A stretch of DNA of 64,000 bases from Candidatus Izemoplasma sp. GTDB taxonomy: Bacteria > Bacillota_I > Bacilli_A > Izemoplasmatales > Izemoplasmataceae. Within the stretch, counting starts at the first letter, position 1. Each line of letters begins with the position of its first letter. The notes beneath the pieces were generated by a model. The model was given only the letters and a program-made list of their open reading frames with translations, was not told the DNA's origin and made no database searches. The position numbers and the translations under genes are program-made. The DNA is taken from positions 62,001-126,000 of the forward strand of contig JAXKVY010000002.1 in NCBI GenBank assembly GCA_036172455.1, read 5' to 3'. Below are positions 1-64,000 of the stretch, in pieces.

Positions 1-304
1 TCACTTCTAAGTATCTTTTTAGGACACTATTTCTTTTTAATTTTAACTCTTCATTAAAATTAATGTAAGGGTGAATAATAAATAAATTTGTATTTCGTTT
101 TGTAATTTCATTATCATCAACTTTAATATAATTTTTCAAGTTATTATCTTCAGAATAATCACTGTCGTCTAGTTTATTAATATACATATTCATTAGTGTG
201 GGTATAATTTGCTTTTTTAGTTGATTGGATCCAAGTAAATATTTTTTTACACCAGCGCCAAATTCTACATAATCATGATGTAGTTGAAATGTAAGTTTCT
301 TCAT
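1..304 (-). CDS. csn2: Csn2-like adaptation protein (partial, runs off left edge)
   Basis: This is the fourth gene of the cas9-cas1-cas2-x order, the place held by csn2 in type II-A loci, where Csn2 is a ring-forming DNA-end-binding protein used in spacer acquisition. About 101 N-terminal codons are visible, starting MKKLTFQLHHDYVEF; the gene leaves the window at base 1. The start is the ATG at 302-304, preceded by an excellent ribosome site (AAAGGGGAG, about 5 bases away) that lies directly after the cas2 stop. I do not recognise a diagnostic Csn2 motif in the visible part, so the name rests on gene order and length is unknown. It could be another small accessory Cas protein. Confidence 0.6.
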   Translation of the reverse strand, partial: MKKLTFQLHHDYVEFGAGVKKYLLGSNQLKKQIIPTLMNMYINKLDDSDYSEDNNLKNYIKVDDNEITKRNTNLFIIHPYINFNEELKLKRNSVLKRYLEV

Positions 305-316
305 GTCACTCCCCTT

Positions 317-643
317 TCAAAATAAAACAAATGGTTCAATTGTCAGTTTATTTTCAATAAAAGATTTTCCTCCTACAATAACTTTAATATTTGCATATTG
401 TTTTTCTGTAATCATCATTACTCTTATATTTCCTTTATTAGGTGCATTTTTCTTTATAAATTTAATGTGGTTTTTGGCTGCATCGCGATTGTTTAATATC
501 TTTGAATAGACAGAGTATTGAATCATAGTATATCCATTTTTAATTAGTATACGTCTAAAGCGTCGGTATATTTTTTTATCTTTATTGGTTTTTATCGGAA
601 GGTCATAAAAAACTAAGGTTCGCATAAACTCATATGTGTTCAT
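317..643 (-). CDS. cas2: Cas2 spacer-acquisition protein
   Basis: Cas2 forms the Cas1-Cas2 integrase complex that inserts new spacers. The 108-aa product has the normal Cas2 size. Its first beta strand is MRTLVFYDLPIKT, with the conserved Asp after the strand, followed by the FRRILIKNGYTMIQYSVYSK segment typical of type II Cas2 and a late TEKQYANIKVIVG strand. I chose the ATG at 643 (MNTYEFMRTL) because type II-A Cas2 proteins carry a short extension before the first strand. It overlaps the end of cas1 by 14 bases, which suggests translational coupling. An ATG six codons later is the alternative. The reading frame extends further upstream (to 751), but that part lies inside cas1. No defect is visible. 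Confidence 0.88.
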   Translation of the reverse strand: MNTYEFMRTLVFYDLPIKTNKDKKIYRRFRRILIKNGYTMIQYSVYSKILNNRDAAKNHIKFIKKNAPNKGNIRVMMITEKQYANIKVIVGGKSFIENKLTIEPFVLF

Positions 644-1531
644 ATTTAATAATTGGATGCTCAAACGAGTTAGTAATATCTCCAGTTTCCAAAAAAGATA
701 CAATATAATCAACATATAAACGGATAACATTAAAAATGGTTTGTGATACATCTTTGAAATATATATTTTGTGTCAGATGTTTTACTAGATTAATTTTATG
801 CTCTGAATTGAATACTGTTTCCTCTGTCACATGATCATACACATACTTATCAACTATAGGTCGAAATGGTTCTATTAAATCATCACTTAAATTGAAAAAA
901 TTATTCGGTCCTTTATGGAATAGTCCTAATGATGGATTTAATCCTTTTGCAATAATAGACTGGCTAATTTGCGATCTCAAGATCGCATAACCGTAATTAA
1001 GAGCTGCATTTCTCGGTGTTTCAGTAAATCGCTTGAAACCTTTACCATATAGTGCTCTAAAATAAACTTTGCCGAGAGGCCTTCTCTATTTGTTTTATCT
1101 CCAATTGAGACATCATTATAGTATTCGTCTAGTTTAGAAATCGCAAAATTATCCTTATTAAAATATTTAAGTAATTCTAATTGATTATATATTTTTGCTT
1201 GGACTATTTCTTTTTGAATAAACTCTTTGATATATGTAGACCACTTCAATTGTTTTTTCAACATTAATGCAGCTTGTGCATTACCTTCAATTGGAAAGAA
1301 TAAAGATGCTGGCATATGATCAACACCACATGCTATAACATTGACATTCTCATCTGTTAACTTATTAATCAACTGTACTGTTAAAACCGCTTTATAATTA
1401 TCTAGAATTAATGTATGTACATCTCTAATCGGTACCAGTAATTCATTATCATTTTGATCAATTATTTTAAGATTATCTAGGTATAAATTCATAAACTTAC
1501 CGTCAGAAACATACAATACTCTCCAACCCAT
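630..1531 (-). pseudogene. cas1: Cas1 integrase gene split by a single-base frameshift
   Basis: Cas1 is the metal-dependent integrase of CRISPR adaptation. The sequence encodes all of type II Cas1, but in two frames. The first begins MGWRVLYVSDGKFMNLYLDN and carries the first catalytic Glu in NREGLSAK. The second continues VYFRALYGKGFKRF, then PRNAALNYGYAI, GLNPSLGLFHKG (catalytic His) and NLSDDLIEPFRP (catalytic Glu). One base appears to be missing in minus-strand GCAAAGTTTAT, at about 1066-1072. Joined, the product would be about 300 aa, the usual length. As read, translation stops at 977 after 184 aa and lacks two of three active-site residues. A sequencing error is possible. The ATG at 1529-1531 lies just downstream of the tracrRNA terminator and I see no clear ribosome site. 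Confidence 0.85.
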
Positions 1532-1535
1532 TAAA

Positions 1536-1647
1536 CAAAAAAGAAGCGCAATAATTGCGCTTCGATTTCGGAACTGGGGCTTTCGCCCTGTCCTTGTTTT
1601 ATCAGGTCCTCGAAAACCTTGCTATACAAGTGAGTATATTTCAACTC
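1536..1647 (-). ncRNA. Predicted tracrRNA between cas9 and cas1
   Basis: Read on the minus strand, the cas9-cas1 gap contains, in order: a 5' stem-loop (GTGAGT...ACTCAC), a probable anti-repeat with TATAGCAAGG and GGACCTGATAAAAC, the nexus-like AACAAGGACAGGGC with the small hairpin GGGC-GAAA-GCCC (1577-1588), and a terminator hairpin GAAGCGCAA/TTGCGCTTC (1543-1563) followed by six Ts. The piece TGATAAAACAAGG closely matches the end of the anti-repeat in the known S. aureus Cas9 tracrRNA (ACTAAAACAAGG), which fits a Cas9 of the same size. By pairing, the CRISPR repeat should begin GTTTTATCAGGTC. A consensus promoter lies at the right distance upstream. The 5' end is estimated from the promoter. 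Confidence 0.8.
1543..1563 (-). terminator. tracrRNA intrinsic terminator
   Basis: A perfect 9-bp stem (GAAGCGCAA with TTGCGCTTC, loop TAA) is followed on the minus strand by TTTTTT. It ends 11 bases before the cas1 start codon, so cas1-cas2-csn2 transcription must either read through it or start very close by. Confidence 0.85.
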
Positions 1648-1653
1648 ACCTAT

Positions 1654-1682
1654 ATAATACCATGTTACACACGCAATTTCAA
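1654..1682 (-). promoter_or_regulatory. tracrRNA promoter
   Basis: Minus-strand TTGAAA (1677-1682), a 17-base spacer and TATTAT (1654-1659). The -35 box lies inside the last codons of cas9. The predicted start, around 1647, is just ahead of the first tracrRNA stem. Confidence 0.7.
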
Positions 1683-4600
1683 TATTTCATTATTAATTTT
1701 TCTATACTGCCCAATTGGACTTACTGCATATTTTTCAATTTTTTGTATATTTTTTGATATAGTCTTTAATAACCTTTTAGATGAAATGTGATTAATATAC
1801 TTTAACTCAATAATATTATTAGAGTCATTGTTTATGCCATTAAACTTGTAATATTTTGGGCGTGCATTTTTTTGAAGCCATTTGATGATTTCATTTTTGT
1901 GTAATGAAAACAAAAATCTTGCTTCTTTAGAAATTTCCTTTTCTTTTAGTTTTTCTTGATAAACTTCTTCACTAACCTTAAATCCCTTTCTAAATGGTTT
2001 TAGATCATAATATCTAATCGTTACAAACTTATAATCTCCATTCGGTTCTTGGTATAAGTCTAATCGGTAGGCAGAAATTTTTTGCAACACAACTTTTTTA
2101 TCAGTTTTATAATTAGAAGATATGTCAAGGTGATTCCCTAATTTTTTAGTTAAACATTTAACAAAAGTAATTTCTGGGCCATTATTTTGTTTAGCATATT
2201 TGGTGATTTTCTTACCTTGATTTTCTTGAAATGCTAAGAAGGGTTCTTTTTCTGTTTGATATTGTTTATAAGCCTTAATAAGTTTATCGTATGTCTTTCT
2301 ATCATGTTTGTAGACAAGACATCTTTCTTTTTCCTTAATTAAGCGACGTTCAATATCCTTTGCTTTCATTTCATAAATATTATATTTTTGCACTACATAT
2401 TCTTCATCTTGATGCACTCTTGTTGAATATATTGTCTCATTTGAAAACGCACGATTTACTTTTTTGTCGACTTTCCAAGCAAAGTTAATGTCATCATCAG
2501 TAATGTCGCCAAGTGTCGCTAGTCGTTCGACAAATGAATAATCTAAAATAGGGTTTTTATAGTAAAGTTCTCCTGTTTCTTCATCCATCTCTTGGTTACG
2601 TTCATCGATGATTAACTGTTTCAACAATTTTTGTTCTGAAAGCATTGCGACAATCAAAGCATCAATGGCATGGTGTCGATAATAATCACGATCTTTATGA
2701 AGTGGATTATCCATATCTTTAAGTAACTGTTTTCCATACTCATAAGCTGCTCTACTTCTAAACAAAGATGTATGTTTCCCTTTAACAGTAAATACTTTGG
2801 TATCAATATTATTGCTTTTATAATAATTTCTTAAAGACGTCATAAATTGTCTCACAGAATATGAAGTGTCAACAAGGTTTCTTGCTAGAAACTCTTCTTT
2901 AACATCAAATTTATTGACATCTTGTGCGAATAAGAGTAATTCTCTCTTGCGCTTTTTACCTTTATAATTTGAATTACCATTAATATGTTTTTTAAATTCA
3001 GTAAAGGTTGTTATTTTTCCATATGCTAACCCACGAGTGAAATACTCAAATGGTGTTTTATTGCCTTTTAGTTGATTTACTTTTCCTTCGACTAAAACTT
3101 TATTATTTTGAGAATTATCTAATGAAATGGAATATGGGATTATATGGTCAATTTCATAATCATCCGTTTGGTTAGCAATTGCTTTCAAGCTTAAGGCATT
3201 TCCTGTATAGGCGCATTTCCCATTTTGCTCCTCATACAACATCACTTTTTGTACCATTCGATTACTCATACGATCAGAACTATACTCACCAAGTATTTCT
3301 TTAGCTTTGTTACGTAAGTCTTCAAAGTATTTCTGTGTTTTCTGAATTCTACGACGTTGTTCAGCTGAATTTCTATCTCGAGTAGTTTCAATGACTACCT
3401 TATCAAAATTACCATACTTCTTTTGCAAAGCTTTTAGCACCTTAATCGCCTCACGCTGTACGCGCTTGACCACAGGCGACATTGGTTGTGTTTCATCAAT
3501 ATCTAACGATGTTTTACCCTGATCTTTTTTTAGATTTAAGCTCTCAATTAACTGCATTTGGTTTTGTAGTGTCGTCATCATTTCTTTATTTAACAAGTAA
3601 ATAGCTTTAAATGATAGTCGATGGTACTGTGTATATCCTGGTAATGTTGCAATGGCTTTATATAGCGTTTCATTATCAATAAATTCAGCTAATTTTTCTA
3701 GTCGCTCAGATTCAGTTTTATGACTAGTTAAGATTTCAGCTATTCGATCCACTACTGTTTCATTTAAGTAAAGATCTGAATCAAGTTTTTTACATAATTT
3801 TGCTAGCCTATTATAATCACTAAAATCTGTCATTATTGGTTTATTACTTTTGTTGGTCCTAAACCCTGTAATATTTCGTTCATCTAAATCAAAAAACTTT
3901 GCCAAAGCCTTTGCGGGATTACTTTTCGGACTTAAATATCCCTTTTCTTTTATTACATCAATGACTTTCATTTTTTTCTCTTCGGTCCATTCAAAATCTT
4001 CATTAATAAAAGATAAATTATTTAATTCATTTAATAAGTTAAATTTCAAAGCAGAAAAAGCACTACTTGGTGCGCGTAACTCATCATCATATATAGAACA
4101 TTTACCACGCATTTCTTCAATTAAATTTACTTTATATATCTTCCCTTCATCATCTTTTCTATAGCGCCCATAAGGGGTTGGTGATGTTTTTGATCCCGGC
4201 CCATCTGAATAATGTCGTTTTCGCTTAATTAATTCAATTATTTTATCTTTAGCCGATTCAGATAATGTCTGGTTTTTCAATATTGCTTTTGTTTCTTTAA
4301 TATAGTCTTCTGTTCTAAAATTATTTGTCTCACCACGAACTTTTTGATGGTTTAACAGTCGGTCTAATTGCACTTCACAAACATACTTATCTGCTTTATC
4401 AAGCTGTTTTGTATTGTTCTGTAAGACACCCTTCATTTTTTTTGCTTCATCATCTGAATCATCCGTAATTACAATATCTAGTGATGACCCTCTACGTTTC
4501 ACAATATGTAATAATGCAGTGGCGAGTTCACGATTGTTTAATTTTTCATTTAATCCTTTGACACGAATGTGATAAGGATTATCTAAATGAACAAAGTTAT

Positions 4601-4832
4601 CATCAATTATATTTTCTCTTTTCAGCAATCGCTTCATTTCAACTATACGCTGTTTTCGACGTCGCTTAACTCTTCTAGACCCTCTTTTTTCTCTTCGTTT
4701 AGCATTAAGATCTTTGTCGGCCTCATCAAATAATCTCACTCCGCAATCAACTACTTCTTTTTCATGATTAATAATTCCCCAACCTACTGAAGTTATACCT
4801 AAATCAAATCCCAAAATTAATCCATTACTCAT
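1665..4832 (-). CDS. cas9: Cas9 RNA-guided DNA endonuclease (short type II, SaCas9-sized)
   Basis: Effector nuclease of the type II CRISPR system, cutting DNA guided by crRNA:tracrRNA. All nuclease motifs are intact: RuvC-I GLILGFDLGITSVGWG (Asp10), then the Arg-rich bridge helix (KRRRKQRIVEMKRLL), RuvC-II VVIETTRDRNS (Glu482), HNH YEIDHIIPYSISLDNSQNN (His563) and RuvC-III HHAIDALIVAM (His721/Asp724). From the ATG at 4832 it is 1055 aa, close to the 1053 aa of S. aureus Cas9. That start puts the RuvC Asp at position 10, as in SaCas9, and has AAAGGA 8 bases upstream; start codons at 4841 and 4859 are possible. The carboxy-terminal PAM-interacting region shows no truncation. The neighbouring tracrRNA is also SaCas9-like. 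Interference looks functional even though cas1 is broken. Confidence 0.97.
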   Translation of the reverse strand: MSNGLILGFDLGITSVGWGIINHEKEVVDCGVRLFDEADKDLNAKRREKRGSRRVKRRRKQRIVEMKRLLKRENIIDDNFVHLDNPYHIRVKGLNEKLNNRELATALLHIVKRRGSSLDIVITDDSDDEAKKMKGVLQNNTKQLDKADKYVCEVQLDRLLNHQKVRGETNNFRTEDYIKETKAILKNQTLSESAKDKIIELIKRKRHYSDGPGSKTSPTPYGRYRKDDEGKIYKVNLIEEMRGKCSIYDDELRAPSSAFSALKFNLLNELNNLSFINEDFEWTEEKKMKVIDVIKEKGYLSPKSNPAKALAKFFDLDERNITGFRTNKSNKPIMTDFSDYNRLAKLCKKLDSDLYLNETVVDRIAEILTSHKTESERLEKLAEFIDNETLYKAIATLPGYTQYHRLSFKAIYLLNKEMMTTLQNQMQLIESLNLKKDQGKTSLDIDETQPMSPVVKRVQREAIKVLKALQKKYGNFDKVVIETTRDRNSAEQRRRIQKTQKYFEDLRNKAKEILGEYSSDRMSNRMVQKVMLYEEQNGKCAYTGNALSLKAIANQTDDYEIDHIIPYSISLDNSQNNKVLVEGKVNQLKGNKTPFEYFTRGLAYGKITTFTEFKKHINGNSNYKGKKRKRELLLFAQDVNKFDVKEEFLARNLVDTSYSVRQFMTSLRNYYKSNNIDTKVFTVKGKHTSLFRSRAAYEYGKQLLKDMDNPLHKDRDYYRHHAIDALIVAMLSEQKLLKQLIIDERNQEMDEETGELYYKNPILDYSFVERLATLGDITDDDINFAWKVDKKVNRAFSNETIYSTRVHQDEEYVVQKYNIYEMKAKDIERRLIKEKERCLVYKHDRKTYDKLIKAYKQYQTEKEPFLAFQENQGKKITKYAKQNNGPEITFVKCLTKKLGNHLDISSNYKTDKKVVLQKISAYRLDLYQEPNGDYKFVTIRYYDLKPFRKGFKVSEEVYQEKLKEKEISKEARFLFSLHKNEIIKWLQKNARPKYYKFNGINNDSNNIIELKYINHISSKRLLKTISKNIQKIEKYAVSPIGQYRKINNEILKLRV

Positions 4833-4965
4833 TGGCCTCATCCTTTCTTTTTCCTTCAAAAAATAATACTTAATTTATTTTGTTAATATATAAAAATAAA
4901 AAACTCCCCTTACAAGAAGTGATATAAAAACTATTGATTTGTTTTTTCCCTCCCCTATAATTTTA

Positions 4966-4994
4966 ATTTTATCATATGGGCACCTTGCATACAA
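4966..4994 (-). promoter_or_regulatory. Putative cas9 promoter
   Basis: Minus-strand TTGTAT (4989-4994), a 17-base spacer and TAAAAT (4966-4971). It would give cas9 a 5' leader of roughly 130 bases in which I see no further structure. Confidence 0.45.
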
Positions 4995-5046
4995 GAAATT
5001 ATCTAAAGTACACTCTTGATAAACATAATGCATTTCTAAAGTTGAA

Positions 5047-5075
5047 TTGTTTTTAATATTAAAACCTGTTATAAT
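5047..5075 (+). promoter_or_regulatory. Promoter of the SAM riboswitch leader
   Basis: TTGTTT (5047-5052), a 17-base spacer and TATAAT (5070-5075), about 10 bases before the first helix of the riboswitch. Confidence 0.6.
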
Positions 5076-5084
5076 ATAATTACC

Positions 5085-5177
5085 ATAAAGAGTGTACGAG
5101 AGAGAGGCTCTATGACTACACAGCAACCTACTTTGACTAAAGCAAGGTGCTAATTCCTTACAGATGGCTCTTTTTTT
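5085..5177 (+). ncRNA. SAM-I (S-box) riboswitch, compact form
   Basis: The S-box core is present in order. P2a pairs GTGTA (5092-5096) with TACAC (5117-5121). It encloses a purine-rich kink-turn and a small P2b (AGAG/CTCT) ending in TATGAC. CAGCAACC follows, then P3 (CCT-a-CTTT, loop GACT, AAAG-ca-AGG, 5127-5147), then the conserved GGTGCTAATTCC (5146-5157). P1 is short (AAAGA 5087-5091 with TCTTT 5169-5173) and P4 is minimal. Seven Ts follow immediately, so P1 itself may act as or compete with a terminator; the expression platform is not clear. S-box RNAs normally switch off methionine/SAM genes when SAM is high. Confidence 0.72.
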
Positions 5178-5229
5178 ATTAGGATAGATCCACTTAAAGG
5201 GATTAGTACCAATAAGAAAGGAAAGTATT

Positions 5230-6048
5230 ATGAAAATAACGATCATTGATCCCTTTGTATCCGAACGCTATCATTTTCCTAGACATATATTCAAATTGAA
5301 TGGCAAGAAATTATGGCGTGGATTTGGCAAGACCTCTGAGCATATTGTAGATGGCATTCCTAAACTCGAATTTAAACATATTAGTAAAATTTATCGAAAC
5401 TATAAACCGATAAGGATTGAAAAGAACAAAGATTGTCTAATTAAAATCAAATGGATGATTCCTCTATTTACTTACCGGTATACTATTTATTACTGGGAAA
5501 CAAACACGCCACCTTCACCATTAGGTCAACCACTGACACTAGAAGAACGAATAAAAAACACTACGAAATCTATAAATTATTATCGCCTGAGACACATCAC
5601 AGATAATCTTGTAGATTATGAAGGAGACTATTTTAGATCATATGAAGATTGCACAAAATCTAACGAACCAACCGAAGTCACCATCTATGGAAAAACAATC
5701 GAAATAAAACAATACTATCAAAAGAATATATTACGTAAATATTATCCAAAGTCAGTTAAAGAAATCCCTTTTAAATCATATCGGTTTAATTTGATGCAGC
5801 TGATCAAATATGAGATAATTGACGGTAACCTTTATCGATTATGGTTTCATAAAGATATGAATGAGAAGAAAGAAATCATAATTTACAGAGGATTTGATCG
5901 TGAAAATCAAACAATCAAATATAATGGCAAAGTAGTGTTGGTTTCATCGGATAAACGACCTGAATTTGAAAGTCTTTTGAGTAAGTGGACCGAAGTTAAT
6001 CAAGTGTATTATGATGTTGTTATGAGAATAATACAATCTTCTATATAA
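5230..6048 (+). CDS. Unknown protein under a SAM riboswitch
   Basis: I do not recognise this 272-aa product. It is rich in charged and aromatic residues, with many Tyr, Lys and Ile. It has no signal peptide and no long membrane segment, although a short hydrophobic stretch with aromatics lies near residue 78 (IKWMIPLFTYRYTIYYW). It is probably soluble and cytoplasmic. The ATG at 5230 has AAGAAAGGAAAG upstream. The gene stands alone, divergent from cas9, and follows a SAM-I-like leader, so expression should respond to SAM or methionine status. No methyltransferase, transporter or methionine-synthesis motif is visible. The leader may therefore mark an uncharacterised methionine-related protein, or be left over from a lost gene. 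Confidence 0.75.
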   Translation: MKITIIDPFVSERYHFPRHIFKLNGKKLWRGFGKTSEHIVDGIPKLEFKHISKIYRNYKPIRIEKNKDCLIKIKWMIPLFTYRYTIYYWETNTPPSPLGQPLTLEERIKNTTKSINYYRLRHITDNLVDYEGDYFRSYEDCTKSNEPTEVTIYGKTIEIKQYYQKNILRKYYPKSVKEIPFKSYRFNLMQLIKYEIIDGNLYRLWFHKDMNEKKEIIIYRGFDRENQTIKYNGKVVLVSSDKRPEFESLLSKWTEVNQVYYDVVMRIIQSSI

Positions 6049-6068
6049 ATAGCCTTATCGTATTTAAA

Positions 6069-6110
6069 ACAACCGAGCAATTCACTAAAATCCGTGAATT
6101 GCTCGGTTGT
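6069..6110. terminator. 17-bp perfect hairpin after the unknown gene
   Basis: ACAACCGAGCAATTCAC (6069-6085) pairs perfectly with GTGAATTGCTCGGTTGT (6094-6110) around an 8-base loop. It lies between convergent genes, so it is probably a transcription stop for both, but neither side has a good T run. Confidence 0.55.
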
Positions 6111-6157
6111 GTCATTCTAATATATTGTTTTGTTAAAACATTACTATCGTTAACTTC

Positions 6158-6685
6158 TTAATCATTTATATAATGTTTAATTTTATCTTTCCATTCGGTT
6201 TTATTCATAAAAATAATATTCGTCTTATTTGGGAAAAAGAGATTATTAATAATTGGGATTAATAAAAAGATTAACCAACCTGGATGCCAAAAACTATCTC
6301 CTAGAAGTCTCAAACTATCTGGGAAAAATGCTCTAGGATAAATGATCCCAATAATAATGTATATAAAGGTAATCGATACGCTCACAACCTTACGTGCATC
6401 TATTTTCCCCTCATAGATCATATCTGATAATGGGATTAAGAAAAAGACAACCCATCCAGGATGTGCTAAATCAAATCCAAACGCTAACCATAAAAATAAA
6501 ATCACAGTAATCAAGGGCATTGATTGATGTATTCTTTTCCCTAAATGATCACTGAGTAATATCCATGATAATGGCACTAAAAATAAAAAACTAAAGCCTA
6601 ATTTCCAATTATCAAATACAAATCCACTCACTAATAACATAAACAGTGAGATCAGTGGCATTGTTGCGACAAGTCTTTGTTTCAT
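6158..6685 (-). CDS. Small multi-pass membrane protein with three internal repeats
   Basis: 175 aa, almost entirely hydrophobic, with about six membrane segments, so it is a cytoplasmic membrane protein. A unit recurs three times: FDNWKLGFSFLFLVPLSWIL, then FDLAHPGWVVFFLIPLSDMI, then SFWHPGWLIFLLIPIINNLF. The shared core is W-x3-F-L-[IV]-P. This suggests a short two-helix module triplicated within the gene. Similar HPGW-type membrane modules occur in Bacillota as small proteins or behind DNA-binding domains; none is fused here. The short C-terminal tail is charged (KTEWKDKIKHYIND). Function unknown. The ATG at 6685 has a purine-rich AGAAGATGA upstream. Confidence 0.7.
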   Translation of the reverse strand: MKQRLVATMPLISLFMLLVSGFVFDNWKLGFSFLFLVPLSWILLSDHLGKRIHQSMPLITVILFLWLAFGFDLAHPGWVVFFLIPLSDMIYEGKIDARKVVSVSITFIYIIIGIIYPRAFFPDSLRLLGDSFWHPGWLIFLLIPIINNLFFPNKTNIIFMNKTEWKDKIKHYIND

Positions 6686-6852
6686 TGCATATCATCTTCT
6701 TTCTCTTCAAAATAATTTAATTTCAATTTAGTTTAGAAAAATCTAATATTTTCCTATGATTTAAGAAGTAATATAACTTATTATATATCTAGTTTAGTAA
6801 ATGATATATTAAAAAGGATAAATTATCCCCATACTGACTATCTTCTAATTAC

Positions 6853-8319
6853 CTAATCATAATTTAAGTTCTTAAAAATTAATCTATGATAATCTAAATA
6901 TTTTTTGTTTCCATAACTTATTGCTATTTTCATGTTCTCATTCAGATTGAGGGATGTTCTATTTGCCTTAGATAATCTATCTGAAATTAAAATTCTCCCC
7001 TCTACAGTAAATGAAATGTAGTGATTATCGAATAATTTATCGTGATTCGGGCATAAAAGTAACCCATTATCTTCATCCAAATGTTCACCATCTTTACAAT
7101 CTTTCCAGGGTTTTATGTGACTTGCAATTAAAAACTCTGGATTTTCTACCCCGCACAGGACACATTTATTGTTAAATTTATCTAATATAAGATTTCTATA
7201 TTGGCTCTGACCTACTCTAGATTTTATGAGAGTTTCTTTATATTTATCAGGAACATCTTCTAAATCTTTTTCAATTTTCTCTTTCAATCCTTGTTTGTCA
7301 TAAAGACTAGGCCCCTTGTATTGATTAATATATCTAATAACTTTTACATTATATTTAGGATCACCGTACCAAATATTTGCTTGACCTATCTTATCACAAT
7401 TAAACGTTCTCTCTTTTTCAGGAAGTAAAGTAGCATCTTCGACAGCACATTCAATGTAATACCCTGCTTCCTCCTCTTCTCCTCTATCATTAATAAACCT
7501 TCGTTTTTCATTATTTAAGGCCTGCTGCTTTCGGTATAGTTTAGCATTTCTGTACCAACCGGTAATTACTCTACCTTTTATATCATCAGTGCTTACCCAT
7601 ATAATGTTAACACCTTCAATAAAATCCTCATGAGATTTAGCTCCTAACCTCTCAATTCTAATCTTTGCTTGTTTAAATTTATCTATTGAGTTTTTAAATC
7701 TCACATTCGGATTCCCTGGTGGTGGTTGAACAAACCCATAATATATCCCATTAATTTCTTTAAAATTAAATAGTTCATCCCCAATGCCATGCTCCGCAAC
7801 ATATTTTCCACCATGAACTGATGGTGTTTCCTCGGGTCCTTGATATAGTTTCATAGGAGCAACATTACAAAATAGAATAGGAGACATTTCTTCTTCAAAA
7901 TTATAGTTATCACAATGTTCTTCTATACTGGATATGTAGTTATTCAATTCTTCTTTTTTATCAACTTTTATAGGTCCTTGCGGTGCTGAATTTAATCCAT
8001 TCATTTTTAGAGACTCTAAAGATAACTTTTCATCATCAAATGTTCTAATTAATTTGAATCTTGCAAAGGTATTTGCCTTTCTGTTTTTTTGTTCTTTCTT
8101 CCAATATTCCCAATCAGTTTTCATTTCATGAAAGGGAATATTGATTTTTTCTACAACACACTTAAACATTATTTTTTGATAAGGTCTAGTTGAGTAAATA
8201 TACACAGTATCTCCTACTTTGTATTTTGTGTTATTCATTCTCCAATCAATAATTTTATTATCATAAAATGCTTTAAAGTGATCGTAAATGTTAGGATTAG
8301 CAGATATTAGCCATTTCAT
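6853..8319 (-). CDS. EVE-like/HNH endonuclease (probable modification-dependent restriction enzyme)
   Basis: 488 aa. The first about 130 residues (MKWLISANPNIYDHF, then KVGDTVYIYSTRPYQKIMF) look like an EVE/PUA-family fold, which binds modified bases in DNA. A central region (residues about 150-300) is unassigned. Residues about 380-450 form an HNH nuclease: CVLCGVENPEFLIASHIKPW, then NGLLLCPNHDKLFD, with the two zinc Cys pairs and the His of the beta-beta-alpha-metal motif. EVE-HNH proteins are known type IV-like restriction enzymes acting on 5-methyl- or hydroxymethylcytosine DNA; applying this here is inference. The start is ATG at 8319 with AGGAGGATAG upstream. It is the last gene of the minus-strand island, 45 bases after the NERD gene. 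Confidence 0.8.
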   Translation of the reverse strand: MKWLISANPNIYDHFKAFYDNKIIDWRMNNTKYKVGDTVYIYSTRPYQKIMFKCVVEKINIPFHEMKTDWEYWKKEQKNRKANTFARFKLIRTFDDEKLSLESLKMNGLNSAPQGPIKVDKKEELNNYISSIEEHCDNYNFEEEMSPILFCNVAPMKLYQGPEETPSVHGGKYVAEHGIGDELFNFKEINGIYYGFVQPPPGNPNVRFKNSIDKFKQAKIRIERLGAKSHEDFIEGVNIIWVSTDDIKGRVITGWYRNAKLYRKQQALNNEKRRFINDRGEEEEAGYYIECAVEDATLLPEKERTFNCDKIGQANIWYGDPKYNVKVIRYINQYKGPSLYDKQGLKEKIEKDLEDVPDKYKETLIKSRVGQSQYRNLILDKFNNKCVLCGVENPEFLIASHIKPWKDCKDGEHLDEDNGLLLCPNHDKLFDNHYISFTVEGRILISDRLSKANRTSLNLNENMKIAISYGNKKYLDYHRLIFKNLNYD

Positions 8320-8364
8320 GTTATCTATCCTCCTATAGAATGGTAGTGTAACTTAAACTTCTAG

Positions 8365-9111
8365 TTAGTTCTCTCCGACTAGTGCTTTAACTTGCTCAAT
8401 ATGTTTTATCTTAACATCTTCTGGCATGTTACATTGCTTAACTAAATCAATTAGATATGCTTCTTTCATATCTATTGTAAGTATATCAATATCTCGTCGT
8501 TCTTTATTTTTAACAAATTTAATTGCATCACGATATTGAAATACATTGTGATTCTTGCCAACATTAATCTTGCTGAGTTTGCTATTATTTGAGAAGACTG
8601 TTACTGGAATAATTGAATCACTTTTGATACTAAGATACTTTTCAATTGCCTTTGTGTGCACATAATTTTGACGTAGCGGATTATAAAACTTATTCTTTAC
8701 CCATTTATTTAAGACTTGAGTCCAATATCTATCTCTTTCCGAACCGTATATGTATCCTGAATAATTTTTCATTTCAAATACATATATACCTTTTGTTGAA
8801 ACTGCGATTACATCAATCTCAGTTGAATCAGTATTAACATTTTCTAAATAAATATTGGTCAGTACAGATTTTTTATCAAAGGTTCTTATCAATTTCCTAT
8901 ACAAAATAAATTCCCCATAGTTTCCTTTATCAAAATAGGTTTTTATAAAACTATTTCCTGATTTTTCTTTGTACCTTGATGTATAAAATGTGATTAAATC
9001 AAACGAAAATACTATAATTCTAAATATTAATTTTATGATAGTTTTAATAATCAATATGATTAATAATACTAGTTGTTCAGCTGTATCTTGTTTTTTTCTT
9101 CTTCTGGCCAT
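8365..9111 (-). CDS. Membrane-anchored NERD-domain nuclease-like protein
   Basis: 248 aa. A basic N-terminus (MARRRKKQ) is followed by a hydrophobic segment at residues about 13-40, so it is probably tethered to the membrane. The NERD (nuclease-related) domain follows: GNYGEFILYRKLI, then EIDVIAVSTKGIYVFEMKNY. The Asp of EIDVI and the Glu-x-Lys of FEMKN are the PD-(D/E)xK-like active-site residues, and both are present. NERD proteins are DNA- or RNA-processing nuclease relatives common in defence and mobile regions; no substrate can be assigned. It sits 28 bases downstream of the MazG-like gene, suggesting one transcript. The start is ATG at 9111 behind AAGGAA. Confidence 0.8.
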   Translation of the reverse strand: MARRRKKQDTAEQLVLLIILIIKTIIKLIFRIIVFSFDLITFYTSRYKEKSGNSFIKTYFDKGNYGEFILYRKLIRTFDKKSVLTNIYLENVNTDSTEIDVIAVSTKGIYVFEMKNYSGYIYGSERDRYWTQVLNKWVKNKFYNPLRQNYVHTKAIEKYLSIKSDSIIPVTVFSNNSKLSKINVGKNHNVFQYRDAIKFVKNKERRDIDILTIDMKEAYLIDLVKQCNMPEDVKIKHIEQVKALVGEN

Positions 9112-9139
9112 AGTTGTATTCCTTACTTTTATTAATGTC

Positions 9140-9466
9140 TTATAACTTGGTATATTTTTTTGAAGAACCGTATGCTTTACTTACAGGGTACTTCTTTTTA
9201 TTGTCTTCAATCTTACGATGTGTCTCTTTTATTAAATCAATGTCTAAATCATGACATAGCAATAATAGATATCCAAAGATATCCGCAACTTCATCTTTGA
9301 CATTGTCTATATCAGCATGTTCATTTCCCCACTGATAGTTTTCTAATAGTTCAGTGGCTTCTATGACAATACTTTTTGTTAGGTTCTCTGGTGTGTGAAA
9401 TTGTTTCCAATCACGCTCTTCTCTAAACTGTTTAAGTTTTTGTAGTAGCTCATTAATTTCTTTCAT
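9140..9466 (-). CDS. MazG-like nucleoside triphosphate pyrophosphohydrolase
   Basis: 108 aa of the all-alpha NTP pyrophosphatase (MazG/dCTPase-like) fold. These enzymes hydrolyse (d)NTPs to monophosphates. The metal-binding helix motifs are visible as EATELLE (residues about 36-42) and DEVADIFGYLLLLC (about 59-72), and WKQFHTPENLTKSIVIEATE is typical of the short dCTPase-like group. Its start overlaps the 3' end of the GIY-YIG/DUF2075 helicase gene by 14 bases, so the two are translationally coupled. The pairing suggests a joint role such as nucleotide depletion or processing linked to helicase action, but that is inference. Confidence 0.85.
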   Translation of the reverse strand: MKEINELLQKLKQFREERDWKQFHTPENLTKSIVIEATELLENYQWGNEHADIDNVKDEVADIFGYLLLLCHDLDIDLIKETHRKIEDNKKKYPVSKAYGSSKKYTKL

Positions 9467-11081
9467 CTTGCACCTCTTTTAAGCTGTTTTCTAAATATGT
9501 TCTAAAATTTTTGTTACATGCATACATGTAAATACCTTGTATCCCACGCGTCATCATCGTAACATAGATATTTTGAATATATTGTTTTAGATATTCTAAA
9601 TTTTTGATACTCGCTTTCCCATTACGATCGTAGTATTTATCTTTATCAATTACGATTGTTTTATTGATATGATCATAATCAATTTCTTCACCAAATATCA
9701 AAAATACATAGTTTAAATCATACCCTTGAATAGTATGGATACAACCCACTTCATGAATAGCATTTTCTGAATTTGGCCAATCGACTTGTTCAACATTCCA
9801 TTGTTTTTGAATACCTTCTATTTGGATATCAAATAGGGATGTATCTTTTTTAGATATCCAATCAAATGAATAACCTGAAACCATTCTTGTTAATCCATAC
9901 TCTTTTTCCTTTTGATACAACATATTATTAAATGTTTTAAACGAGTAAAACAACTGTACATCATATGATTCTATATCATAAGGTCCTCTAATGCGATTAT
10001 GCATTAAATCTCTAGCGTAACGAATAAATTCATTGCCACCTTTAACACGATGTTGTTGTTCTAAGGAATAGGTTGTTATCGGTCGGTCATCTAATTCATC
10101 AACTTTTAATTCTTCAAACTTATTTTTTGGTATATCAGTCGGCTTAATGGATTGATTCGCATCATAAAATAAGATTTGATGTTTAGATTGTTGTAAGATC
10201 CAATCTAATTGATCACCTTTGTCTTTACTTAAACTCAAGTAATCATTAACTTTGTCAAAGGTATGATATTCTCCTCCCGCAGATAGGTTTTGTCGTCTTT
10301 TTAAACGGTGGGCTTCATCAACAATCAAGACAGTATAATCATGTTTTACTACTTGACTAGGTTTAATAATGTTTTTAGCATATAAACCATCAATACTTTT
10401 TGCAACGTTTCTCAATGTTTTGTACAAGGAGTCCATTGATACAACTAACGCAACATTATGACGCCCATATTGTTTCGCCAATTGTTTTAAAAAATACATT
10501 GCTAAGACAGTTTTTCCAGTTCCTGGATTTCCTTCAATAAAGGAAATTGAGCGACCTTCTTCTTTTATATCACTCATTACCATCTTAGAAATAGCAAATT
10601 GTTCTATTGATAATGACTTGTATGGTGAAAATTTAAACAGATCTGAATTTTCGATCTCAAAGACTGTTTTATCTGCAAGGTGTTTTGCTCTTAGTTTATC
10701 CCATATTGGTTCAACCAAACTTAAATACTGTGAGCGATCATAATATTCTTGATTACCAATTCCTCCATTAGCATTCAATATCTTAAACTTATTATCAGCC
10801 GCAAAGTAATTAATCAACTTAGCCTCAATATCCAAAACAGCTGATTTGTTAAATGTATCATTAACGATACAATGAGATCTATTTAAATGGCTTCTTGTAG
10901 GATTATCTAAATGTTGTTTCATACGTCTTCTGAAATTATTCGTTTCACCAACATATAATTCTTTACCGTTTTCTAGTAAATATACGACAGGCCAGTTATC
11001 ACCTTTAGAGAACGATTGTTCACTAGAGTCTTTTGTTGAATCAAATGCACCTTTGTTAAACTTGAACTCTTTTATATGCAT
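9453..11081 (-). CDS. GIY-YIG nuclease fused to DUF2075 (Schlafen-like) helicase/ATPase
   Basis: 542 aa from the ATG at 11081, chosen because GGAGGGG lies just upstream; a TTG four codons earlier is inside that site. Residues about 30-60 carry a GIY-YIG-type nuclease core (VVYLLENGKELYVGETNNF with RRRMKQH). A P-loop NTPase of the DUF2075 family follows, with Walker A EGNPGTGKTVLA (about 185), Walker B VLIVDEAHRLK (about 260) and the late helicase motifs GCIHTIQGYDL and YVTMMTRG. DUF2075 proteins are superfamily-1-like helicases or ATPases often found in defence loci. All motifs look intact. The enzyme is encoded with, and overlaps, a MazG-like hydrolase. Confidence 0.85.
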   Translation of the reverse strand: MHIKEFKFNKGAFDSTKDSSEQSFSKGDNWPVVYLLENGKELYVGETNNFRRRMKQHLDNPTRSHLNRSHCIVNDTFNKSAVLDIEAKLINYFAADNKFKILNANGGIGNQEYYDRSQYLSLVEPIWDKLRAKHLADKTVFEIENSDLFKFSPYKSLSIEQFAISKMVMSDIKEEGRSISFIEGNPGTGKTVLAMYFLKQLAKQYGRHNVALVVSMDSLYKTLRNVAKSIDGLYAKNIIKPSQVVKHDYTVLIVDEAHRLKRRQNLSAGGEYHTFDKVNDYLSLSKDKGDQLDWILQQSKHQILFYDANQSIKPTDIPKNKFEELKVDELDDRPITTYSLEQQHRVKGGNEFIRYARDLMHNRIRGPYDIESYDVQLFYSFKTFNNMLYQKEKEYGLTRMVSGYSFDWISKKDTSLFDIQIEGIQKQWNVEQVDWPNSENAIHEVGCIHTIQGYDLNYVFLIFGEEIDYDHINKTIVIDKDKYYDRNGKASIKNLEYLKQYIQNIYVTMMTRGIQGIYMYACNKNFRTYLENSLKEVQDERN

Positions 11082-11314
11082 AGGCCCCTCCAATCAAGAG
11101 TTATTATTTATCATTATGTGTATTTTACCATGAGTGTGTGATTCATTCAATGTTACTATGAGTTTACTAGTTTGCTATTTCCATTTCTATATTTTTTATT
11201 AAAACCATGACATATATTAAACTTAAATAAATCTATAGCTCAGGAACATTGAACACACTGATAATTATTTGTAATCAATCAAAAACAATCATAAGGATTA
11301 TTGCTCTTCCTAAT

Positions 11315-12637
11315 TCATTCTTTTATATATGCTTTGTATGAACTTGGTATTAACTCACACTCTTCTTCTAGTGATCCATTGAACTTGTAAAACATTGGTT
11401 GATTTGAATCTAAATTATAAACGCGGTAAATCCAATAATTATCTTTCTTTTCAATCGAAGTATCCACTTCATTTTTACTCACATCAAAAGGATGGCTTTT
11501 ACCTAAAGTGGTGCCTTTAACTTCAATATACTTATCATTGCCATTTTCATCAAAAGATAGAATATCATACCCAAAATTATCAGCTTCTTTTGCGACCCAC
11601 TTTACTTTATTGGCTAAATCTTCTCTGCCAATACTTATGAGATAATTCTTCTCATAAGCTTCTACTAGTTTTTCTGCAAAATACCCTTTTTTAATATCTC
11701 TTTCTGCTTTTTTAAGATAATCTGTTTTCTTATAACGAACTCTTTTCTTATTTGTGTTTGGTTTATTTGATTTTATGGGTGGGGCATCTTCGATTATCAT
11801 CATGTCTGCTTCTGATAACCCTTCTGCTTCTAGAATTGATTCAAGTATTGTTTCTTCATCTTCTGAAATTTCAAAGATATCATCAATATGATCTGATTTA
11901 TATTCATCACTAATAAATTGATTTAGATATCTTCCTAATTCATTACTAATCTTAAATAAGTACCCTACATTCCCATTTCCAGTTTCTTTTTTAAAGGGAC
12001 TATATTTATCCGTAAGCATAGGTCGGATAATATCAATATGATCTTTAATTTTGATACCATCATCAACCATGTAGTAATCTACATCAACTAACCATCCTTC
12101 ATTAATCCAAAGATCATTGTCAAATGGGTTAGGAGCAAGAATGGCTTTCTTTTCAACAATACCTTTTGCATTGACACGATTATTCACAATACTAAAAACA
12201 ATATCTCCAGGCTGACAAGCAGTTAAATTTTTCCAATGAAATTTGGGATCAGATCCATTTTTACTCTTTCTAGGCGCCCATAAAATACCTTCTTTGTACT
12301 CCTCTTTATAAGTTTTGCCTTGGAAAACTATAAAATACTGCGGACCTTCTTGCTTGGAATTTTTGATTAGCCTAAATTCTTGATTTGGAGTGACCTTCTC
12401 ATATTTTGATTCAAATAAGTATTCTCCAGAATGCATCGCAATATCACTGTCTTTTGAATATTTGTAAATGGTGTCTCGAATCTTCGCCTTTTTGGCAGTT
12501 TCACTAGCATAATTGTTAAAAATCGCTTGACTATTTTGACTATCAATAATATGATTCTGTATATTATTGAGCTTTACAAAGCCTTTATGAACTAAATAAT
12601 TTTTCACCAAGTTTATAATTGTTTGTTCTTGTGTCAT
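11315..12637 (-). CDS. DUF3883 (NO VEIN C-terminal) nuclease-like protein with PUA/EVE-like sensor region
   Basis: 440 aa in three parts. Residues 1-85 look like a winged-helix DNA-binding region. Residues about 95-235 (WAPRKSKNGSDPKFHW, then CQPGDIVFSIVNNRVNAKGI) resemble an EVE/PUA-type base-reading fold. The C-terminus (about 320-420) is a DUF3883 domain with GYFAEKLVEAYEKNYL, FGYDILSFDENGNDKYIEVKG and a following basic segment. The D-x(n)-E-x-K pattern in YDILSF...YIEVKG is the PD-(D/E)xK nuclease signature. A base sensor joined to such a nuclease is a type IV restriction layout; the specific function is inference. A weakly conserved acidic linker separates the domains. Start ATG at 12637 with AAAGGGG upstream. 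Confidence 0.75.
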   Translation of the reverse strand: MTQEQTIINLVKNYLVHKGFVKLNNIQNHIIDSQNSQAIFNNYASETAKKAKIRDTIYKYSKDSDIAMHSGEYLFESKYEKVTPNQEFRLIKNSKQEGPQYFIVFQGKTYKEEYKEGILWAPRKSKNGSDPKFHWKNLTACQPGDIVFSIVNNRVNAKGIVEKKAILAPNPFDNDLWINEGWLVDVDYYMVDDGIKIKDHIDIIRPMLTDKYSPFKKETGNGNVGYLFKISNELGRYLNQFISDEYKSDHIDDIFEISEDEETILESILEAEGLSEADMMIIEDAPPIKSNKPNTNKKRVRYKKTDYLKKAERDIKKGYFAEKLVEAYEKNYLISIGREDLANKVKWVAKEADNFGYDILSFDENGNDKYIEVKGTTLGKSHPFDVSKNEVDTSIEKKDNYWIYRVYNLDSNQPMFYKFNGSLEEECELIPSSYKAYIKE

Positions 12638-12687
12638 AGTGTATTACCCCTTTTTAGAATCAATAATTTTCCACTAGCATATTTGTT

Positions 12688-13016
12688 TCACATGCTTTCA
12701 TCAACATGTAACAAGTACACTTTATCTTGAAATTTTCCCTTTTTTATATTTTTATCTTTTCTAGTCTTCTCGATAACTTCTTCACTAATTTTCATTACAG
12801 TAATTATATGCGACAATACTTCCTTAATGTCAGCTAACTCCTCGATAATATTTTTTGAGTTTTTGCTTCTATTAATTCTTGCGATTCCTCAATTAATTTT
12901 CTCTTTAATTCATGTACATATTCTGAATCAGACAATATTTTTGTTTTACAGTTCTTTCCTGCTTTTTCTATAATATCCGGTATGCCATCTCGAACGAGTT
13001 TATTATAAACTTTCAT
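12688..13016 (-). pseudogene. Second MazG-like pyrophosphohydrolase, frameshifted in a homopolymer
   Basis: The frame opens MKVYNKLVRDGIPDIIEKAG, the classic start of small MazG/phosphoribosyl-ATP-pyrophosphohydrolase-like proteins, continues to LIEESQELIEA, then stops early after 60 aa. In the next frame the family sequence continues perfectly: NIIEELADIKEVLSHIITVM, then EVIEKTRKDK and KKGKFQDKVYLL, ending at TGA (12688-12690). The shift lies in a run of six Ts at 12851-12856, where one base is missing. The full protein would be about 108 aa. The gene is 4 bases after the HNH gene, clearly the same operon. A sequencing or assembly error in the homopolymer is a real possibility. Confidence 0.85.
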
Positions 13017-13020
13017 TAAC

Positions 13021-13980
13021 CTATCCTTTCATATTGATATACAGTTTTTCTAATGAGTGATGCGTTAAAGAATATTCAATTTTTTTCCTTAATTTGTGGT
13101 TATCATGAATTGATTCCATTAATTCACTATTTCGCTTTTTGAGTTTCTCTATTTCCACTTTAGTAGGTGGTCTATTCCCTTTTTTCATATTGGTAGTAGA
13201 TTTCGTTACGACCAAGTTCCAAATTTCGTTCGTATAAATGAAACTCCATGGAATCACATGATCAATATGGATATCTTTTATATCAATGACTTCACCGGTA
13301 TAAAAATCTCTAACCTGTTCTTTATGATAATATTTTAACAATAAATTTTTATACTTTCTGAGGCTACTTCTTTTAATTTTCCTTTCAGAAGCTGCGTTTA
13401 CTTTCTGTGAAATTTTAGGTGCTAAGTTAAATCTTTCTAGTAGTTGTGCCCATTTATAGTTTAATAGTTTTGATAAGACAAATGCATACTCTTTCAAAGT
13501 TGCTATATCTGTCTGTTTGAACACTAAAAGTCTTTCTTTATCTAAAATTTCATAAATCATTAAAGTGCCTGTTTTAACGTTCCTGAATCTTGGGCAAACA
13601 TTTATACGTGCATTAGATAGAATTTTAGATATAACTTTTTTTAATAAGCGAGCATCTTTGTAGAAAAATGCCTCAACTTCATTCCATGGTTTTGGGTATG
13701 TATCAACTTCATTTTTGTAATACTCAATCAATACCTTTACTTGTTTTAGTATCACTGGGTTCTTCCCTTGGGATAGTCCAAAGAAGAAAGTTTGATTCCA
13801 ATAATACTTGATCATCTTTAATGCTATATCAGACTGTTTCATAATGACATTATCATCTTCTATAGAATACTCATTTAAATACGCACATTCAATAATGCCT
13901 CTTCCCCAAGCAGTTTTATATGTATTATCATTTTTCATTTCTTCAATAATTTTAATCCATTGCGATAAATAATTTTCCAT
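13021..13980 (-). CDS. HNH endonuclease partnered with the fusion helicase
   Basis: 319 aa. The first about 215 residues are an uncharacterised helical region rich in Lys and aromatics. An HNH nuclease domain follows at about residues 220-275: DFYTGEVIDIKDIHIDHVIP with NLVVTKSTTNMKKGNR. The catalytic DH pair and the downstream Asn are in place, and the pattern resembles the HNH of Cas9 and HNH_4 families. There is no zinc Cys pair. The start is ATG at 13980 with AGGAGGTG upstream, 44 bases after the large exonuclease-RecQ-UvrD gene and 4 bases before the MazG-like gene. This arrangement implies a three-gene unit. The function, probably DNA cleavage in anti-phage defence, is inferred from context. 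Confidence 0.75.
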   Translation of the reverse strand: MENYLSQWIKIIEEMKNDNTYKTAWGRGIIECAYLNEYSIEDDNVIMKQSDIALKMIKYYWNQTFFFGLSQGKNPVILKQVKVLIEYYKNEVDTYPKPWNEVEAFFYKDARLLKKVISKILSNARINVCPRFRNVKTGTLMIYEILDKERLLVFKQTDIATLKEYAFVLSKLLNYKWAQLLERFNLAPKISQKVNAASERKIKRSSLRKYKNLLLKYYHKEQVRDFYTGEVIDIKDIHIDHVIPWSFIYTNEIWNLVVTKSTTNMKKGNRPPTKVEIEKLKKRNSELMESIHDNHKLRKKIEYSLTHHSLEKLYINMKG

Positions 13981-14024
13981 GAAACACCTCCATATAGCAT
14001 AGGTCTAACATTTTATCTTATTGA

Positions 14025-17000
14025 TTAATTCTCTTTTTGATATATTACGCGGGGTAAAGGTATCCAATAATATTTATCGCTGTCACTATCGTACCATTTC
14101 ACAATATATTTAACATATGCCTTAGATAGTCTATATCCTTTTTCTAACTTGCTTTCTATATCTTCTTTCATTTTATTAGAAAAATATAAGGCATCCTTAC
14201 CTAAGTATGTTAACTTATTCTCCTCAACATTAAGTTCTGTCCCTGTGTTTATCTTATTCATTATATGTTGAATATATTTGCCGCCACCGAGATTCACATC
14301 ATATAATGTCATTTGAACACTTAGAGATTGTGGTCGCTCATATATTTTTTGATCTTGAGTTATTTTAGAATATGGCAAATCATCAAATAAGTCAGTATTT
14401 GTTAATATTACAAGGTTACTTTTTGCTCTTGTCATAGAGACATATAATGCTCTTAAGGTTTCTTGATCATGCATTTCTTTATCTACAAGAAGAAACACAT
14501 TCTCAAACTCTCTTCCTTTCGATTTATGCATTGTTGAAACGGTGATTATACCGTTTTTTTCTTTGTATAAATCTTGTAAGTGCATTTCATCTAAATAGGT
14601 TTCTAAATCAACTCGGTACTTTTGATTAGGATATAATACATCAAATCCTAAAATGAGATTTTTAAGGTTTTCATGTAAATGATTATCTTTTTTACTTTTT
14701 AAGAACATTTGCGTTAATTCTTTCCATCGTCTTTTAGAAATCACATTATTATCTGAATCAAATAACCTTTTTAACTCATCGACCTCTTTTAACATCGATA
14801 AACGGTAGTTAGCATTATCTTGTATTAACGAGACATGAATACCGTGATCATCAAGTTCTCCAGCAATAATTTCAGATTGTTCATTTGTTGGCGTTAAAAT
14901 TGCGGTTGTTTTTTTACTATCCATACTTTTAATCATATTTAATAATGGTGAATATAAGTATTCTGACTGGTACTTATAGAGCAAGATATTTCCATCTTCT
15001 TTAGTGTAAGATACACCAGATTTCTCTTTAAATCGGTCTTTTATTTTACGAACAAATTTCTGCGTAAAATCAACTAAATTTGCTTTGCTTCTAAAGTTTA
15101 TACTTAACTCATATATTCTAGCGCCTTGCTTTGTGAGATCATAAAAATATTTAGCGTTTGATCCTCTAAAGGCATAGATGTTTTGATCATCATCTCCAAC
15201 TGCGATTATTTTAAGGCCGTTGTTCCATTCCATTAATGCTTTAATTAATTCATAGTCCGACTTACTCATGTCTTGTGCTTCATCAATGACTAGTGTCGTT
15301 TTATTAACTATGCTTTCAACAACATTTTTCTGTTCAATTTTAGCAATAGCACGCTTGAAAAGTTTATCATTATAATCAATGTTTCCAACCTCCCCTAACA
15401 CATCAAAACAAAATGAGTGAAATGTCTTGATATCCACATAATTAGCTTTTGGACCAATCAAGTTATAGAGTCTTTTTTTAAATACAATCGTGGCCGAGCG
15501 GCTAAATGTTAGCATCAATAATTGGTTAACTTTGACATCTTCAAGTTCTATTAACGAGGCAAGTTTATGGACTAATAATGTTGTTTTACCACTTCCTGGG
15601 CCTGCTAGTACAACAATATTTTCTTCTTTAGAGTTAATAATAGCTTGTTGTTCATTTGTTAAGGTTTTAAACAATTCATCATACTTACCCTGAGTCATGG
15701 GTCGATTAATAAAGTTTTTATACTCATCTGTGATATATTTATCCTCAAAGGCTTGATAAGATAAGTTAAAATAATCATCAACTAATTCTAATCCTTTTTG
15801 TTTATCTTCTTGCATGACACTAACAAAATGAATCAGTAGATGGACTTTCTTAATTTTATTCTGATAATACCGTTTAAAATAATCATAGTCTTCATCTTTA
15901 TATAATGTCCGAGCGCCTTGTTCAATCCGCTTTATTTTCATTGGGTTATAAAGCACTAAGAAACCACCATCTATAATGAGTGACCCAACACGGTTAATCA
16001 GTAACAGTGCTTGTTCACATTCTAGTAAACTAGTTGTTGAATTAAATAGACTAGGTTGTTCATTATAAGCGTTTTTTATTTGAACTAATGAATACCCTAT
16101 AGAATCTGTATTATGTGCAGCAAATTTTTTATACGAATAATTGATAATAAATTCTGTTAAACTTGCAAGGTTGCTTATATATGTCTCTATTTCTTCCTTG
16201 GGTTTTAATAATGATAAATATCTATGATGAACTTTTCTTGGTACTCGAGTTTCTCTGATATATTTTTGTTCTGACAAAAAGTTTATGACCCGTCTAAGAG
16301 CGTAACCATCTGATGCAGGAATATGCTCTTTGATTTCTGAGTTTAGTTTTTTCAGACTATAAAAATTCTTGTCATCATCAACTAAAGCAATAAACTTACG
16401 CATGATATTGATGTAATTTGTCATTACTTTTTGTGATTTATTCTTTTTGAAGTCTGTCGGTATTTGAACAACTAAGTCATCATCATCTTTGATAAGCTTA
16501 AAATCTTTTAAAATATTAATATATCTAATAATCTCACGCTTGGTTAAATCAAGTTCATCATATAAATCATCAATCATGGTAATAGGTTTAGACCCACGCT
16601 CTATCCGTGTTGTCTTATCAGTATATAATCGTGTCATGATTCGTTGTAATTGCATCTTTTCATTATCATCAAAGTTTTTAAGTTGTTCTATCTTCTTGGT
16701 AGCTTCCTTCATCGTTTTCGGGAGAATACTAGATGCGTAAACTGTGGCAGCATTTTCCTGTCGTTCAATATATTTTGCTTTTTCTAAAGCTAAAATACAT
16801 GTCTTAACTTTTGTGGTCTCATCAAAGATTGTGGTTTCTTCATCCCACCCTGTTCTACGGACAAGTTCTTTGGCTGAAATGGTTAAATGATTCTGTTGTT
16901 TAGTAGAGCTTCTAATGGCTTTCCATACCTGATTTATATCACTCTTTGTTAATTTTTGACTTGTGAGCAAACTAAAATGCGCTTCAACATCTTTTTCATC

Positions 17001-18770
17001 ATATAAGATGTGACATTGAGCATCAATATTAGGATCACGTCCACCACGGCCTGCTTCTTGCATATAATCTTCAATTGTTGAGGACACCTGGTAATGAATA
17101 ACAAATGCCACATCACTTTTATCCACACCCATACCAAATGCAGAAGTTGCAACAATAATATTTACATCACCTTGACTAAAAGCTAATTGATACTGATTCT
17201 TTCTTTCTATTTCCATTCCACCATGATAAGATCGTGCAGTAAATCCACTATCATTTAACTCATCAGCAACTTTTTCGGCACTTTTACGTCGTGTTGTATA
17301 AATGATAACTGGCTTATTTCTATTATCTTCTAATAAATCCTTGATATATATCATTTTTTCTTTATGACCATCACATTTCTTAACATAAAAATGCAAATTA
17401 TGTCGTCTTGTATTGGCTCTATAAACTTCCATATCAATACCTAAATTAGACTTAAAGTAATCTTGAATATCCTCAATAACTTCTTCCTTAGCAGTCGCTG
17501 TGAAACACGATACTGGTATGGTCTTATTTTTCAGACTTTCTTCTTGTAGGTTTTTGATGAATGTTGCAATATATAAATAGTCCACTCTAAAATCATGTCC
17601 CCATGTTGAAAAACAGTGGGCTTCATCAATTACAAATCGGCTAATATTACGTTTACTTAACCGTTTAAGTGTTGATGGTGATCGTAACATCTCTGGTGCA
17701 ATATAGAGTAAGTTAATTTTACCATCACGTAAATCTCTTAAAGTATTACGCCGTTCTAGTGTATTCATTGAACCATTAATTGTTCCCACATTATTAATAC
17801 CTTTTTGTTTAAGGTTTTCCACCTGATCATTCATTAATGACTGTAATGGTGAGATAACAATTGTTAATCCTTTAACGTTTTCTCCCATCATTAATGCAGG
17901 TAATTGAAATGTTAAGGATTTTCCACCGGCTGTTGGAAAAATAGCTAGAATTGACTTTCCATCTATTTGGGCATTAACGGCGTTTTCTTGTAAACTTTTC
18001 CCCTCAAAGCGTCTAAAAGAATCATATCCAAAATATTGCTTTAACGCATCCTTACTATTAAAATGATCCGTACAATAACTACAATTATGGCACGGGATAC
18101 CACGTAAAGTATCCATTACAAACTGATAATTATTGTATTTATGGACGACCCAATTAGGTGCGATACTCTGTTGATCAGATACATTAATAACTGCTAAACA
18201 ATAGGCTAACTCTTCAGGATAGTTATGAATCAGTTGACTTATATCAACACTAGAACATATCTGTCCATTAAAGCGTTCTAAAATTAGGGTTTTAAGATTT
18301 TCAACATATGGTTTGTATCCAACGTATTTAAAAAAGTCCTTAAATGCATCACTTGACTTTAATAACGCATAGTAAATTTGTTTTAAGTTATCATCTAGAC
18401 GATTCCATTCTTCTACTTCTTCAACAAATAGATGATGTGATAGACTCGCATCTACAAAAGGATCATTATTTAAATCCCGCTTTAGCTTATAGTTTTTAAC
18501 CAATGAATGGTAGGGTCTTTTCGCAAACAAAAGAGCAGACAAGGGTAAGGTATCTATTACTTGCTTTATGCCTGCTTTTTTTACTTCTTTATCTATATAG
18601 CGTAAGTCATGCATCAAAACATTATGACCACAAATTGTATCATAACGTTTTATAAATTTAATGAATCCCTTATTATTCCCATGGAAATGATGATTACGGT
18701 CAACAAAAGCTCCATAATCTTTAACATTATTCTTGCCATCCACTTCTAAGTCAATAAATACGATAGCCAT
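14025..18770 (-). CDS. Giant exonuclease-RecQ-UvrD fusion helicase
   Basis: 1581 aa with three DNA-processing modules. Residues 1 to about 170 are a DEDD-type 3'-5' exonuclease (FIDLEVDG, GHNVLMHDLRYI, NDPFVDASLSHHLF), although the last motif lacks the usual His. A Cys cluster (PCHNCSYC) follows near 225. Residues about 255-620 are a RecQ-type superfamily-2 helicase with Walker A TAGGKS (about 278), DEAH VIDEAHCFSTWGHDF (about 381) and QEAGRGGRDPN, followed by winged-helix-like sequence. Residues about 1040-1480 are a UvrD/Rep superfamily-1 helicase with AGPGSGKTTLLVHK (about 1057), LVIDEAQDMS, GDDDQNIYAFRGSN, STMHKSKGREFENV and LYVSMTRAKSN. All ATPase motifs are intact. It heads an operon with an HNH nuclease and a MazG-like gene. 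Start ATG at 18770 behind GAGGGAT. Confidence 0.9.
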   Translation of the reverse strand: MAIVFIDLEVDGKNNVKDYGAFVDRNHHFHGNNKGFIKFIKRYDTICGHNVLMHDLRYIDKEVKKAGIKQVIDTLPLSALLFAKRPYHSLVKNYKLKRDLNNDPFVDASLSHHLFVEEVEEWNRLDDNLKQIYYALLKSSDAFKDFFKYVGYKPYVENLKTLILERFNGQICSSVDISQLIHNYPEELAYCLAVINVSDQQSIAPNWVVHKYNNYQFVMDTLRGIPCHNCSYCTDHFNSKDALKQYFGYDSFRRFEGKSLQENAVNAQIDGKSILAIFPTAGGKSLTFQLPALMMGENVKGLTIVISPLQSLMNDQVENLKQKGINNVGTINGSMNTLERRNTLRDLRDGKINLLYIAPEMLRSPSTLKRLSKRNISRFVIDEAHCFSTWGHDFRVDYLYIATFIKNLQEESLKNKTIPVSCFTATAKEEVIEDIQDYFKSNLGIDMEVYRANTRRHNLHFYVKKCDGHKEKMIYIKDLLEDNRNKPVIIYTTRRKSAEKVADELNDSGFTARSYHGGMEIERKNQYQLAFSQGDVNIIVATSAFGMGVDKSDVAFVIHYQVSSTIEDYMQEAGRGGRDPNIDAQCHILYDEKDVEAHFSLLTSQKLTKSDINQVWKAIRSSTKQQNHLTISAKELVRRTGWDEETTIFDETTKVKTCILALEKAKYIERQENAATVYASSILPKTMKEATKKIEQLKNFDDNEKMQLQRIMTRLYTDKTTRIERGSKPITMIDDLYDELDLTKREIIRYINILKDFKLIKDDDDLVVQIPTDFKKNKSQKVMTNYINIMRKFIALVDDDKNFYSLKKLNSEIKEHIPASDGYALRRVINFLSEQKYIRETRVPRKVHHRYLSLLKPKEEIETYISNLASLTEFIINYSYKKFAAHNTDSIGYSLVQIKNAYNEQPSLFNSTTSLLECEQALLLINRVGSLIIDGGFLVLYNPMKIKRIEQGARTLYKDEDYDYFKRYYQNKIKKVHLLIHFVSVMQEDKQKGLELVDDYFNLSYQAFEDKYITDEYKNFINRPMTQGKYDELFKTLTNEQQAIINSKEENIVVLAGPGSGKTTLLVHKLASLIELEDVKVNQLLMLTFSRSATIVFKKRLYNLIGPKANYVDIKTFHSFCFDVLGEVGNIDYNDKLFKRAIAKIEQKNVVESIVNKTTLVIDEAQDMSKSDYELIKALMEWNNGLKIIAVGDDDQNIYAFRGSNAKYFYDLTKQGARIYELSINFRSKANLVDFTQKFVRKIKDRFKEKSGVSYTKEDGNILLYKYQSEYLYSPLLNMIKSMDSKKTTAILTPTNEQSEIIAGELDDHGIHVSLIQDNANYRLSMLKEVDELKRLFDSDNNVISKRRWKELTQMFLKSKKDNHLHENLKNLILGFDVLYPNQKYRVDLETYLDEMHLQDLYKEKNGIITVSTMHKSKGREFENVFLLVDKEMHDQETLRALYVSMTRAKSNLVILTNTDLFDDLPYSKITQDQKIYERPQSLSVQMTLYDVNLGGGKYIQHIMNKINTGTELNVEENKLTYLGKDALYFSNKMKEDIESKLEKGYRLSKAYVKYIVKWYDSDSDKYYWIPLPRVIYQKEN

Positions 18771-18801
18771 TATATCCCTCTTTTGTAGTGTTTTCTATAT
18801 T

Positions 18802-18830
18802 ATTATATCATAATTTTATAAAATGGTTAA
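18802..18830 (-). promoter_or_regulatory. Putative promoter of the helicase-HNH-MazG operon
   Basis: Minus-strand TTAACC (18825-18830), a 17-base spacer and a perfect TATAAT (18802-18807), about 32 bases before the start codon. The -35 box is weak. Confidence 0.45.
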
Positions 18831-18978
18831 CCCAATAAACCAATATTCATTAAAATGATTCTAATCTAAGTAAAATTTATATTTTAGTGCTTTAAGACCT
18901 GGCATACTTTTTATATTGGGATAAAATCCGTTTTGTACTAATTTTTAACTGTTCCACCCTGAGTAGTCTATACATATA

Positions 18979-19014
18979 AAAATGACTGAGATATAAAAAA
19001 ACCTCAGTCATTTT
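18979..19014 (-). terminator. Terminator after the MATE gene
   Basis: AAAATGACTGAG (18979-18990) pairs with CTCAGTCATTTT (19003-19014). On the minus strand, downstream of the MATE stop codon, the stem ends in a T-rich tail. Confidence 0.75.
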
Positions 19015-19034
19015 AATTTTTTTAGAACTTACTA

Positions 19035-20366
19035 TCAAGTATAAGAATGAACTAAATTAATCTTTGTCCACCTACGTAAATACCATCTCAATGCCATCGT
19101 TAAGCCTCTCAAGACTTCATCAATCATTGCGGCGATATAAACCCCTAAGATTCCCATTTCTAATCTTATGCCAAAGATATAGGTAAATAAGACAGCGATA
19201 CCAAACATACTAATGACTGCCATTACGACAGGGAATACGGTATCTCCGGCACTTCTTAAGGCTTGGATATAAACTAAGTTCATCGCTCTACCGATTTCAA
19301 TGAATACAGAGATATATAAGACTTGTCTCACCATTTTAATAATGACTGGGTCATCCGTAAATAAGCTAATAAGAGAATTGCTGAAGACATTTAATAAGAC
19401 TGTGACAATCACAACAAATATAAAGGCAATACGTAAGGTCTTAAGTGTATGTTTATAAGCCGCATCAGGGTTTTTCTCACCAATGAAGTACCCAACAATA
19501 ATACTATTACCACTGGCTAAGCTAAAGCTAAACATAAAGACAAATGGTAAGATTGCCTGAATATAACTTCTTGCGATGACAGCTTCCTCTGTCATTTGAT
19601 TAATGAAGTAAAGTATGGCCACTTGAGCAATATTCCACATTAAATTCTCCATTGCACTCGGGACACCTATAAAAAGAATTTTCTTTAAATGTTCTAAGTG
19701 CAATCGAATATGTAATACTTTAATATGGAGTATTTTATATGAGCCGATGAGTAAGATGACAACCATCATAATCCGTGATATTAAAGTTCCGATCGCAGCC
19801 CCCGTCACGCCTAGACTAGGAAATCCTAATAAGCCATAGATCAACACTGCGTTTAGTCCAATGTTTAATACATTACCAAGAATCATAATCATCATGACAA
19901 TCTTAGGCTTAGAAAAACTTCTAAAGCCGGTACTTAAACTCACGCGTAACGCTATAAAGACAATCGAATATCCAACAATCTTTAAATAGGCGACAGAATC
20001 ATCCATAAATACATCACTGGTCCCAATCCATCCTAAGAAAACATTGCCAAAGACCACGACAATTAAAGAGAGTAAAATCCCAATAATCGTGTTACCAGCA
20101 ATCCCTGTCGCAATCGTATCTTTTGCCTTTTGGACTTGTTTTGCGCCTAAATATTGCGCACTCACTACCCCAATACCAATTCCAATGACATTGACTAAAA
20201 TACCAAACAAATAAAGAATTTGATTACTAACACCAACACTCCCTACCGCCGTATCACTATATTGTGACAACATAAATGTATCGACTGTACCAAGTAAGGT
20301 AAAAAATAACATTTCAATAAAAATTGGCCATGTTATTTTATATATATTTTTTTCAAGTTTCGCCAT
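19035..20366 (-). CDS. MATE-family multidrug/metabolite exporter
   Basis: 443 aa, twelve predicted membrane helices in two homologous halves, as in Na+- or H+-driven MATE antiporters that export cationic drugs or metabolites. Supporting stretches are ITWPIFIEMLFFTLLGTVD at the start of helix 1, DTFMLSQYSDTAVGSVGVSN after it, and GVPSAMENLMWNIAQ at the start of the second half. I chose the ATG at 20366 (MAKLEKNIYK) because AGAGGTG lies 6 bases upstream; the GTG at 20375 is part of that ribosome site. The gene is monocistronic, with its own terminator. Substrate cannot be told from sequence. Confidence 0.92.
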   Translation of the reverse strand: MAKLEKNIYKITWPIFIEMLFFTLLGTVDTFMLSQYSDTAVGSVGVSNQILYLFGILVNVIGIGIGVVSAQYLGAKQVQKAKDTIATGIAGNTIIGILLSLIVVVFGNVFLGWIGTSDVFMDDSVAYLKIVGYSIVFIALRVSLSTGFRSFSKPKIVMMIMILGNVLNIGLNAVLIYGLLGFPSLGVTGAAIGTLISRIMMVVILLIGSYKILHIKVLHIRLHLEHLKKILFIGVPSAMENLMWNIAQVAILYFINQMTEEAVIARSYIQAILPFVFMFSFSLASGNSIIVGYFIGEKNPDAAYKHTLKTLRIAFIFVVIVTVLLNVFSNSLISLFTDDPVIIKMVRQVLYISVFIEIGRAMNLVYIQALRSAGDTVFPVVMAVISMFGIAVLFTYIFGIRLEMGILGVYIAAMIDEVLRGLTMALRWYLRRWTKINLVHSYT

Positions 20367-20482
20367 GATGATCACCTCTAGTATTTGTTACAACTGTAAT
20401 AGTTTGCCACAAATCACTAGAAAACACAACTGTAAACCTCTCTCTTTTTAAAATACTTATCCTGGCTATATAATCCCTATAT

Positions 20483-20505
20483 AAAAAGCATGATTCAAGT
20501 TGATA
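20483..20505 (+). repeat. 23-base repeat copy A (inverted relative to copy B)
   Basis: The 23 bases here, beginning AAAAAGCATGATTCAAG, recur exactly on the other strand at 35255-35277. This copy directly abuts the left end of the IS3-like element. Confidence 0.85.
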
Positions 20506-20597
20506 TGATACCTCTAAAGTAGACACTCTAAAAAAGAAAATAATCGATAAGATTATGAGTAAAATATTATAGGACTATACTTTGGAGGTATTTTTAT

Positions 20598-21083
20598 ATA
20601 GGAAGAAAATCGGAATATAGCAAAGAACTAAGAATAGAGCTATCAGAAAGATGTCTAAATGGGGAATCAAAAAGTGTATTATCAGAAGTATATGGTGTTA
20701 CAGTTGAGAGGTTAAACGCATGGAGCAAGCAATACGAGGCAATGGGTGAAAAGGCATTTGAACTGAAAACGAGAAACAAAAGATATAGCAAAGAGTTTAA
20801 ACAGATGGTAATCAAAGAGTATTTAGAAGGGAAAGGATCACTAAACCAACTTGCTATTATGTATAATATTAGTAGTCATGAGGTTCTCAGAAAATGGATT
20901 ATGAAGTATAATAGTCATATAGAGATAAAGGATTACAATCCTAAACCGGAGGTCTCTATGGCAAAGTCTAGAAAAACAACCTATGAAGAACGGATAAAAA
21001 TCGTACATTATTGTTTAGAGCATACTTTAAGTTATAAGGAAACAGCAGTCAAATATGACGTTATTCATCAACCGAACTTATGA
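20598..21083 (+). pseudogene. IS3 transposase OrfA, start codon lost and 3' end deleted
   Basis: The frame reads GRKSEYSKELRIELSERCLN, then SKSVLSEVYGVTVERLNAW and RYSKEFKQMVIKEYLEGKGS: two helix-turn-helix units of the IS150 OrfA type. The expected ATG, six bases after GGAGGT, is ATA (20598-20600). The related remnant at 43784 still has ATG in the same sequence context. After KETAVKYDV the sequence jumps straight into the OrfB frame region (FINRTYERQYNV), so the OrfA tail and OrfB head are deleted at about 21056-21062. It is not expected to be functional. Confidence 0.8.
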
Positions 21084-21728
21084 ACGCCAGTACAACGTCA
21101 AGCGTATTCGTAGACATATGAGAGATTTGGGGGTGTCTTCAGCCATCCGCCGTAAGAAAAAGAATTATCTGAGATATAAACCTGAACAAGTTGGAGAAAA
21201 CATCTTAAATCGTGAATTCACAGCATCCAAACCCAACGAGAAATGGCTTACGGATGTGACGGAGTATAAGATAATAGGGTCAACTAAAAAACTATATCTA
21301 AGTGCGATTCTAGATCTCTATGATAACAGTATTGTCGCTTATCGTATGGGTCTGTCCAACAACAACGATTTAGTATTCAAAACATTTGATGACGCAATCA
21401 AGGCATATCCGAATGTGATAAGATTCTATTCCATAGTGATCGTGGGTTTCAATATACTAATCGCACGTTTAAGAAAAAACTCGATAACGTTAAGTTTAGA
21501 CAGAGTATGTCTAGAGTTGGCCGCTGTATTGACAACGGACCAATGGAAGCATTCTTCGGAGTAATGGAAGTTGAGATGTATAAGCTAAATAAGTTTTACG
21601 CCATAGACCAATTAAAAATGGCTATTGAAGAATATATTACATTCTACAATAACCAACGTTATCAACCAGTATTAAAAGGCTTAACTCCAATGGAACTTAG
21701 GAATCAAGCCTTTGCTCTAATACAATAA
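21060..21728 (+). pseudogene. IS3 transposase OrfB (DDE integrase core), N-terminally deleted and frameshifted
   Basis: The rve integrase core is recognisable: FINRTYERQYNVKRIRRHM, then PNEKWLTDVTEYKI (first Asp) and AILDLYDNSIVAYRMG. A frameshift follows near 21420-21430, with the family sequence continuing in another frame as LFHSDRGFQYTNRTFKKKL (second Asp), RCIDNGPMEAFFGVM (catalytic Glu) and EYITFYNNQRYQ. The catalytic triad is encoded but split between frames, and the N-terminal third is missing through the deletion that joins it to OrfA. The element is therefore dead unless complemented by another copy. Confidence 0.82.
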
Positions 21729-21801
21729 TAATTTTATTTATTTACAGTGTCTACTTGACAGGGTGCAGTTCATCTCACTAAGCTTTTTTTGTTAATACGA
21801 A

Positions 21802-23061
21802 TTATTCGATACTTTCAATTTCTGCTTCAAGTTGATCTACAAATTCAGTTTTGTTAATTCCTTGATCACCATCTGATGTTACATATTGTGCGAACAAGTC
21901 GTAGATAGGAGCAATTTGTCCCATACCGAAGTTTGAAGGCATATCATTTTGCCACCAAGCATATTTTTTGTTTGCTTGAACCCATTCAACTACAGCAGCA
22001 CTGTAAGGTGAACTTGGCACTAACTCAACGCTATTGAATGCTGGTACCATGTTTGCTTCTTCAACCATGTATTGGTGTCCTTCTTCAGTTGCAGCTAAGT
22101 CTTCTAAGTATTGGCGTGCTTCTTCTATGTTATCTGAATTTTTGTTAATTACATAGAATGAAGGTGCACCAATAAAGATAGAGTCATTTTCTCCATCAGA
22201 TGCAGCGTGTGGTGCTACACCAACTTCAAATTCAATGCCTGCATCTAGTAAGTTTGGATCAATCCAGTTACCTTGATGGATGAATGCTGTGTTACCTTCT
22301 GCAAAGTCAGCAACTTGAGTAGTGTAATCTCCTGCAAGTAATGAGTCAGTTGAATACATGAATAGTAATTCTACCCAATTAGCTAGATCTTCTAAACGAT
22401 CACGATGTGCAATACCGTTGTTTAAGTCATCTATAACAGATGAGTCATCGTATTCTAATCCAGCACTTAAGTATCCATTGAAGTTATGAAGTCCAGTAAC
22501 CCAAGCAAGTCCTGTTCCAGCACCCATTGAAACTGGTGCTTCGATACCTAACTCAGCTTTTTGTGATTCTAAGGTTTGGAACGCAGTTTCATAAGCTTCT
22601 AATGTGGTTAAATCGGCAGGATTAATACCCGCTGCATCTAAGATATCTGCATTGTATGCCATACCCCATGCTTCTACTGATACTGGGAATCCGTAAACAG
22701 ATCCATCAACTGTAAATTCTAAACCTGTGTCATCGATCCATGCATCATCAGTGAACTCATAAATGATTTCTTCATATTCGTTATATCCACTCATACCTTC
22801 AATAACGAAGATGTCTGGTTGATCCGCTGATTGTAATTCAGCGAGTAATTGTGTTTGGTAACCACAAGTACTACCACCACAAGATACAATTTCTGTGGCA
22901 GTACCAGTACGTTGTGACCAATCAGCAGCATATGCTTTCATTGGTCCATCAATTTCTACTTTGTTTTGGAAAATACGTAATGTAGTGTCATCTGATCCAC
23001 CACAAGCTGTTAAAGTGACAACCAAAATGGCTGTTGCTAAAACTAATAATAATTTCTTCAA
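21802..23061 (-). CDS. Sugar ABC transporter substrate-binding lipoprotein
   Basis: 419 aa, of the extracellular solute-binding family 1 (MalE-like). It starts MKKLLLVLATAILVVTLTAC, a lipoprotein signal with the lipobox LTAC and acylation at the Cys. It therefore sits on the outer face of the membrane. It captures a sugar, probably the oligosaccharide or disaccharide later cleaved by the GH65 phosphorylases, and hands it to the two permeases encoded upstream. WNDFLLPS-type permease partners are in the same operon. It is the last gene of that operon, 43 bases after the GH65 gene, next to the IS insertion. No ATPase gene is present; a shared MsmX-like ATPase elsewhere is likely. Confidence 0.92.
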   Translation of the reverse strand: MKKLLLVLATAILVVTLTACGGSDDTTLRIFQNKVEIDGPMKAYAADWSQRTGTATEIVSCGGSTCGYQTQLLAELQSADQPDIFVIEGMSGYNEYEEIIYEFTDDAWIDDTGLEFTVDGSVYGFPVSVEAWGMAYNADILDAAGINPADLTTLEAYETAFQTLESQKAELGIEAPVSMGAGTGLAWVTGLHNFNGYLSAGLEYDDSSVIDDLNNGIAHRDRLEDLANWVELLFMYSTDSLLAGDYTTQVADFAEGNTAFIHQGNWIDPNLLDAGIEFEVGVAPHAASDGENDSIFIGAPSFYVINKNSDNIEEARQYLEDLAATEEGHQYMVEEANMVPAFNSVELVPSSPYSAAVVEWVQANKKYAWWQNDMPSNFGMGQIAPIYDLFAQYVTSDGDQGINKTEFVDQLEAEIESIE

Positions 23062-23104
23062 ATTTTTCTCCTCCTATTTTTTTTATTTTTTATTTTTTCG
23101 CATA

Positions 23105-25285
23105 TTATGCGTTTGAAGATAATTTTAATCGTGTTTCATTGGAAATAACATATTTTTGTCCATATATGTCAAGAGATATTTCTTTATCTGTTTTGATTGA
23201 AATATTCTCTTTAACAGAAATGGTAATGTGTGCGCCTTTATAAATGAGCGACACGTCATATTCTTTGATATCTCCAGGTAGTTTAGGCGCTAATGAAATT
23301 CCGCCTTCACTAATATGAAGCCCTAAAAATCCGTAAACAACAGTTAAGTAAGTACCACCCATATTAGCTATATGTAACCCATGTTGTGTGTTTTTATGAG
23401 CATTATTTAAATCTGTCATAAGTTGCTGTTTGAAATACGCATACCCTGTATCAAGATCCCCAATACGACTGTTCATCACACTGAAGATACACTTTGATAA
23501 ACTTGAGTCATGGATGGTAATATCTTGATAATATTTTAGCGAGTTATACATTGTGGAACGCTTTTCATTATTGAGTAACATATGCGACAAAATAGTATCG
23601 GCTTGTTTACAGACTTGATGTCTGTAAATGGTTAATGGATGCATATGTAATAATAATGGTCGTTTGGCCGTTTCTAAGTTCAGTTTCTTTTTCTGCATGA
23701 ACGCTTCATCTTGTGGGTTAATATCAACTGTTGCATTGTAGGGTATAACCATTTTCTCTGCTGCTTCTTTTAAACGTTTTAGGTGATTTTTATTAACTTG
23801 TATGTCAATCTTATCTTTGTGGGTATTATAAACTTTAATGAGGGCTTCAATGTGATATTTTGCTAAACTGTTTGTGTAATAGTTATTGTTAACTATTGCA
23901 GTGTATTCATCGGGTCCTGTCACATTGTTGATATGAAACTTGCCATCATGAAAATGTCCGATTTCTAGATACACTAACGCTGTTTTGTAAATGACTTCAA
24001 ACCCCTTCTTTAAGAGAAATTCCTCATCGTCAGTCACAAAATAATAATTTAAAAACTGAATGGCGATAATCGCATTAATATGGTATTGCGCAGTCCCTGC
24101 TGGGAAATACGGAGATACTTCATCTCCATTGATGGTTCGCCAGGGGAATTTAACGCCTATACTGTGATTCAATTTTTTAGCTTCTTGCCTCGCTTTATCT
24201 AAGGTGTTATAACGAAACAATAATAATGCCTTGGCTTCTTTGGGAGCGGTAAGTAAAAAGTAGGGAAACATATACATTTCACTGTCCCAAAAGTAATGGC
24301 CCTCATAGCCTTTTCCACTAAGTCCTTTAGCGGGTATACTGTGGTAATTATCACTGGGTCCACTCGCATAAAGTTGATACAAATTATAATTGAGTGCTTC
24401 TGTGATTACTGTATTGTCTTTGATGAAAATAGATTGGGTAACAGTGTTACTATAATCATCAATTGATTTATTAGGTAATATGTTAAGCATTTTTTTATTT
24501 TCTGAATATGGATTTGTTTCATAGATTGAACTTGTTATCACGACATATTTAGTCACTGATACCGGTGAGTCTTTTGTTAGATGATGGTATTTTTTAGCGG
24601 TTAACAACTCTCCTTCTTGGGATTGTTCATACGTCATCTCACAAGAATGATACATCCCGAAATAAATATGAAAATTGGTATGTATTGTTGAGGTTTTTAC
24701 GGTGTTATCATCTATGAGTTCAAAGGTATGTGTGAGTTGGTTGGATTCATGAAATCTTGGATCGTGAACATGTTCATTTTTCCTGCGTTTATTATTGATG
24801 GTTGATACAAGTTCTATTTGCCCATCATAGTTTTCGGTTTCAACTGTGTATTTTGCAATGTATAAGTTCGGATGGTCAAATGGAGTGATGCGAGTCTCTT
24901 TAACATGGAAAATAAAGGTATCTTTTTGATACGTTGTTTGTCGAGAAACCTTTCCTGTTGTAGTATCAAATACTCGCGTCATAGATGTAATATTGGCATG
25001 ATCTAGATTTAGAATGTCGCCTGCTACTTTAATATAAATCGTTTGAATGTCTGGTAGGGCAATGATAAATTGTCCATTATCGGGATATCCTTTGCCTTTT
25101 TCACCATAGGTGTATGGATAGGTTTCATAGACCCCGTTGATGAGACAATCTCTGTAAGTATTGAAGTGTGACTTCACACCTTCAGCAAGTGCGCCTCGAA
25201 CGCCAAATCGCCTATTAGCAGTACTAAACAAACTTTCATCAATGAGTAGATTTTGTTCTGTTATGTCCTTGTAAGTTTTAATCAT
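23105..25285 (-). CDS. GH65 disaccharide phosphorylase (copy 1, transporter operon)
   Basis: 726 aa, a normal length for GH65 enzymes, which cleave alpha-linked glucosides (maltose, trehalose, kojibiose, nigerose and others) with phosphate and release beta-glucose-1-phosphate. The catalytic acid Glu lies in NNVTGPDEYTAIVNNNYYTN. The central barrel shows GLSGKGYEGHYFWDSEMYMF, and the N-terminal beta-sandwich begins MIKTYKDITEQNLLIDE. I took the ATG at 25285 since GAGGTGA precedes it; the GTG at 25294 is part of that site. Lying between permeases and binding protein, it is cytoplasmic and acts on the imported sugar. Which disaccharide it prefers cannot be read from the sequence. Confidence 0.9.
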   Translation of the reverse strand: MIKTYKDITEQNLLIDESLFSTANRRFGVRGALAEGVKSHFNTYRDCLINGVYETYPYTYGEKGKGYPDNGQFIIALPDIQTIYIKVAGDILNLDHANITSMTRVFDTTTGKVSRQTTYQKDTFIFHVKETRITPFDHPNLYIAKYTVETENYDGQIELVSTINNKRRKNEHVHDPRFHESNQLTHTFELIDDNTVKTSTIHTNFHIYFGMYHSCEMTYEQSQEGELLTAKKYHHLTKDSPVSVTKYVVITSSIYETNPYSENKKMLNILPNKSIDDYSNTVTQSIFIKDNTVITEALNYNLYQLYASGPSDNYHSIPAKGLSGKGYEGHYFWDSEMYMFPYFLLTAPKEAKALLLFRYNTLDKARQEAKKLNHSIGVKFPWRTINGDEVSPYFPAGTAQYHINAIIAIQFLNYYFVTDDEEFLLKKGFEVIYKTALVYLEIGHFHDGKFHINNVTGPDEYTAIVNNNYYTNSLAKYHIEALIKVYNTHKDKIDIQVNKNHLKRLKEAAEKMVIPYNATVDINPQDEAFMQKKKLNLETAKRPLLLHMHPLTIYRHQVCKQADTILSHMLLNNEKRSTMYNSLKYYQDITIHDSSLSKCIFSVMNSRIGDLDTGYAYFKQQLMTDLNNAHKNTQHGLHIANMGGTYLTVVYGFLGLHISEGGISLAPKLPGDIKEYDVSLIYKGAHITISVKENISIKTDKEISLDIYGQKYVISNETRLKLSSNA

Positions 25286-25310
25286 TGATTTCACCTCGTT
25301 TGTGTCGTAT

Positions 25311-25336
25311 CAAGAAGCGCAGTTACGCGCTTCTTG
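25311..25336 (-). promoter_or_regulatory. Intercistronic hairpin between permease and GH65 genes
   Basis: A perfect 10-bp stem CAAGAAGCGC/GCGCTTCTTG with a 6-base loop and no T run. It is more likely an mRNA-stabilising or attenuating element than a full terminator. Confidence 0.5.
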
Positions 25337-25381
25337 GACACATGAAAAAATTATTACTGCTAATTATATAAATAAGAAGGG

Positions 25382-26239
25382 TTATTTGATCGCCCCTGAT
25401 GTCATACCTTGAATAATATACTTTTGTGCAAAGATAAATAGCACAACAGCTGGCAATGCAGCTAAGAGTACCGCAGTTAGTAATAAGTGCCATGGGACAA
25501 CATAACTACCTGCGAGTGACATAATGCCCATTGGGATGGTTTGTAAGTTACCACCTGTCCCAATAACTAACGATGGGAGTAGGAAGTCGTTCCAAATCCA
25601 CATACCATTGAGGACAAGTAGTGTGACAAATATTGGCTTTAAAATTGGTAGCACAACTTTGAAAAACACTTGTGGCTTAGAACATCCATCAATGATGGCT
25701 GCTTCTTCAATATCGATGGGCACTGATTTTATAAATCCATGGAATAAGAACACACTAAGTGGTGCTCCAAATCCAATATATGCTAGAACAACACCCCATA
25801 AGGTATCTTTAAATGGAATACCAGTGAGGGCTCTTAGTTTGGTTAATTGTTGTACAAGTGGGATCATAACAACTTGGAATGGAATAACGAGCCCTGAAAG
25901 GAAAAACATAAAAATGAAGAATGAATATTTAGTTTTTCGTCTTACTAAGACCCAAGCAGCCATACCGCTTAGCACACCAATTGCCATTAATGAAGTCGAT
26001 GTGATAAGTAATGAGTTAAAGAATGATTCTACATATCTAACAGAGTCATCATTTAAGATTTCTTCAATATTCAAGAATATTTGACCCCATGTTTCAGGTA
26101 ATATTAATACTGCGTTTGGACTAACATACGATTTTGCAGCATTTAATATCACAAGAATAAAGGGTAGGAAGAATATAATTAATAAGATAAAAGTTAAAAT
26201 TTCTAAAACAAGTATTTTAGTACTTTTACGTCGTTTCAT
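25382..26239 (-). CDS. Sugar ABC transporter permease (MalG-like)
   Basis: 285 aa with six membrane helices. The cytoplasmic EAA loop that docks to the ATPase reads EEAAIIDGCSKPQVFFKVVL, followed by PILKPIF, the MalG-type pattern. The N-terminus is basic (MKRRKST) and the first helix begins about residue 10. It pairs with the MalF-like protein encoded immediately upstream: the two genes overlap by one base at 26239, so they are translationally coupled. It is part of the operator-controlled transport operon. WIWNDFLLPSLV near the end is a common permease signature. Confident as a family call; the sugar is inferred from the GH65 neighbours. Confidence 0.93.
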   Translation of the reverse strand: MKRRKSTKILVLEILTFILLIIFFLPFILVILNAAKSYVSPNAVLILPETWGQIFLNIEEILNDDSVRYVESFFNSLLITSTSLMAIGVLSGMAAWVLVRRKTKYSFFIFMFFLSGLVIPFQVVMIPLVQQLTKLRALTGIPFKDTLWGVVLAYIGFGAPLSVFLFHGFIKSVPIDIEEAAIIDGCSKPQVFFKVVLPILKPIFVTLLVLNGMWIWNDFLLPSLVIGTGGNLQTIPMGIMSLAGSYVVPWHLLLTAVLLAALPAVVLFIFAQKYIIQGMTSGAIK

Positions 26240-27480
26240 TATAATTCCACCTCGCGTTTCTTATTGTAGTAAACTTGGAGTAGTGATATTACAAGCAATA
26301 TAACAAAGAATAGAATGGCTTTTGCTTGTCCTAAACCAAAATTTTTGAAGGCAAACGCTTCGTTATAAATATTAACAGCCAGTAAGTTAAGTGAACGGAC
26401 ACTAATAGGACTAACATTAAATATATTTTGTAAGAACTCTGGCAACTTTCCAGTTGGTCCACCACCTGTCATTGAGAATATGGTATCAAATTGTTTAAAA
26501 CTTGTCACAAGGGTTAAAAACATTGCGACAGTAAATGCTTGTGCAACGAGTGGTAAGGTAATATGTCTTAAGCGTTGAATTGGACTAGCACCATCAATTT
26601 CCGAAGCTTCTATGAGCTGTTTCGGAACATTTTGAAGTGCTGCGACATAAATCATCATAATGTATCCTGAATATTGCCAGGTAACTACGATTAAAATCGC
26701 AATCATTGACTTGGTTGCACCATCAGATATAAAACTTTTTTCAAAGTAAGGGATGTATGGGCCAAGTGCGACGAACACTTGTGCAAATATAAATTGGAAG
26801 ATGAAACCAAGGACGAGTCCACCAATTAAGTTGGGAAGGAAAAATCCAGCACGTGCAAAATTTTTAATTTTGACCTTTTGTGTCACAAGTAATGCGAGAC
26901 CAAAGGCAACTAAGTTAATCAATATAATATTTAGGAATGCGTAAAGCACTGTTCTGTAAAAGGAATAATAGAAACGCGGCTCACTTAAGATACCTTGATA
27001 ATTTTTTAATCCCACATAATCTGCCGATCCAATTCCTCCAAAATCTGTTAATGAGAAATAAATTCCCCAAAAGAATGGTACGATGACCATCAAAATAAAA
27101 CTTCCAAGTGCAGGTGCTAAGAAAAATGTGAACACACGGTTATTTTGTGCACGATCTCCGCGTCCAGTAAAAACCGTATTTACCCACGTTGTTGTATCTG
27201 GAAAAATATTTTCAAAAAATTTATATACTTTTCCGTGGGTAACATCTTCTTTTACAATTTCATTTCTTAATGCTATTTCATCGGCACCGCCAACATAATC
27301 TTTTCCTTTAATTTTAGCCCCAATCCAGCCTATAACATACATAATAAACTTAGCAATATAATGAATAGATTGGACAATTGTGTATACAATTACAACCAAA
27401 ATTAAAACAATGATTCTAAATATTGGTATTAATCCTTTTTCGAGAATCTTTTGACCAATATTTTGTCGTTTTTCTTTCAT
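26239..27480 (-). CDS. Sugar ABC transporter permease (MalF-like) with N-terminal extension
   Basis: 413 aa, longer than the usual about 300 for MsmF-type permeases. Residues about 15-60 form one or two extra membrane segments (FRIIVLILVVIVYTIVQSI), with a charged cytoplasmic linker before the core. The core has six helices with the EAA motif IEASEIDGASPIQRLRHITL followed by PLVAQAF, and TGGGPTGKLPEFLQNIF late in the protein. It is the first gene of the operon reading toward the binding protein, so its promoter with operator (27503-27553) drives transport and phosphorolysis. The N-terminal extension is reminiscent of MalF of enterobacteria. Confidence 0.92.
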   Translation of the reverse strand: MKEKRQNIGQKILEKGLIPIFRIIVLILVVIVYTIVQSIHYIAKFIMYVIGWIGAKIKGKDYVGGADEIALRNEIVKEDVTHGKVYKFFENIFPDTTTWVNTVFTGRGDRAQNNRVFTFFLAPALGSFILMVIVPFFWGIYFSLTDFGGIGSADYVGLKNYQGILSEPRFYYSFYRTVLYAFLNIILINLVAFGLALLVTQKVKIKNFARAGFFLPNLIGGLVLGFIFQFIFAQVFVALGPYIPYFEKSFISDGATKSMIAILIVVTWQYSGYIMMIYVAALQNVPKQLIEASEIDGASPIQRLRHITLPLVAQAFTVAMFLTLVTSFKQFDTIFSMTGGGPTGKLPEFLQNIFNVSPISVRSLNLLAVNIYNEAFAFKNFGLGQAKAILFFVILLVISLLQVYYNKKREVEL

Positions 27481-27502
27481 AATCCACCACTTTCCTTGTT
27501 TT

Positions 27503-27518
27503 GTGAAAACCTTTCCAC
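27503..27518. promoter_or_regulatory. LacI-type operator, copy 1
   Basis: GTGAAAACCTTTCCAC, read on the other strand as an imperfect palindrome with core TGGAAAGGTTTTCA. It resembles cre/LacI-family sites. The same 14-bp core occurs at 33883-33898 in the same position relative to its promoter. The adjacent LacI-family gene is the obvious binder; CcpA is an alternative. Confidence 0.75.
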
Positions 27519-27524
27519 ACTTTT

Positions 27525-27553
27525 ATTTTATCAAAAGTTGTAAGCGTTGTCAA
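27525..27553 (-). promoter_or_regulatory. Promoter of the sugar transport operon
   Basis: Minus-strand TTGACA (27548-27553), a 17-base spacer and TAAAAT (27525-27530). The operator begins six bases downstream of the -10 box, so a bound repressor would block initiation. Confidence 0.85.
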
Positions 27554-27575
27554 TATCTTTTGTGTGAATTTATCC

Positions 27576-28556
27576 TTAGGTTGTATCTCCCTCTATAAAC
27601 TCCACTGGAAGAATCACATTTTTAACGGGCTCATTATTGTAAAATTTAATGATCATATCACGCAGTGCTTGGGCAATTTTTTCTGGTGATTGAGCGATTG
27701 AACTAAGTTTTTTACCATAGTCAAAGAACTTTCTACCGCCATCAAATCCAATCACTTTAACATCTTCAGGTACGCGTTTCCCCATGTTTTCTAATTCTCT
27801 TATCAACGTAAAGGCTACTGCATCACTAATCGCAAAAATACCATCTACATTGGGGTATTTATCCAGTACTTCTAAGGCCTTTTCTCTCTTAATAAGGTAG
27901 TTACCAAGAGGATACTCAAAATTGTATATCTTTGTTTTGCCACATTCTTTTAAACGTTCATTAAATCCAATACGACGTTTCGATACTTCTGTTTGGATAG
28001 TCGTGTTTATACCTTGGGCATCATCCCCAATAAATAAAAACTCTTTACACCCTTTTTCCATTAACACGTCTGCGGCAAGTTGTCCTCCTGTATAGTTATC
28101 AGATGCGACAAGGGGGATACCTTCAATCACTCGATCAAATGAGATAATAGGTAAATCGGTGTCAATTTCATCTTCAATATCGTTATTAGTTAATAGGATA
28201 ACGGCATCAACACGGTTATTTTTAAGCATGTTTAGAAACTCTATTTCTTTATAAGTTTCTTCACTTGAATTACAGAGCATTAACTTATAGTCATCATCAA
28301 AAAGAATTTGTTCTAACTCATAGAGTAATTCACTAAAGAACACATGTTTGTTGTTTGGCAATACAAACGCAACGATATGGTTCTTTTGACGGGTCATAGA
28401 ACGTGCAATTTCATTGGGATGATACCCAATGTCTTCAATCACTTTAAGTACTTTCTCCTTTGTTTTAGCGCCTACATAACCAGAATCATTAATGACTCGG
28501 GATACAGTAGCAATTCCAACGCCAGCTTTTTTTGCGACATCTTTTATTGTTGACAT
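27576..28556 (-). CDS. LacI-family transcriptional regulator
   Basis: 326 aa. The N-terminal helix-turn-helix and hinge helix read TIKDVAKKAGVGIATVSRVI, then NDSGYVGAKTKEKVLKVIED and GYHPNEIARSM. The rest is a periplasmic-binding-protein-like effector domain (VDAVILLTNN, ISFDRVIEGIPLVASDN, DGIFAISDAVAFTLIRE). It probably represses both sugar operons through the TGGAAAGGTTTTCA sites and releases them on binding a sugar or sugar phosphate. It is the last gene of the metabolic operon, 11 bases after the glycosyltransferase gene, and its own operon carries the operator, so it is likely autoregulated. Start ATG at 28556. Confidence 0.92.
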   Translation of the reverse strand: MSTIKDVAKKAGVGIATVSRVINDSGYVGAKTKEKVLKVIEDIGYHPNEIARSMTRQKNHIVAFVLPNNKHVFFSELLYELEQILFDDDYKLMLCNSSEETYKEIEFLNMLKNNRVDAVILLTNNDIEDEIDTDLPIISFDRVIEGIPLVASDNYTGGQLAADVLMEKGCKEFLFIGDDAQGINTTIQTEVSKRRIGFNERLKECGKTKIYNFEYPLGNYLIKREKALEVLDKYPNVDGIFAISDAVAFTLIRELENMGKRVPEDVKVIGFDGGRKFFDYGKKLSSIAQSPEKIAQALRDMIIKFYNNEPVKNVILPVEFIEGDTT

Positions 28557-28567
28557 ATGATCATCTC

Positions 28568-30028
28568 CTATGTGTCTAAGTATTGTGTGTTAAGTAAAGT
28601 GCTATCGATATCTCTTTCGTTTTGGGAATAGAAATACTTGGGTATTTCTATTTTATCATATGGCATACGAAATGTCTTGATGGCTTCTTCATACTTTTTC
28701 GCTGCGATTTTCCAAGTGTAGTTTGTCAGTACGCGTTTTCTACCTTGGGTTTTATAGTAATGGTAATTGGCTAATAGTTTATGAAACCCAGCTGCGACAT
28801 CTTCTGGGTCTTTGACATCAACAAGTACGCCAAATGTTTCACCTTGTTTTTCTAAGACATTGCTTGGACCACCGTATTTGGTTACCACGACAGGCAAGCC
28901 AGTGCTCATGGCTTCTATAGGTGCCAAACCAAATGGCTCATATAAAGCTGTTAGAGTGAATATCCCCTGTTTTGTTGTGAGATAACGGTAGGTATCTGCG
29001 AGTTCATATTGTGAGGTGATGTTTAAAAATGATACTTTACCAGTTAACCCATGAGTTTTAATTATTGTCATCAGCTGATTTAAAATGGCTTTTTCATCTT
29101 CGGATGCCTGTTCGTAGCCTTCAAATGCGTTTTCAATTCCACGTAAAGATATGAGTATATTCGCTTTTTCTTGTAAAGATTTATCATGCGCGTAGGCTTC
29201 GAGTAAGCCAACATGATTCTTTTTAGAATCTAAACGACTTGCTGCGATGATTATTGGTAAATCAAGACGATCTGAGTTAATATCTCGTGCTAACACCTCA
29301 TCTATTTTTTCTGTAGTTTCTTTGGCGATATCTGATTCTTCAATTGGTGCAAATACGGTTGTATTTGCGCCAGGTGGCACGACTTTAAAGGTTTTGCCAC
29401 TTGAATAGTGGTTATATAAGGGGTGTGTGTATTGTTCGTTTTTTTCCTGGTTTGTTGAAACAAAAATAACATCACTATATGTCATAGCTGTACGTTCAGC
29501 TAATATGCGTTTTGTAAAGTTGTATTTGGCATCTAATTGTTTATAGTTTGTTAGATTGCCATTTAATTTATCAAATTTTTGTGCGCCGAGTGAATGGCCA
29601 GTAAATGAATAAGGAATGCCTTCTTTGTCTTTCAACATTGCACAAGCTAGACCCCCATCGCCATAATGGCCTGTCGCAAAATCGATGGTTTGATTGCGTT
29701 CTTTGTAAAACGCGATGATATGGTCTACCCATTCTTCAAGGTATGGCCATAACTTTTCTTTATTTAAAAAGGTGTTTGTAGGACCGCACTTTAGTCTAAT
29801 GATACGTAGATTGTCAATACCGGGGTATTGATCAATTTCACCATTAAATTCAGGAAAATCGGGGTCATCAATATAGCGTGTGACAATGTCAACTTGATGT
29901 CCTAATTTCGCAAGTTCTGTGGCGATTTCTTTTACATAAACCAACTGTCCGCCAAAATCAGGGTGTTCTGTCCAATATGAATCATTACGATCAAAGTTCC
30001 CTTGTGGGTTTAAGAATAATAGTCTCAT
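28568..30028 (-). CDS. Sucrose-phosphate-synthase-like GT4 glycosyltransferase
   Basis: 486 aa. The start MRLLFLNPQGNFDRNDSYWT with EHPDFGGQLVYVKEIATELA matches the sucrose-phosphate synthase group (Halothermothrix-type), and GT4 motifs follow: TGHSLGAQKFDKLN, ASRLDSKKNHVGLLEAY, TALYEPFGLAPIEAMSTGLP. Family members transfer glucose or mannose from a nucleotide sugar to fructose-6-phosphate, or run sucrose synthesis in reverse. Placement with a PfkB kinase, phosphoglucomutase and GH65 suggests interconversion of a glucosyl-fructose sugar rather than osmoprotectant synthesis alone, but direction is unknown. Its ATG overlaps the kinase stop by 4 bases (ATGA). GGAGGAAC is the ribosome site. Confidence 0.85.
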   Translation of the reverse strand: MRLLFLNPQGNFDRNDSYWTEHPDFGGQLVYVKEIATELAKLGHQVDIVTRYIDDPDFPEFNGEIDQYPGIDNLRIIRLKCGPTNTFLNKEKLWPYLEEWVDHIIAFYKERNQTIDFATGHYGDGGLACAMLKDKEGIPYSFTGHSLGAQKFDKLNGNLTNYKQLDAKYNFTKRILAERTAMTYSDVIFVSTNQEKNEQYTHPLYNHYSSGKTFKVVPPGANTTVFAPIEESDIAKETTEKIDEVLARDINSDRLDLPIIIAASRLDSKKNHVGLLEAYAHDKSLQEKANILISLRGIENAFEGYEQASEDEKAILNQLMTIIKTHGLTGKVSFLNITSQYELADTYRYLTTKQGIFTLTALYEPFGLAPIEAMSTGLPVVVTKYGGPSNVLEKQGETFGVLVDVKDPEDVAAGFHKLLANYHYYKTQGRKRVLTNYTWKIAAKKYEEAIKTFRMPYDKIEIPKYFYSQNERDIDSTLLNTQYLDT

Positions 30029-30951
30029 TGTTCCTCCTTTAGCCGGTTCATAAGTGTGTTTATGGTCGGCAAGTTTGTCAATGCGCCTACTTGTTTTAAG
30101 TTGTATGCGCTACATATAGAGCCTATAATACAGGCCTCTTTAATATCATGGTTAGTTAGAAGTCCACCATATAAGCCACTCCAAAATGCATCTCCTGCAC
30201 CTGTGGCATCTACTACTTCATCAGCCATTGAGTGAAAGCTGAAACGTTGTTTTCGATAAGAAACCAATATGCCATCTTTACCAAGGGTAAGAATGATGAG
30301 ATCGATATTGTAAGATTCGTAGTGTTCCATGTATGCTTCTGGTGTTAAGTCAGGTCCAAAGATGCGCTTTGAATCGTCTAAACTTGGTTTGATGATATCG
30401 ACCTTTTTAAAGGTGTCTTTAATGGTGTTTATGGCATTTTCTTTATCGGTTGTTAATGCACTATGAAAGTTAGGATCAAAACCGATTAATACATTTTCAT
30501 CTTGAGCGATTTGGATTAAAGTGTTTATGGTGTCTCTGGCTGGTTTATCATTTAATGGCCAGTAGGTAAAATGAAGTATTTTACTGTTTTTTAAGTGATT
30601 TCTAAGTTTTTCAGAAAGAATGATATCTTTGTCTGCTTGACGTTTAAATGTTGGGGTTGGTGTGTCTTTTGTTTGGTTAAGTTCTACAATGGATGTTGGT
30701 TTATTTGAACGCCTAATAAATTTTAATGACAGGTTTTCTGCTTGGAGGACGTTATTTAGAAACTTACCATAATCATCGTTGCCTATTGTAGCGCAAAGAT
30801 AGGGGGTAAACCCGAGTTTTTTAAGATTGATTGTAATGTTTGCAGGGCTTCCGCCAAACATGTGTTTTTTTTCGTTTTTTGTGGTGATAATATCAATTAA
30901 AATTTCCCCAACAAGTAAGATGTCATTTGGCTTGGTGACATCTTTAATCAT
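30025..30951 (-). CDS. PfkB-family sugar kinase (fructokinase-like)
   Basis: 308 aa ribokinase-fold kinase. The N-terminal sugar-binding part has ILLVGEILIDIITTKNEKKH and MFGGSPANITINLKKLG. The C-terminal signature VDATGAGDAFWSGLYGG contains the catalytic Asp and anion hole. The GGSPAN motif and overall pattern favour fructokinase: fructose + ATP to fructose-6-phosphate. It overlaps both neighbours by 4 bases (beta-phosphoglucomutase before, glycosyltransferase after), so the three are coupled. With the sucrose-phosphate-synthase-like enzyme next door, fructose-6-phosphate is a shared metabolite. Substrate is inferred. Confidence 0.88.
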   Translation of the reverse strand: MIKDVTKPNDILLVGEILIDIITTKNEKKHMFGGSPANITINLKKLGFTPYLCATIGNDDYGKFLNNVLQAENLSLKFIRRSNKPTSIVELNQTKDTPTPTFKRQADKDIILSEKLRNHLKNSKILHFTYWPLNDKPARDTINTLIQIAQDENVLIGFDPNFHSALTTDKENAINTIKDTFKKVDIIKPSLDDSKRIFGPDLTPEAYMEHYESYNIDLIILTLGKDGILVSYRKQRFSFHSMADEVVDATGAGDAFWSGLYGGLLTNHDIKEACIIGSICSAYNLKQVGALTNLPTINTLMNRLKEEQ

Positions 30952-31586
30952 TTGTGGTCCTTTAAGACAACATCTAATAATGCCTCAAAATCATGATCTT
31001 TTTCTTCTGAATCTTTCGCATCGCCAGTAGCAAACGCAAGCATTCTTGCTTTTTTAGCCGCTTGTATACCACTTTTCGCATCCTCTACAACCGCTAGATT
31101 TATGGGAAGAAGTTCAAGTTTGTTCGCGGCAACTAAAAATACTTCCGGATGTGGTTTTGAGTGTGTAATATCCGTACCATCACTGATGGCATCGAAGATT
31201 TCTAACAGTTCTATTTTCTTTAAAATTTTCTTTGCATTTTTACTCGATGAACCGATGGCAAGTTTAATGCCCGCTTCTTTTAACGCGGTCAATATGTCCA
31301 TAATACCTGGTAATATATCCTCTTTTGATAAGGTTTCAAGTAACTCACGATAGTAGGTATTTTTAAAGTCTGTTAGGTCTTTTTTTTCTTCTTCTGAGTA
31401 AGTTTTTTCTGATTTTTCGAGGATGATATTCAGTGAGGCCATACGGGAAATCCCTCTGAGTCGGTTATTGATTGTCTTGTCAAAGGGAATATTTTCTTTG
31501 TCTGCCATTTTCTTCCATGCTTTGTAATGTAAATCATCTGTTGAGACGATTACGCCATCTAAATCAAAAATTACGCCTTTAATCAT
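30948..31586 (-). CDS. pgmB: Beta-phosphoglucomutase
   Basis: 212 aa HAD-superfamily enzyme converting beta-glucose-1-phosphate to glucose-6-phosphate, exactly the product released by GH65 phosphorylases. It shows the nucleophile and acid-base Asp pair in MIKGVIFDLDGVIVSTDDLH, the cap-domain GISRMASLNIIL, the GSSSKNAKKIL motif II-III segment and AVVEDAKSGIQAAKKARM with the metal-binding acidic pair. It starts at ATG 31586 behind AGGAGTGATACA, 10 bases after the GH65 stop. It links both phosphorylases to glycolysis. Motifs and context agree, so this is one of the firmest metabolic calls here. Confidence 0.93.
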   Translation of the reverse strand: MIKGVIFDLDGVIVSTDDLHYKAWKKMADKENIPFDKTINNRLRGISRMASLNIILEKSEKTYSEEEKKDLTDFKNTYYRELLETLSKEDILPGIMDILTALKEAGIKLAIGSSSKNAKKILKKIELLEIFDAISDGTDITHSKPHPEVFLVAANKLELLPINLAVVEDAKSGIQAAKKARMLAFATGDAKDSEEKDHDFEALLDVVLKDHK

Positions 31587-31596
31587 TGTATCACTC

Positions 31597-33858
31597 CTAT
31601 AAATTTAGTGTTAGGTTCGTGGTTAGTTTTACAGTTTGATTGTTTACGGTTAAATGGATATCATCTGGTAGTGTATGATCAAATTCAATGGTAAGTGTTG
31701 CTTGTGTTATTTTTATGGTTGCAGGATGATTAAATACGACCAGTTTAAATGATAATTCTGTAACGTTTGATGGAAGATGTGGATTAAATATAATAGTATC
31801 TTCATTTTGACTGAATCCAGCAATACCATAGACAAAGATTTGCCAAGCGGCTGCGTTGGCTGCGGTGTGCATACCACCGATAAATGTCCCACCACTAACG
31901 GCTTCATTGGTGTTCATTATGTCAATTGATAAGGACTTTTTCATGTATTTTTTTAAGTCGTTTGTTTTATTTAGTCTGGCTGCTAATATTGCGTGTATTG
32001 AAGGACTTAATGAAGAAAAATGGAGTGTTCTAGGTTCATAGAACTCATAGTTTGCTTTCAGGGTTTTCGTATCAAAAAGGTTAGGATATAAATGGAATAG
32101 TTGTAAGACATCGGGCTGTTTAATACATTGTGTAAATACGGTAATGCCATTTGGCCATCCATAATATTCTTCATCATTTATTAGACGCTGTTTGACGTCT
32201 GTTGCGGGAATGATTGTCTCTAAATCAAAGTACCCATCAAACTGTTCAATAACGTGATGATGATTAGGTTTTGGGATATAAAGTTTATCGTGAATGTCCT
32301 CCCATAACGCTATTTCCTTTTGTGTTAGGGATATTGATTCTTTTATGGCATCAATGGTGTTTTGATTAAAGTCATTAAGATATGTTAAGGCAGTTTTTAA
32401 GGTGAATAATGCCTGGTAGTTTGTGAAGGCATTATTATCAATATTCTCGTGGTATTCATCTGGGCCTTGAACCTGGTGAATTTCATAACGATTGCGTCTT
32501 GGCATAAAGACCACACGTGAAGCAATAAATCGTGCAATTTCAAATACAAGTTCAATACCATAGTTGTTCATAAACTCATCATCATGCGTGACAGTATAGT
32601 ATTTATTCACTGTATAAGCAATATCTGGGGATATGTGTATTTGCCACAAATTAAAATGGTTACGGATTTTACGCCCAGTGATAACATCTTTAAAAAAGAA
32701 ATCTGGGCAAAGTTCTTTACCAGTTTTGCCACTTATCCATGCGTAAAAAGCACCTTCATATCCATGTTTTTGTGCTTTGTTTTTTGCCCCACTTAATGTG
32801 TTGTGGCGATAGATTAATATTTGTTTTGCGATATCTGGATTTGTGTGCAGATACATCGGTAAATTATAGATTTCTTGATCCCAAAAAGCTGCGCCTTGAT
32901 ACGCTTGACAAGAAAGCCCTCTTGCGCCAATGGGCAGTGATTTGTGCGTTGGTGTAGCAATAATCGCATGGTACGTATTAAAACGATAGGCGACTTGTGT
33001 AAAGATATCACCAGATATTTGGATGTCATAGTGTTCCCATAACGCTTCCCATTGTAATTTGTGTTGGGTTAATTCTTCTTGGTAAGATGGGAGAGACTGG
33101 TAGAGGTCTTTTATTTCTTTTAGCGGTTGCTCATAGTCATTTGATGATAAGGTCATCATTATTTTATACAAAGTAACAGGGGTATTTTCTTTTAAGTGAA
33201 TTGTTGCCTTTTTGACTGTTTTTGTATCGGGTTTAAAATCAATACTGGAGATAAGTTTTTCATAGACATATACCTCATCTTCATATGTATTCGTTGTCCC
33301 AATAAATAACGCATTATCCAGTGATTTTAGTTTTTCATGTTTAAAGTGATGTCCATTAATACTCCAAATATTGGTATCCAATCCTGTTTTAATTGTTACT
33401 TTGAGATCAGTATCTGATTTCAATGTATACTTCATATATATAGCAGATTTATGAATCATACTGGCAAACTTCTCTTCTTTAATAGAGAGTACCGCTTTTT
33501 CAATCATATGCTGGGTTTCGCGTTTAGTAATTCCGTGTTTGATATCAAGCTCTCGGTTAAAATCAATTAAGTTTGTGTCAACTGTGATAGGAGAATCATT
33601 ATGATAAACTGCGGTATATAAGGCATTAGGAACAGTACATAGTTCTTCCCATTTTCCATCTGCATTATCCCAAGTATCACTTAGAATACAGCCAACAAAA
33701 TTATCTTTGGTATCTTCGGAAAACGTTCCTCTATATCCAAGATAACCATTTCCAATCATAAAATTACTACCATCCGTGATCGCTTCTCTTTTAATAAATT
33801 CTTTTTTGATGATTTGCCACTGATTGGATGTATATAAATGCTTACCTATTTCTGTCAT
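31597..33858 (-). CDS. GH65 disaccharide phosphorylase (copy 2, metabolic operon)
   Basis: 753 aa GH65 enzyme. The catalytic Glu is in HQVQGPDEYHENIDNNAFTN. The N-terminal domain has DGSNFMIGNGYLGYRGTFSE, and the barrel has GARGLSCQAYQGAAFWDQEI. It differs clearly from the other GH65 in the window (GQVL-type loops and the segments around the active site are not alike), so the two probably prefer different linkages, such as kojibiose, nigerose, maltose or a sucrose isomer. It produces beta-glucose-1-phosphate for the pgmB product encoded next. It is the first gene of the operon, with an operator-controlled promoter upstream. Start ATG at 33858 behind AAGAGGATAA. Confidence 0.9.
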   Translation of the reverse strand: MTEIGKHLYTSNQWQIIKKEFIKREAITDGSNFMIGNGYLGYRGTFSEDTKDNFVGCILSDTWDNADGKWEELCTVPNALYTAVYHNDSPITVDTNLIDFNRELDIKHGITKRETQHMIEKAVLSIKEEKFASMIHKSAIYMKYTLKSDTDLKVTIKTGLDTNIWSINGHHFKHEKLKSLDNALFIGTTNTYEDEVYVYEKLISSIDFKPDTKTVKKATIHLKENTPVTLYKIMMTLSSNDYEQPLKEIKDLYQSLPSYQEELTQHKLQWEALWEHYDIQISGDIFTQVAYRFNTYHAIIATPTHKSLPIGARGLSCQAYQGAAFWDQEIYNLPMYLHTNPDIAKQILIYRHNTLSGAKNKAQKHGYEGAFYAWISGKTGKELCPDFFFKDVITGRKIRNHFNLWQIHISPDIAYTVNKYYTVTHDDEFMNNYGIELVFEIARFIASRVVFMPRRNRYEIHQVQGPDEYHENIDNNAFTNYQALFTLKTALTYLNDFNQNTIDAIKESISLTQKEIALWEDIHDKLYIPKPNHHHVIEQFDGYFDLETIIPATDVKQRLINDEEYYGWPNGITVFTQCIKQPDVLQLFHLYPNLFDTKTLKANYEFYEPRTLHFSSLSPSIHAILAARLNKTNDLKKYMKKSLSIDIMNTNEAVSGGTFIGGMHTAANAAAWQIFVYGIAGFSQNEDTIIFNPHLPSNVTELSFKLVVFNHPATIKITQATLTIEFDHTLPDDIHLTVNNQTVKLTTNLTLNL

Positions 33859-33882
33859 AGTTATCCTCTTTTCATTAATTTA

Positions 33883-33898
33883 GTGAAAACCTTTCCAT
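33883..33898. promoter_or_regulatory. LacI-type operator, copy 2
   Basis: GTGAAAACCTTTCCAT, sharing the 14-bp core TGGAAAGGTTTTCA with the site at 27503-27518, and likewise starting six bases downstream of a -10 box. Confidence 0.75.
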
Positions 33899-33904
33899 AT
33901 TAAT

Positions 33905-33933
33905 ATATTATCAAGTAGTTTTACTGTTGTCAA
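33905..33933 (-). promoter_or_regulatory. Promoter of the GH65-pgmB-kinase-GT-lacI operon
   Basis: Minus-strand TTGACA (33928-33933), a 17-base spacer and TAATAT (33905-33910), followed by the operator. Confidence 0.85.
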
Positions 33934-34050
33934 TATTGAAGTTTGTAATTTTGATATTTTGCTGTGACTGTTATAATGCTTATTTGTAGTTGTTTTCAAT
34001 CAACGGTTCTAGTAAAATATAAGTAATAAAGGGCAATAAAAGGAGGAAAA

Positions 34051-34914
34051 ATGAAGAAGATAATTGCGTTATCAATTCTTTTGTTTAGTATATTTTCAAT
34101 ATCTACAGAGACTACGCAAGCTGATTTCGGACCTAAAACTAGCGTTACAGTAACTATTGTTGGTGTTGATGTTGCTTATTCATTTGATTTATTAATAGAA
34201 TATGGGAACGATGATTTATTTGAAGTCGATGATTATCAATTTGATCGATATTATAAAGAAACCTTTCCTGAAGAACTAATCACCTATCATGAAGATGGAT
34301 TTGCTTCTTATTTCTTGTATTATGGGATTCCGAGTAATATTGATCAAGTTGATGAGCACACCTTTAATATGAGTTATATAGCCCCATCTAGTTTTAAAAT
34401 TGTCATTGTCACAGAGACTGGAAATATCATTACTTCTGAATTTATCACAAAATCAACTTTTGACTCAGATATTACCTGGGATCTTAGTGGGGTTGATTTA
34501 ACCACATCCCAAAATGATGTGGGAATATTATCGGGGAATATTGATGATCAAGACAATCAATTTTGGACATTGACCACACAAGTTATCTATCGTATTATTG
34601 GTACACTTATTGTTGAGTTAGGGCTTTTATTCTTATTTATGTATCGTAAAAAGCACACCTTTAAAATTGTCACAATCACAAATATCATTACTCAGTTGGT
34701 ACTATCCATATTCACGGTGAATGCATACATTTATGGTGGTAGTCTTGTGTTCTTGTTTGCACTTCTCTTCGGAGAATTTATTGTAATTTCTGCCGAAGCA
34801 ATTATTTATCTTATGACATTTAAAGAGAAACCAAAATGGCTGTCAATCATCTATGTTTTACTCGCAAATATCCTTTCGCTTATAATCAGCGTTGTACTAA
34901 CAGGTGCCATTTAA
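34051..34914 (+). CDS. Secreted-domain membrane protein of unknown function
   Basis: 287 aa. A signal peptide (MKKIIALSILLFSIFSIS, cleavage likely after TTQA) is followed by about 165 residues of acidic extracytoplasmic sequence, then four membrane helices from about residue 180 (IIGTLIVELGLLFLFMY to the C-terminus). It is thus a membrane protein with an external sensor- or binding-like domain. The helices end in IISVVLTGAI with only a short tail, so there is no cytoplasmic output domain. I do not recognise the family. It is monocistronic with a strong ribosome site (AAAGGAGG) and its own terminator, divergent from the sugar operon. Confidence 0.75.
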   Translation: MKKIIALSILLFSIFSISTETTQADFGPKTSVTVTIVGVDVAYSFDLLIEYGNDDLFEVDDYQFDRYYKETFPEELITYHEDGFASYFLYYGIPSNIDQVDEHTFNMSYIAPSSFKIVIVTETGNIITSEFITKSTFDSDITWDLSGVDLTTSQNDVGILSGNIDDQDNQFWTLTTQVIYRIIGTLIVELGLLFLFMYRKKHTFKIVTITNIITQLVLSIFTVNAYIYGGSLVFLFALLFGEFIVISAEAIIYLMTFKEKPKWLSIIYVLLANILSLIISVVLTGAI

Positions 34915-34916
34915 TT

Positions 34917-34947
34917 AAAAAAGAGTGCTTCAAAAGCACTCTTTTTT
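34917..34947 (+). terminator. Terminator after the membrane protein gene
   Basis: AAAAAAGAGTGCTT pairs with AAGCACTCTTTTTT around a 3-base loop. A-rich and T-rich flanks make it bidirectional. Confidence 0.88.
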
Positions 34948-35330
34948 GATGGTCAACGATATTTTGTTTTAACTAAGGCTTATATGTAAACGTGGTTAGT
35001 TACTTTCAAACATATTATATAGGGTTTATTGGCAAGTTTTACCGATATTTCTTGTGATTTTCGAATTGTTTATAAATTGTTTTAATTAAGAAATTATTTG
35101 TAATTCTATTCTAATAATATTTGGTCTTTTTGATAGACTTTCTGAGTTTTTAATATTATAAGTCAGTATTTTTTTATTTATATCGAGATAAATAATATAC
35201 TTATAATTATTATGGTCAATTTTTTATTAATTATATAAAACGCTATTTCAAGCCTATCAACTTGAATCATGCTTTTTGTCATAATACAATATTGCTTTTA
35301 TTTGTGTTTTCTTAAATCATTAATATCTAA
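34948..35330. other. AT-rich gene-free stretch containing repeat copy B
   Basis: About 380 bases without a supportable gene. The only feature I see is the 23-base repeat (35255-35277). The stretch lies downstream of two convergent genes. Confidence 0.6.
35255..35277 (-). repeat. 23-base repeat copy B
   Basis: Exact reverse complement of 20483-20505, nearly 15 kb away. Neither copy lies in a gene. Confidence 0.85.
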
Positions 35331-36527
35331 CTATCTTGTTGTATATACTTGTTTTTCACTAGCTAGTTCATAAATTTTTCTGGCGTCATCCAAGGTTAGT
35401 GTCATAAAATTACCAAATGATTCCCCACGATTAATTTTGAGTTTTTCAATCAGTTTAGGGATATCTTCTTTTTTTGCATCGGCTTCTTCTAAGGTCGTTG
35501 GCATACCAATTTCTTTGAAGAACCCAACCAATCTTAAAATCCCTTCTTCAGCAACGTCTTTTTTATGATCGTAATTATGCGGTACGCCAAACACTTCAGT
35601 GGCTAAACGGTAATACCGATCGACATCTTGATTTAGTGTATACCGCATATATGCTGGGAATATTACCGCAAGACCTGCCCCGTGCGTCATATCATATAAG
35701 GCACTTAATTCATGTTCAAGACCATGGGTTGTCCACTCTTCTTCACGACCAACACCAAGTATACCATTATGCGCAATTGTCCCTGCCCAACAAATCGTTG
35801 CGCGGGCTTCATAATTATTTGGATCTGTGACAATCACACGAGCGGCTTCCATAATTGAGATTAATGTACTCTCCATTAAACGATCGGTTAAGACAACATC
35901 TTTAGAGTTTGAAATATAGCGTTCAAAGATATGGGCCATCATATCTGAAATCCCTGCGGCTGTATGCCACATCGGTAATGTGTAGGTTAATTCTGGATTA
36001 ATAAAACTAAAGACAGGACGTAACAAGTCAGATCCCATACCCCGTTTTAATCCTTCACTTTCTTTGGTAATAACGGTTGCGCTTGATCCTTCAGATCCAG
36101 CAGCCGGAATAGTAAGAATAACCCCTACAGGTAATGCTTCTTCTACAACCGCCTTTCTATCATAAAAGTCCCAGAAGTCGCCATCATATTTTACGCCTGC
36201 GGCAATCGCTTTCGCAGAATCAATTACACTCCCGCCACCAACAGCTAAGACAAAATCAACGTTCTCTTTTTGACATAACTCGATGCCTTCATACACTAAA
36301 GAATCAACAGGATTCGGTTTTACCCCACCTAATTCAACAAACTCAATCTTTTCTTCATTCAACGCATTAACGACAGTATCATATAATCCCGTTTTCTTAA
36401 TACTTCCCCCACCATAATGAAAGAATACTTTGTTTACCCCTTCTTTTTTTAACCGTTTGCCAATATCTTTTTCTACATCTTGTCCAAAAATAAATTCTGT
36501 TGGACTATAAAACTTAAAATTATCCAT
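35331..36527 (-). CDS. Iron-containing alcohol dehydrogenase (BdhA/YqhD-like)
   Basis: 398 aa group III alcohol dehydrogenase, reducing aldehydes such as butyraldehyde or acetaldehyde with NAD(P)H at the end of fermentation. The nucleotide-binding motif is FVLAVGGGSVIDSAKAIAAG. Metal ligands lie in HTAAGISDMMAHIFE and GLEHELSALYDMTHGAGLAV (Asp and three His). FKFYSPTEFIFGQDVEKDIG is the usual N-terminus of the butanol dehydrogenase subgroup. It is complete, monocistronic, and starts at ATG 36527. In an organism fermenting sugars it would regenerate NAD(P)+. The YqhD-type NADPH preference cannot be decided here. Confidence 0.92.
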   Translation of the reverse strand: MDNFKFYSPTEFIFGQDVEKDIGKRLKKEGVNKVFFHYGGGSIKKTGLYDTVVNALNEEKIEFVELGGVKPNPVDSLVYEGIELCQKENVDFVLAVGGGSVIDSAKAIAAGVKYDGDFWDFYDRKAVVEEALPVGVILTIPAAGSEGSSATVITKESEGLKRGMGSDLLRPVFSFINPELTYTLPMWHTAAGISDMMAHIFERYISNSKDVVLTDRLMESTLISIMEAARVIVTDPNNYEARATICWAGTIAHNGILGVGREEEWTTHGLEHELSALYDMTHGAGLAVIFPAYMRYTLNQDVDRYYRLATEVFGVPHNYDHKKDVAEEGILRLVGFFKEIGMPTTLEEADAKKEDIPKLIEKLKINRGESFGNFMTLTLDDARKIYELASEKQVYTTR

Positions 36528-36906
36528 CGTATCACTCCTCTTAATTATTATAACATACTTTAATAAATTTGAAACTTAACTACATATACAAAAAAGTAGC
36601 CATTCCGGTGGTCATCTCAAAATCATTTAAGATTTTATTGGATGAAAATGACTCAAAAAATACACGTGATGCAAAAGAATCACACAAAATACACTTTCAC
36701 TTAAAAAATGGCAAAACCACCATAGAGGTTCCACCACTTTTCTAAAGACTATTAATGTATCCTTTATTTTCTACTATTATTTAACACTAGTACGACCCCG
36801 ATGAAATTGTGGATAACGTCTCACACATCAACATGATTAAAGTAACTTTGTTAAATCTAAAAATCATTAGTTGTGATTATTTTTTAGATACGACGCTCAA
36901 ATGTAT
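36528..36906. other. Gene-free stretch with a possible gene fragment
   Basis: A 58-codon plus-strand open frame without ATG spans 36569-36745 (..KKVAIPVVISKSFKILL.. to ..GKTTIEVPPLF, stop TAA). It could be the tail of a decayed gene. A plus-strand stem TAGATAC/GTATCTA followed by TTTTTT lies at 36885-36915. Neither is convincing on its own. Confidence 0.25.
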
Positions 36907-39780
36907 CTATTTTTTAAATCCTGTACGTTTCATAGCGCCCCACTTGCCACTATTTTTTAAAGCAGAGAAAAAACTTTTGACACGATGAATACTAACCATT
37001 TGACGGTATCCTAAGTTTTCCAAAAAAGCGTATGCAATTAACCATAAGGTTACTTTTCGATTGGTATATCGGTTTTTAGATTCATTCACATAAAGAGCTG
37101 ATAAAGATAACACAATGCCATAAAAGATTGTGATCAGGAAAATTCCCAGTACAATATATGGTGATAATACACCAAGTGCAAGCCCAGTTAAAAGCATGGC
37201 ATATCCAATTGTTTCTAAGAAAGGACCAACCATCTCAAAGAAGAAAAAGTATGGCATCCCGACCATCCCAGGGATTTTATATTTGTAATCAAAGATCATT
37301 TTACGATGAAAGTGTAAAATATCAATAAGCCCGCGATGCCATCGATTTCGTTGACGGAAAAGGATTTTAAAAGAACTTGGTAATTCAGTAAAACACATCG
37401 CATGATATACATAAGAAACACGATACTGTTCTTTGTTCTGTAGCGCATTGTTTGTCAAGCGTACAACTAGTTCCATGTCTTCTCCTACAGAATCCTTTTT
37501 GTAAACACCACTGCTTGAGAGATACCCACCGACTTCAATGATTTTGATCTTGTCAAAAATACCAAATGCTCCCGATATAAGCAATAGGCTATTAATTTCC
37601 GACCACCCTAAACGACCACTATTAAACGCACGCATGTATTCGAGTGTTTGCATCTTGACAATGGGATTCTTCCCAAGGTTGAAAGTTTCAACTTTCCCAT
37701 GATCAATCGTACACCCATTTACTGGTGCAATTTGACCACCTATAGCAATATGGGGTTTTGGATAATCTAAGGTGATCGATATCGCTCTAAGCAGTGAGTC
37801 ACTTTCAAGTAAACTGTCCGCATCAATCCCACAAATATATTGTTTAGAGCTATAGTTAATTCCTACATTTAATGCATCCGCTTTTCCCCCATTGATCTTG
37901 TCGATTACCTTAAGTTTCGGAATAAACGTGTTAGTGTAAATACCACGAACAAATTTTGTTTGTAATTTTTGTATATTAACAGGGTTTTTTCGCTCTAACT
38001 CAAAATACTCAATGAGTGTTTGTAGTGTCTTGTCACTTGAACCATCATTTACCACAATTACCTCATAATCTGGATATTTTAAATTCAACAATGATTTAAC
38101 ACTTTCAATAATAGATATTTCTTCATTGTATGCGGGGGCAATCACTGAGATTCCTGGTAACAAGCGATTCTCAAATAACATCGTGTTAGATTTAATATTC
38201 CACAGTGCAATTTGTTTTTTTGTGGAGAAAAATGACACAATGACAAATGTGATATAAATAGTGTTAAGAATTATAAAATATATTGCTAAGTTGTAATTAA
38301 TGTTAATGATTAAATCATAAATCAAAGACATTCCCTTTAAGGTTAGAATTATATCATATGAATTAATAAGATAAAATATAGGATAAATCAGTAATGTAAT
38401 AACAAGAATTACAAGCATCCAAACTATTTTGTTAATATCAATCGGATTAACTTGTCGTTCATTTTGGATTGGTTCTGCACGAGAGGTGCCAAGTTGTTCT
38501 AACAAAGATTTATCTAAATACATTCTCACTTCATGTTCAAATTCAGAATCTCTATCCATTTCAGATTTAAGTACCGGTAACAGTTTTTGTCTAATGGAGT
38601 CATCCTTATTCTCATTTAAAAAATCAATGATAGCTGCTGACTTTTGAAGACGGATCATTCTACTTGTTATCTTACGAATGATTTTTTCCTCATCGTGAAT
38701 CTTGTAAAGGATATAGTCCGTGACACTTGATAAAGCTAATACAATGATATCTTTTTGATTATCAGAGATTTGTTTTTCAAATTCATTTAGCAACTTATTT
38801 ATATAAGATTTATCGCGTTTAATAATAACTAAAATAGTATCTGCAATTTGCTCTTTACCAATAGCCGAATCAGCCAAGCTTAATAACTCTAAAATGGCAT
38901 CAAACGAGTGTTCATCACGGTATAACTTTAAAGCATATAAACGGACCCATTCTTTTTTACAAAGTGCTAATTCGGATAAATTCAAATATGATCGGTCAAT
39001 ATTAAAAATAGCTTTCATACTGGCTTTATTCAATAACGTTTCGATATCATCTTTTGCCCAATCACCCATGATACGATCACGATGTGTTTCAAAATATGTT
39101 TGCACATATTGTTGTAAAAACGCGTTATTGTGATGCTCCGCAATTGATAATAGCAATAGAATAATTTCATTCTCTTCTCGATGTTCTAGGTTGAATAGAT
39201 ACGTATTGTTTAAGTTGAACCGATTGATGATTAATGCTGTAATTTTTTTCTGATAGTCCATAGAACTACCCACTAAGCTCTCTACGACATGTAAAAAAGC
39301 ATCTTTATGTGTGTATTTTATGAGTGAATACACAATATAAAATTGTACTGATTCATCTTTTTCTTTTTGCAATCGTTGGACGAGTATATCGTAGACATCA
39401 TTATAACGAAAAAGACCCAAATAATAAGCAGATAATATACGCTTTGTGCGCGAATATGAATTAAGATTTTTCCGATAGTATGCATATAGTTTAGTGTCTT
39501 TTAGGTCGTTTAAAATATGTTTGCGTAAGCGTGGTGGGAAATGAATTTGATCTTCCATACGATAAAACTCTTGTAACATAAAACGTTTATTGGTAGGGGG
39601 TTCAACTGTAGTATCACCCTTAAAGTATCGATTATTGATATAATCTCGAGTACGATATATCAGTTTATTATGTAATTCAGTTCGTCGTCGCTGCAGTAAG
39701 ATGAGGATCACAAGAAAGATGATAGCAACAGAAAAGAATCCTAAAATTGAACCAATAATTAAATATACAAGGTCATCCAT
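36907..39780 (-). CDS. Membrane HEAT-repeat/GT2 glycosyltransferase
   Basis: 957 aa. A membrane anchor at residues about 5-28 is followed by about 420 residues of HEAT-like helical repeats (RILSAYYLGLFRYNDVYDIL, ESVQFYIVYSLIKYTHKDAF), then two membrane helices. A GT2 catalytic domain comes next: SVIAPAYNEEISIIESVKSL, VNDGSSDKTLQTLIE, the DAD-like GIDADSLLESD, then RQRNRWHRGL (the Q-x-x-R-W motif of processive synthases such as PgaC and BcsA), and C-terminal helices. It probably polymerises an extracellular polysaccharide, with the HEAT region acting as a protein-binding platform. It overlaps the end of the regulator-like gene by 8 bases, so the two act together. Confidence 0.88.
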   Translation of the reverse strand: MDDLVYLIIGSILGFFSVAIIFLVILILLQRRRTELHNKLIYRTRDYINNRYFKGDTTVEPPTNKRFMLQEFYRMEDQIHFPPRLRKHILNDLKDTKLYAYYRKNLNSYSRTKRILSAYYLGLFRYNDVYDILVQRLQKEKDESVQFYIVYSLIKYTHKDAFLHVVESLVGSSMDYQKKITALIINRFNLNNTYLFNLEHREENEIILLLLSIAEHHNNAFLQQYVQTYFETHRDRIMGDWAKDDIETLLNKASMKAIFNIDRSYLNLSELALCKKEWVRLYALKLYRDEHSFDAILELLSLADSAIGKEQIADTILVIIKRDKSYINKLLNEFEKQISDNQKDIIVLALSSVTDYILYKIHDEEKIIRKITSRMIRLQKSAAIIDFLNENKDDSIRQKLLPVLKSEMDRDSEFEHEVRMYLDKSLLEQLGTSRAEPIQNERQVNPIDINKIVWMLVILVITLLIYPIFYLINSYDIILTLKGMSLIYDLIININYNLAIYFIILNTIYITFVIVSFFSTKKQIALWNIKSNTMLFENRLLPGISVIAPAYNEEISIIESVKSLLNLKYPDYEVIVVNDGSSDKTLQTLIEYFELERKNPVNIQKLQTKFVRGIYTNTFIPKLKVIDKINGGKADALNVGINYSSKQYICGIDADSLLESDSLLRAISITLDYPKPHIAIGGQIAPVNGCTIDHGKVETFNLGKNPIVKMQTLEYMRAFNSGRLGWSEINSLLLISGAFGIFDKIKIIEVGGYLSSSGVYKKDSVGEDMELVVRLTNNALQNKEQYRVSYVYHAMCFTELPSSFKILFRQRNRWHRGLIDILHFHRKMIFDYKYKIPGMVGMPYFFFFEMVGPFLETIGYAMLLTGLALGVLSPYIVLGIFLITIFYGIVLSLSALYVNESKNRYTNRKVTLWLIAYAFLENLGYRQMVSIHRVKSFFSALKNSGKWGAMKRTGFKK

Positions 39781-41794
39781 TTTTAATCTCCCTTCGTTGT
39801 AAACGTTGAACTAGACCAACGATTTCTTCGTGATAAAATGGTTTTTGTACAATAAAATCAATATCTAAATGATTGGCTTTAATGATCGAGTTATGATTTT
39901 TATTGTGGGATACTAAAATAAATGGAATATTTGCATACTTTGTCGTTTCATTCAATTGTTTTTTTAAAGCAAACCCATCTAATTTGGACAGGTTAATTTC
40001 TGAAATTATCACATCAATACGTTGTTTCTCAATAATGGTCATCGCTTCATAAACATCTTGAGCAATCACCACATCATAGTTATGTAATTGAAAGACTCGC
40101 ATTAAGATATTTTGATAAATATCATCCTCATCGATAAGAAGAATCTTGCCATCAAAAAGCTCACTTTCATTTTGATGGTCCACTATATGACCTCCACCAT
40201 ATCGTTGTGATTCAATCATTCTGGTTTCTAACTTTGTAAACAGTTCATTAACCTGATCATCAATGTCTATGGATACAAGTTCAGATAAGCGAACGATACT
40301 AATAGATACTGATATTTGTTCTATAAAAGAATCTGATTCACCAAGCTCATTACGCAGTTCTAATGCTTTCGAATAAATAGTGGAAATATCCGATTTTGGT
40401 AAATAGATAAAAAATCCTGCACCAAAGTGTTTGAAAACCAATGTTTCTGTGTTCGTAATATCCTTAATTTTAACACTTGCAATTCGTATCGTTTCATCAC
40501 CAATCCGAATCGTATGTTCAGCGTTGATTTCATCCATATTATCTATGGAGATGTAAATGACTCCATTGATATCATTGATCACTTCATCGGATTGTAAATC
40601 TTCGCGAACAAGTTCTTTAAAAGCATCAGTTAATCGGAGATTCGTAATCTGACAACGTAAATCATCTTGATCCCCTTGTCCCTTGTTTTCTGAAATAGCA
40701 TCAATTTTCTTAAGCATCTCTTCTTTTTCTGCTTCTAGCTGTGATAATTTCATCGATGAATCTACTGCTTGTGCTTGATAAATTTTAGGGGGCTTAACAT
40801 TGTATAGCCGCACAATTTTCTTTACAACCGATTCCAATATTGCCAACCACTCATGCCCTTTTTTAAGATAAATCTGTTCAAAAAAGTGGTTCCATAATCG
40901 ATATTTGTTCTCGTGTTGTGATATAACAGATAACGTTTCGGGATCGATCTCAATAGTTGTATTGTCAAACACCTCTAAGATTTCATCGATTGAGTACAGG
41001 TTATTAAGTCGTAACAACATTTGATTTAAAAACGAATGAAAATTATATTCTCTGCGGTTGTTTTTAACATTCACTACTTGATATGAGTTGTTATAAAAAT
41101 TGAGTTTATATAAAAATACAATGGATTTTCGTACTTGTTCATCACGTAAAATCGACCCATGTTGAGGTAATATATATAAAATATCCATTTTTAGTAGTTT
41201 TTTCATGATCGGACGAATAAAATCACTACTAGGCATATAATTCTCATGATAAGTCGCCATTGCTTCGTTATAATCTTCTCCTGCGAACAGTTCCCATCCC
41301 TTACTATAACCACCAAATAAATCACCAGAAAAGAGTGATTTTGATTGGGTATCATATGTCAAAAAGTTACCAGAATAATGGGTGAATGGGGCACGAATGA
41401 ATTCAAGAACGCGACCCGTGTTAAGACGTAATTGCTTGTTGTGTTGCTGCAATGAGTATATCGGTGATGTAATTCCATAATATTTAAGTATATTGTAGGT
41501 TCGCCAATCACACACTACTTTGGCATGTAGTCCTGCTTTTTCAAAGAGTGGCAATGAACTGGCTAGGTCGGGATCAGGATGACTTATCACAATATACGTA
41601 ATCTTATCCAAAGAGATATAGTGTTCGACATTCTTTTTAACTTCCTCAAAATCCAATACAGAACCAGGCTCAAATAACACCGCTTGGTCATCTTCAATTA
41701 AAAGATATGGATTACAGTGGATATAACTAATTTGTGACTTTGTGCCAACATAAAAAATACCATGTTGTTCCAATCGTTCTAATGCAACTTTCAT
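39773..41794 (-). CDS. Diiron-MBL / degenerate GGDEF / receiver fusion protein
   Basis: 673 aa. Residues 1 to about 240 form a metallo-beta-lactamase fold of the oxygen-binding diiron (ODP/flavodiiron) type: YIVISHPDPDLASS, then THYSGNF, LFSGDLFGGY and LPQHGSIL supply His/Asp ligands. A coiled linker (about 345-375, SQLEAEKEEMLKKIDAI) leads to a GGDEF-like domain in which the signature is GAGFF, so it is probably catalytically dead. Residues about 550-673 are a receiver domain: LLIDEDDIYQ, then VIISEINLSKLDGF, where Glu599 replaces the phospho-accepting Asp, and the conserved Lys in VQKPF. It is probably an O2, redox or c-di-GMP-related regulator of the coupled glycosyltransferase. That role is inference. 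Confidence 0.82.
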   Translation of the reverse strand: MKVALERLEQHGIFYVGTKSQISYIHCNPYLLIEDDQAVLFEPGSVLDFEEVKKNVEHYISLDKITYIVISHPDPDLASSLPLFEKAGLHAKVVCDWRTYNILKYYGITSPIYSLQQHNKQLRLNTGRVLEFIRAPFTHYSGNFLTYDTQSKSLFSGDLFGGYSKGWELFAGEDYNEAMATYHENYMPSSDFIRPIMKKLLKMDILYILPQHGSILRDEQVRKSIVFLYKLNFYNNSYQVVNVKNNRREYNFHSFLNQMLLRLNNLYSIDEILEVFDNTTIEIDPETLSVISQHENKYRLWNHFFEQIYLKKGHEWLAILESVVKKIVRLYNVKPPKIYQAQAVDSSMKLSQLEAEKEEMLKKIDAISENKGQGDQDDLRCQITNLRLTDAFKELVREDLQSDEVINDINGVIYISIDNMDEINAEHTIRIGDETIRIASVKIKDITNTETLVFKHFGAGFFIYLPKSDISTIYSKALELRNELGESDSFIEQISVSISIVRLSELVSIDIDDQVNELFTKLETRMIESQRYGGGHIVDHQNESELFDGKILLIDEDDIYQNILMRVFQLHNYDVVIAQDVYEAMTIIEKQRIDVIISEINLSKLDGFALKKQLNETTKYANIPFILVSHNKNHNSIIKANHLDIDFIVQKPFYHEEIVGLVQRLQRREIKNG

Positions 41795-42614
41795 ATGATC
41801 ACTCCATTATCATCTTACACATATTATATCATATTAAACTTTTCACTAAATGGTTTTATTATACTATTCATCCCATTCATTTATTCATAACTCATAATCT
41901 AACAAATTATCTAAAACAACATTTTCATAATCTTCAATATTCTAAAAGGTATCGTCATCTTTAACACTCAAGCAATGTCCAAGCTATAAAACTTCTATGG
42001 TTTTTGAGATTCAGCACTATCCATGTCATTTAGACCATCTCGCCTAAATCTCATTAAGTGTCATTCGTTGTCCATTTTGGGTTAGGGATACAAATTGAGA
42101 AATCATGCTTTAAGGCTGGTCTCTTTGACTCTATGATGTGACATAGAGTCCTTTAACCATATTTGGTTTATGACAATAAATCAATCCGATCAATCTCTTG
42201 AATGCGCATCTTGTGTTTTATCCGTTTTTATATATAGTACTGCAGTCACCCAGAAAGATTCACACATGATGGTGATTAAGTATATATGCTTAAACAACCT
42301 GCTATCGTCGACTTTATTTTTTTTGAATGTTGGGGGTTGTTTTTTTAAATTAAAAGGGATCCCTAGCCTATTCCTAAAGACATAAGGAAAAACTCTTCCA
42401 CTTTATAATAGCAAGCAGATTAGATGCTAATCTATACTATCCAATAACGCAAAATAAATATTTTAATCTATTTTCTTATTAATCTAAGTATATCCTATTA
42501 AATCACATATGAAAAGCCCAAATGTGACCTGCTTTGATAAAAATACTTCTTATACAAACTTTTTACTTGCTTAATTAAGATAACTTACGTATACTAGATT
42601 TTGGAGTTGATACG
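41795..42614. other. 820-base gene-free stretch
   Basis: No gene is supportable. A perfect 9-bp hairpin GACTCTATG/CATAGAGTC lies at 42127-42150 without a T run. The base composition is ordinary and short open frames lack ribosome sites. A decayed gene is possible, but I recognise nothing. Confidence 0.5.
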
Positions 42615-43103
42615 ATGAGCATAGAAACGATCATTATTTATGGTATAGCAATTATTTTACTCGTTATATCATTTATAAAAGATAAACAGAAAACAGCGTT
42701 AGCTATTAAAAAAGGGTATAAAAAGTTTATGAAGATCTTACCTGTCTTATTACCACTTTTTTTATTGATTGGAATTATTCTAACAGTCATTACACCAGTC
42801 TTTATTACACGTGTGCTTGGTGAAGAAAGTGGCTTCTTAGGTTACGTGATTGGCCTTACGTTAGGGAGTATTACCTTTATGAGTCCCTTTGTAGCCTACC
42901 CATTAGGGGCAGAACTCATTGAGCAAGGCGCAGCCTTACCACAAATTGCTGGCTTTTTAGTGACGTTAATGAGTGTAGGAATTGTCTATTATGCAATGGA
43001 ATCAAAGTATTTTAATAAGAAAGCGGCTATTTACAGAAATGTGATTAGTTTTATAGGTGCGATTGTCGTCGTACTCGTGGTCTTGGTGATGCAGTCATGG
43101 TAA
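42615..43103 (+). CDS. Half-size permease (ArsP/DUF318 family), first half
   Basis: 162 aa with four to five membrane helices. The segment LGYVIGLTLGSITFMSPFVAY resembles the conserved FxxGxxxxPF/YP pore motif of the predicted-permease family PF03773 (ArsP-like). Full-length members have two such halves; here the halves are separate genes, this one followed by a partner overlapping by 7 bases. They probably form a heterodimeric membrane channel or efflux permease; the substrate (metalloid, small thiol or other) is unknown. The ATG at 42615 has TTTTGGAG upstream. Confidence 0.78.
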   Translation: MSIETIIIYGIAIILLVISFIKDKQKTALAIKKGYKKFMKILPVLLPLFLLIGIILTVITPVFITRVLGEESGFLGYVIGLTLGSITFMSPFVAYPLGAELIEQGAALPQIAGFLVTLMSVGIVYYAMESKYFNKKAAIYRNVISFIGAIVVVLVVLVMQSW

Positions 43104-43633
43104 AACTATTGAAGCAAAATAAATTTTTAACACTAGGGATTGTATTATTAATCATTCTTAGTATTATTGATATCAGACTAACCTACACGGCATTAGAAAA
43201 TACGGTTTTTCAAATTACAACAATGTTACTTATTATTCCACCCATTTTTATTATTATTGGACTCTTTGATGTCTGGGTACCAAGAGAAACGATTATAGAA
43301 CATATGGGTGAAGAATCTAAAGCCAAAGGAATGGTTTTAGCGTTCTTCTTAGGAGCATTTAGCGCCGGACCCACCCTCGTTGCGTTTCCTATAGCGCATT
43401 TAATGCTTAAAAAAGGCGCTAAATATTCCAATGTCATCTTCTTTTTAATGGTTTGGAGTAGTTTAAAACTTCCAATCATCTTCTTCCAGATTACAGCTAT
43501 TGGATATTATTTGCCTGCAATTATTAATATTACAATGTTAATTGTCTTTATTATTAGTTCCTTATTAACAGATATCTTTTTCACTAAAAAAGATAAAGAA
43601 CTGTATTATGAAAAAGCAAATAAGTCAGAATAG
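43097..43633 (+). CDS. Half-size permease (ArsP/DUF318 family), second half
   Basis: 178 aa with five membrane helices. The conserved half-motif appears again as AFFLGAFSAGPTLVAFPIAH, and HMGEESKAKGMVLA resembles the RVLGEESGFLGYVIG stretch of the preceding protein. The two genes are therefore homologous halves of one transporter, translationally coupled through a 7-base overlap. The C-terminus is charged (DIFFTKKDKELYYEK). Together they make a complete PF03773-type permease. A small hairpin AACGA/TCGTT with TTTTTT follows at 43665-43682 and may terminate the pair. Confidence 0.78.
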   Translation: MVKLLKQNKFLTLGIVLLIILSIIDIRLTYTALENTVFQITTMLLIIPPIFIIIGLFDVWVPRETIIEHMGEESKAKGMVLAFFLGAFSAGPTLVAFPIAHLMLKKGAKYSNVIFFLMVWSSLKLPIIFFQITAIGYYLPAIINITMLIVFIISSLLTDIFFTKKDKELYYEKANKSE

Positions 43634-43962
43634 CTTAGAGCAACATATTTAGGTACTAAACAATAACGACAGGTCGTTTTTTAACAGTAAAATAATACCT
43701 CTATAGTAAACACGATAAATAAGCAAATAATCAAACGGATTATGAGTATATATTTATAGATGTGATTTTAGAGGTATTTTTATATGGGAAGAACAACCAT
43801 TTTAGCAAACCAAGTTAATGTATCATTTATCCAATGTAGTAAAAACAAGGCTTATAGATTGTGACTTTTAATAAACCAACCTTTTTATAGATAAGCCTTT
43901 ATGATTGGCTGCTTCTTTGATAAAATAGAGTCAGTTATCAATGACTAAAGGACGGTAAAGCT
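43634..43962. other. Intergenic stretch holding a weak terminator and an IS end
   Basis: Contains the small terminator-like hairpin at 43665-43682 and the IS remnant at 43692-43794. The last 160 bases presumably carry the promoter of the acetyltransferase operon; I cannot point to clear boxes. Confidence 0.5.
43692..43794 (+). mobile_element. Solo left-end remnant of the IS3-like element
   Basis: About 100 bases align with 20506-20606: ATACCTCTATAGTAAACAC, then GGATTATGAGTA, then TTTAGAGGTATTTTTATATG. It ends just after an intact orfA start (ATG at 43784, GGAAGA following). The rest of the element is gone. It shows the ancestral ATG that is ATA in the longer copy. Confidence 0.8.
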
Positions 43963-44661
43963 ATGCATCATTTTAAGGACTATACACATAGTAAGGCAAT
44001 TATAGCATCACACCTAAATAACATGTATCCCCACCAACTTATAGATATAGAAACGTATCAGATTCTTTTTACATCTGTTGATTTTCACTTTGTTTGTGGG
44101 ATACCACCAAAAGATTCTACTGTATTTAAACAACACTTATCATCATATATCCATACGCAAAATGTCTCTGAACTTATTTTTTTTGAAGATAATAAAAAGT
44201 GGCAATCATTTTTAACATCATTATTTAAAAAGATTAATGGCGTAATTGATACACGGATTGAATATCAACTCAATAAAGAACAGTTTTTACACCTGTTAAA
44301 TAGACATCACTTTAAACACAAGATCATACTGGATTACATAACAGAACACGGATCAACCAAAAAGTTTCCTATCGCAAAAGTAGTAAAAAATGGAAAAACA
44401 GTGAGTTATTGCAAAGGGTTCTTGATGGGAAATGGGTATGTTGAACTAGATGTCTTTACTGATGATATTTATAGACGTCAAGAGATGGCTTACGAGTCCT
44501 GTCTAACATTAATGCATTATTTATTAAGGCATAATCTCACCCCGTCATGGAGTGCGTGGAAAGCTAAAGCATCTTCCCATCAACTCGCTAAACGATTGGG
44601 TTTCCATAATCCAACTGAGATGCCGGCATATATATGGATAAAAGATTTTGGCATGTTTTAA
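43963..44661 (+). CDS. GNAT-family N-acetyltransferase
   Basis: 232 aa. The C-terminal half has the acetyl-CoA-binding fold of the GNAT family in its FR47/ZmaR-like branch: VSYCKGFLMGNGYVELDVFT, then DDIYRRQEMAYESCLTLMHY and LAKRLGFHNPTEMPAY. The N-terminal half is the matching but degenerate partner fold. The Gln/Arg-x-x-Gly P-loop is replaced by YRRQEMAYE, as in this subfamily. It probably acetylates a small molecule, possibly an antibiotic-like compound. It is followed with no gap by the CPBP gene, suggesting an operon of small accessory genes. The ATG at 43963 has AAAGGACGG upstream. Confidence 0.78.
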   Translation: MHHFKDYTHSKAIIASHLNNMYPHQLIDIETYQILFTSVDFHFVCGIPPKDSTVFKQHLSSYIHTQNVSELIFFEDNKKWQSFLTSLFKKINGVIDTRIEYQLNKEQFLHLLNRHHFKHKIILDYITEHGSTKKFPIAKVVKNGKTVSYCKGFLMGNGYVELDVFTDDIYRRQEMAYESCLTLMHYLLRHNLTPSWSAWKAKASSHQLAKRLGFHNPTEMPAYIWIKDFGMF

Positions 44662-44679
44662 TTGATTAAGGAGGATATG

Positions 44680-45480
44680 ATGACAAAGACAAAACGATTG
44701 GTTTTATTTTTCTTATTTACGTATGTATTTACTTGGTTCTTTTGGGGCATATCGTTACTTGACTCAAAAGCCATCATTCAAAGTCCGATACCTGGGAATC
44801 TCTTCGGTATAATCGGAACATTTGGGCCTAGTATAATTGGCGTTATCTTTTTAATTAAATTTGATGAGAGAAAGTTCTTAAATATACTTAAAGAAACCTT
44901 TATTTTAAAAGGCGATCTTAAGTGGAAATTGCTTGCGATTTGTTTAATGCCACTTATTCTTGGATTAAGTTATATTATTTCGCGCTATCTATTTAAGGTA
45001 GACTATACATTAGAATGGTTTAAAACCCCACACATGATCCCCATTGTCTATCTATTTATTCTCTTTTTAGGAGGCCCTTTAGGTGAAGAAATTGGATGGC
45101 GCGGTTATGCATTAAAAGAACTATTAATAAAACACAACCCTTTTGTTTCTAGTATAATCCTTGGGCTCATTTGGACTTGTTGGCATATTCCGGCATTCTT
45201 TATTGAAGGTAGCGCCCAACAAGGCATTCCGTTTTACTTGTATACAATTAACACCGTTATTTTAACGTTTATTATTACCTTATTATATATTAAAACACAT
45301 TACAGGATCTCCGCAGCGCTATACTTTCATGCGAGCGCAAACTTTGCGCTTGGTATTTTTTACATTATAGATGAACCCCTAGGACTTCTATTCACAGCGA
45401 TATTTATCATTGGCACGTTTATCTTCTTACTCGTTAAGTATTCAGATCTCTGGTTCCAACCACATACAAAAAATAGTTAA
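44680..45480 (+). CDS. CPBP-family intramembrane protease-like protein
   Basis: 266 aa with seven to eight membrane helices. The CPBP (Abi/Rce1-like) motifs are present: GEEIGWRGYAL (Glu-Glu with downstream Arg), WTCWHIPAFF (second-motif His) and YFHASANFALG (third motif). Bacterial members process or protect against peptides and bacteriocins, or act as scaffold proteins. The start is the second of two adjacent ATGs (44680), 5 bases after AAGGAGG; the first (44677) is too close. It lies 18 bases after the acetyltransferase stop and 13 bases before the kinase start, so the three genes form an operon. Confidence 0.88.
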   Translation: MTKTKRLVLFFLFTYVFTWFFWGISLLDSKAIIQSPIPGNLFGIIGTFGPSIIGVIFLIKFDERKFLNILKETFILKGDLKWKLLAICLMPLILGLSYIISRYLFKVDYTLEWFKTPHMIPIVYLFILFLGGPLGEEIGWRGYALKELLIKHNPFVSSIILGLIWTCWHIPAFFIEGSAQQGIPFYLYTINTVILTFIITLLYIKTHYRISAALYFHASANFALGIFYIIDEPLGLLFTAIFIIGTFIFLLVKYSDLWFQPHTKNS

Positions 45481-45493
45481 ATAGGTGAACACA

Positions 45494-46000
45494 ATGACAA
45501 AAACACATAAAAAAGCAACCATTATTATGGGGCCACCAGGCATCGGTAAAACGTCTGTCGCTAAGGTCCTTTATCAACGTATTAACGCGTCACAATATAT
45601 TGATGCGGATGATTTATGGCGAATTCATCCATTTATCGTCGATGACAATAATAAACAAATGGTTGAATCCAATATCAAACATCTCTATCAAACATTTGTC
45701 GATAACCCAAATTTATCGCATATGATCTTTACATGGGTAATTCCCCATGAACCATTATTTAACCTTGTTAATGAATGGTTTCATAAGACGGATAATACCT
45801 TTATTTTACTAACAGCAAATAAAGCTATCTACCATTCACGTTTAATCAAAGATGATCGAGATCTTTCTATCTTAAATGACTTACCAGCTATCAACGCTAA
45901 CTATGATAAGATGGATGTCAAAAGGATTGATACCACTGAGTTGACAATTAAACAAATCGTCGATACAATCATATCTTTGATTAGTGAAATACGTCATTAG
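45494..46000 (+). CDS. P-loop nucleotide kinase-like protein
   Basis: 168 aa, AAA/adenylate-kinase-like fold. Walker A is IIMGPPGIGKTSVAKVLY. QYIDADDLWRIHPF follows, a pattern common in small-molecule kinases and chloramphenicol-phosphotransferase-like proteins. ILLTANKAIYHSRL is a lid-like region with a possible catalytic Arg. Its substrate is unknown, possibly a nucleoside, sugar or antibiotic. The ATG at 45494 lies just after AGGTGAACACA; the GTG at 45485 is part of the ribosome site. It is the last gene of the GNAT-CPBP-kinase set and is followed by a bidirectional terminator. Confidence 0.75.
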   Translation: MTKTHKKATIIMGPPGIGKTSVAKVLYQRINASQYIDADDLWRIHPFIVDDNNKQMVESNIKHLYQTFVDNPNLSHMIFTWVIPHEPLFNLVNEWFHKTDNTFILLTANKAIYHSRLIKDDRDLSILNDLPAINANYDKMDVKRIDTTELTIKQIVDTIISLISEIRH

Positions 46001-46074
46001 CATTAGCAATAATATTGATAATCCTTGCATCGGTTTGCACACTTTACAAAACTCTTTTATATACATAGTTAATA

Positions 46075-46113
46075 AGAAAAGACCTTTGACTTTTTTCGTC
46101 TAAGGTCTTTTCT
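46075..46113. terminator. Bidirectional terminator between convergent genes
   Basis: AGAAAAGACCTT (46075-46086) pairs with AAGGTCTTTTCT (46102-46113). It lies between the P-loop kinase gene and the GH3 gene that converge here. Confidence 0.8.
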
Positions 46114-46148
46114 GTCTATGATTATCATAAATAAGAGGTTGAAAAAAA

Positions 46149-49031
46149 TTATTGTGTTTGTTGTTTGTGTTTCTTTAGTTTCATTGTTGTTTTAACAATG
46201 ATAACAGAAGCTCCTATAAGAGCGAATCCATCGAGTATGTATAATGTTTTTTGCCACCATGGCATTATTTCGATAATTATAGATTCACTAGATAAGCCAT
46301 TCATAGCATTGCTTTGAGCAACTGAATAAGCAATATTCTTGGTTGAGTTAAATACATTTGTCATGACTGTTGGATTATCAGTGTAGTCTGACATCTTCCA
46401 CAATGTAGAGTTCGTATTCAACCATAAGTTAGTACCAGCATCTAATCCGGATATAATATCTTGATACAACATCGCTGGAACACTTGCTTGATCAGTTATC
46501 ACAAGTCCTTCAAATCCCCATTCGTTTCTTAATACATTGGTCATCAAGCCCTTATGAGCCCCACTCCATCTCGCACCAAGACGATTCATTGAAGCCATAA
46601 CAGCATGTGTACCGCCTTCTTTAGTAGCAATCTCAAATCCCTTTAAGAATATTTCTCTAATAGATTGTTCATTAGCAAAGTAGGCACCACCAAAGCGATT
46701 AACTTCTTGATCATTCAACGCAAAGTGTTTCATGTATGTCATCACACCTTTATCATTAGCGCCAGATATAACTTGACTTGCCATAATTCCTGACAAGAAA
46801 GGATCTTCAGAATAGTACTCATAGTTCCGTCCACTATATGGCGAACGGTGGATGTTTATTCCTGGTGCATACCAGCCGGTAACTCCAATTTGTAAACTAT
46901 CCTCACCAATCATTCTTCCTATTTCATTAAGTAGTTCTTGATTCCAGGTCGCAGCCATTTGCAGTGGGGTTGGATAAGCCATACCTCTTCGACCTGGTAT
47001 CAGTGTATCTGAGAAACCAGCAGTTCCATCTTTTGCAGCAGTTGGCGGCAAGCCAATTTTACTTGAACTAACAGTACCATAGCCTCCTAGTCTAACAATA
47101 CGCGTCATATCTGATAAACTTAATTGTCCAATCAAGGCTTCCCAACGGGGGTCATTGTAATCAGCATCAATTAAGTCTGCAAGTTGTAATTCCCCATAGA
47201 CTTCACTAATTGTCGAATTGAGAGGCATAGTTGCATTGGGATCATTGATGACTTCTTCTCCACGATAAAAGGTTAAATCGTCAAGTAACTCACTAGATGC
47301 TTCCCAAGATCCATTTTCATATAGTTCAGGCCATGTATCAACCCAGTTTGAACGAGATAAATATGTAAAGTTATCATCATAATAATGAATTGAGGTGTCA
47401 TCAAACTGGTTCGTAATAGGCATCTCTGTAACTATAGAATGAGCATACATACCTGGATCAAACGACTCTACATCATATTGATATACCATTGTTTCATTAC
47501 CGGCAACTTCTTTACTAGGCGATGGAACTAAAATACTTGAAAGACTATCATCTTTAGCTAACAAAATATTATTAATTGCCCCATGAGCATCTTTTGCTGC
47601 AGTGAAATAATATGTCCCATCATCTAAAATATATGTTTCTTCATTATAAGCATCATAACTCTTCATGTGTTCTTTATCAATTTCAATAACTATTGTTTCA
47701 GATTCATTTGGCTCTAACAACTGCGTTTTACTAAAACCAACTAACTCTACCGATGCTTTTTCAATCTGATTTTGTTGATCATAAGATGTATACGGTGATT
47801 GCATATACAGTTGGACAACATCTTTCCCGGCAACGTCCCCAGTATTTGTGACTGTTATAGAGGCTGTGAAGTGGGTTGTATTTTCAGAGACTTGATAATT
47901 ACTCCATTCAAAGGAAGTATAACTTAAGCCATATCCGAAAGGAAATTGCACTTCATTTTCGTACTGATAACTACCAGCATTCCCTTGATTTAAGACTTTA
48001 TCTTCATACCTGGTTTCATAATATCTATATCCAATATAAATACCTTCAGCATAGACTAAATAATCTTCACCTTTATCAACTGAAGAATTACTTATTGTAT
48101 AATCTCCAAAATTAACTGCTGATGGTGCGGATGCCGAATCATAGGCAAAAGTATCTACAACACGCCCGGATGGATTAACTTCCCCATTTAAAATTCTACC
48201 AACAGCTTTAGCACCTGTTTGACCTAAGCCACCTATCCATAATGCGGCATTAATCGGATACTCTTCTAAAATGCCTAATTCAAGTGGACTATTACTGTTT
48301 ACAACCAATATAATCGTTTCAAAATGTTCAACTGCTAGTTCAATCATGTCTCTTTCATTTTGATCAATCTCCAAGTAACGGTAACCATTATCCATTGGTT
48401 CTAAAGGTAAATCTGAGCTTTCTCCACCAGACCGACCGAGAAAAATAATAGCAGCATCATTATAATTATCAAAACTATTAATAACACTATCGGTATATTC
48501 TGAGCGTGGCACTTCATTTACTGCATACTCGCCTGACCCTGTTACTGAAGTGACTTCTTTTCGATAATCACTGCCAGGCCCCTCTTCATAGAAATCCCAT
48601 AAGTCTTGGTTAATGGTAAACCCAGCGTCCTCAAATGATTCTTTTAACGTAGTTGCAGTAGATGTGTTTACTGCCCCAGAACCGTGCCCACCATAAACTG
48701 GATCAACAGAGTTTTGGCCCAATAAACTTATATGAGTAATATTATCTACTAAAGGTAATGCACCGTCATTGCTCAATAACACTGCACCTTCTTCAACAAT
48801 CTTTTGTCCTAATTCAGCTTGATATGCATTCAATTCATCAATTGAATCGAAATCACTTTCATAGATATCTTCAACTCGATTCTCAATCCGATACGTTTTT
48901 GCATCTAGTACATTAGATATGAGTGTTGAGTATATACCAGTGGCAATCGTAATTGCCGCAAATAAAACAATCAATATTACTGCTAATAGGTATTTAATAA
49001 TTGCACTTTTTACAATATTTTTTTGATTCAT
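46149..49031 (-). CDS. Membrane-anchored GH3 glycosidase with permuted domain order
   Basis: 960 aa. The N-terminus has a membrane anchor (ILIVLFAAITIATGIYSTLI, residues about 18-37). The domain normally at the GH3 C-terminus comes first: GQKIVEEGAVLLSNDGALPL (about 70-90), IILVVNSNSPLELGIL, then FPFGYGLSYTSFEWSNY leading to the fibronectin-like domain. The TIM barrel comes last: GVTGWYAPGINIHRSPYSGR, KHFALNDQEVNRFGG, EGLVITDQASVPAML, where the Asp is the likely nucleophile. It ends in another membrane helix and a basic tail (KLKKHKQQTQ). It is probably an extracellular beta-glycosidase held to the membrane at both ends. Permuted GH3s are known in gut Bacillota; the double anchor is notable. 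Confidence 0.88.
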   Translation of the reverse strand: MNQKNIVKSAIIKYLLAVILIVLFAAITIATGIYSTLISNVLDAKTYRIENRVEDIYESDFDSIDELNAYQAELGQKIVEEGAVLLSNDGALPLVDNITHISLLGQNSVDPVYGGHGSGAVNTSTATTLKESFEDAGFTINQDLWDFYEEGPGSDYRKEVTSVTGSGEYAVNEVPRSEYTDSVINSFDNYNDAAIIFLGRSGGESSDLPLEPMDNGYRYLEIDQNERDMIELAVEHFETIILVVNSNSPLELGILEEYPINAALWIGGLGQTGAKAVGRILNGEVNPSGRVVDTFAYDSASAPSAVNFGDYTISNSSVDKGEDYLVYAEGIYIGYRYYETRYEDKVLNQGNAGSYQYENEVQFPFGYGLSYTSFEWSNYQVSENTTHFTASITVTNTGDVAGKDVVQLYMQSPYTSYDQQNQIEKASVELVGFSKTQLLEPNESETIVIEIDKEHMKSYDAYNEETYILDDGTYYFTAAKDAHGAINNILLAKDDSLSSILVPSPSKEVAGNETMVYQYDVESFDPGMYAHSIVTEMPITNQFDDTSIHYYDDNFTYLSRSNWVDTWPELYENGSWEASSELLDDLTFYRGEEVINDPNATMPLNSTISEVYGELQLADLIDADYNDPRWEALIGQLSLSDMTRIVRLGGYGTVSSSKIGLPPTAAKDGTAGFSDTLIPGRRGMAYPTPLQMAATWNQELLNEIGRMIGEDSLQIGVTGWYAPGINIHRSPYSGRNYEYYSEDPFLSGIMASQVISGANDKGVMTYMKHFALNDQEVNRFGGAYFANEQSIREIFLKGFEIATKEGGTHAVMASMNRLGARWSGAHKGLMTNVLRNEWGFEGLVITDQASVPAMLYQDIISGLDAGTNLWLNTNSTLWKMSDYTDNPTVMTNVFNSTKNIAYSVAQSNAMNGLSSESIIIEIMPWWQKTLYILDGFALIGASVIIVKTTMKLKKHKQQTQ

Positions 49032-49056
49032 AAAATCCTCCTAGTAATAGTTTAGT

Positions 49057-49081
49057 GCAAAGGCAGCAAGGCTGCCTTTGC
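49057..49081 (-). promoter_or_regulatory. Intercistronic hairpin between lipoprotein and GH3 genes
   Basis: An 11-bp perfect stem GCAAAGGCAGC/GCTGCCTTTGC with a 3-base loop and no T run. It probably sets the relative mRNA level of the two genes. Confidence 0.55.
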
Positions 49082-49088
49082 GTAAAAA

Positions 49089-49640
49089 CTACTCATCACT
49101 ACTAATTGCTAATTGTGATGTTTCTTCATTTAATGCATTTGTAACAATTTCAAAATCTTTGGTTGGAACATATGAGAAGAATCCTTTTTCAGTTTCAACC
49201 ATAATTCCTCCACCAAGTTCGACTGTAGAGAAATCTTCAACATTTGCAGAATCATAATTAAATGCATATCCACCCATGGTCGAATATGATGTATAAATAG
49301 CACGTGTTGGATCATTTAAAGTTAGTGGAATGAATCCATCTACAGCTTCACCTTTTTCATACGTACCATAGTATTCCCATACGGTTGATCCTCCATTTGC
49401 ACCACCAATAATACTTACTGATGTATTAACTACTTTATAAGTACCATCACTGTAAAGATTAACTAAGTAAACAGAGTGTGTGTCTCCTAAAACTGTTCCT
49501 TGATACTCAAATGGAACAGTATCACTGTAAGTGTGACTACTCTCTAAAGTAGCAGCTTCTTCATTACCACATGCTGCTAATGTGAAGATAGCTCCTAAAA
49601 CTACAAATGCCATTAAAAATCTTTTGAAACCTTTTTTCAT
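49089..49640 (-). CDS. Small surface lipoprotein
   Basis: 183 aa. It begins MKKGFKRFLMAFVVLGAIFT, then LAAC, a lipobox with Cys24 as the acylated residue, so it is anchored outside the membrane. The mature part is beta-rich and polar (DGTYKVVNTSVSIIGGANGG, STVWEYYGTYEKGEAVDGFI), with no enzyme motif. It lies 57 bases upstream of the membrane-anchored GH3 gene in the same direction, with a stem-loop between, so it probably functions with that enzyme, for example in substrate binding. Family unknown. Confidence 0.78.
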   Translation of the reverse strand: MKKGFKRFLMAFVVLGAIFTLAACGNEEAATLESSHTYSDTVPFEYQGTVLGDTHSVYLVNLYSDGTYKVVNTSVSIIGGANGGSTVWEYYGTYEKGEAVDGFIPLTLNDPTRAIYTSYSTMGGYAFNYDSANVEDFSTVELGGGIMVETEKGFFSYVPTKDFEIVTNALNEETSQLAISSDE

Positions 49641-49686
49641 TTTTAACTCTCCTTTTTTTTATATATTAAGCCGTTTGGCTGAATAT

Positions 49687-50799
49687 TCATTCATGTGTTA
49701 ATATTAATTGTTTTAATTCTTGATGTGGATTTTTAGATCCCATGTGACAATGTTTCTTCATTTCTAAATACTTTTCATTACCATCAATATATGATTCAAC
49801 TTCAGTAACTATTGATGATACATAAGGAATGTAAATAGCATTCCCATTTGTTACATGTAAATCTTTTATCCAATGTTCTAAAGGCGATGCACAATAATTT
49901 ATGATTGCTGGAACATTCAATGCTTTTGCTTCCTGCAATGTGCTCGCTCCTGCCTTACCAATAAATAAATCACTTGCTGCGTTTAAAAGCAATATTTTAT
50001 CTGTGAAGCCAAAAACTTTTAAGGTTATATTATCTTTTGTTTTAATATCATTAAGTTCATCATATAAGGTGTTATTTTTCCCGCAAACAGCGATAATTGT
50101 CATTGGCTTGTCACTGTCCAATAAAGCATAGATAGTTTTTTTCAGTTTGCCAGCACCATAAGCCCCATCAACCAACGTAATTGTAAATTTGTCCTTTGGA
50201 ATCATTAATTTGTCTCGATAAGTTACCTTACTAAAGGTGTATTGATATACCTCTTTACGTAATAAGAAGGGGATTTTTTTAAGCGGTAAACTTTTATGAA
50301 GTTTACTTTCTAAAGGATCACTTACGATAAATAAATCAGCTCGTCTATCCCATTGCAAACCAACTATGGGATCTGGTACATACACAATATTTTTAGATTT
50401 AATTAGACCTTTTGCTTTTGCCTCACATGCATAATATAAAGTTGAAAAATGACTATGGAATATGACATCTGCATCAAGATCAATTAACTGTTGGATTGCA
50501 TCATTATACGCCTTTTTATATTTTCTTTTAAAGAGAAAATCAAGCGCTAATTTTTGTGGAAAGAATTTTAACAATGTATATTGCAAAGTTCCTACACCTT
50601 TGATTTTATTGTGTTGCTTGACAGCATGAATAAAAGATTTTTCTACGTTTTTTAGTGCATCAGTTTGATGAAAAAAGTATCTCTCTTCAATATCAAGTTC
50701 TTGAATGTCATTTGGCATAGCTTCTAATGCTGCTTGCATAGGCATAATATGGCCATATCCTGCTTCAACAAAAAGAAATGCGATACGTTTTTCTGTCAT
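49687..50799 (-). CDS. GT28/MurG-like glycolipid glycosyltransferase
   Basis: 370 aa. The N-terminal domain of the MGDG-synthase/UgtP group begins RIAFLFVEAGYGHIMPMQAA, in which GYGH replaces the usual GxGH loop of MurG-type enzymes. The C-terminal nucleotide-sugar-binding part has TLVDGAYGAGKLKKTI and FIGKAGASTLQEAKALNVPA, the acceptor-donor pocket signature. It probably adds glucose or galactose to diacylglycerol on the inner face of the membrane. Its stop region touches the next gene, and its start overlaps the GtrA-like gene stop at 50799 by one base, so they are coupled. UDP-galactopyranose mutase nearby suggests galactose-type lipids. The donor is inferred. Confidence 0.82.
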   Translation of the reverse strand: MTEKRIAFLFVEAGYGHIMPMQAALEAMPNDIQELDIEERYFFHQTDALKNVEKSFIHAVKQHNKIKGVGTLQYTLLKFFPQKLALDFLFKRKYKKAYNDAIQQLIDLDADVIFHSHFSTLYYACEAKAKGLIKSKNIVYVPDPIVGLQWDRRADLFIVSDPLESKLHKSLPLKKIPFLLRKEVYQYTFSKVTYRDKLMIPKDKFTITLVDGAYGAGKLKKTIYALLDSDKPMTIIAVCGKNNTLYDELNDIKTKDNITLKVFGFTDKILLLNAASDLFIGKAGASTLQEAKALNVPAIINYCASPLEHWIKDLHVTNGNAIYIPYVSSIVTEVESYIDGNEKYLEMKKHCHMGSKNPHQELKQLILTHE

Positions 50800-51677
50800 T
50801 ATTTTCCCTCCATTTCTTGAGGATTTTTAAAGATAAGTTTAAAGATTGGAAAGAACACCCAAAATGATATGGCACTATAGATAATCATCGTTGTTGCATC
50901 AGCTAATGATTCACCCGTATTACCTAAGCCAAGTGTTTCAATAAAGAATGTATAAATAGGCACTTTGTATAGCACGAGTGAAGCGCTCGCGATTAATGTT
51001 ATCGCAACATACGCAATAAAATACCACATTGCTGCTTTATAAATGCTGGTCTTGGACTTGAAGGTTATATTTCTTTGTAAAAAGAAATTAATTACTTGGG
51101 CAATCAGTAATGTTAGCTGAACTGAAAGGAAATAAGCAAGTCCACCTCCACCACCTTCGGAAATGAATCCCGCTGGATAGTTGAACATGAAATAAGGATC
51201 ACCAGATAACTCTTGTCCAATCTGACCGACTTGGAAGTTGGTATAGACTAAATTTGTTTGTTCAAACAAACTCTTAAACAGTGGCATTAGTAACATCTGT
51301 AGTAGTGTGACACCATTACTAAATGTGAAAAAGGCTATAAACTGAGCAAGATTCGGATGTTTATTTTGTAATGTCTTCCATTTTATGATAAAAAATTGTT
51401 TCGTCTTAATGACTTTTGTATTTATCACTGTTTGAATCTTCTCTATTTGCGATATTTTACGATATTTATTTAATCGTTCAATGGTATCCAAATAATCTTT
51501 TATAATAGCATCATATGATTGTTTTAAATCTTCTATGTCGTTATTATATATTGCTTTAATTTTATTTTTGTACTGCTCCTTCGCAGCCTTAAGTTTCTCA
51601 TTTCTTTTTTTATTTTGATCAGCTGTTTCCTTGTGTTTAATCACAATTTCACCCTGCTGATGATTCAGTTTTCTCAT
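50799..51677 (-). CDS. GtrA/DPMS-like membrane protein with N-terminal coiled coil
   Basis: 292 aa. Residues about 10-100 are very charged and helical, likely a cytoplasmic coiled coil (HKETADQNKKRNEKLKAAKE). Four membrane helices follow from about 125 (FIAFFTFSNGVTLLQMLLMP, LTLLIAQVINFFLQRNITFK). The NFFLQRNITFK segment is the hallmark of GtrA-family proteins, which help move undecaprenyl- or lipid-linked sugars across the membrane. I chose the ATG at 51677 because TGGAGAG is 6 bases upstream; longer frames would overlap the GH3 gene. Being coupled to a glycolipid synthase supports a lipid-sugar flipping role. Confidence 0.75.
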   Translation of the reverse strand: MRKLNHQQGEIVIKHKETADQNKKRNEKLKAAKEQYKNKIKAIYNNDIEDLKQSYDAIIKDYLDTIERLNKYRKISQIEKIQTVINTKVIKTKQFFIIKWKTLQNKHPNLAQFIAFFTFSNGVTLLQMLLMPLFKSLFEQTNLVYTNFQVGQIGQELSGDPYFMFNYPAGFISEGGGGGLAYFLSVQLTLLIAQVINFFLQRNITFKSKTSIYKAAMWYFIAYVAITLIASASLVLYKVPIYTFFIETLGLGNTGESLADATTMIIYSAISFWVFFPIFKLIFKNPQEMEGK

Positions 51678-51690
51678 ATCTATCTCTCCA

Positions 51691-54138
51691 TTATTTCTTT
51701 GTCTCTTGAATTCGCTTAATCTCACGTTTTGTTTGATATCTTTTTTCTTTTCCAGCTTTTATATAATGTACTAGTCCCTTTATGAAACTTCCATTGAACA
51801 TTTTAATTAATCCAGATAATTGAGACCAGGAGATTATGCCACCGCTCATACGAGATAAAGATTTCAATGGTTGGTGATAGATACCCATAACTAAAGTATT
51901 TGCTTTTTCGGCTTTATGAATTCTACGTAAGAACCAAATCATAAATGTAATACTGAAATAAAATATTTTTCCACTAAACCCTTTTGCATGTTTTAGTTTG
52001 CTTACAGTTGTCAGTTCATTCACTATTAAAGGAGTTAGCGAGTGTTCTTCAGGAGATTGCAAATTGTATATTTCAAGATATTTATGATTCGATATTTTAT
52101 GAATCTTCCCCTCTTTATATAGATTGGTTAAACTATTGTTATAAGACTCTAATTGCGTTCCTTCTAAAGTAATCTTTCCACTTAGGCGTGTATCTCGTGA
52201 AGAGGATTTAATAACAATCCTATATTCTCCATTTTCAATAACAAATTGGTGATTATTTTGGTCATATACTCGAAAAGTATAGTCATCAAACGGGATGGTT
52301 ATCCTTTTGTTTTCGCCTTTTTTTATAAATGTTTTTTTAAATCCTTTGAGACTTTGTTTCTCTCTGTGTAGAGCTGAATCTTCTTTACTAATATACAGTT
52401 GAGAAACCTCTGCTCCATCATAGTTACCAGTATTTGTTATGGTGAAGCTGACTTTTTTCTCGGAAATATTTATGTTACTGTATTTGAAAGTCGTATAACT
52501 TAAACCATATCCGAAAGGATAACGTACTTGCAATCCAATTTGATCATAAAAACGATAGCCAACATAAATATTATCTTTATAACAGACATAGGTATCTTGA
52601 TTACCAAAATCCTGAACCTTCTCAAGTTCTTCGAGATTAATAGGATATGTCTCAGCTAATTTACCACTTGGATTTGTATAGCCAAAAATTATATTCAGTA
52701 CCGCCTTTGCTGAACCTTGCCCACCTAAATAAGCATGGATTAATCCTTTTGTATATTTTTCTAACTCAAGGTCCACAACACTACCGCTTGATAAGATAAC
52801 GATAATATTAGGATTCACTTCAGATAACTCTTTAAGTAATTCAATTTGGTTCTTTCGGATAAGTATATTTGAACGATCAATACCCTCAGTTTCTTTACTC
52901 TCATCCAGTCCCATATAATATAAAACAACATCAGCATTTTTTGCGCGTGTCTTTGCCTTTTTAATTAATCTTCGTGAACTTTTATCACTGAATCGTTTAA
53001 ATCCTTTTTCAAACCCAATGAAATGGCAGGGATAGTGTGAGATATTATCCAAAGTATGTTCAACTTTATAAGGGTTTACTTTTGATGATCCAGCTCCTTG
53101 AATGCGTGGGCTTTCTGCGAAATCACCTATAATTGTAACTCTTTTGCCCTCTTTTAAAGGTAAAATGTTATCTTCATTTTTTAACAACACAATTGATGCT
53201 TCAGCAGCTTTAATTGCGAGTTCATGGTGATCATCATAATTAGTGTTGACACTATTGTTTATGAGTGTATCATTTGTTTCTTTGCTTAGCCTTAATAATC
53301 TTTCTATAGATTGATCTAACAATTCTTCATCAATAAGTTGTGTGTTAACTGCCTCAACCAATTCACGGTTTGTTTCAAAATGTGTTGATGGCATTTCCAA
53401 ATCATTACCATTTTTCAGTCCTTCAATCCGACTATTTGAACCCCCCCAATCTGATACTATGACACCATCAAATTTCCATTTTGTTCTTAAAATATCTTTA
53501 AGTAAGTAAGGGGATTCATTAACATAATGATTATTCACTTTATTATATGCAGACATTAACGTTTTTGTATGGCCTTCCTTAACGGCCATTTCAAATGCAG
53601 GTAAATAAATTTCATTTAACGTTCGTTCATCAATTAATGCATCTATAACCATACGTCTGTATTCTTGATTGTTTGCAGCATAATGTTTTATACATGCTGA
53701 TATCCCTTGAGATTGTATCCCTTGAATCATTGAACTAGTCAACTTACCGGAAAGGTAAGGATCTTCACTAAAATATTCAAAATTACGTCCACATTTAGGG
53801 TTACGCTTGATATTTGTGCCTGGACCTAATAGAATATTCACTCTTTGATCAATTGCTTCTTTGCCTAAGGCTTCACCGATTTGTTTCAATAACCTAGTAT
53901 CAAAACTATTTGCCAAAGTTGCCGCTGTTGGAAAACAAGTAGCTTTTTGACTTGGATTTAATCCTAAGTGGTCCGCCGATGCAACTTGTTTCCTTATACC
54001 ATGTGGTCCATCCGCCAAAAACATACTTTTAATATTATATTTTTCTATGTCTCTAGACTCCCAAAAATTCTTACCAGAAAGCATTGATGCTTTTTCCTCT
54101 AAAGACATTTCCTTTATGATCTCGTTATTTTTTTTCAT
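51691..54138 (-). CDS. GH3 beta-glucosidase (classical order) with C-terminal tail
   Basis: 815 aa. The catalytic barrel comes first: MSLEEKASMLSGKNFWESRD, LADGPHGIRKQVASADHLG, KHYAANNQEYRRMVIDALID, and the nucleophile Asp in FDGVIVSDWGGSNSRIEGL. The GH3 C domain follows (AAEASIVLLKNEDNILPLKE, VVDLELEKYTKGLIHAYLGG), then the fibronectin-III-like domain (VRYPFGYGLSYTTFKYSNIN). No signal peptide is seen, so the enzyme is probably cytoplasmic. An extra tail of about 120 residues contains a hydrophobic helix (KIFYFSITFMIWFLRRI) and a basic end, suggesting membrane association. It starts at ATG 54138 behind TGGAGTGTA and heads the GH3-GtrA-GT28 run of genes. Confidence 0.9.
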   Translation of the reverse strand: MKKNNEIIKEMSLEEKASMLSGKNFWESRDIEKYNIKSMFLADGPHGIRKQVASADHLGLNPSQKATCFPTAATLANSFDTRLLKQIGEALGKEAIDQRVNILLGPGTNIKRNPKCGRNFEYFSEDPYLSGKLTSSMIQGIQSQGISACIKHYAANNQEYRRMVIDALIDERTLNEIYLPAFEMAVKEGHTKTLMSAYNKVNNHYVNESPYLLKDILRTKWKFDGVIVSDWGGSNSRIEGLKNGNDLEMPSTHFETNRELVEAVNTQLIDEELLDQSIERLLRLSKETNDTLINNSVNTNYDDHHELAIKAAEASIVLLKNEDNILPLKEGKRVTIIGDFAESPRIQGAGSSKVNPYKVEHTLDNISHYPCHFIGFEKGFKRFSDKSSRRLIKKAKTRAKNADVVLYYMGLDESKETEGIDRSNILIRKNQIELLKELSEVNPNIIVILSSGSVVDLELEKYTKGLIHAYLGGQGSAKAVLNIIFGYTNPSGKLAETYPINLEELEKVQDFGNQDTYVCYKDNIYVGYRFYDQIGLQVRYPFGYGLSYTTFKYSNINISEKKVSFTITNTGNYDGAEVSQLYISKEDSALHREKQSLKGFKKTFIKKGENKRITIPFDDYTFRVYDQNNHQFVIENGEYRIVIKSSSRDTRLSGKITLEGTQLESYNNSLTNLYKEGKIHKISNHKYLEIYNLQSPEEHSLTPLIVNELTTVSKLKHAKGFSGKIFYFSITFMIWFLRRIHKAEKANTLVMGIYHQPLKSLSRMSGGIISWSQLSGLIKMFNGSFIKGLVHYIKAGKEKRYQTKREIKRIQETKK

Positions 54139-54153
54139 TTACTACACTCCAAA

Positions 54154-54170
54154 AATGTAAACGTTTTTTA
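54154..54170. promoter_or_regulatory. cre/LacI-like operator, copy A
   Basis: AATGTAAACGTTTTTTA. The TGTAAACG half matches the cre-site half of CcpA/LacI-family operators. It lies between the TATAAT-like -10 (minus strand, 54181-54186) and the GH3 start, and nearly the same sequence lies at 57523-57539. Confidence 0.55.
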
Positions 54171-54189
54171 ATGCAAATGTATTATAGCA

Positions 54190-54224
54190 CACAAAAAAAA
54201 TTGTGCATGATTTCTGCACAATTT
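54190..54224 (-). terminator. Terminator after the histidine kinase gene
   Basis: Minus-strand stem AAATTGTGCA/TGCACAATTT with a 7-base loop, followed by TTTTT, beginning right after the kinase stop. Confidence 0.8.
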
Positions 54225-54225
54225 G

Positions 54226-55554
54226 TCATTTTTCTTTGATAATTTGTTGATTTACGGGGAACATGATGACTAATTTAAACCAATTATTCGTTGTATCAAT
54301 GGATAACTCTCCACTGTGTTTTTCAACCAAAGCCTTAATGCTTTTCAAACCATATCCATGACGTTTCTTGTCTTTCTTAGTTGTAAGAAAAGCGTTATTT
54401 CCCTTTATGATTGGCGTTTCATAATAATTCTCTAGTTTTGTTATAACAAACTGGTTTTTAGTAATAATTGTTAGTTTAATAACACGTTTTTCTTCTTCAC
54501 TAATTTGTGCAACACTTTCAATAGCGTTATCTAATGCGTTACCGAATAACGATACTAGATCCATTACCGGAAGAAAACTCAGAGATTCTCCTTCTGCGAC
54601 ACAGGTGAAATTGATCTTGTTTTTCAATATTACTTGTGACTTAGAAGCAAGAACAGTGTCTAACACATCATTTCCTGTATTAAACTGTAGCTCATATCCT
54701 TTTATATCATTTTCTAATGAGTTTAGATATTCATTCTTTTTATCTTCGTCATGCTCATTTCTAATAAGATTAATCTGATGTTTGAAATCATGATATCGTC
54801 GATTAATCATTTCATTGAGTTCTTGGTTAATCTTATACTGCTCATATTGCTTCTCTAAAACAGATTCTACTGCTGCTAGTTCTAAACGTGAATGTGTAGC
54901 AAGCCGATGTTCTCTTTGTGTATATAGCATTATGACACCAGAGAATAATACAAGCGATCTAATGTAAAATACTTCTAATGGAAACCTACCAGTAAATGGC
55001 GTATTAACATCAATAAAATTAAGGTTTCCTATTGCAAATGCTAAGGTACCAATAATAATTATAGTTATCAACTCATTGTTTCTTAAATCATATATTGAAC
55101 TTTTCATTTTGTACCGTTTTTCAAGCAAATACATCACACTAAATACTATACCGTAAACAATAATTAACACAATATATTCAAAGAAAACTGAAATTAGATC
55201 ATAATTTACCAAGAAAAAATAATATATTTGCCATTCTAATGATGCTGTAAACTCCGCTAAAATGAAAGCAAATACGGTAAAATATATTGCTGTTTTAACC
55301 GTTGTTTTAGTCACTGAATAAATAAAGGTAAACATGAGAATTACAGCACCAACCATACCTGGAATCCATAGGATTATTGGTAACTCTCCAGCCAATAATT
55401 GATAACCGATGAAAATTCCTAGAAAAAAGACAAGTAATGTGTATAACAATGTCCCTTTATAGTTCTTTTGCGTATGAAGTATAAACAATATACAAAACAG
55501 CCATTCAGCAAAAGCAGTATATGTTCTAGGTATGTTAATAAATATATCATCCAC
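54226..55554 (-). CDS. AgrC-like (GHKL) sensor histidine kinase
   Basis: 442 aa. The first about 200 residues contain six or seven membrane helices, as in peptide-sensing AgrC/VirS-type kinases. A coiled region (VESVLEKQYEQYKINQELNE) leads to the phospho-accepting His in INRRYHDFKHQINLIRNEHD. The ATP-binding domain has the N-box LFGNALDNAIESV and the G-box RHGYGLKSIKALVEKHSGEL. It uses a GTG start (55554) that shares one base with the TAG stop of the response regulator, nine bases after AGGAGG, so translation is coupled. No AgrB/AgrD-like peptide genes are adjacent. The signal is unknown. Confidence 0.87.
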   Translation of the reverse strand: MDDIFINIPRTYTAFAEWLFCILFILHTQKNYKGTLLYTLLVFFLGIFIGYQLLAGELPIILWIPGMVGAVILMFTFIYSVTKTTVKTAIYFTVFAFILAEFTASLEWQIYYFFLVNYDLISVFFEYIVLIIVYGIVFSVMYLLEKRYKMKSSIYDLRNNELITIIIIGTLAFAIGNLNFIDVNTPFTGRFPLEVFYIRSLVLFSGVIMLYTQREHRLATHSRLELAAVESVLEKQYEQYKINQELNEMINRRYHDFKHQINLIRNEHDEDKKNEYLNSLENDIKGYELQFNTGNDVLDTVLASKSQVILKNKINFTCVAEGESLSFLPVMDLVSLFGNALDNAIESVAQISEEEKRVIKLTIITKNQFVITKLENYYETPIIKGNNAFLTTKKDKKRHGYGLKSIKALVEKHSGELSIDTTNNWFKLVIMFPVNQQIIKEK

Positions 55555-56267
55555 TATAATTGTCCTCCTAAGTACTTAGTCAAGGCTGTTTTAAATCCTT
55601 TTTTACGTGGCCTACTAATTTTCAACTCATTACCCATAACTTGTGCATAATCCTTTTTAACTCCATCAACCTTATCAAGATTAACGATATAACAACTATT
55701 TATACGATAATAATTATACTCTTTCAGTTTGGTTTGCATTTCCTTAAGTGTTGTATTTAAAACATACTCTTTCTCATCTATTGTGTGGATGATGACCTGA
55801 TGTTTTATACTCTCCATATACCCTATATTTGAGGCGGAAACTTTGGCGATACCTTCAATAGTCGGCAAAACAAGATAATATTCCTTGCGCGATTTTATTT
55901 GTTGAACAGACTTTTCAATCTCTCGCCTAAAAGCAAAATACTCAACTGGTTTAAGCAAATAACTTAGTGCATTTACAGCATAACCTTTCACGGCGAATTT
56001 TGTCATGTTTGTTATAAATATAAGAACTACAGATGGATCAATTTCTCTGATTTTTTCTGCAGCTGTCATACCATTCATCCTTTTCATTTCTATGTCCATT
56101 AAGATGATATCGAATTCAGCTTCATATTGATCTACTATTTCATCCCCATCAGAAAAAACTGAGATGATAAAGGTATCATCACTTTCATTATCATATTTTC
56201 TAATAAATTCTTTAATTTTGATTTGGCTCTCATGATTGTCTTCAACAACTGCGATATTTATTTTCAT
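55554..56267 (-). CDS. AgrA/LytTR-type response regulator
   Basis: 237 aa. The receiver domain starts IAVVEDNHESQIKIKEFIRK, with the phospho-accepting Asp in FDIILMDIEMKRMNGMTAAE and the Lys in SYLLKPVEYFAF. The C-terminal LytTR DNA-binding domain follows (VLPTIEGIAKVSASNIGYME, EKEYVLNTTLKEMQTKL, YYRINSCYIVNLDKVDGV), which binds paired direct repeats. It is translated from an ATG overlapping the stop of the UDP-galactopyranose mutase gene (ATGA). Together with the coupled sensor kinase it probably controls the surface-glycan genes downstream. Confidence 0.9.
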   Translation of the reverse strand: MKINIAVVEDNHESQIKIKEFIRKYDNESDDTFIISVFSDGDEIVDQYEAEFDIILMDIEMKRMNGMTAAEKIREIDPSVVLIFITNMTKFAVKGYAVNALSYLLKPVEYFAFRREIEKSVQQIKSRKEYYLVLPTIEGIAKVSASNIGYMESIKHQVIIHTIDEKEYVLNTTLKEMQTKLKEYNYYRINSCYIVNLDKVDGVKKDYAQVMGNELKISRPRKKGFKTALTKYLGGQL

Positions 56268-57394
56268 ATTATCACTTCTTTACTTAACAAACGATCAGCT
56301 AATTTTAAAGCCTCAATGATTGTATCATCCATATCAAAATATTTGTAAAGACCTAAGCGGCCACCAAAAAATACATTATTTTCTCTGTTCGCTAAATCCT
56401 TATATTTGTTATAAATCTTATTGTTATTGTCATCATTTATAGGATAATAGGCTTCCATCCCACTCTGATAATCTAATGGATATTCTTTCGTAATTACCGT
56501 TTTAGGTTGAGAATGATCTTCACCAAAAAACTTATGTTCCACAATTCTAGTGAAAGGCACTTCTTTTTCCGTATAGTTTACAACAGCATTCCCTTGAAAA
56601 TTATCTGTATCTAGCCATTCAGTCTCAAAGCGTAAACTGCGATAATCTAATGCTCCAAACTTTTGATTAAAATAGTCATCTATTTTACCTGTATAGATAA
56701 TGTTCTTAGCCATTTTTTCATACTTGTCTTTCTCATCAAGGAAATCTATATTTAATGACACTTCAATGTTTTCAAGTAATTTTTCTATTAATTCTGTGTA
56801 CCCATTCACAGGAATTCCTTGGTACAAATCATTAAAATAATTTGAGTTATAAGTAAATCTTAACGGTAATCGTTCTATAATTTTAGTTGGTAGTTCAGTC
56901 GCTTTACGTCCCCATTGTTTCTCTGTATAGCCTTTAATCAAACGCTCATAAATTGTTTTACCTACTAATGATAAAGCTTTTTCTTCAAGATTCAAATACT
57001 TTTCTTTTATGTAAGGCATGGTTTCCTCTTCAATCTTCTTTTTAGCTTCCTCAGGGGTTTTAGTATTAAAGAGTTCATAGAAGGTTCTCATCGAGAATGG
57101 TAGAGAGTATATTTGATCCTGATAACGAGCCAATGGTTGATTGATGAATGGGTGCATTGAAACTTTATCAGTAACATATTTCCAAATTTTCTCGTCATTA
57201 GTATGAAATATATGTGGTCCGTATTGATGAATATTGATTCCATCGATAGATTTTGTATAAATATTTCCTGCAAGATGATCCCGCTTTTCAATAACTTTAC
57301 ACGTATATCCTTGTTTAGATGCTTCATGGGCGAAAACAGCTCCAAAAAGACCTGAACCCACTATTAAAAAGTCATATTTTTGTTTATTAGTCAT
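56264..57394 (-). CDS. glf: UDP-galactopyranose mutase
   Basis: 376 aa flavoenzyme converting UDP-galactopyranose to UDP-galactofuranose, the donor for furanosyl galactose in surface glycans and glycolipids. The FAD-binding start is KYDFLIVGSGLFGAVFAHEA, then VIEKRDHLAGNIYT and GINIHQYGPHIFHTNDEKIW, with GYTEKQWGRKATELP and NNVFFGGRLGLYKYFDMDDT near the end. The length is normal and the motifs are complete. It overlaps the response regulator start by 4 bases, forming a glf-RR-HK operon: the biosynthetic enzyme and the sensor pair are co-expressed. GGAGTGAG precedes the ATG at 57394. Confidence 0.93.
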   Translation of the reverse strand: MTNKQKYDFLIVGSGLFGAVFAHEASKQGYTCKVIEKRDHLAGNIYTKSIDGINIHQYGPHIFHTNDEKIWKYVTDKVSMHPFINQPLARYQDQIYSLPFSMRTFYELFNTKTPEEAKKKIEEETMPYIKEKYLNLEEKALSLVGKTIYERLIKGYTEKQWGRKATELPTKIIERLPLRFTYNSNYFNDLYQGIPVNGYTELIEKLLENIEVSLNIDFLDEKDKYEKMAKNIIYTGKIDDYFNQKFGALDYRSLRFETEWLDTDNFQGNAVVNYTEKEVPFTRIVEHKFFGEDHSQPKTVITKEYPLDYQSGMEAYYPINDDNNNKIYNKYKDLANRENNVFFGGRLGLYKYFDMDDTIIEALKLADRLLSKEVII

Positions 57395-57522
57395 TTCTTC
57401 TCACTCCGAATTAATATATAATCTTATATCATATTAGCATAAAAAAACGATTCTCACTATTTTATATATATTATTATCATATCATATTAAGTTAATTTAA
57501 TCATTTATATTCCTTTTGATGA

Positions 57523-57539
57523 AATGTAAACGCTTTTTA
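57523..57539. promoter_or_regulatory. cre/LacI-like operator, copy B
   Basis: AATGTAAACGCTTTTTA differs from copy A at 54154 by one base. It lies 11 bases upstream of the T-box promoter -35 box and about 130 bases upstream of glf, so it could serve either gene. Confidence 0.55.
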
Positions 57540-57549
57540 GATGATTCTA

Positions 57550-57578
57550 TTGACAAAAATACAATGACACGATATAAT
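57550..57578 (+). promoter_or_regulatory. Promoter of the Met T-box and met transporter operon
   Basis: Consensus TTGACA (57550-57555), a 17-base spacer and TATAAT (57573-57578). Confidence 0.88.
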
Positions 57579-57584
57579 TTGACT

Positions 57585-57866
57585 TAATTGAAAGACATTG
57601 AAGAGAAGAGTAATTGATGAAACACATCAAAGAGAGCCCCGGATGGTGAGAGGGGGTATGTCATAGTCAATGAACATGGTCTCTGAGTTATCTATTTGAA
57701 CACAAGTAGGATAGATCGGGTATGCCCGTTATCGCATTAGAGTATTAATTCCTTAGGTGGATGCGTACTTGATAAGGTGGATACTGTGAGGTGTCCATAA
57801 ATAAAGGTGGTACCACAAGTAGACTTACTTGTCCTTTACATAGTGATATGTAAAGGGCTTTTTTTA
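57585..57866 (+). ncRNA. T-box riboswitch with methionine specifier
   Basis: The leader has the T-box layout. A stem I region includes AGAGAG and the GGATGGTGAGAG apical part. A specifier segment GAACATGG puts ATG (Met) at 57676-57678 next to TCTCTGAG. The antiterminator core AAAGGTGGTACCAC (57803-57816) contains the TGGT bulge that pairs with the uncharged tRNA 3' end; its T fits the A73 discriminator of tRNA-Met. The terminator stem CCTTTACAT/ATGTAAAGG (57833-57856), ending in a T run, follows. Uncharged tRNA-Met should favour antitermination and turn on the methionine importer. The specifier and the downstream genes agree. Confidence 0.9.
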
Positions 57867-57884
57867 TTGATTAGGAGTGAAAAT

Positions 57885-58868
57885 ATGATAACAATTAAAA
57901 ACGTCACAAAAAAATACCCAGGAAGTGGCGATGAAATAGCTTTAAATGATATTTCAACGTCATTCAAAGAAGGCTATATCCATGGCATTATCGGGGTTAG
58001 TGGTGCTGGGAAAAGCACCTTGATTCGGTTATTCAATCAACTTGAAAGTTATGATAAAGGTACCATAACCATATTTGATTATACCGACATCAAAGCCCTT
58101 AATAAGGAGTCAACCCGAATGTTGAGAAAGGATATTGGGATGGTCTTTCAAACCGATCATTTACTCAGCCGTAAGACAGTCATTGATAACATCTTATTAC
58201 CGATTGGCTTTCATCGACCAATTACAGAAGAGGACAAAAAATACGCTTATACGTTGTTAGATGAAGTTGGTTTAACGGCATATAAAGATCGTTATCCTGC
58301 TCACCTTTCAGGTGGACAAAGACAACGTGTAGGCATTGCAAGGGCGTTAATCAATCATCCTAAATTATTAATTTGTGATGAGCCAACAAGTGCCCTTGAT
58401 GTGATTACAACCGATCATATCTTATCATTAATCAAACGTCTCGCAAAAAAACACCACTTGAATGTCTTATTCGTGACTCATGATATGAATGTTATTGAAG
58501 CTATCGCAGACACAGTGACTGTGATGGATAAAGGTAACATTATTGAACAAGGTCCCCTTGAAGATATTTTATTTAAAGCAAAACATCCAAAAACAAAGGC
58601 CTTTATTAAAAAAGTTGGCCTTGATTTAGATACCATCACAGAAACTTTTGATAAATCCAAATTACTCCTATTAAAGTTTTCACAAACAATTGTGAAAAAA
58701 CCCATATTAGCCAATATGGTGCGTGATATAGAGTGTGAAGTGTCTATTGTATATAGTAATATCACTCCCAATAATGCTGGGTGGATGATTGTATATGCCA
58801 AAAACAACCAACAAACAATAAAAAGGTATTTAAGAGAACATCAAGTGGAGGTGGATCATGTTATTTGA
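57885..58868 (+). CDS. metN: Methionine ABC transporter ATPase
   Basis: 327 aa. Walker A is GVSGAGKSTLIR, the signature is LSGGQRQRVGIARAL, Walker B is LLICDEPTSALD, and the H-loop is VLFVTHDMNV. The C-terminal about 70 residues (FSQTIVKKPILANMVRDI, SIVYSNITPNNAGWMIVYAK) form an NIL domain, the methionine-binding regulatory domain characteristic of MetN. The ATG at 57885 has TAGGAG upstream; an upstream in-frame GTG lies inside the T-box and is not used. It is the first gene of the T-box-controlled operon and energises uptake of L- or D-methionine. Confidence 0.93.
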   Translation: MITIKNVTKKYPGSGDEIALNDISTSFKEGYIHGIIGVSGAGKSTLIRLFNQLESYDKGTITIFDYTDIKALNKESTRMLRKDIGMVFQTDHLLSRKTVIDNILLPIGFHRPITEEDKKYAYTLLDEVGLTAYKDRYPAHLSGGQRQRVGIARALINHPKLLICDEPTSALDVITTDHILSLIKRLAKKHHLNVLFVTHDMNVIEAIADTVTVMDKGNIIEQGPLEDILFKAKHPKTKAFIKKVGLDLDTITETFDKSKLLLLKFSQTIVKKPILANMVRDIECEVSIVYSNITPNNAGWMIVYAKNNQQTIKRYLREHQVEVDHVI

Positions 58869-59514
58869 GTTAGAATATCATGTCTATTTAAATGCGCTTT
58901 ATGAAACAGTGTATATGACACTGATTAGCACTATTTTTGTTTTCATTTTTGGTCTTATCTTTGGGGCACTACTCTTTACCACCGCTAAAGGGGGACTATT
59001 TGAGAACTCAGTTTTACATAAAACTCTCTCAGCCTTAACTAGTATATTAAGAAGTATTCCATTCTTAATCTTAATTGTGCTTTTAATTCCGTTTACACGG
59101 ATATTAATTGGCACCATTTTAGGACCCTCTGCGGCATTACCGGCACTGGTGATTGGAGCGACACCATTTTATGCCCGACTTGTTGAAATTGCGTTACATG
59201 AAACAGCCACTGATTTACAAGAAACTGGTCTGTCCTTTGGTGCAACCAAACGACAAGTACTCATTAAGATTTTAATCCCTGAATCACTTCCCGCTTTAGT
59301 AAGAGGTATTACTGTTACATCTATTGCGATAACTGGGTATACCTCAATTGCCGGGGCTATTGGTGCGGGTGGGTTAGGTAATTTAGCCTATTTATATGGC
59401 TATGCTCGTAATCGAGTATATGTTACATTAACCGCTACATTTTTAATCGCAATACTTATTTTATGTATTCAAATTACTGGCGACTATATCGTCAACAAAA
59501 CAACCAAAAAATAA
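58858..59514 (+). CDS. metI: Methionine ABC transporter permease
   Basis: 218 aa with five membrane helices, typical MetI size. The cytoplasmic coupling loop is TGLSFGATKRQVLIKILIPE, followed by SLPALVRGI (the EAA-like motif), and SIAGAIGAGGLGNLAYLYGY is the family's late signature. The gene overlaps metN by 11 bases, so they are coupled. It forms the pore together with the metN and metQ products. Confidence 0.93.
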   Translation: MLFELEYHVYLNALYETVYMTLISTIFVFIFGLIFGALLFTTAKGGLFENSVLHKTLSALTSILRSIPFLILIVLLIPFTRILIGTILGPSAALPALVIGATPFYARLVEIALHETATDLQETGLSFGATKRQVLIKILIPESLPALVRGITVTSIAITGYTSIAGAIGAGGLGNLAYLYGYARNRVYVTLTATFLIAILILCIQITGDYIVNKTTKK

Positions 59515-59531
59515 AAAAGGAGAAAACACCT

Positions 59532-60344
59532 ATGAAAAAATTACTTATAATATTAGCATTAATATTTACCATTACATTAAGCAGTTGTTCATCAAATGAT
59601 ACGTATAAAGTTGGGGCAACACCTGTTCCTCACGCAGAGATACTGACCCACATTCAACCACTTTTAGAGGAACAAGGATATCCCTTTGAAATTGTTGAGT
59701 TTACCGATTATGTTTTACCCAATAGTGCATTATCTAGTGGTGATATTATTGCGAACTTCTTCCAACATATTCCTTATTTAAATGCTCAAATTGACGAATA
59801 TGGATATAACTTTGTCAATGTTGGAGGCGTTCATGTAGAACCAATTGGCCTTTATACTAAAGTCTATGATTCATTAGATACATTACCAGATAATTTAGAG
59901 TTGATTATTTCTAACTCACCAACAGATCGGCCTCGTCTTCTTGGTGTACTTGAAGAAAATGGATTAATTACACTCAATGATGATGTGACCGATACTGATA
60001 TCATCAACGCAACAACAACCCAACTATCTACTTTATTCATATCTTCTAAAACCATTACGTTTACAGAAGTTGCTGCAGAGTTACTGGTTACAAATTACAA
60101 TAATGAAGAAGGTGACGCCGTATTAATTAATGGAAACTTTGCATTGGACAATGGACTTAATCCGCTTGTAGATAGTATTGCTTTAGAAGGCAGCGCTTCT
60201 GATTATGTCAATATTTTAGTCACAACACAAGCTAATCATGATGACCCATTCATTGAAGCCCTCATTACGACGTTACAGTCTAAAGAAGTACAAGATTGGA
60301 TACGAGACAATTATGATGGGGCAGTTGTTCCTGCGGCTAATTAA
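59532..60344 (+). CDS. metQ: Methionine-binding lipoprotein
   Basis: 270 aa NlpA-family protein. It starts MKKLLIILALIFTITLSSCS, a lipobox LSSC with acylation at Cys19. The mature protein opens YKVGATPVPHAEILTHIQPL, followed by PNSALSSGDIIANFFQHIPY and INGNFALDNGLNPLVDSIAL, all classic MetQ segments contacting methionine. The ATG at 59532 follows AAAAAGGAGAAAA. It is the last gene of the operon, with a terminator 7 bases after its stop. The protein sits on the outside of the membrane and delivers methionine to the permease. Confidence 0.93.
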   Translation: MKKLLIILALIFTITLSSCSSNDTYKVGATPVPHAEILTHIQPLLEEQGYPFEIVEFTDYVLPNSALSSGDIIANFFQHIPYLNAQIDEYGYNFVNVGGVHVEPIGLYTKVYDSLDTLPDNLELIISNSPTDRPRLLGVLEENGLITLNDDVTDTDIINATTTQLSTLFISSKTITFTEVAAELLVTNYNNEEGDAVLINGNFALDNGLNPLVDSIALEGSASDYVNILVTTQANHDDPFIEALITTLQSKEVQDWIRDNYDGAVVPAAN

Positions 60345-60350
60345 TCTATT

Positions 60351-60382
60351 AGGATACTTTTTAAAGTATCCTTTTCTTTTTT
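60351..60382 (+). terminator. Terminator of the metNIQ operon
   Basis: AGGATACTTT (60351-60360) pairs with AAAGTATCCT (60363-60372), followed by TTTCTTTTTT. Confidence 0.88.
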
Positions 60383-60532
60383 ACCATTATTCCATCGGTA
60401 AAATCACAAAACCTATAGTACTAAATAGAAAGGTACTATTTAGTTTTGTCACTAATAACTTGGCAAGCTTAAAAGGGTAGTTCTAGATATTGTAAATGCT
60501 GTCATCATACAATAAAGATAGCAAAAAAATTA

Positions 60533-60880
60533 TGGAGATTACACAATAGAAAAAGGTTTACGTTTTTATATTCAACGATTCGGACATTTGTTAGGTCGTA
60601 TGATTATGCCAAATATTGGCGCATTTATTACATGGGATCTTATCACTGCATCTTTTATCCCAACAGGATGGACACCTAACGAAACACTATCACAACTTGT
60701 TAGACCAATGATTATTTATGTATTGCCTGTATTAATTGGTTTCACCGGTGGTAAACTCATACATGGTTACTGGCAATGCTTGGTGTTCTTAAAATTAGAC
60801 CAGTTGTAGAAACATTTAGTAATGGCTTAGGTAATGCAGTATAATGGTTTGTAGATAATGACTTCTTTGTTAATGATTTT
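60533..60880 (+). pseudogene. mtlA: Fragment of mannitol PTS permease (MtlA EIIC)
   Basis: The open piece 60588-60809 reads [20 protein letters not shown], then [14 protein letters not shown] and [10 protein letters not shown], which is the N-terminal EIIC sequence of MtlA. The reading frame before it ([11 protein letters not shown]) matches too, but its ATG (about 60533) is out of frame by a nearby shift. Downstream, in another frame, [15 protein letters not shown] then WFVDNDFF matches a later MtlA segment, with a large internal deletion between and a stop codon in the middle. It is a short, eroded relic; no EIIB or mtlD gene is present. The organism probably once took up mannitol. Confidence 0.8.
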
Positions 60881-61277
60881 GTGTAGTAACTTCATAGTAT
60901 CAAAGTGCTTATTTTTTTATTATTTTTGTCCAAAATCATTTGCTTTATCATCCATTTTTTTTCACTAGCGAAGAAAATTAAATTATGATATAATATAATT
61001 AATTTTTTCTATATAGCTATATTTTGCAAATCAAATTGAAAATAAATACACATTTAGTTTTGATGTTTCTAGAGTGAATGTAAGTACAAAGGAAATTAAG
61101 ATATCCATTGATGGAGAGTTCTTAAAATTTTTACACACGTAAGAGTAGTGACAAACCAAGAAGTCTACTATGGTCTAAATGTAGGTGGAATAATTCGGTA
61201 ATGTAGATTTATGATATTGATTAAGCATGAGCAATTCTTTATTTTTCACATATTTTTTTGTAGACTGGAGGTCTTTT
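60881..61277. other. Intergenic stretch before the pilin gene
   Basis: AT-rich. A short open frame at about 61027-61140 (SFDVSRVNVSTKEIKISIDG, then EFLKFLHT) has protein-like composition and no start codon. It could be a gene scrap. No other feature is supported. Confidence 0.35.
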
Positions 61278-61895
61278 ATGAGCAAGCAAAAAGGGGTAAC
61301 ACTTATAGAACTCTTGATTGTGATTGTTGTTTTAGGGATAATCGCATCTTTTAGTATCCCAGCCTCGGCACAATTGATTCGCAATGTTAAGGTTGGTAAA
61401 ATTTTTAACGAACTAGTCGTAATAGAAACTGGAGCGAGATATTATTTTTATGATGTCGGTGAACGACCTAGAGGATCTTTAAGTGGCGCTGGAACATGTG
61501 CAACTTGGAATGCTGACAGCATTGAAGTTTTTATTGAAGGAGAAAGAGACGGAATACCAATTGAAGGGTGGAGTGGACCATACATGAACGATTGGGATGA
61601 TGAGACTCCACTTGGTGGTTGTTATGTCTACCGCAATTATGAAGTGGGTAGTCAAAACTGGGCCAGAAGTAATTGGTACCGCTTCATAGATGATGTACAG
61701 TTGGATAATATTGCCCCTACTAACAAAGATATTGAACTTATTATGATCCGATTTTATCCTTTAAATGACCAAGCAACTATTGACAAAGCACTAGAGGTTG
61801 CTGAACAGTTGTTGGGTAAAGTTCCGGAAGAACAATTGTTTTATGTGGATGGACAGGCTGTCATAGGATATTATATTTTGCCTCAAACAGATTAA
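61278..61895 (+). CDS. Type IV pilin-like protein
   Basis: 205 aa. After a short basic leader (MSKQKG) comes VTLIELLIVIVVLGIIASFS, the prepilin signature: peptidase cleavage after Gly6 and Glu at mature position 5, then the long N-terminal helix. The ATG at 61278 has TGGAGGTC 5 bases upstream; longer frames lack this. The remaining domain is beta-rich with Cys residues (GAGTCATWN, LGGCYVYRN) that may form a disulfide. It is alone: no prepilin peptidase, ATPase or assembly gene is in the window. It may be a competence pseudopilin or surface fibre subunit. Confidence 0.85.
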   Translation: MSKQKGVTLIELLIVIVVLGIIASFSIPASAQLIRNVKVGKIFNELVVIETGARYYFYDVGERPRGSLSGAGTCATWNADSIEVFIEGERDGIPIEGWSGPYMNDWDDETPLGGCYVYRNYEVGSQNWARSNWYRFIDDVQLDNIAPTNKDIELIMIRFYPLNDQATIDKALEVAEQLLGKVPEEQLFYVDGQAVIGYYILPQTD

Positions 61896-62276
61896 AACGT
61901 TTTGTTAAAAAAATGGTTAGAGTGAAATCTAACTATTTTTTAATTCTAATATTCTATATATATTTAAAGAAACATATCAAATAAAGCATGTCTAGATAAG
62001 GTAATTTTCTAGACACACAGTGCTTCAATATTTCTATGGTGTTCTTAGGGCAGAGTCTTCTATCATCATAGGTTTAAATCTATAGTTGAGTTGATTAAAG
62101 GCTTTAAAATTACATAAAATATTACAACAATGGGAGAATTAAACAAAACTAAAAAGAATGACTCCTTTTGAATTCAGAAATCATTCCTTGTGTTTAATTA
62201 ATTATTAGGACAAAGTCCAACTTTTAATATTCAGTACAAAATCATCATTTTTGTTATCTTTGTCTATAATTATCAC
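61896..62276. other. Gene-free stretch between convergent genes
   Basis: Holds the pilin terminator (61907-61942) and a hairpin TGTCTAGA/TCTAGACA at 61989-62015. I see no gene in the remaining 250 bases. Confidence 0.6.
61907..61942 (+). terminator. Terminator after the pilin gene
   Basis: A stem around GGTTAGA/TCTAAC with A-rich and T-rich flanks (AAAAAAAT and TATTTTTT). Confidence 0.75.
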
Positions 62277-62720
62277 TCAGTAAAGCTTGTTTTGTTTCTC
62301 CGCATCATTTTCTTTGTGTTGCCCAACGGATAGTCCAACAGCAACACCAACAGCTAATGTAATAGCAATAAAGGCAGGATTGATAAACATAAAGACAGCG
62401 CCAAATGCTAACGATATCCCAATCCCCATCGACATATACTCACTAACGAGTTCACCTTTTTCTATGTAGCCATATTTGTCTCTTACAGTTTGTTTTAGTT
62501 CTTTAATTGTTTTTAAAAAGTGTTTCATTACTGATCTATTACCCTCTTTAACATCTTTTAACGTATCTTTTGCATGGTTAAGTAAAGCCTCTACTTGTTC
62601 ATCCTCAGTATCACCAAGCTTATTATGAATCTTTACTAAACGAAGAGGTTTCAAGCGTTTTTGTAAATGCGCTGATAAGTCATCATTGAGTGCCTCAATC
62701 GTTTGATTGTATGTTGGCAT
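62277..62720 (-). CDS. Small two-helix membrane protein
   Basis: 147 aa. Residues 1-90 are charged and alpha-helical (YNQTIEALNDDLSAHLQKRL, EEQVEALLNHAKDTLKDV-type heptads). Two membrane helices follow (ISLAFGAVFMFINP, AITLAVGVAVGLSVG) with a charged end. The bulk of the protein therefore faces the cytoplasm and is anchored at its C-terminal side. Family not recognised. The start is the ATG at 62720, eight bases after AAGGAG; an ATG six bases earlier is possible. The gene follows the Rieske gene by 20 bases, so they share a transcript. Confidence 0.65.
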   Translation of the reverse strand: MPTYNQTIEALNDDLSAHLQKRLKPLRLVKIHNKLGDTEDEQVEALLNHAKDTLKDVKEGNRSVMKHFLKTIKELKQTVRDKYGYIEKGELVSEYMSMGIGISLAFGAVFMFINPAFIAITLAVGVAVGLSVGQHKENDAEKQNKLY

Positions 62721-62740
62721 TATCATCTCTCCTTACACCG

Positions 62741-63070
62741 TTATACCTTGATATACACTTTTTCATCTTTAATAACAACATCAAAAGTATGAATTTTACG
62801 GCTATATCGATCTAATCTTAAGTAATTTGCCTGTCTTTCACTCGTTACTTCACCTGTTTTCAAGGAAATTGGTAGGCCATGATCCTTACAGCGAATAACA
62901 CCCTCTTGAATATTTCCTTTTTCTAAAGATATCCCTTGGTGTGGACATTTATTTTGGATGGCATAAACTGTATCGTCTGTATAAATCAGTAATATATCAC
63001 GATACGTAACTTCTACTGCCATTCGTTTCAACTCTTTTAATGTTTTTAATTCTGTCACATAATGTTCCAT
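62741..63070 (-). CDS. Rieske-type [2Fe-2S] ferredoxin-like protein
   Basis: 109 aa. The cluster ligands are C-P-H-Q-G and C-K-D-H-G spaced 16 residues apart (NKCPHQGISL, then GVIRCKDHGLPIS), exactly the Rieske Cys-x-His...Cys-x2-His pattern. The size and the YLRLDRYSRKIHTFDVVIKD tail match small NirD-like or dioxygenase-ferredoxin proteins. It is soluble and probably an electron carrier. No oxygenase or nitrite reductase is nearby, so the partner is unknown. The ATG at 63070 is 5 bases after AGGGTGA; upstream in-frame codons have no ribosome site. Confidence 0.85.
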   Translation of the reverse strand: MEHYVTELKTLKELKRMAVEVTYRDILLIYTDDTVYAIQNKCPHQGISLEKGNIQEGVIRCKDHGLPISLKTGEVTSERQANYLRLDRYSRKIHTFDVVIKDEKVYIKV

Positions 63071-63142
63071 CACTTTCACCCTATCATGTTTACTGTATTC
63101 AGTATAGCATATCCAAAAGAAATAAGGAATCAATGAGATTCC

Positions 63143-63469
63143 TTAGGTTTCATTTTGGATCACAATTTTAATACCAAATACTTCTTTGTTGTCTGTGACA
63201 TCTTTTAACTCAGATTCATTGACGTATTGATAAATCTTATACGGTTTATATTTGAGCAATAGACATAACTTCTTATCATCAGGCATCTTTCTTAATTCAA
63301 TTGCCCGTTTGTACCCTGTTTTAAAGTTACCATTTTTAATAGATCCACGTTTTAATACTAAAAAATGCTTAGAATTGAATGTTAACATACTGTTTTTTGT
63401 TGTCTTAATAACTTTGTAATAATACTCACTATCGACAAAGTCATAAGGCTTAAAATATACTTTTTTCAT
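63143..63469 (-). CDS. Small basic protein of unknown function
   Basis: 108 aa, Lys- and Tyr-rich, with no membrane segment. Segments include MKKVYFKPYDFVDSEYYYKV and YKRAIELRKMPDDKKLCLLL. I do not recognise the family; it could be a short RNA- or nucleic-acid-binding protein or an Acholeplasma/Mollicutes-specific small protein. The ATG at 63469 has GATGAGGTG upstream and lies in the expected position. It is followed by the Rieske gene 72 bases later in the same direction. Confidence 0.7.
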   Translation of the reverse strand: MKKVYFKPYDFVDSEYYYKVIKTTKNSMLTFNSKHFLVLKRGSIKNGNFKTGYKRAIELRKMPDDKKLCLLLKYKPYKIYQYVNESELKDVTDNKEVFGIKIVIQNET

Positions 63470-63782
63470 AAAACACCTCATCTTTGATTTATCTTATTAT
63501 AACACATATTTCTCAATATGGCTATGTTATGGCTTAATCAACAACTTGATTTTTAAAAAAATATTTGATTGTACACAATTTAATATGTTTACACAGTCTA
63601 TTTAAAGTAAAGTAGATCATCGTTATTATGAAATGTGTGACCAAGATGCATTAGGTGATGTGGATTATAATTTATAAAATGACATATTATTCCCAATAAA
63701 CGCATCTATATAAGCGTTAGCAAATCGATTTTGATTAAAAACATAAAAAAAAGCCGACATTGTCGGCTTTTTAGTTAACAAC
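63470..63782. other. Intergenic stretch with the cold-shock gene terminator
   Basis: AT-rich, with no gene visible. Presumably it contains the promoter for the 63143-63469 gene. A terminator lies at 63747-63773. Confidence 0.6.
63747..63773 (-). terminator. Terminator of the cold-shock gene
   Basis: The stem AAGCCGACA/TGTCGGCTT is flanked by A and T runs, giving a U-rich tail on the minus strand. Confidence 0.85.
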
Positions 63783-63980
63783 TTATAAAACTTCGATATT
63801 TGTTGCTTGAGGACCTTTTTGGCCTTCTTCAACATCGAAACTTACAGTGTCTCCTTCATCTAAAGATTTGAATCCATCTTTTTGAATTTGAGAATAATGT
63901 GCAAATACATCTTCACCATCTTCAGTAGTGATAAATCCGAATCCTTTTTCAGAATTAAACCATTTTACTGTTCCTGTCAT
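63783..63980 (-). CDS. Cold-shock domain RNA chaperone (Csp)
   Basis: 65 aa, a complete cold-shock domain. RNP1 is [10 protein letters not shown] and RNP2 is [28 protein letters not shown] is the standard start. It binds single-stranded RNA or DNA and melts secondary structure. GGAGGT lies upstream of the ATG at 63980 and the leader runs off the right edge. Small Csp proteins usually have a long regulatory 5' leader, which would be outside this window. Confidence 0.97.
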
Positions 63981-64000
63981 GACTGTTACCTCCGTTAATT

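Follow-up and report, generated by a model that had tools for sequence, protein, structure and literature searches.

Helicases of the RecQ and UvrD families move along DNA in the same direction, 3'-5', and the eukaryotic WRN protein combines an exonuclease with a RecQ helicase. In type II Thoeris the HIT protein ThsC is encoded by an accessory gene, and control of the nucleotide signal has been proposed as its role (PMC8565338). The MazG NTP pyrophosphohydrolase figures in DefensePredictor as a predicted defence domain that is stated to lack experimental validation, and the available part of that report makes no mention of the pairing with HNH proteins that characterizes the module described below (PMC13092281). 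Standalone HNH effectors have been recorded around BREX (PMC12839542).

The locus analysed here is situated in a stretch of 64,000 nucleotides of Candidatus Izemoplasma sp. (class Bacilli_A; contig JAXKVY010000002.1, positions 62,001 to 126,000), hereafter called the window. One of its genes encodes a fusion protein in which, similar to RecQ (TIGR00614) proteins and WRN, a predicted N-terminal DEDD-type exonuclease is followed by a RecQ helicase core. It differs from these in an additional C-terminal UvrD helicase and in the replacement of the motif III histidine by asparagine. Gabija GajB, DpdF and PsyrT were the best PADLOC matches of its UvrD and RecQ parts, but only the generic helicase cores were matched, and neither GajA (Gabija) nor other Dpd proteins nor PsyrA (PsyrTA) were present among the flanking proteins scanned. 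The adjoining HNH protein shares the catalytic D/H/N residues and their surroundings with Cas9 (PF13395; SpCas9) over ~85 residues. In contrast to Cas9, this protein of 319 aa has no RuvC match and no room for a REC lobe, and its N-terminal region is a separate one. Septu PtuB is likewise a small HNH protein of defence islands, but the PtuB match was weak and restricted to at most 2 out of 16 HNH homologues, and whereas PtuB pairs with the PtuA ATPase, the HNH protein pairs with a MazG, HIT or methyltransferase protein. No PtuA was found among the window genes scanned. As with ThsC, a HIT-family nucleotide hydrolase also occurs beside the HNH module, but the core genes are different and HIT alternates here with MazG and methyltransferase.

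Results

The genes under study are located on the minus strand in a probable defence island. The fusion gene (14025-18770) is one intact open reading frame of 1581 aa, comprising the exonuclease domain (residues 1-225, DEDD-like with Asn in motif III), the RecQ part (residues 240-740) and the UvrD part (residues 1034-1465). It is followed after 44 bases by the intact HNH nuclease frame (13021-13980), which places a Cas9-type HNH domain at residues ~200-300 behind the N-terminal region, and after another 4 bases by the start of a frame of the MazG-like NTP pyrophosphohydrolase gene (12688-13016). A previous sequence-only reading of the window had reported this order. Its HNH nuclease gene was confirmed, and so was the frame start after 4 bases, but the MazG-like gene, which it took to be a single one, is broken into two frames by a shift of one base within an A-run. 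The next gene of the same run encodes a NOV_C-domain protein (11315-12637) whose C-terminus resembles PADLOC PDC-S36 and PD-T4-1. Also on this strand are genes for a GIY-YIG plus Schlafen group 3 helicase (9453-11093), its partner, a second and intact MazG-like protein (9140-9466; PF12643), a NERD-domain nuclease-related protein (8365-9111) with a homologue directly downstream of an HNH homologue in locus L177, and an HNH_2 nuclease (6853-8319) with a homologue near HNH in L170. A type II Cas9 is encoded at window positions 1665-4859, and a MATE-family transporter gene is located at 19035-20375. Promoter and terminator scans were uninformative, the sites being no commoner than in shuffled sequence.

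The RecQ part of the fusion protein scored 309.4 bits against TIGR00614, which exceeds the curated cut-off of 219.8, and stayed below the cut-offs of the RecQ equivalog models of NCBIfam. The UvrD part was matched by PF00580 (9e-33) and PF13361 (2.7e-15). For the exonuclease part, Pfam yielded nothing at threshold (RNase_T 0.051), and comparison of its profile with the PDB by sequence gave no match. The acidic DEDD residues of motifs I-III (D7, E9, D55 and D107) are nevertheless identical in 71 out of 71 relatives. The histidine of the DEDDh motif III is replaced by Asn in 68 of these relatives, with Asn102 in the window, and by Ser in the remaining 3; neither the histidine required of DnaQ/DEDDh exonucleases nor the DEDDy tyrosine is found in the 71 family members. 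The single frame with RecQ and UvrD domains given by the sequence-only reading was confirmed; since the motif III replacement is family-wide, its description of the motifs as intact is only partly true. Its further description of two opposed helicase types is unsupported for two families of the same polarity. The modelled exonuclease domain (pLDDT 92) resembles DinG, TREX1-like and Pol II exonucleases with a probability of 0.99-1.00; because of E values of ~0.01 and TM scores of up to 0.43, these matches are supportive but no proof. Between the exonuclease and RecQ parts, C172 and C227xxC230xxC233 are invariant in a 50-member alignment of relatives and could constitute a metal or iron-sulphur cluster site. 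An Aliarcobacter relative lacks the CxxCxxC motif.

The HNH protein matched HNH_4 (1.5e-12), and its catalytic residues D240, H241 and N264 align with D/H/N of SpCas9. Against the full-length Cas9 model TIGR01865 it reached 47 bits vs a cut-off of 100, with the HNH region matched and RuvC unmatched, and against the IscB model NF040563 15.6 bits vs a cut-off of 175. The N-terminal 200 residues had no convincing match in Pfam or PDB. Single-sequence structure prediction of the protein was useless (pLDDT 35). By full-length matches, the family is present in about 19 out of 247 genomes of the class. No homologue was found in the viral contigs of IMG/VR, and the family is not covered by any PADLOC or NCBIfam model in the versions searched.

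A second copy of the HNH family in the same genome (G000:C2:297012-297962; L031 7989-9020) has lost the HNH residues and is overlapped by an intact MazG gene. Copies devoid of the HNH residues recur across the taxonomic family of the window at a chromosomal metabolic locus with adjoining aminotransferase and ATPase genes. Often they have retained MazG or HIT, which does not look like defence.

In the window, the MazG-like frame at 12834-13016 ends at a stop codon after only 60 aa; what is left of the gene (12688-12828) is read in another frame. In an alignment with the intact L031 copy and with L183, one base is missing from an A-run. A pseudogene or mutation, a sequencing or assembly error, and slippage are all candidate causes of this split. 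With its MazG partner frameshifted, the HNH module of the window either is in decay or relies on a different enzyme, and the obvious candidate for a substitute partner is the intact MazG-like protein at 9140-9466.

Missed by the earlier reading was the conserved unit of the locus. A same-strand gene for a MazG protein (13 loci), a methyltransferase (11 loci) or a HIT protein (5 loci) is located within 100 bp of the HNH gene in 29 out of 44 HNH loci, a count of which about 15 are independent because 14 of these genes had served as seeds for the three partner profiles. The partner genes occur on either side of the HNH gene and often overlap it, and only one further partner homologue was detected elsewhere in these 44 loci (573 ORFs). 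Pfam identified the partners as HIT (3e-24 or better), class I methyltransferase and PRA-PH/MazG proteins. Four more of the 44 loci have a Schlafen helicase and a PF12643 MazG-like protein, i.e. a second MazG type, directly upstream, and about a quarter lack a recognised partner. On an HNH tree from a short search with 12 weak forks, the partner changed at least 11 times among the loci having one. In L036, L170, L175, L177 and L178, the gene immediately upstream of the HNH homologue, or the one next to it, encodes a homologue of the Schlafen group 3 helicase, and in L036, L170 and L177 the pair of GIY-YIG Schlafen helicase and PF12643 MazG-like protein is directly upstream. Hence, the HNH gene forms the conserved core of a mobile two-gene module of its own, in which the partner, a MazG, HIT or class I methyltransferase gene, has been exchanged repeatedly. 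Neither the partner swap nor the three-gene set of fusion, HNH and MazG was found to be described in the literature searched, which took in few subscription journals.

The same exchange was found in a remote sister subfamily of HNH proteins, which is carried on plasmids of Bacteroidota, Cyanobacteriota, Pseudomonadota, Bacillota and Actinomycetota and is related to the window family along the entire protein, N-terminal region included (hhalign 99.1%, E 5.5e-19). Its members are accompanied by HIT in Algoriphagus, Persicobacter and Hymenobacter (L091, L212 and L213), by a methyltransferase in Acinetobacter and Roseomonas (L218 and L219), and by MazG in Lysinibacillus (L220) and, divergently oriented, in Rhodococcus (L221). 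These partners match the profiles built from the partners of the window family with E values of 1e-26 to 1e-69. None of the three partners is present in L214-L217, and the phage records searched contained no match to the sister subfamily. Chance can hardly account for the same three-way swap in two remote HNH subfamilies.

The HNH pairs adjoin Dnd restriction (L045), PtuAB-like or Septu-like (L028), McrBC (L037) and GmrSD (L034) genes, AIPR and DpnI-type genes (L032 and L033), a type I RM system (L214) and Schlafen helicases. In L045, L040 and L047, an HNH homologue and a methyltransferase gene immediately precede genes for a Dnd restriction helicase and a DndD-like protein, which were assigned by models in L045 and by homology in the other two. 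Comparison with PADLOC and NCBIfam found no system model that matches the set of the window, in agreement with the earlier reading, to which no named system of exactly this composition was known; only helicase or HNH cores were matched, and an assignment to a named defence system was rejected.

The fusion was found in 10 out of 247 genomes of the class and has at least 513 relatives in GTDB, the best 80 of which are chiefly from Bacteroidota and Bacillota. A six-frame search of up to 10 kb around the loci of these best 80 out of at least 513 relatives detected the HNH family at 1 locus and MazG at none. Co-occurrence of the exact triad, which the sequence-only reading had offered as a check of its proposal, was therefore not seen at these fusion loci. 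Scattered defence families are found among the neighbours, including the Schlafen group 3 helicase as 3 out of 97. The commonest neighbour family was seen at 5 of the 80 loci, and a conserved neighbour of the fusion was rejected. Plasmid copies in Bacteroides and Aliarcobacter (L026/L027) have no HNH or MazG neighbour, and long copies are present on eight IMG/VR contigs. Thus, the fusion is a widespread, normally solitary gene. Two copies from the same family and order, L143 (G208) and L142 (G194), have unrelated neighbourhoods, and L142 adjoins genes similar to those near L034.

Discussion

The explanation which we favour, though with slightly less than even confidence, is that the site is a defence island composed of two separable units, a fusion gene of the solitary type and an HNH-partner module, in which HNH activity would be controlled by a ligand and the fusion would process the resulting cuts. 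In this model, contact of its N-terminal region with a nucleotide or nucleic acid that is foreign or altered would cause the HNH effector to nick or cut DNA. That this region acts in sensing or targeting is a guess, since the structural model of the protein was unusable (pLDDT 35). The MazG, HIT or methyltransferase partner may set or reset the HNH activity by hydrolysing or methylating this same ligand or DNA group. Where the fusion adjoins, it would load at the cut, unwind in 3'-5' direction and digest the DNA. We infer the defence role, the ligand control and the cooperation of the units.

The fusion, an HNH protein and a nucleotide-handling partner occur together in four lineages of two phyla. 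Besides the window, these are L032, L033 and L169 of one genus with the order HIT-HNH-x-fusion, L036 with the order Schlafen helicase-MazG2-HNH-fusion, and Algoriphagus L091, one of the 80 fusion loci, where the fusion is followed by a divergent HNH protein and an overlapping HIT gene, i.e. the order of the window with HIT replacing MazG. In the class sample, HNH was present in 4 out of 10 fusion genomes vs 15 out of 237 others (Fisher p=0.004, with relatedness ignored). Recurrence and enrichment together indicate a preference, or facultative association, in defence islands and not a fixed operon. That the fusion adjoins HNH repeatedly, in four lineages from two phyla, also speaks against mere co-residence in a nuclease-collecting island, by which the adjacency of fusion and HNH would be meaningless and the HNH-partner pair would still be a real unit. 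This alternative, to which the many unrelated systems adjoining HNH pairs and the lack of a conserved fusion neighbour (largest family at 5 of the best 80 out of at least 513 loci) lend weight, seems unlikely to us but deserves serious consideration.

A closer union, in which fusion, HNH and nucleotide hydrolase form one antiphage system with the HNH protein cutting, the fusion degrading and the hydrolase depleting nucleotides, appears improbable. The gene orders of Algoriphagus, L032/L033/L169 and L036 and the enrichment of HNH in fusion genomes would be expected from such a system, but 79 out of 80 fusion loci (best 80 out of at least 513) have no HNH-family neighbour, the same holds for the plasmids L026/L027, and in about 39 out of 44 HNH loci the pair occurs without the fusion. 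Moreover, order and spacing of fusion and HNH pair vary between lineages, and MazG is broken in the window. By these neighbourhood counts a fixed three-gene system was rejected. What remains of the earlier proposal of a self-contained system is the recurrence of fusion, HNH and partner in four lineages and in defence-rich neighbourhoods; its exact triad, with a broken MazG, is unsupported. It is very improbable that the partners serve in house-cleaning or repair and that the HNH proteins are homing-type nucleases, selfish or domesticated, without a part in defence, as might be suggested by the homologues devoid of HNH residues that persist at one metabolic locus in the family of the window and by matches of the HNH part to phage HNH families, since the genes overlap, three partners are interchangeable, restriction and Dnd genes are associated, and the HNH family is absent from IMG/VR contigs as is the sister subfamily from the phage records searched.

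In a further reading, which we consider somewhat less likely than not, the HNH unit would be a hitherto undescribed defence module spanning several phyla, with a Cas9-type HNH, a new N-terminal sensor domain and interchangeable control by MazG, HIT or methyltransferase, which is able to recruit the fusion as a processor. If this is true, the interchange would mean that MazG, HIT and methyltransferase act on one common ligand, and if HNH is gated by its partner, the repeated swap would provide a direct route to this shared ligand. It would also explain why 'house-cleaning' enzymes without a tested role recur in defence islands. The fusion, in which a WRN-like front end is combined with an unusual motif III, is of interest as a widespread gene in its own right.

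At the edge of the island, beyond the MATE gene, two overlapping frames (20742-21564) look like a broken IS3-type transposase, as judged by eye only. Just before the window, beside cas9, is a CRISPR array in which 32 copies of the repeat are spaced by 66 bases (G000:C2:59281-61300; L222 5282-7300).
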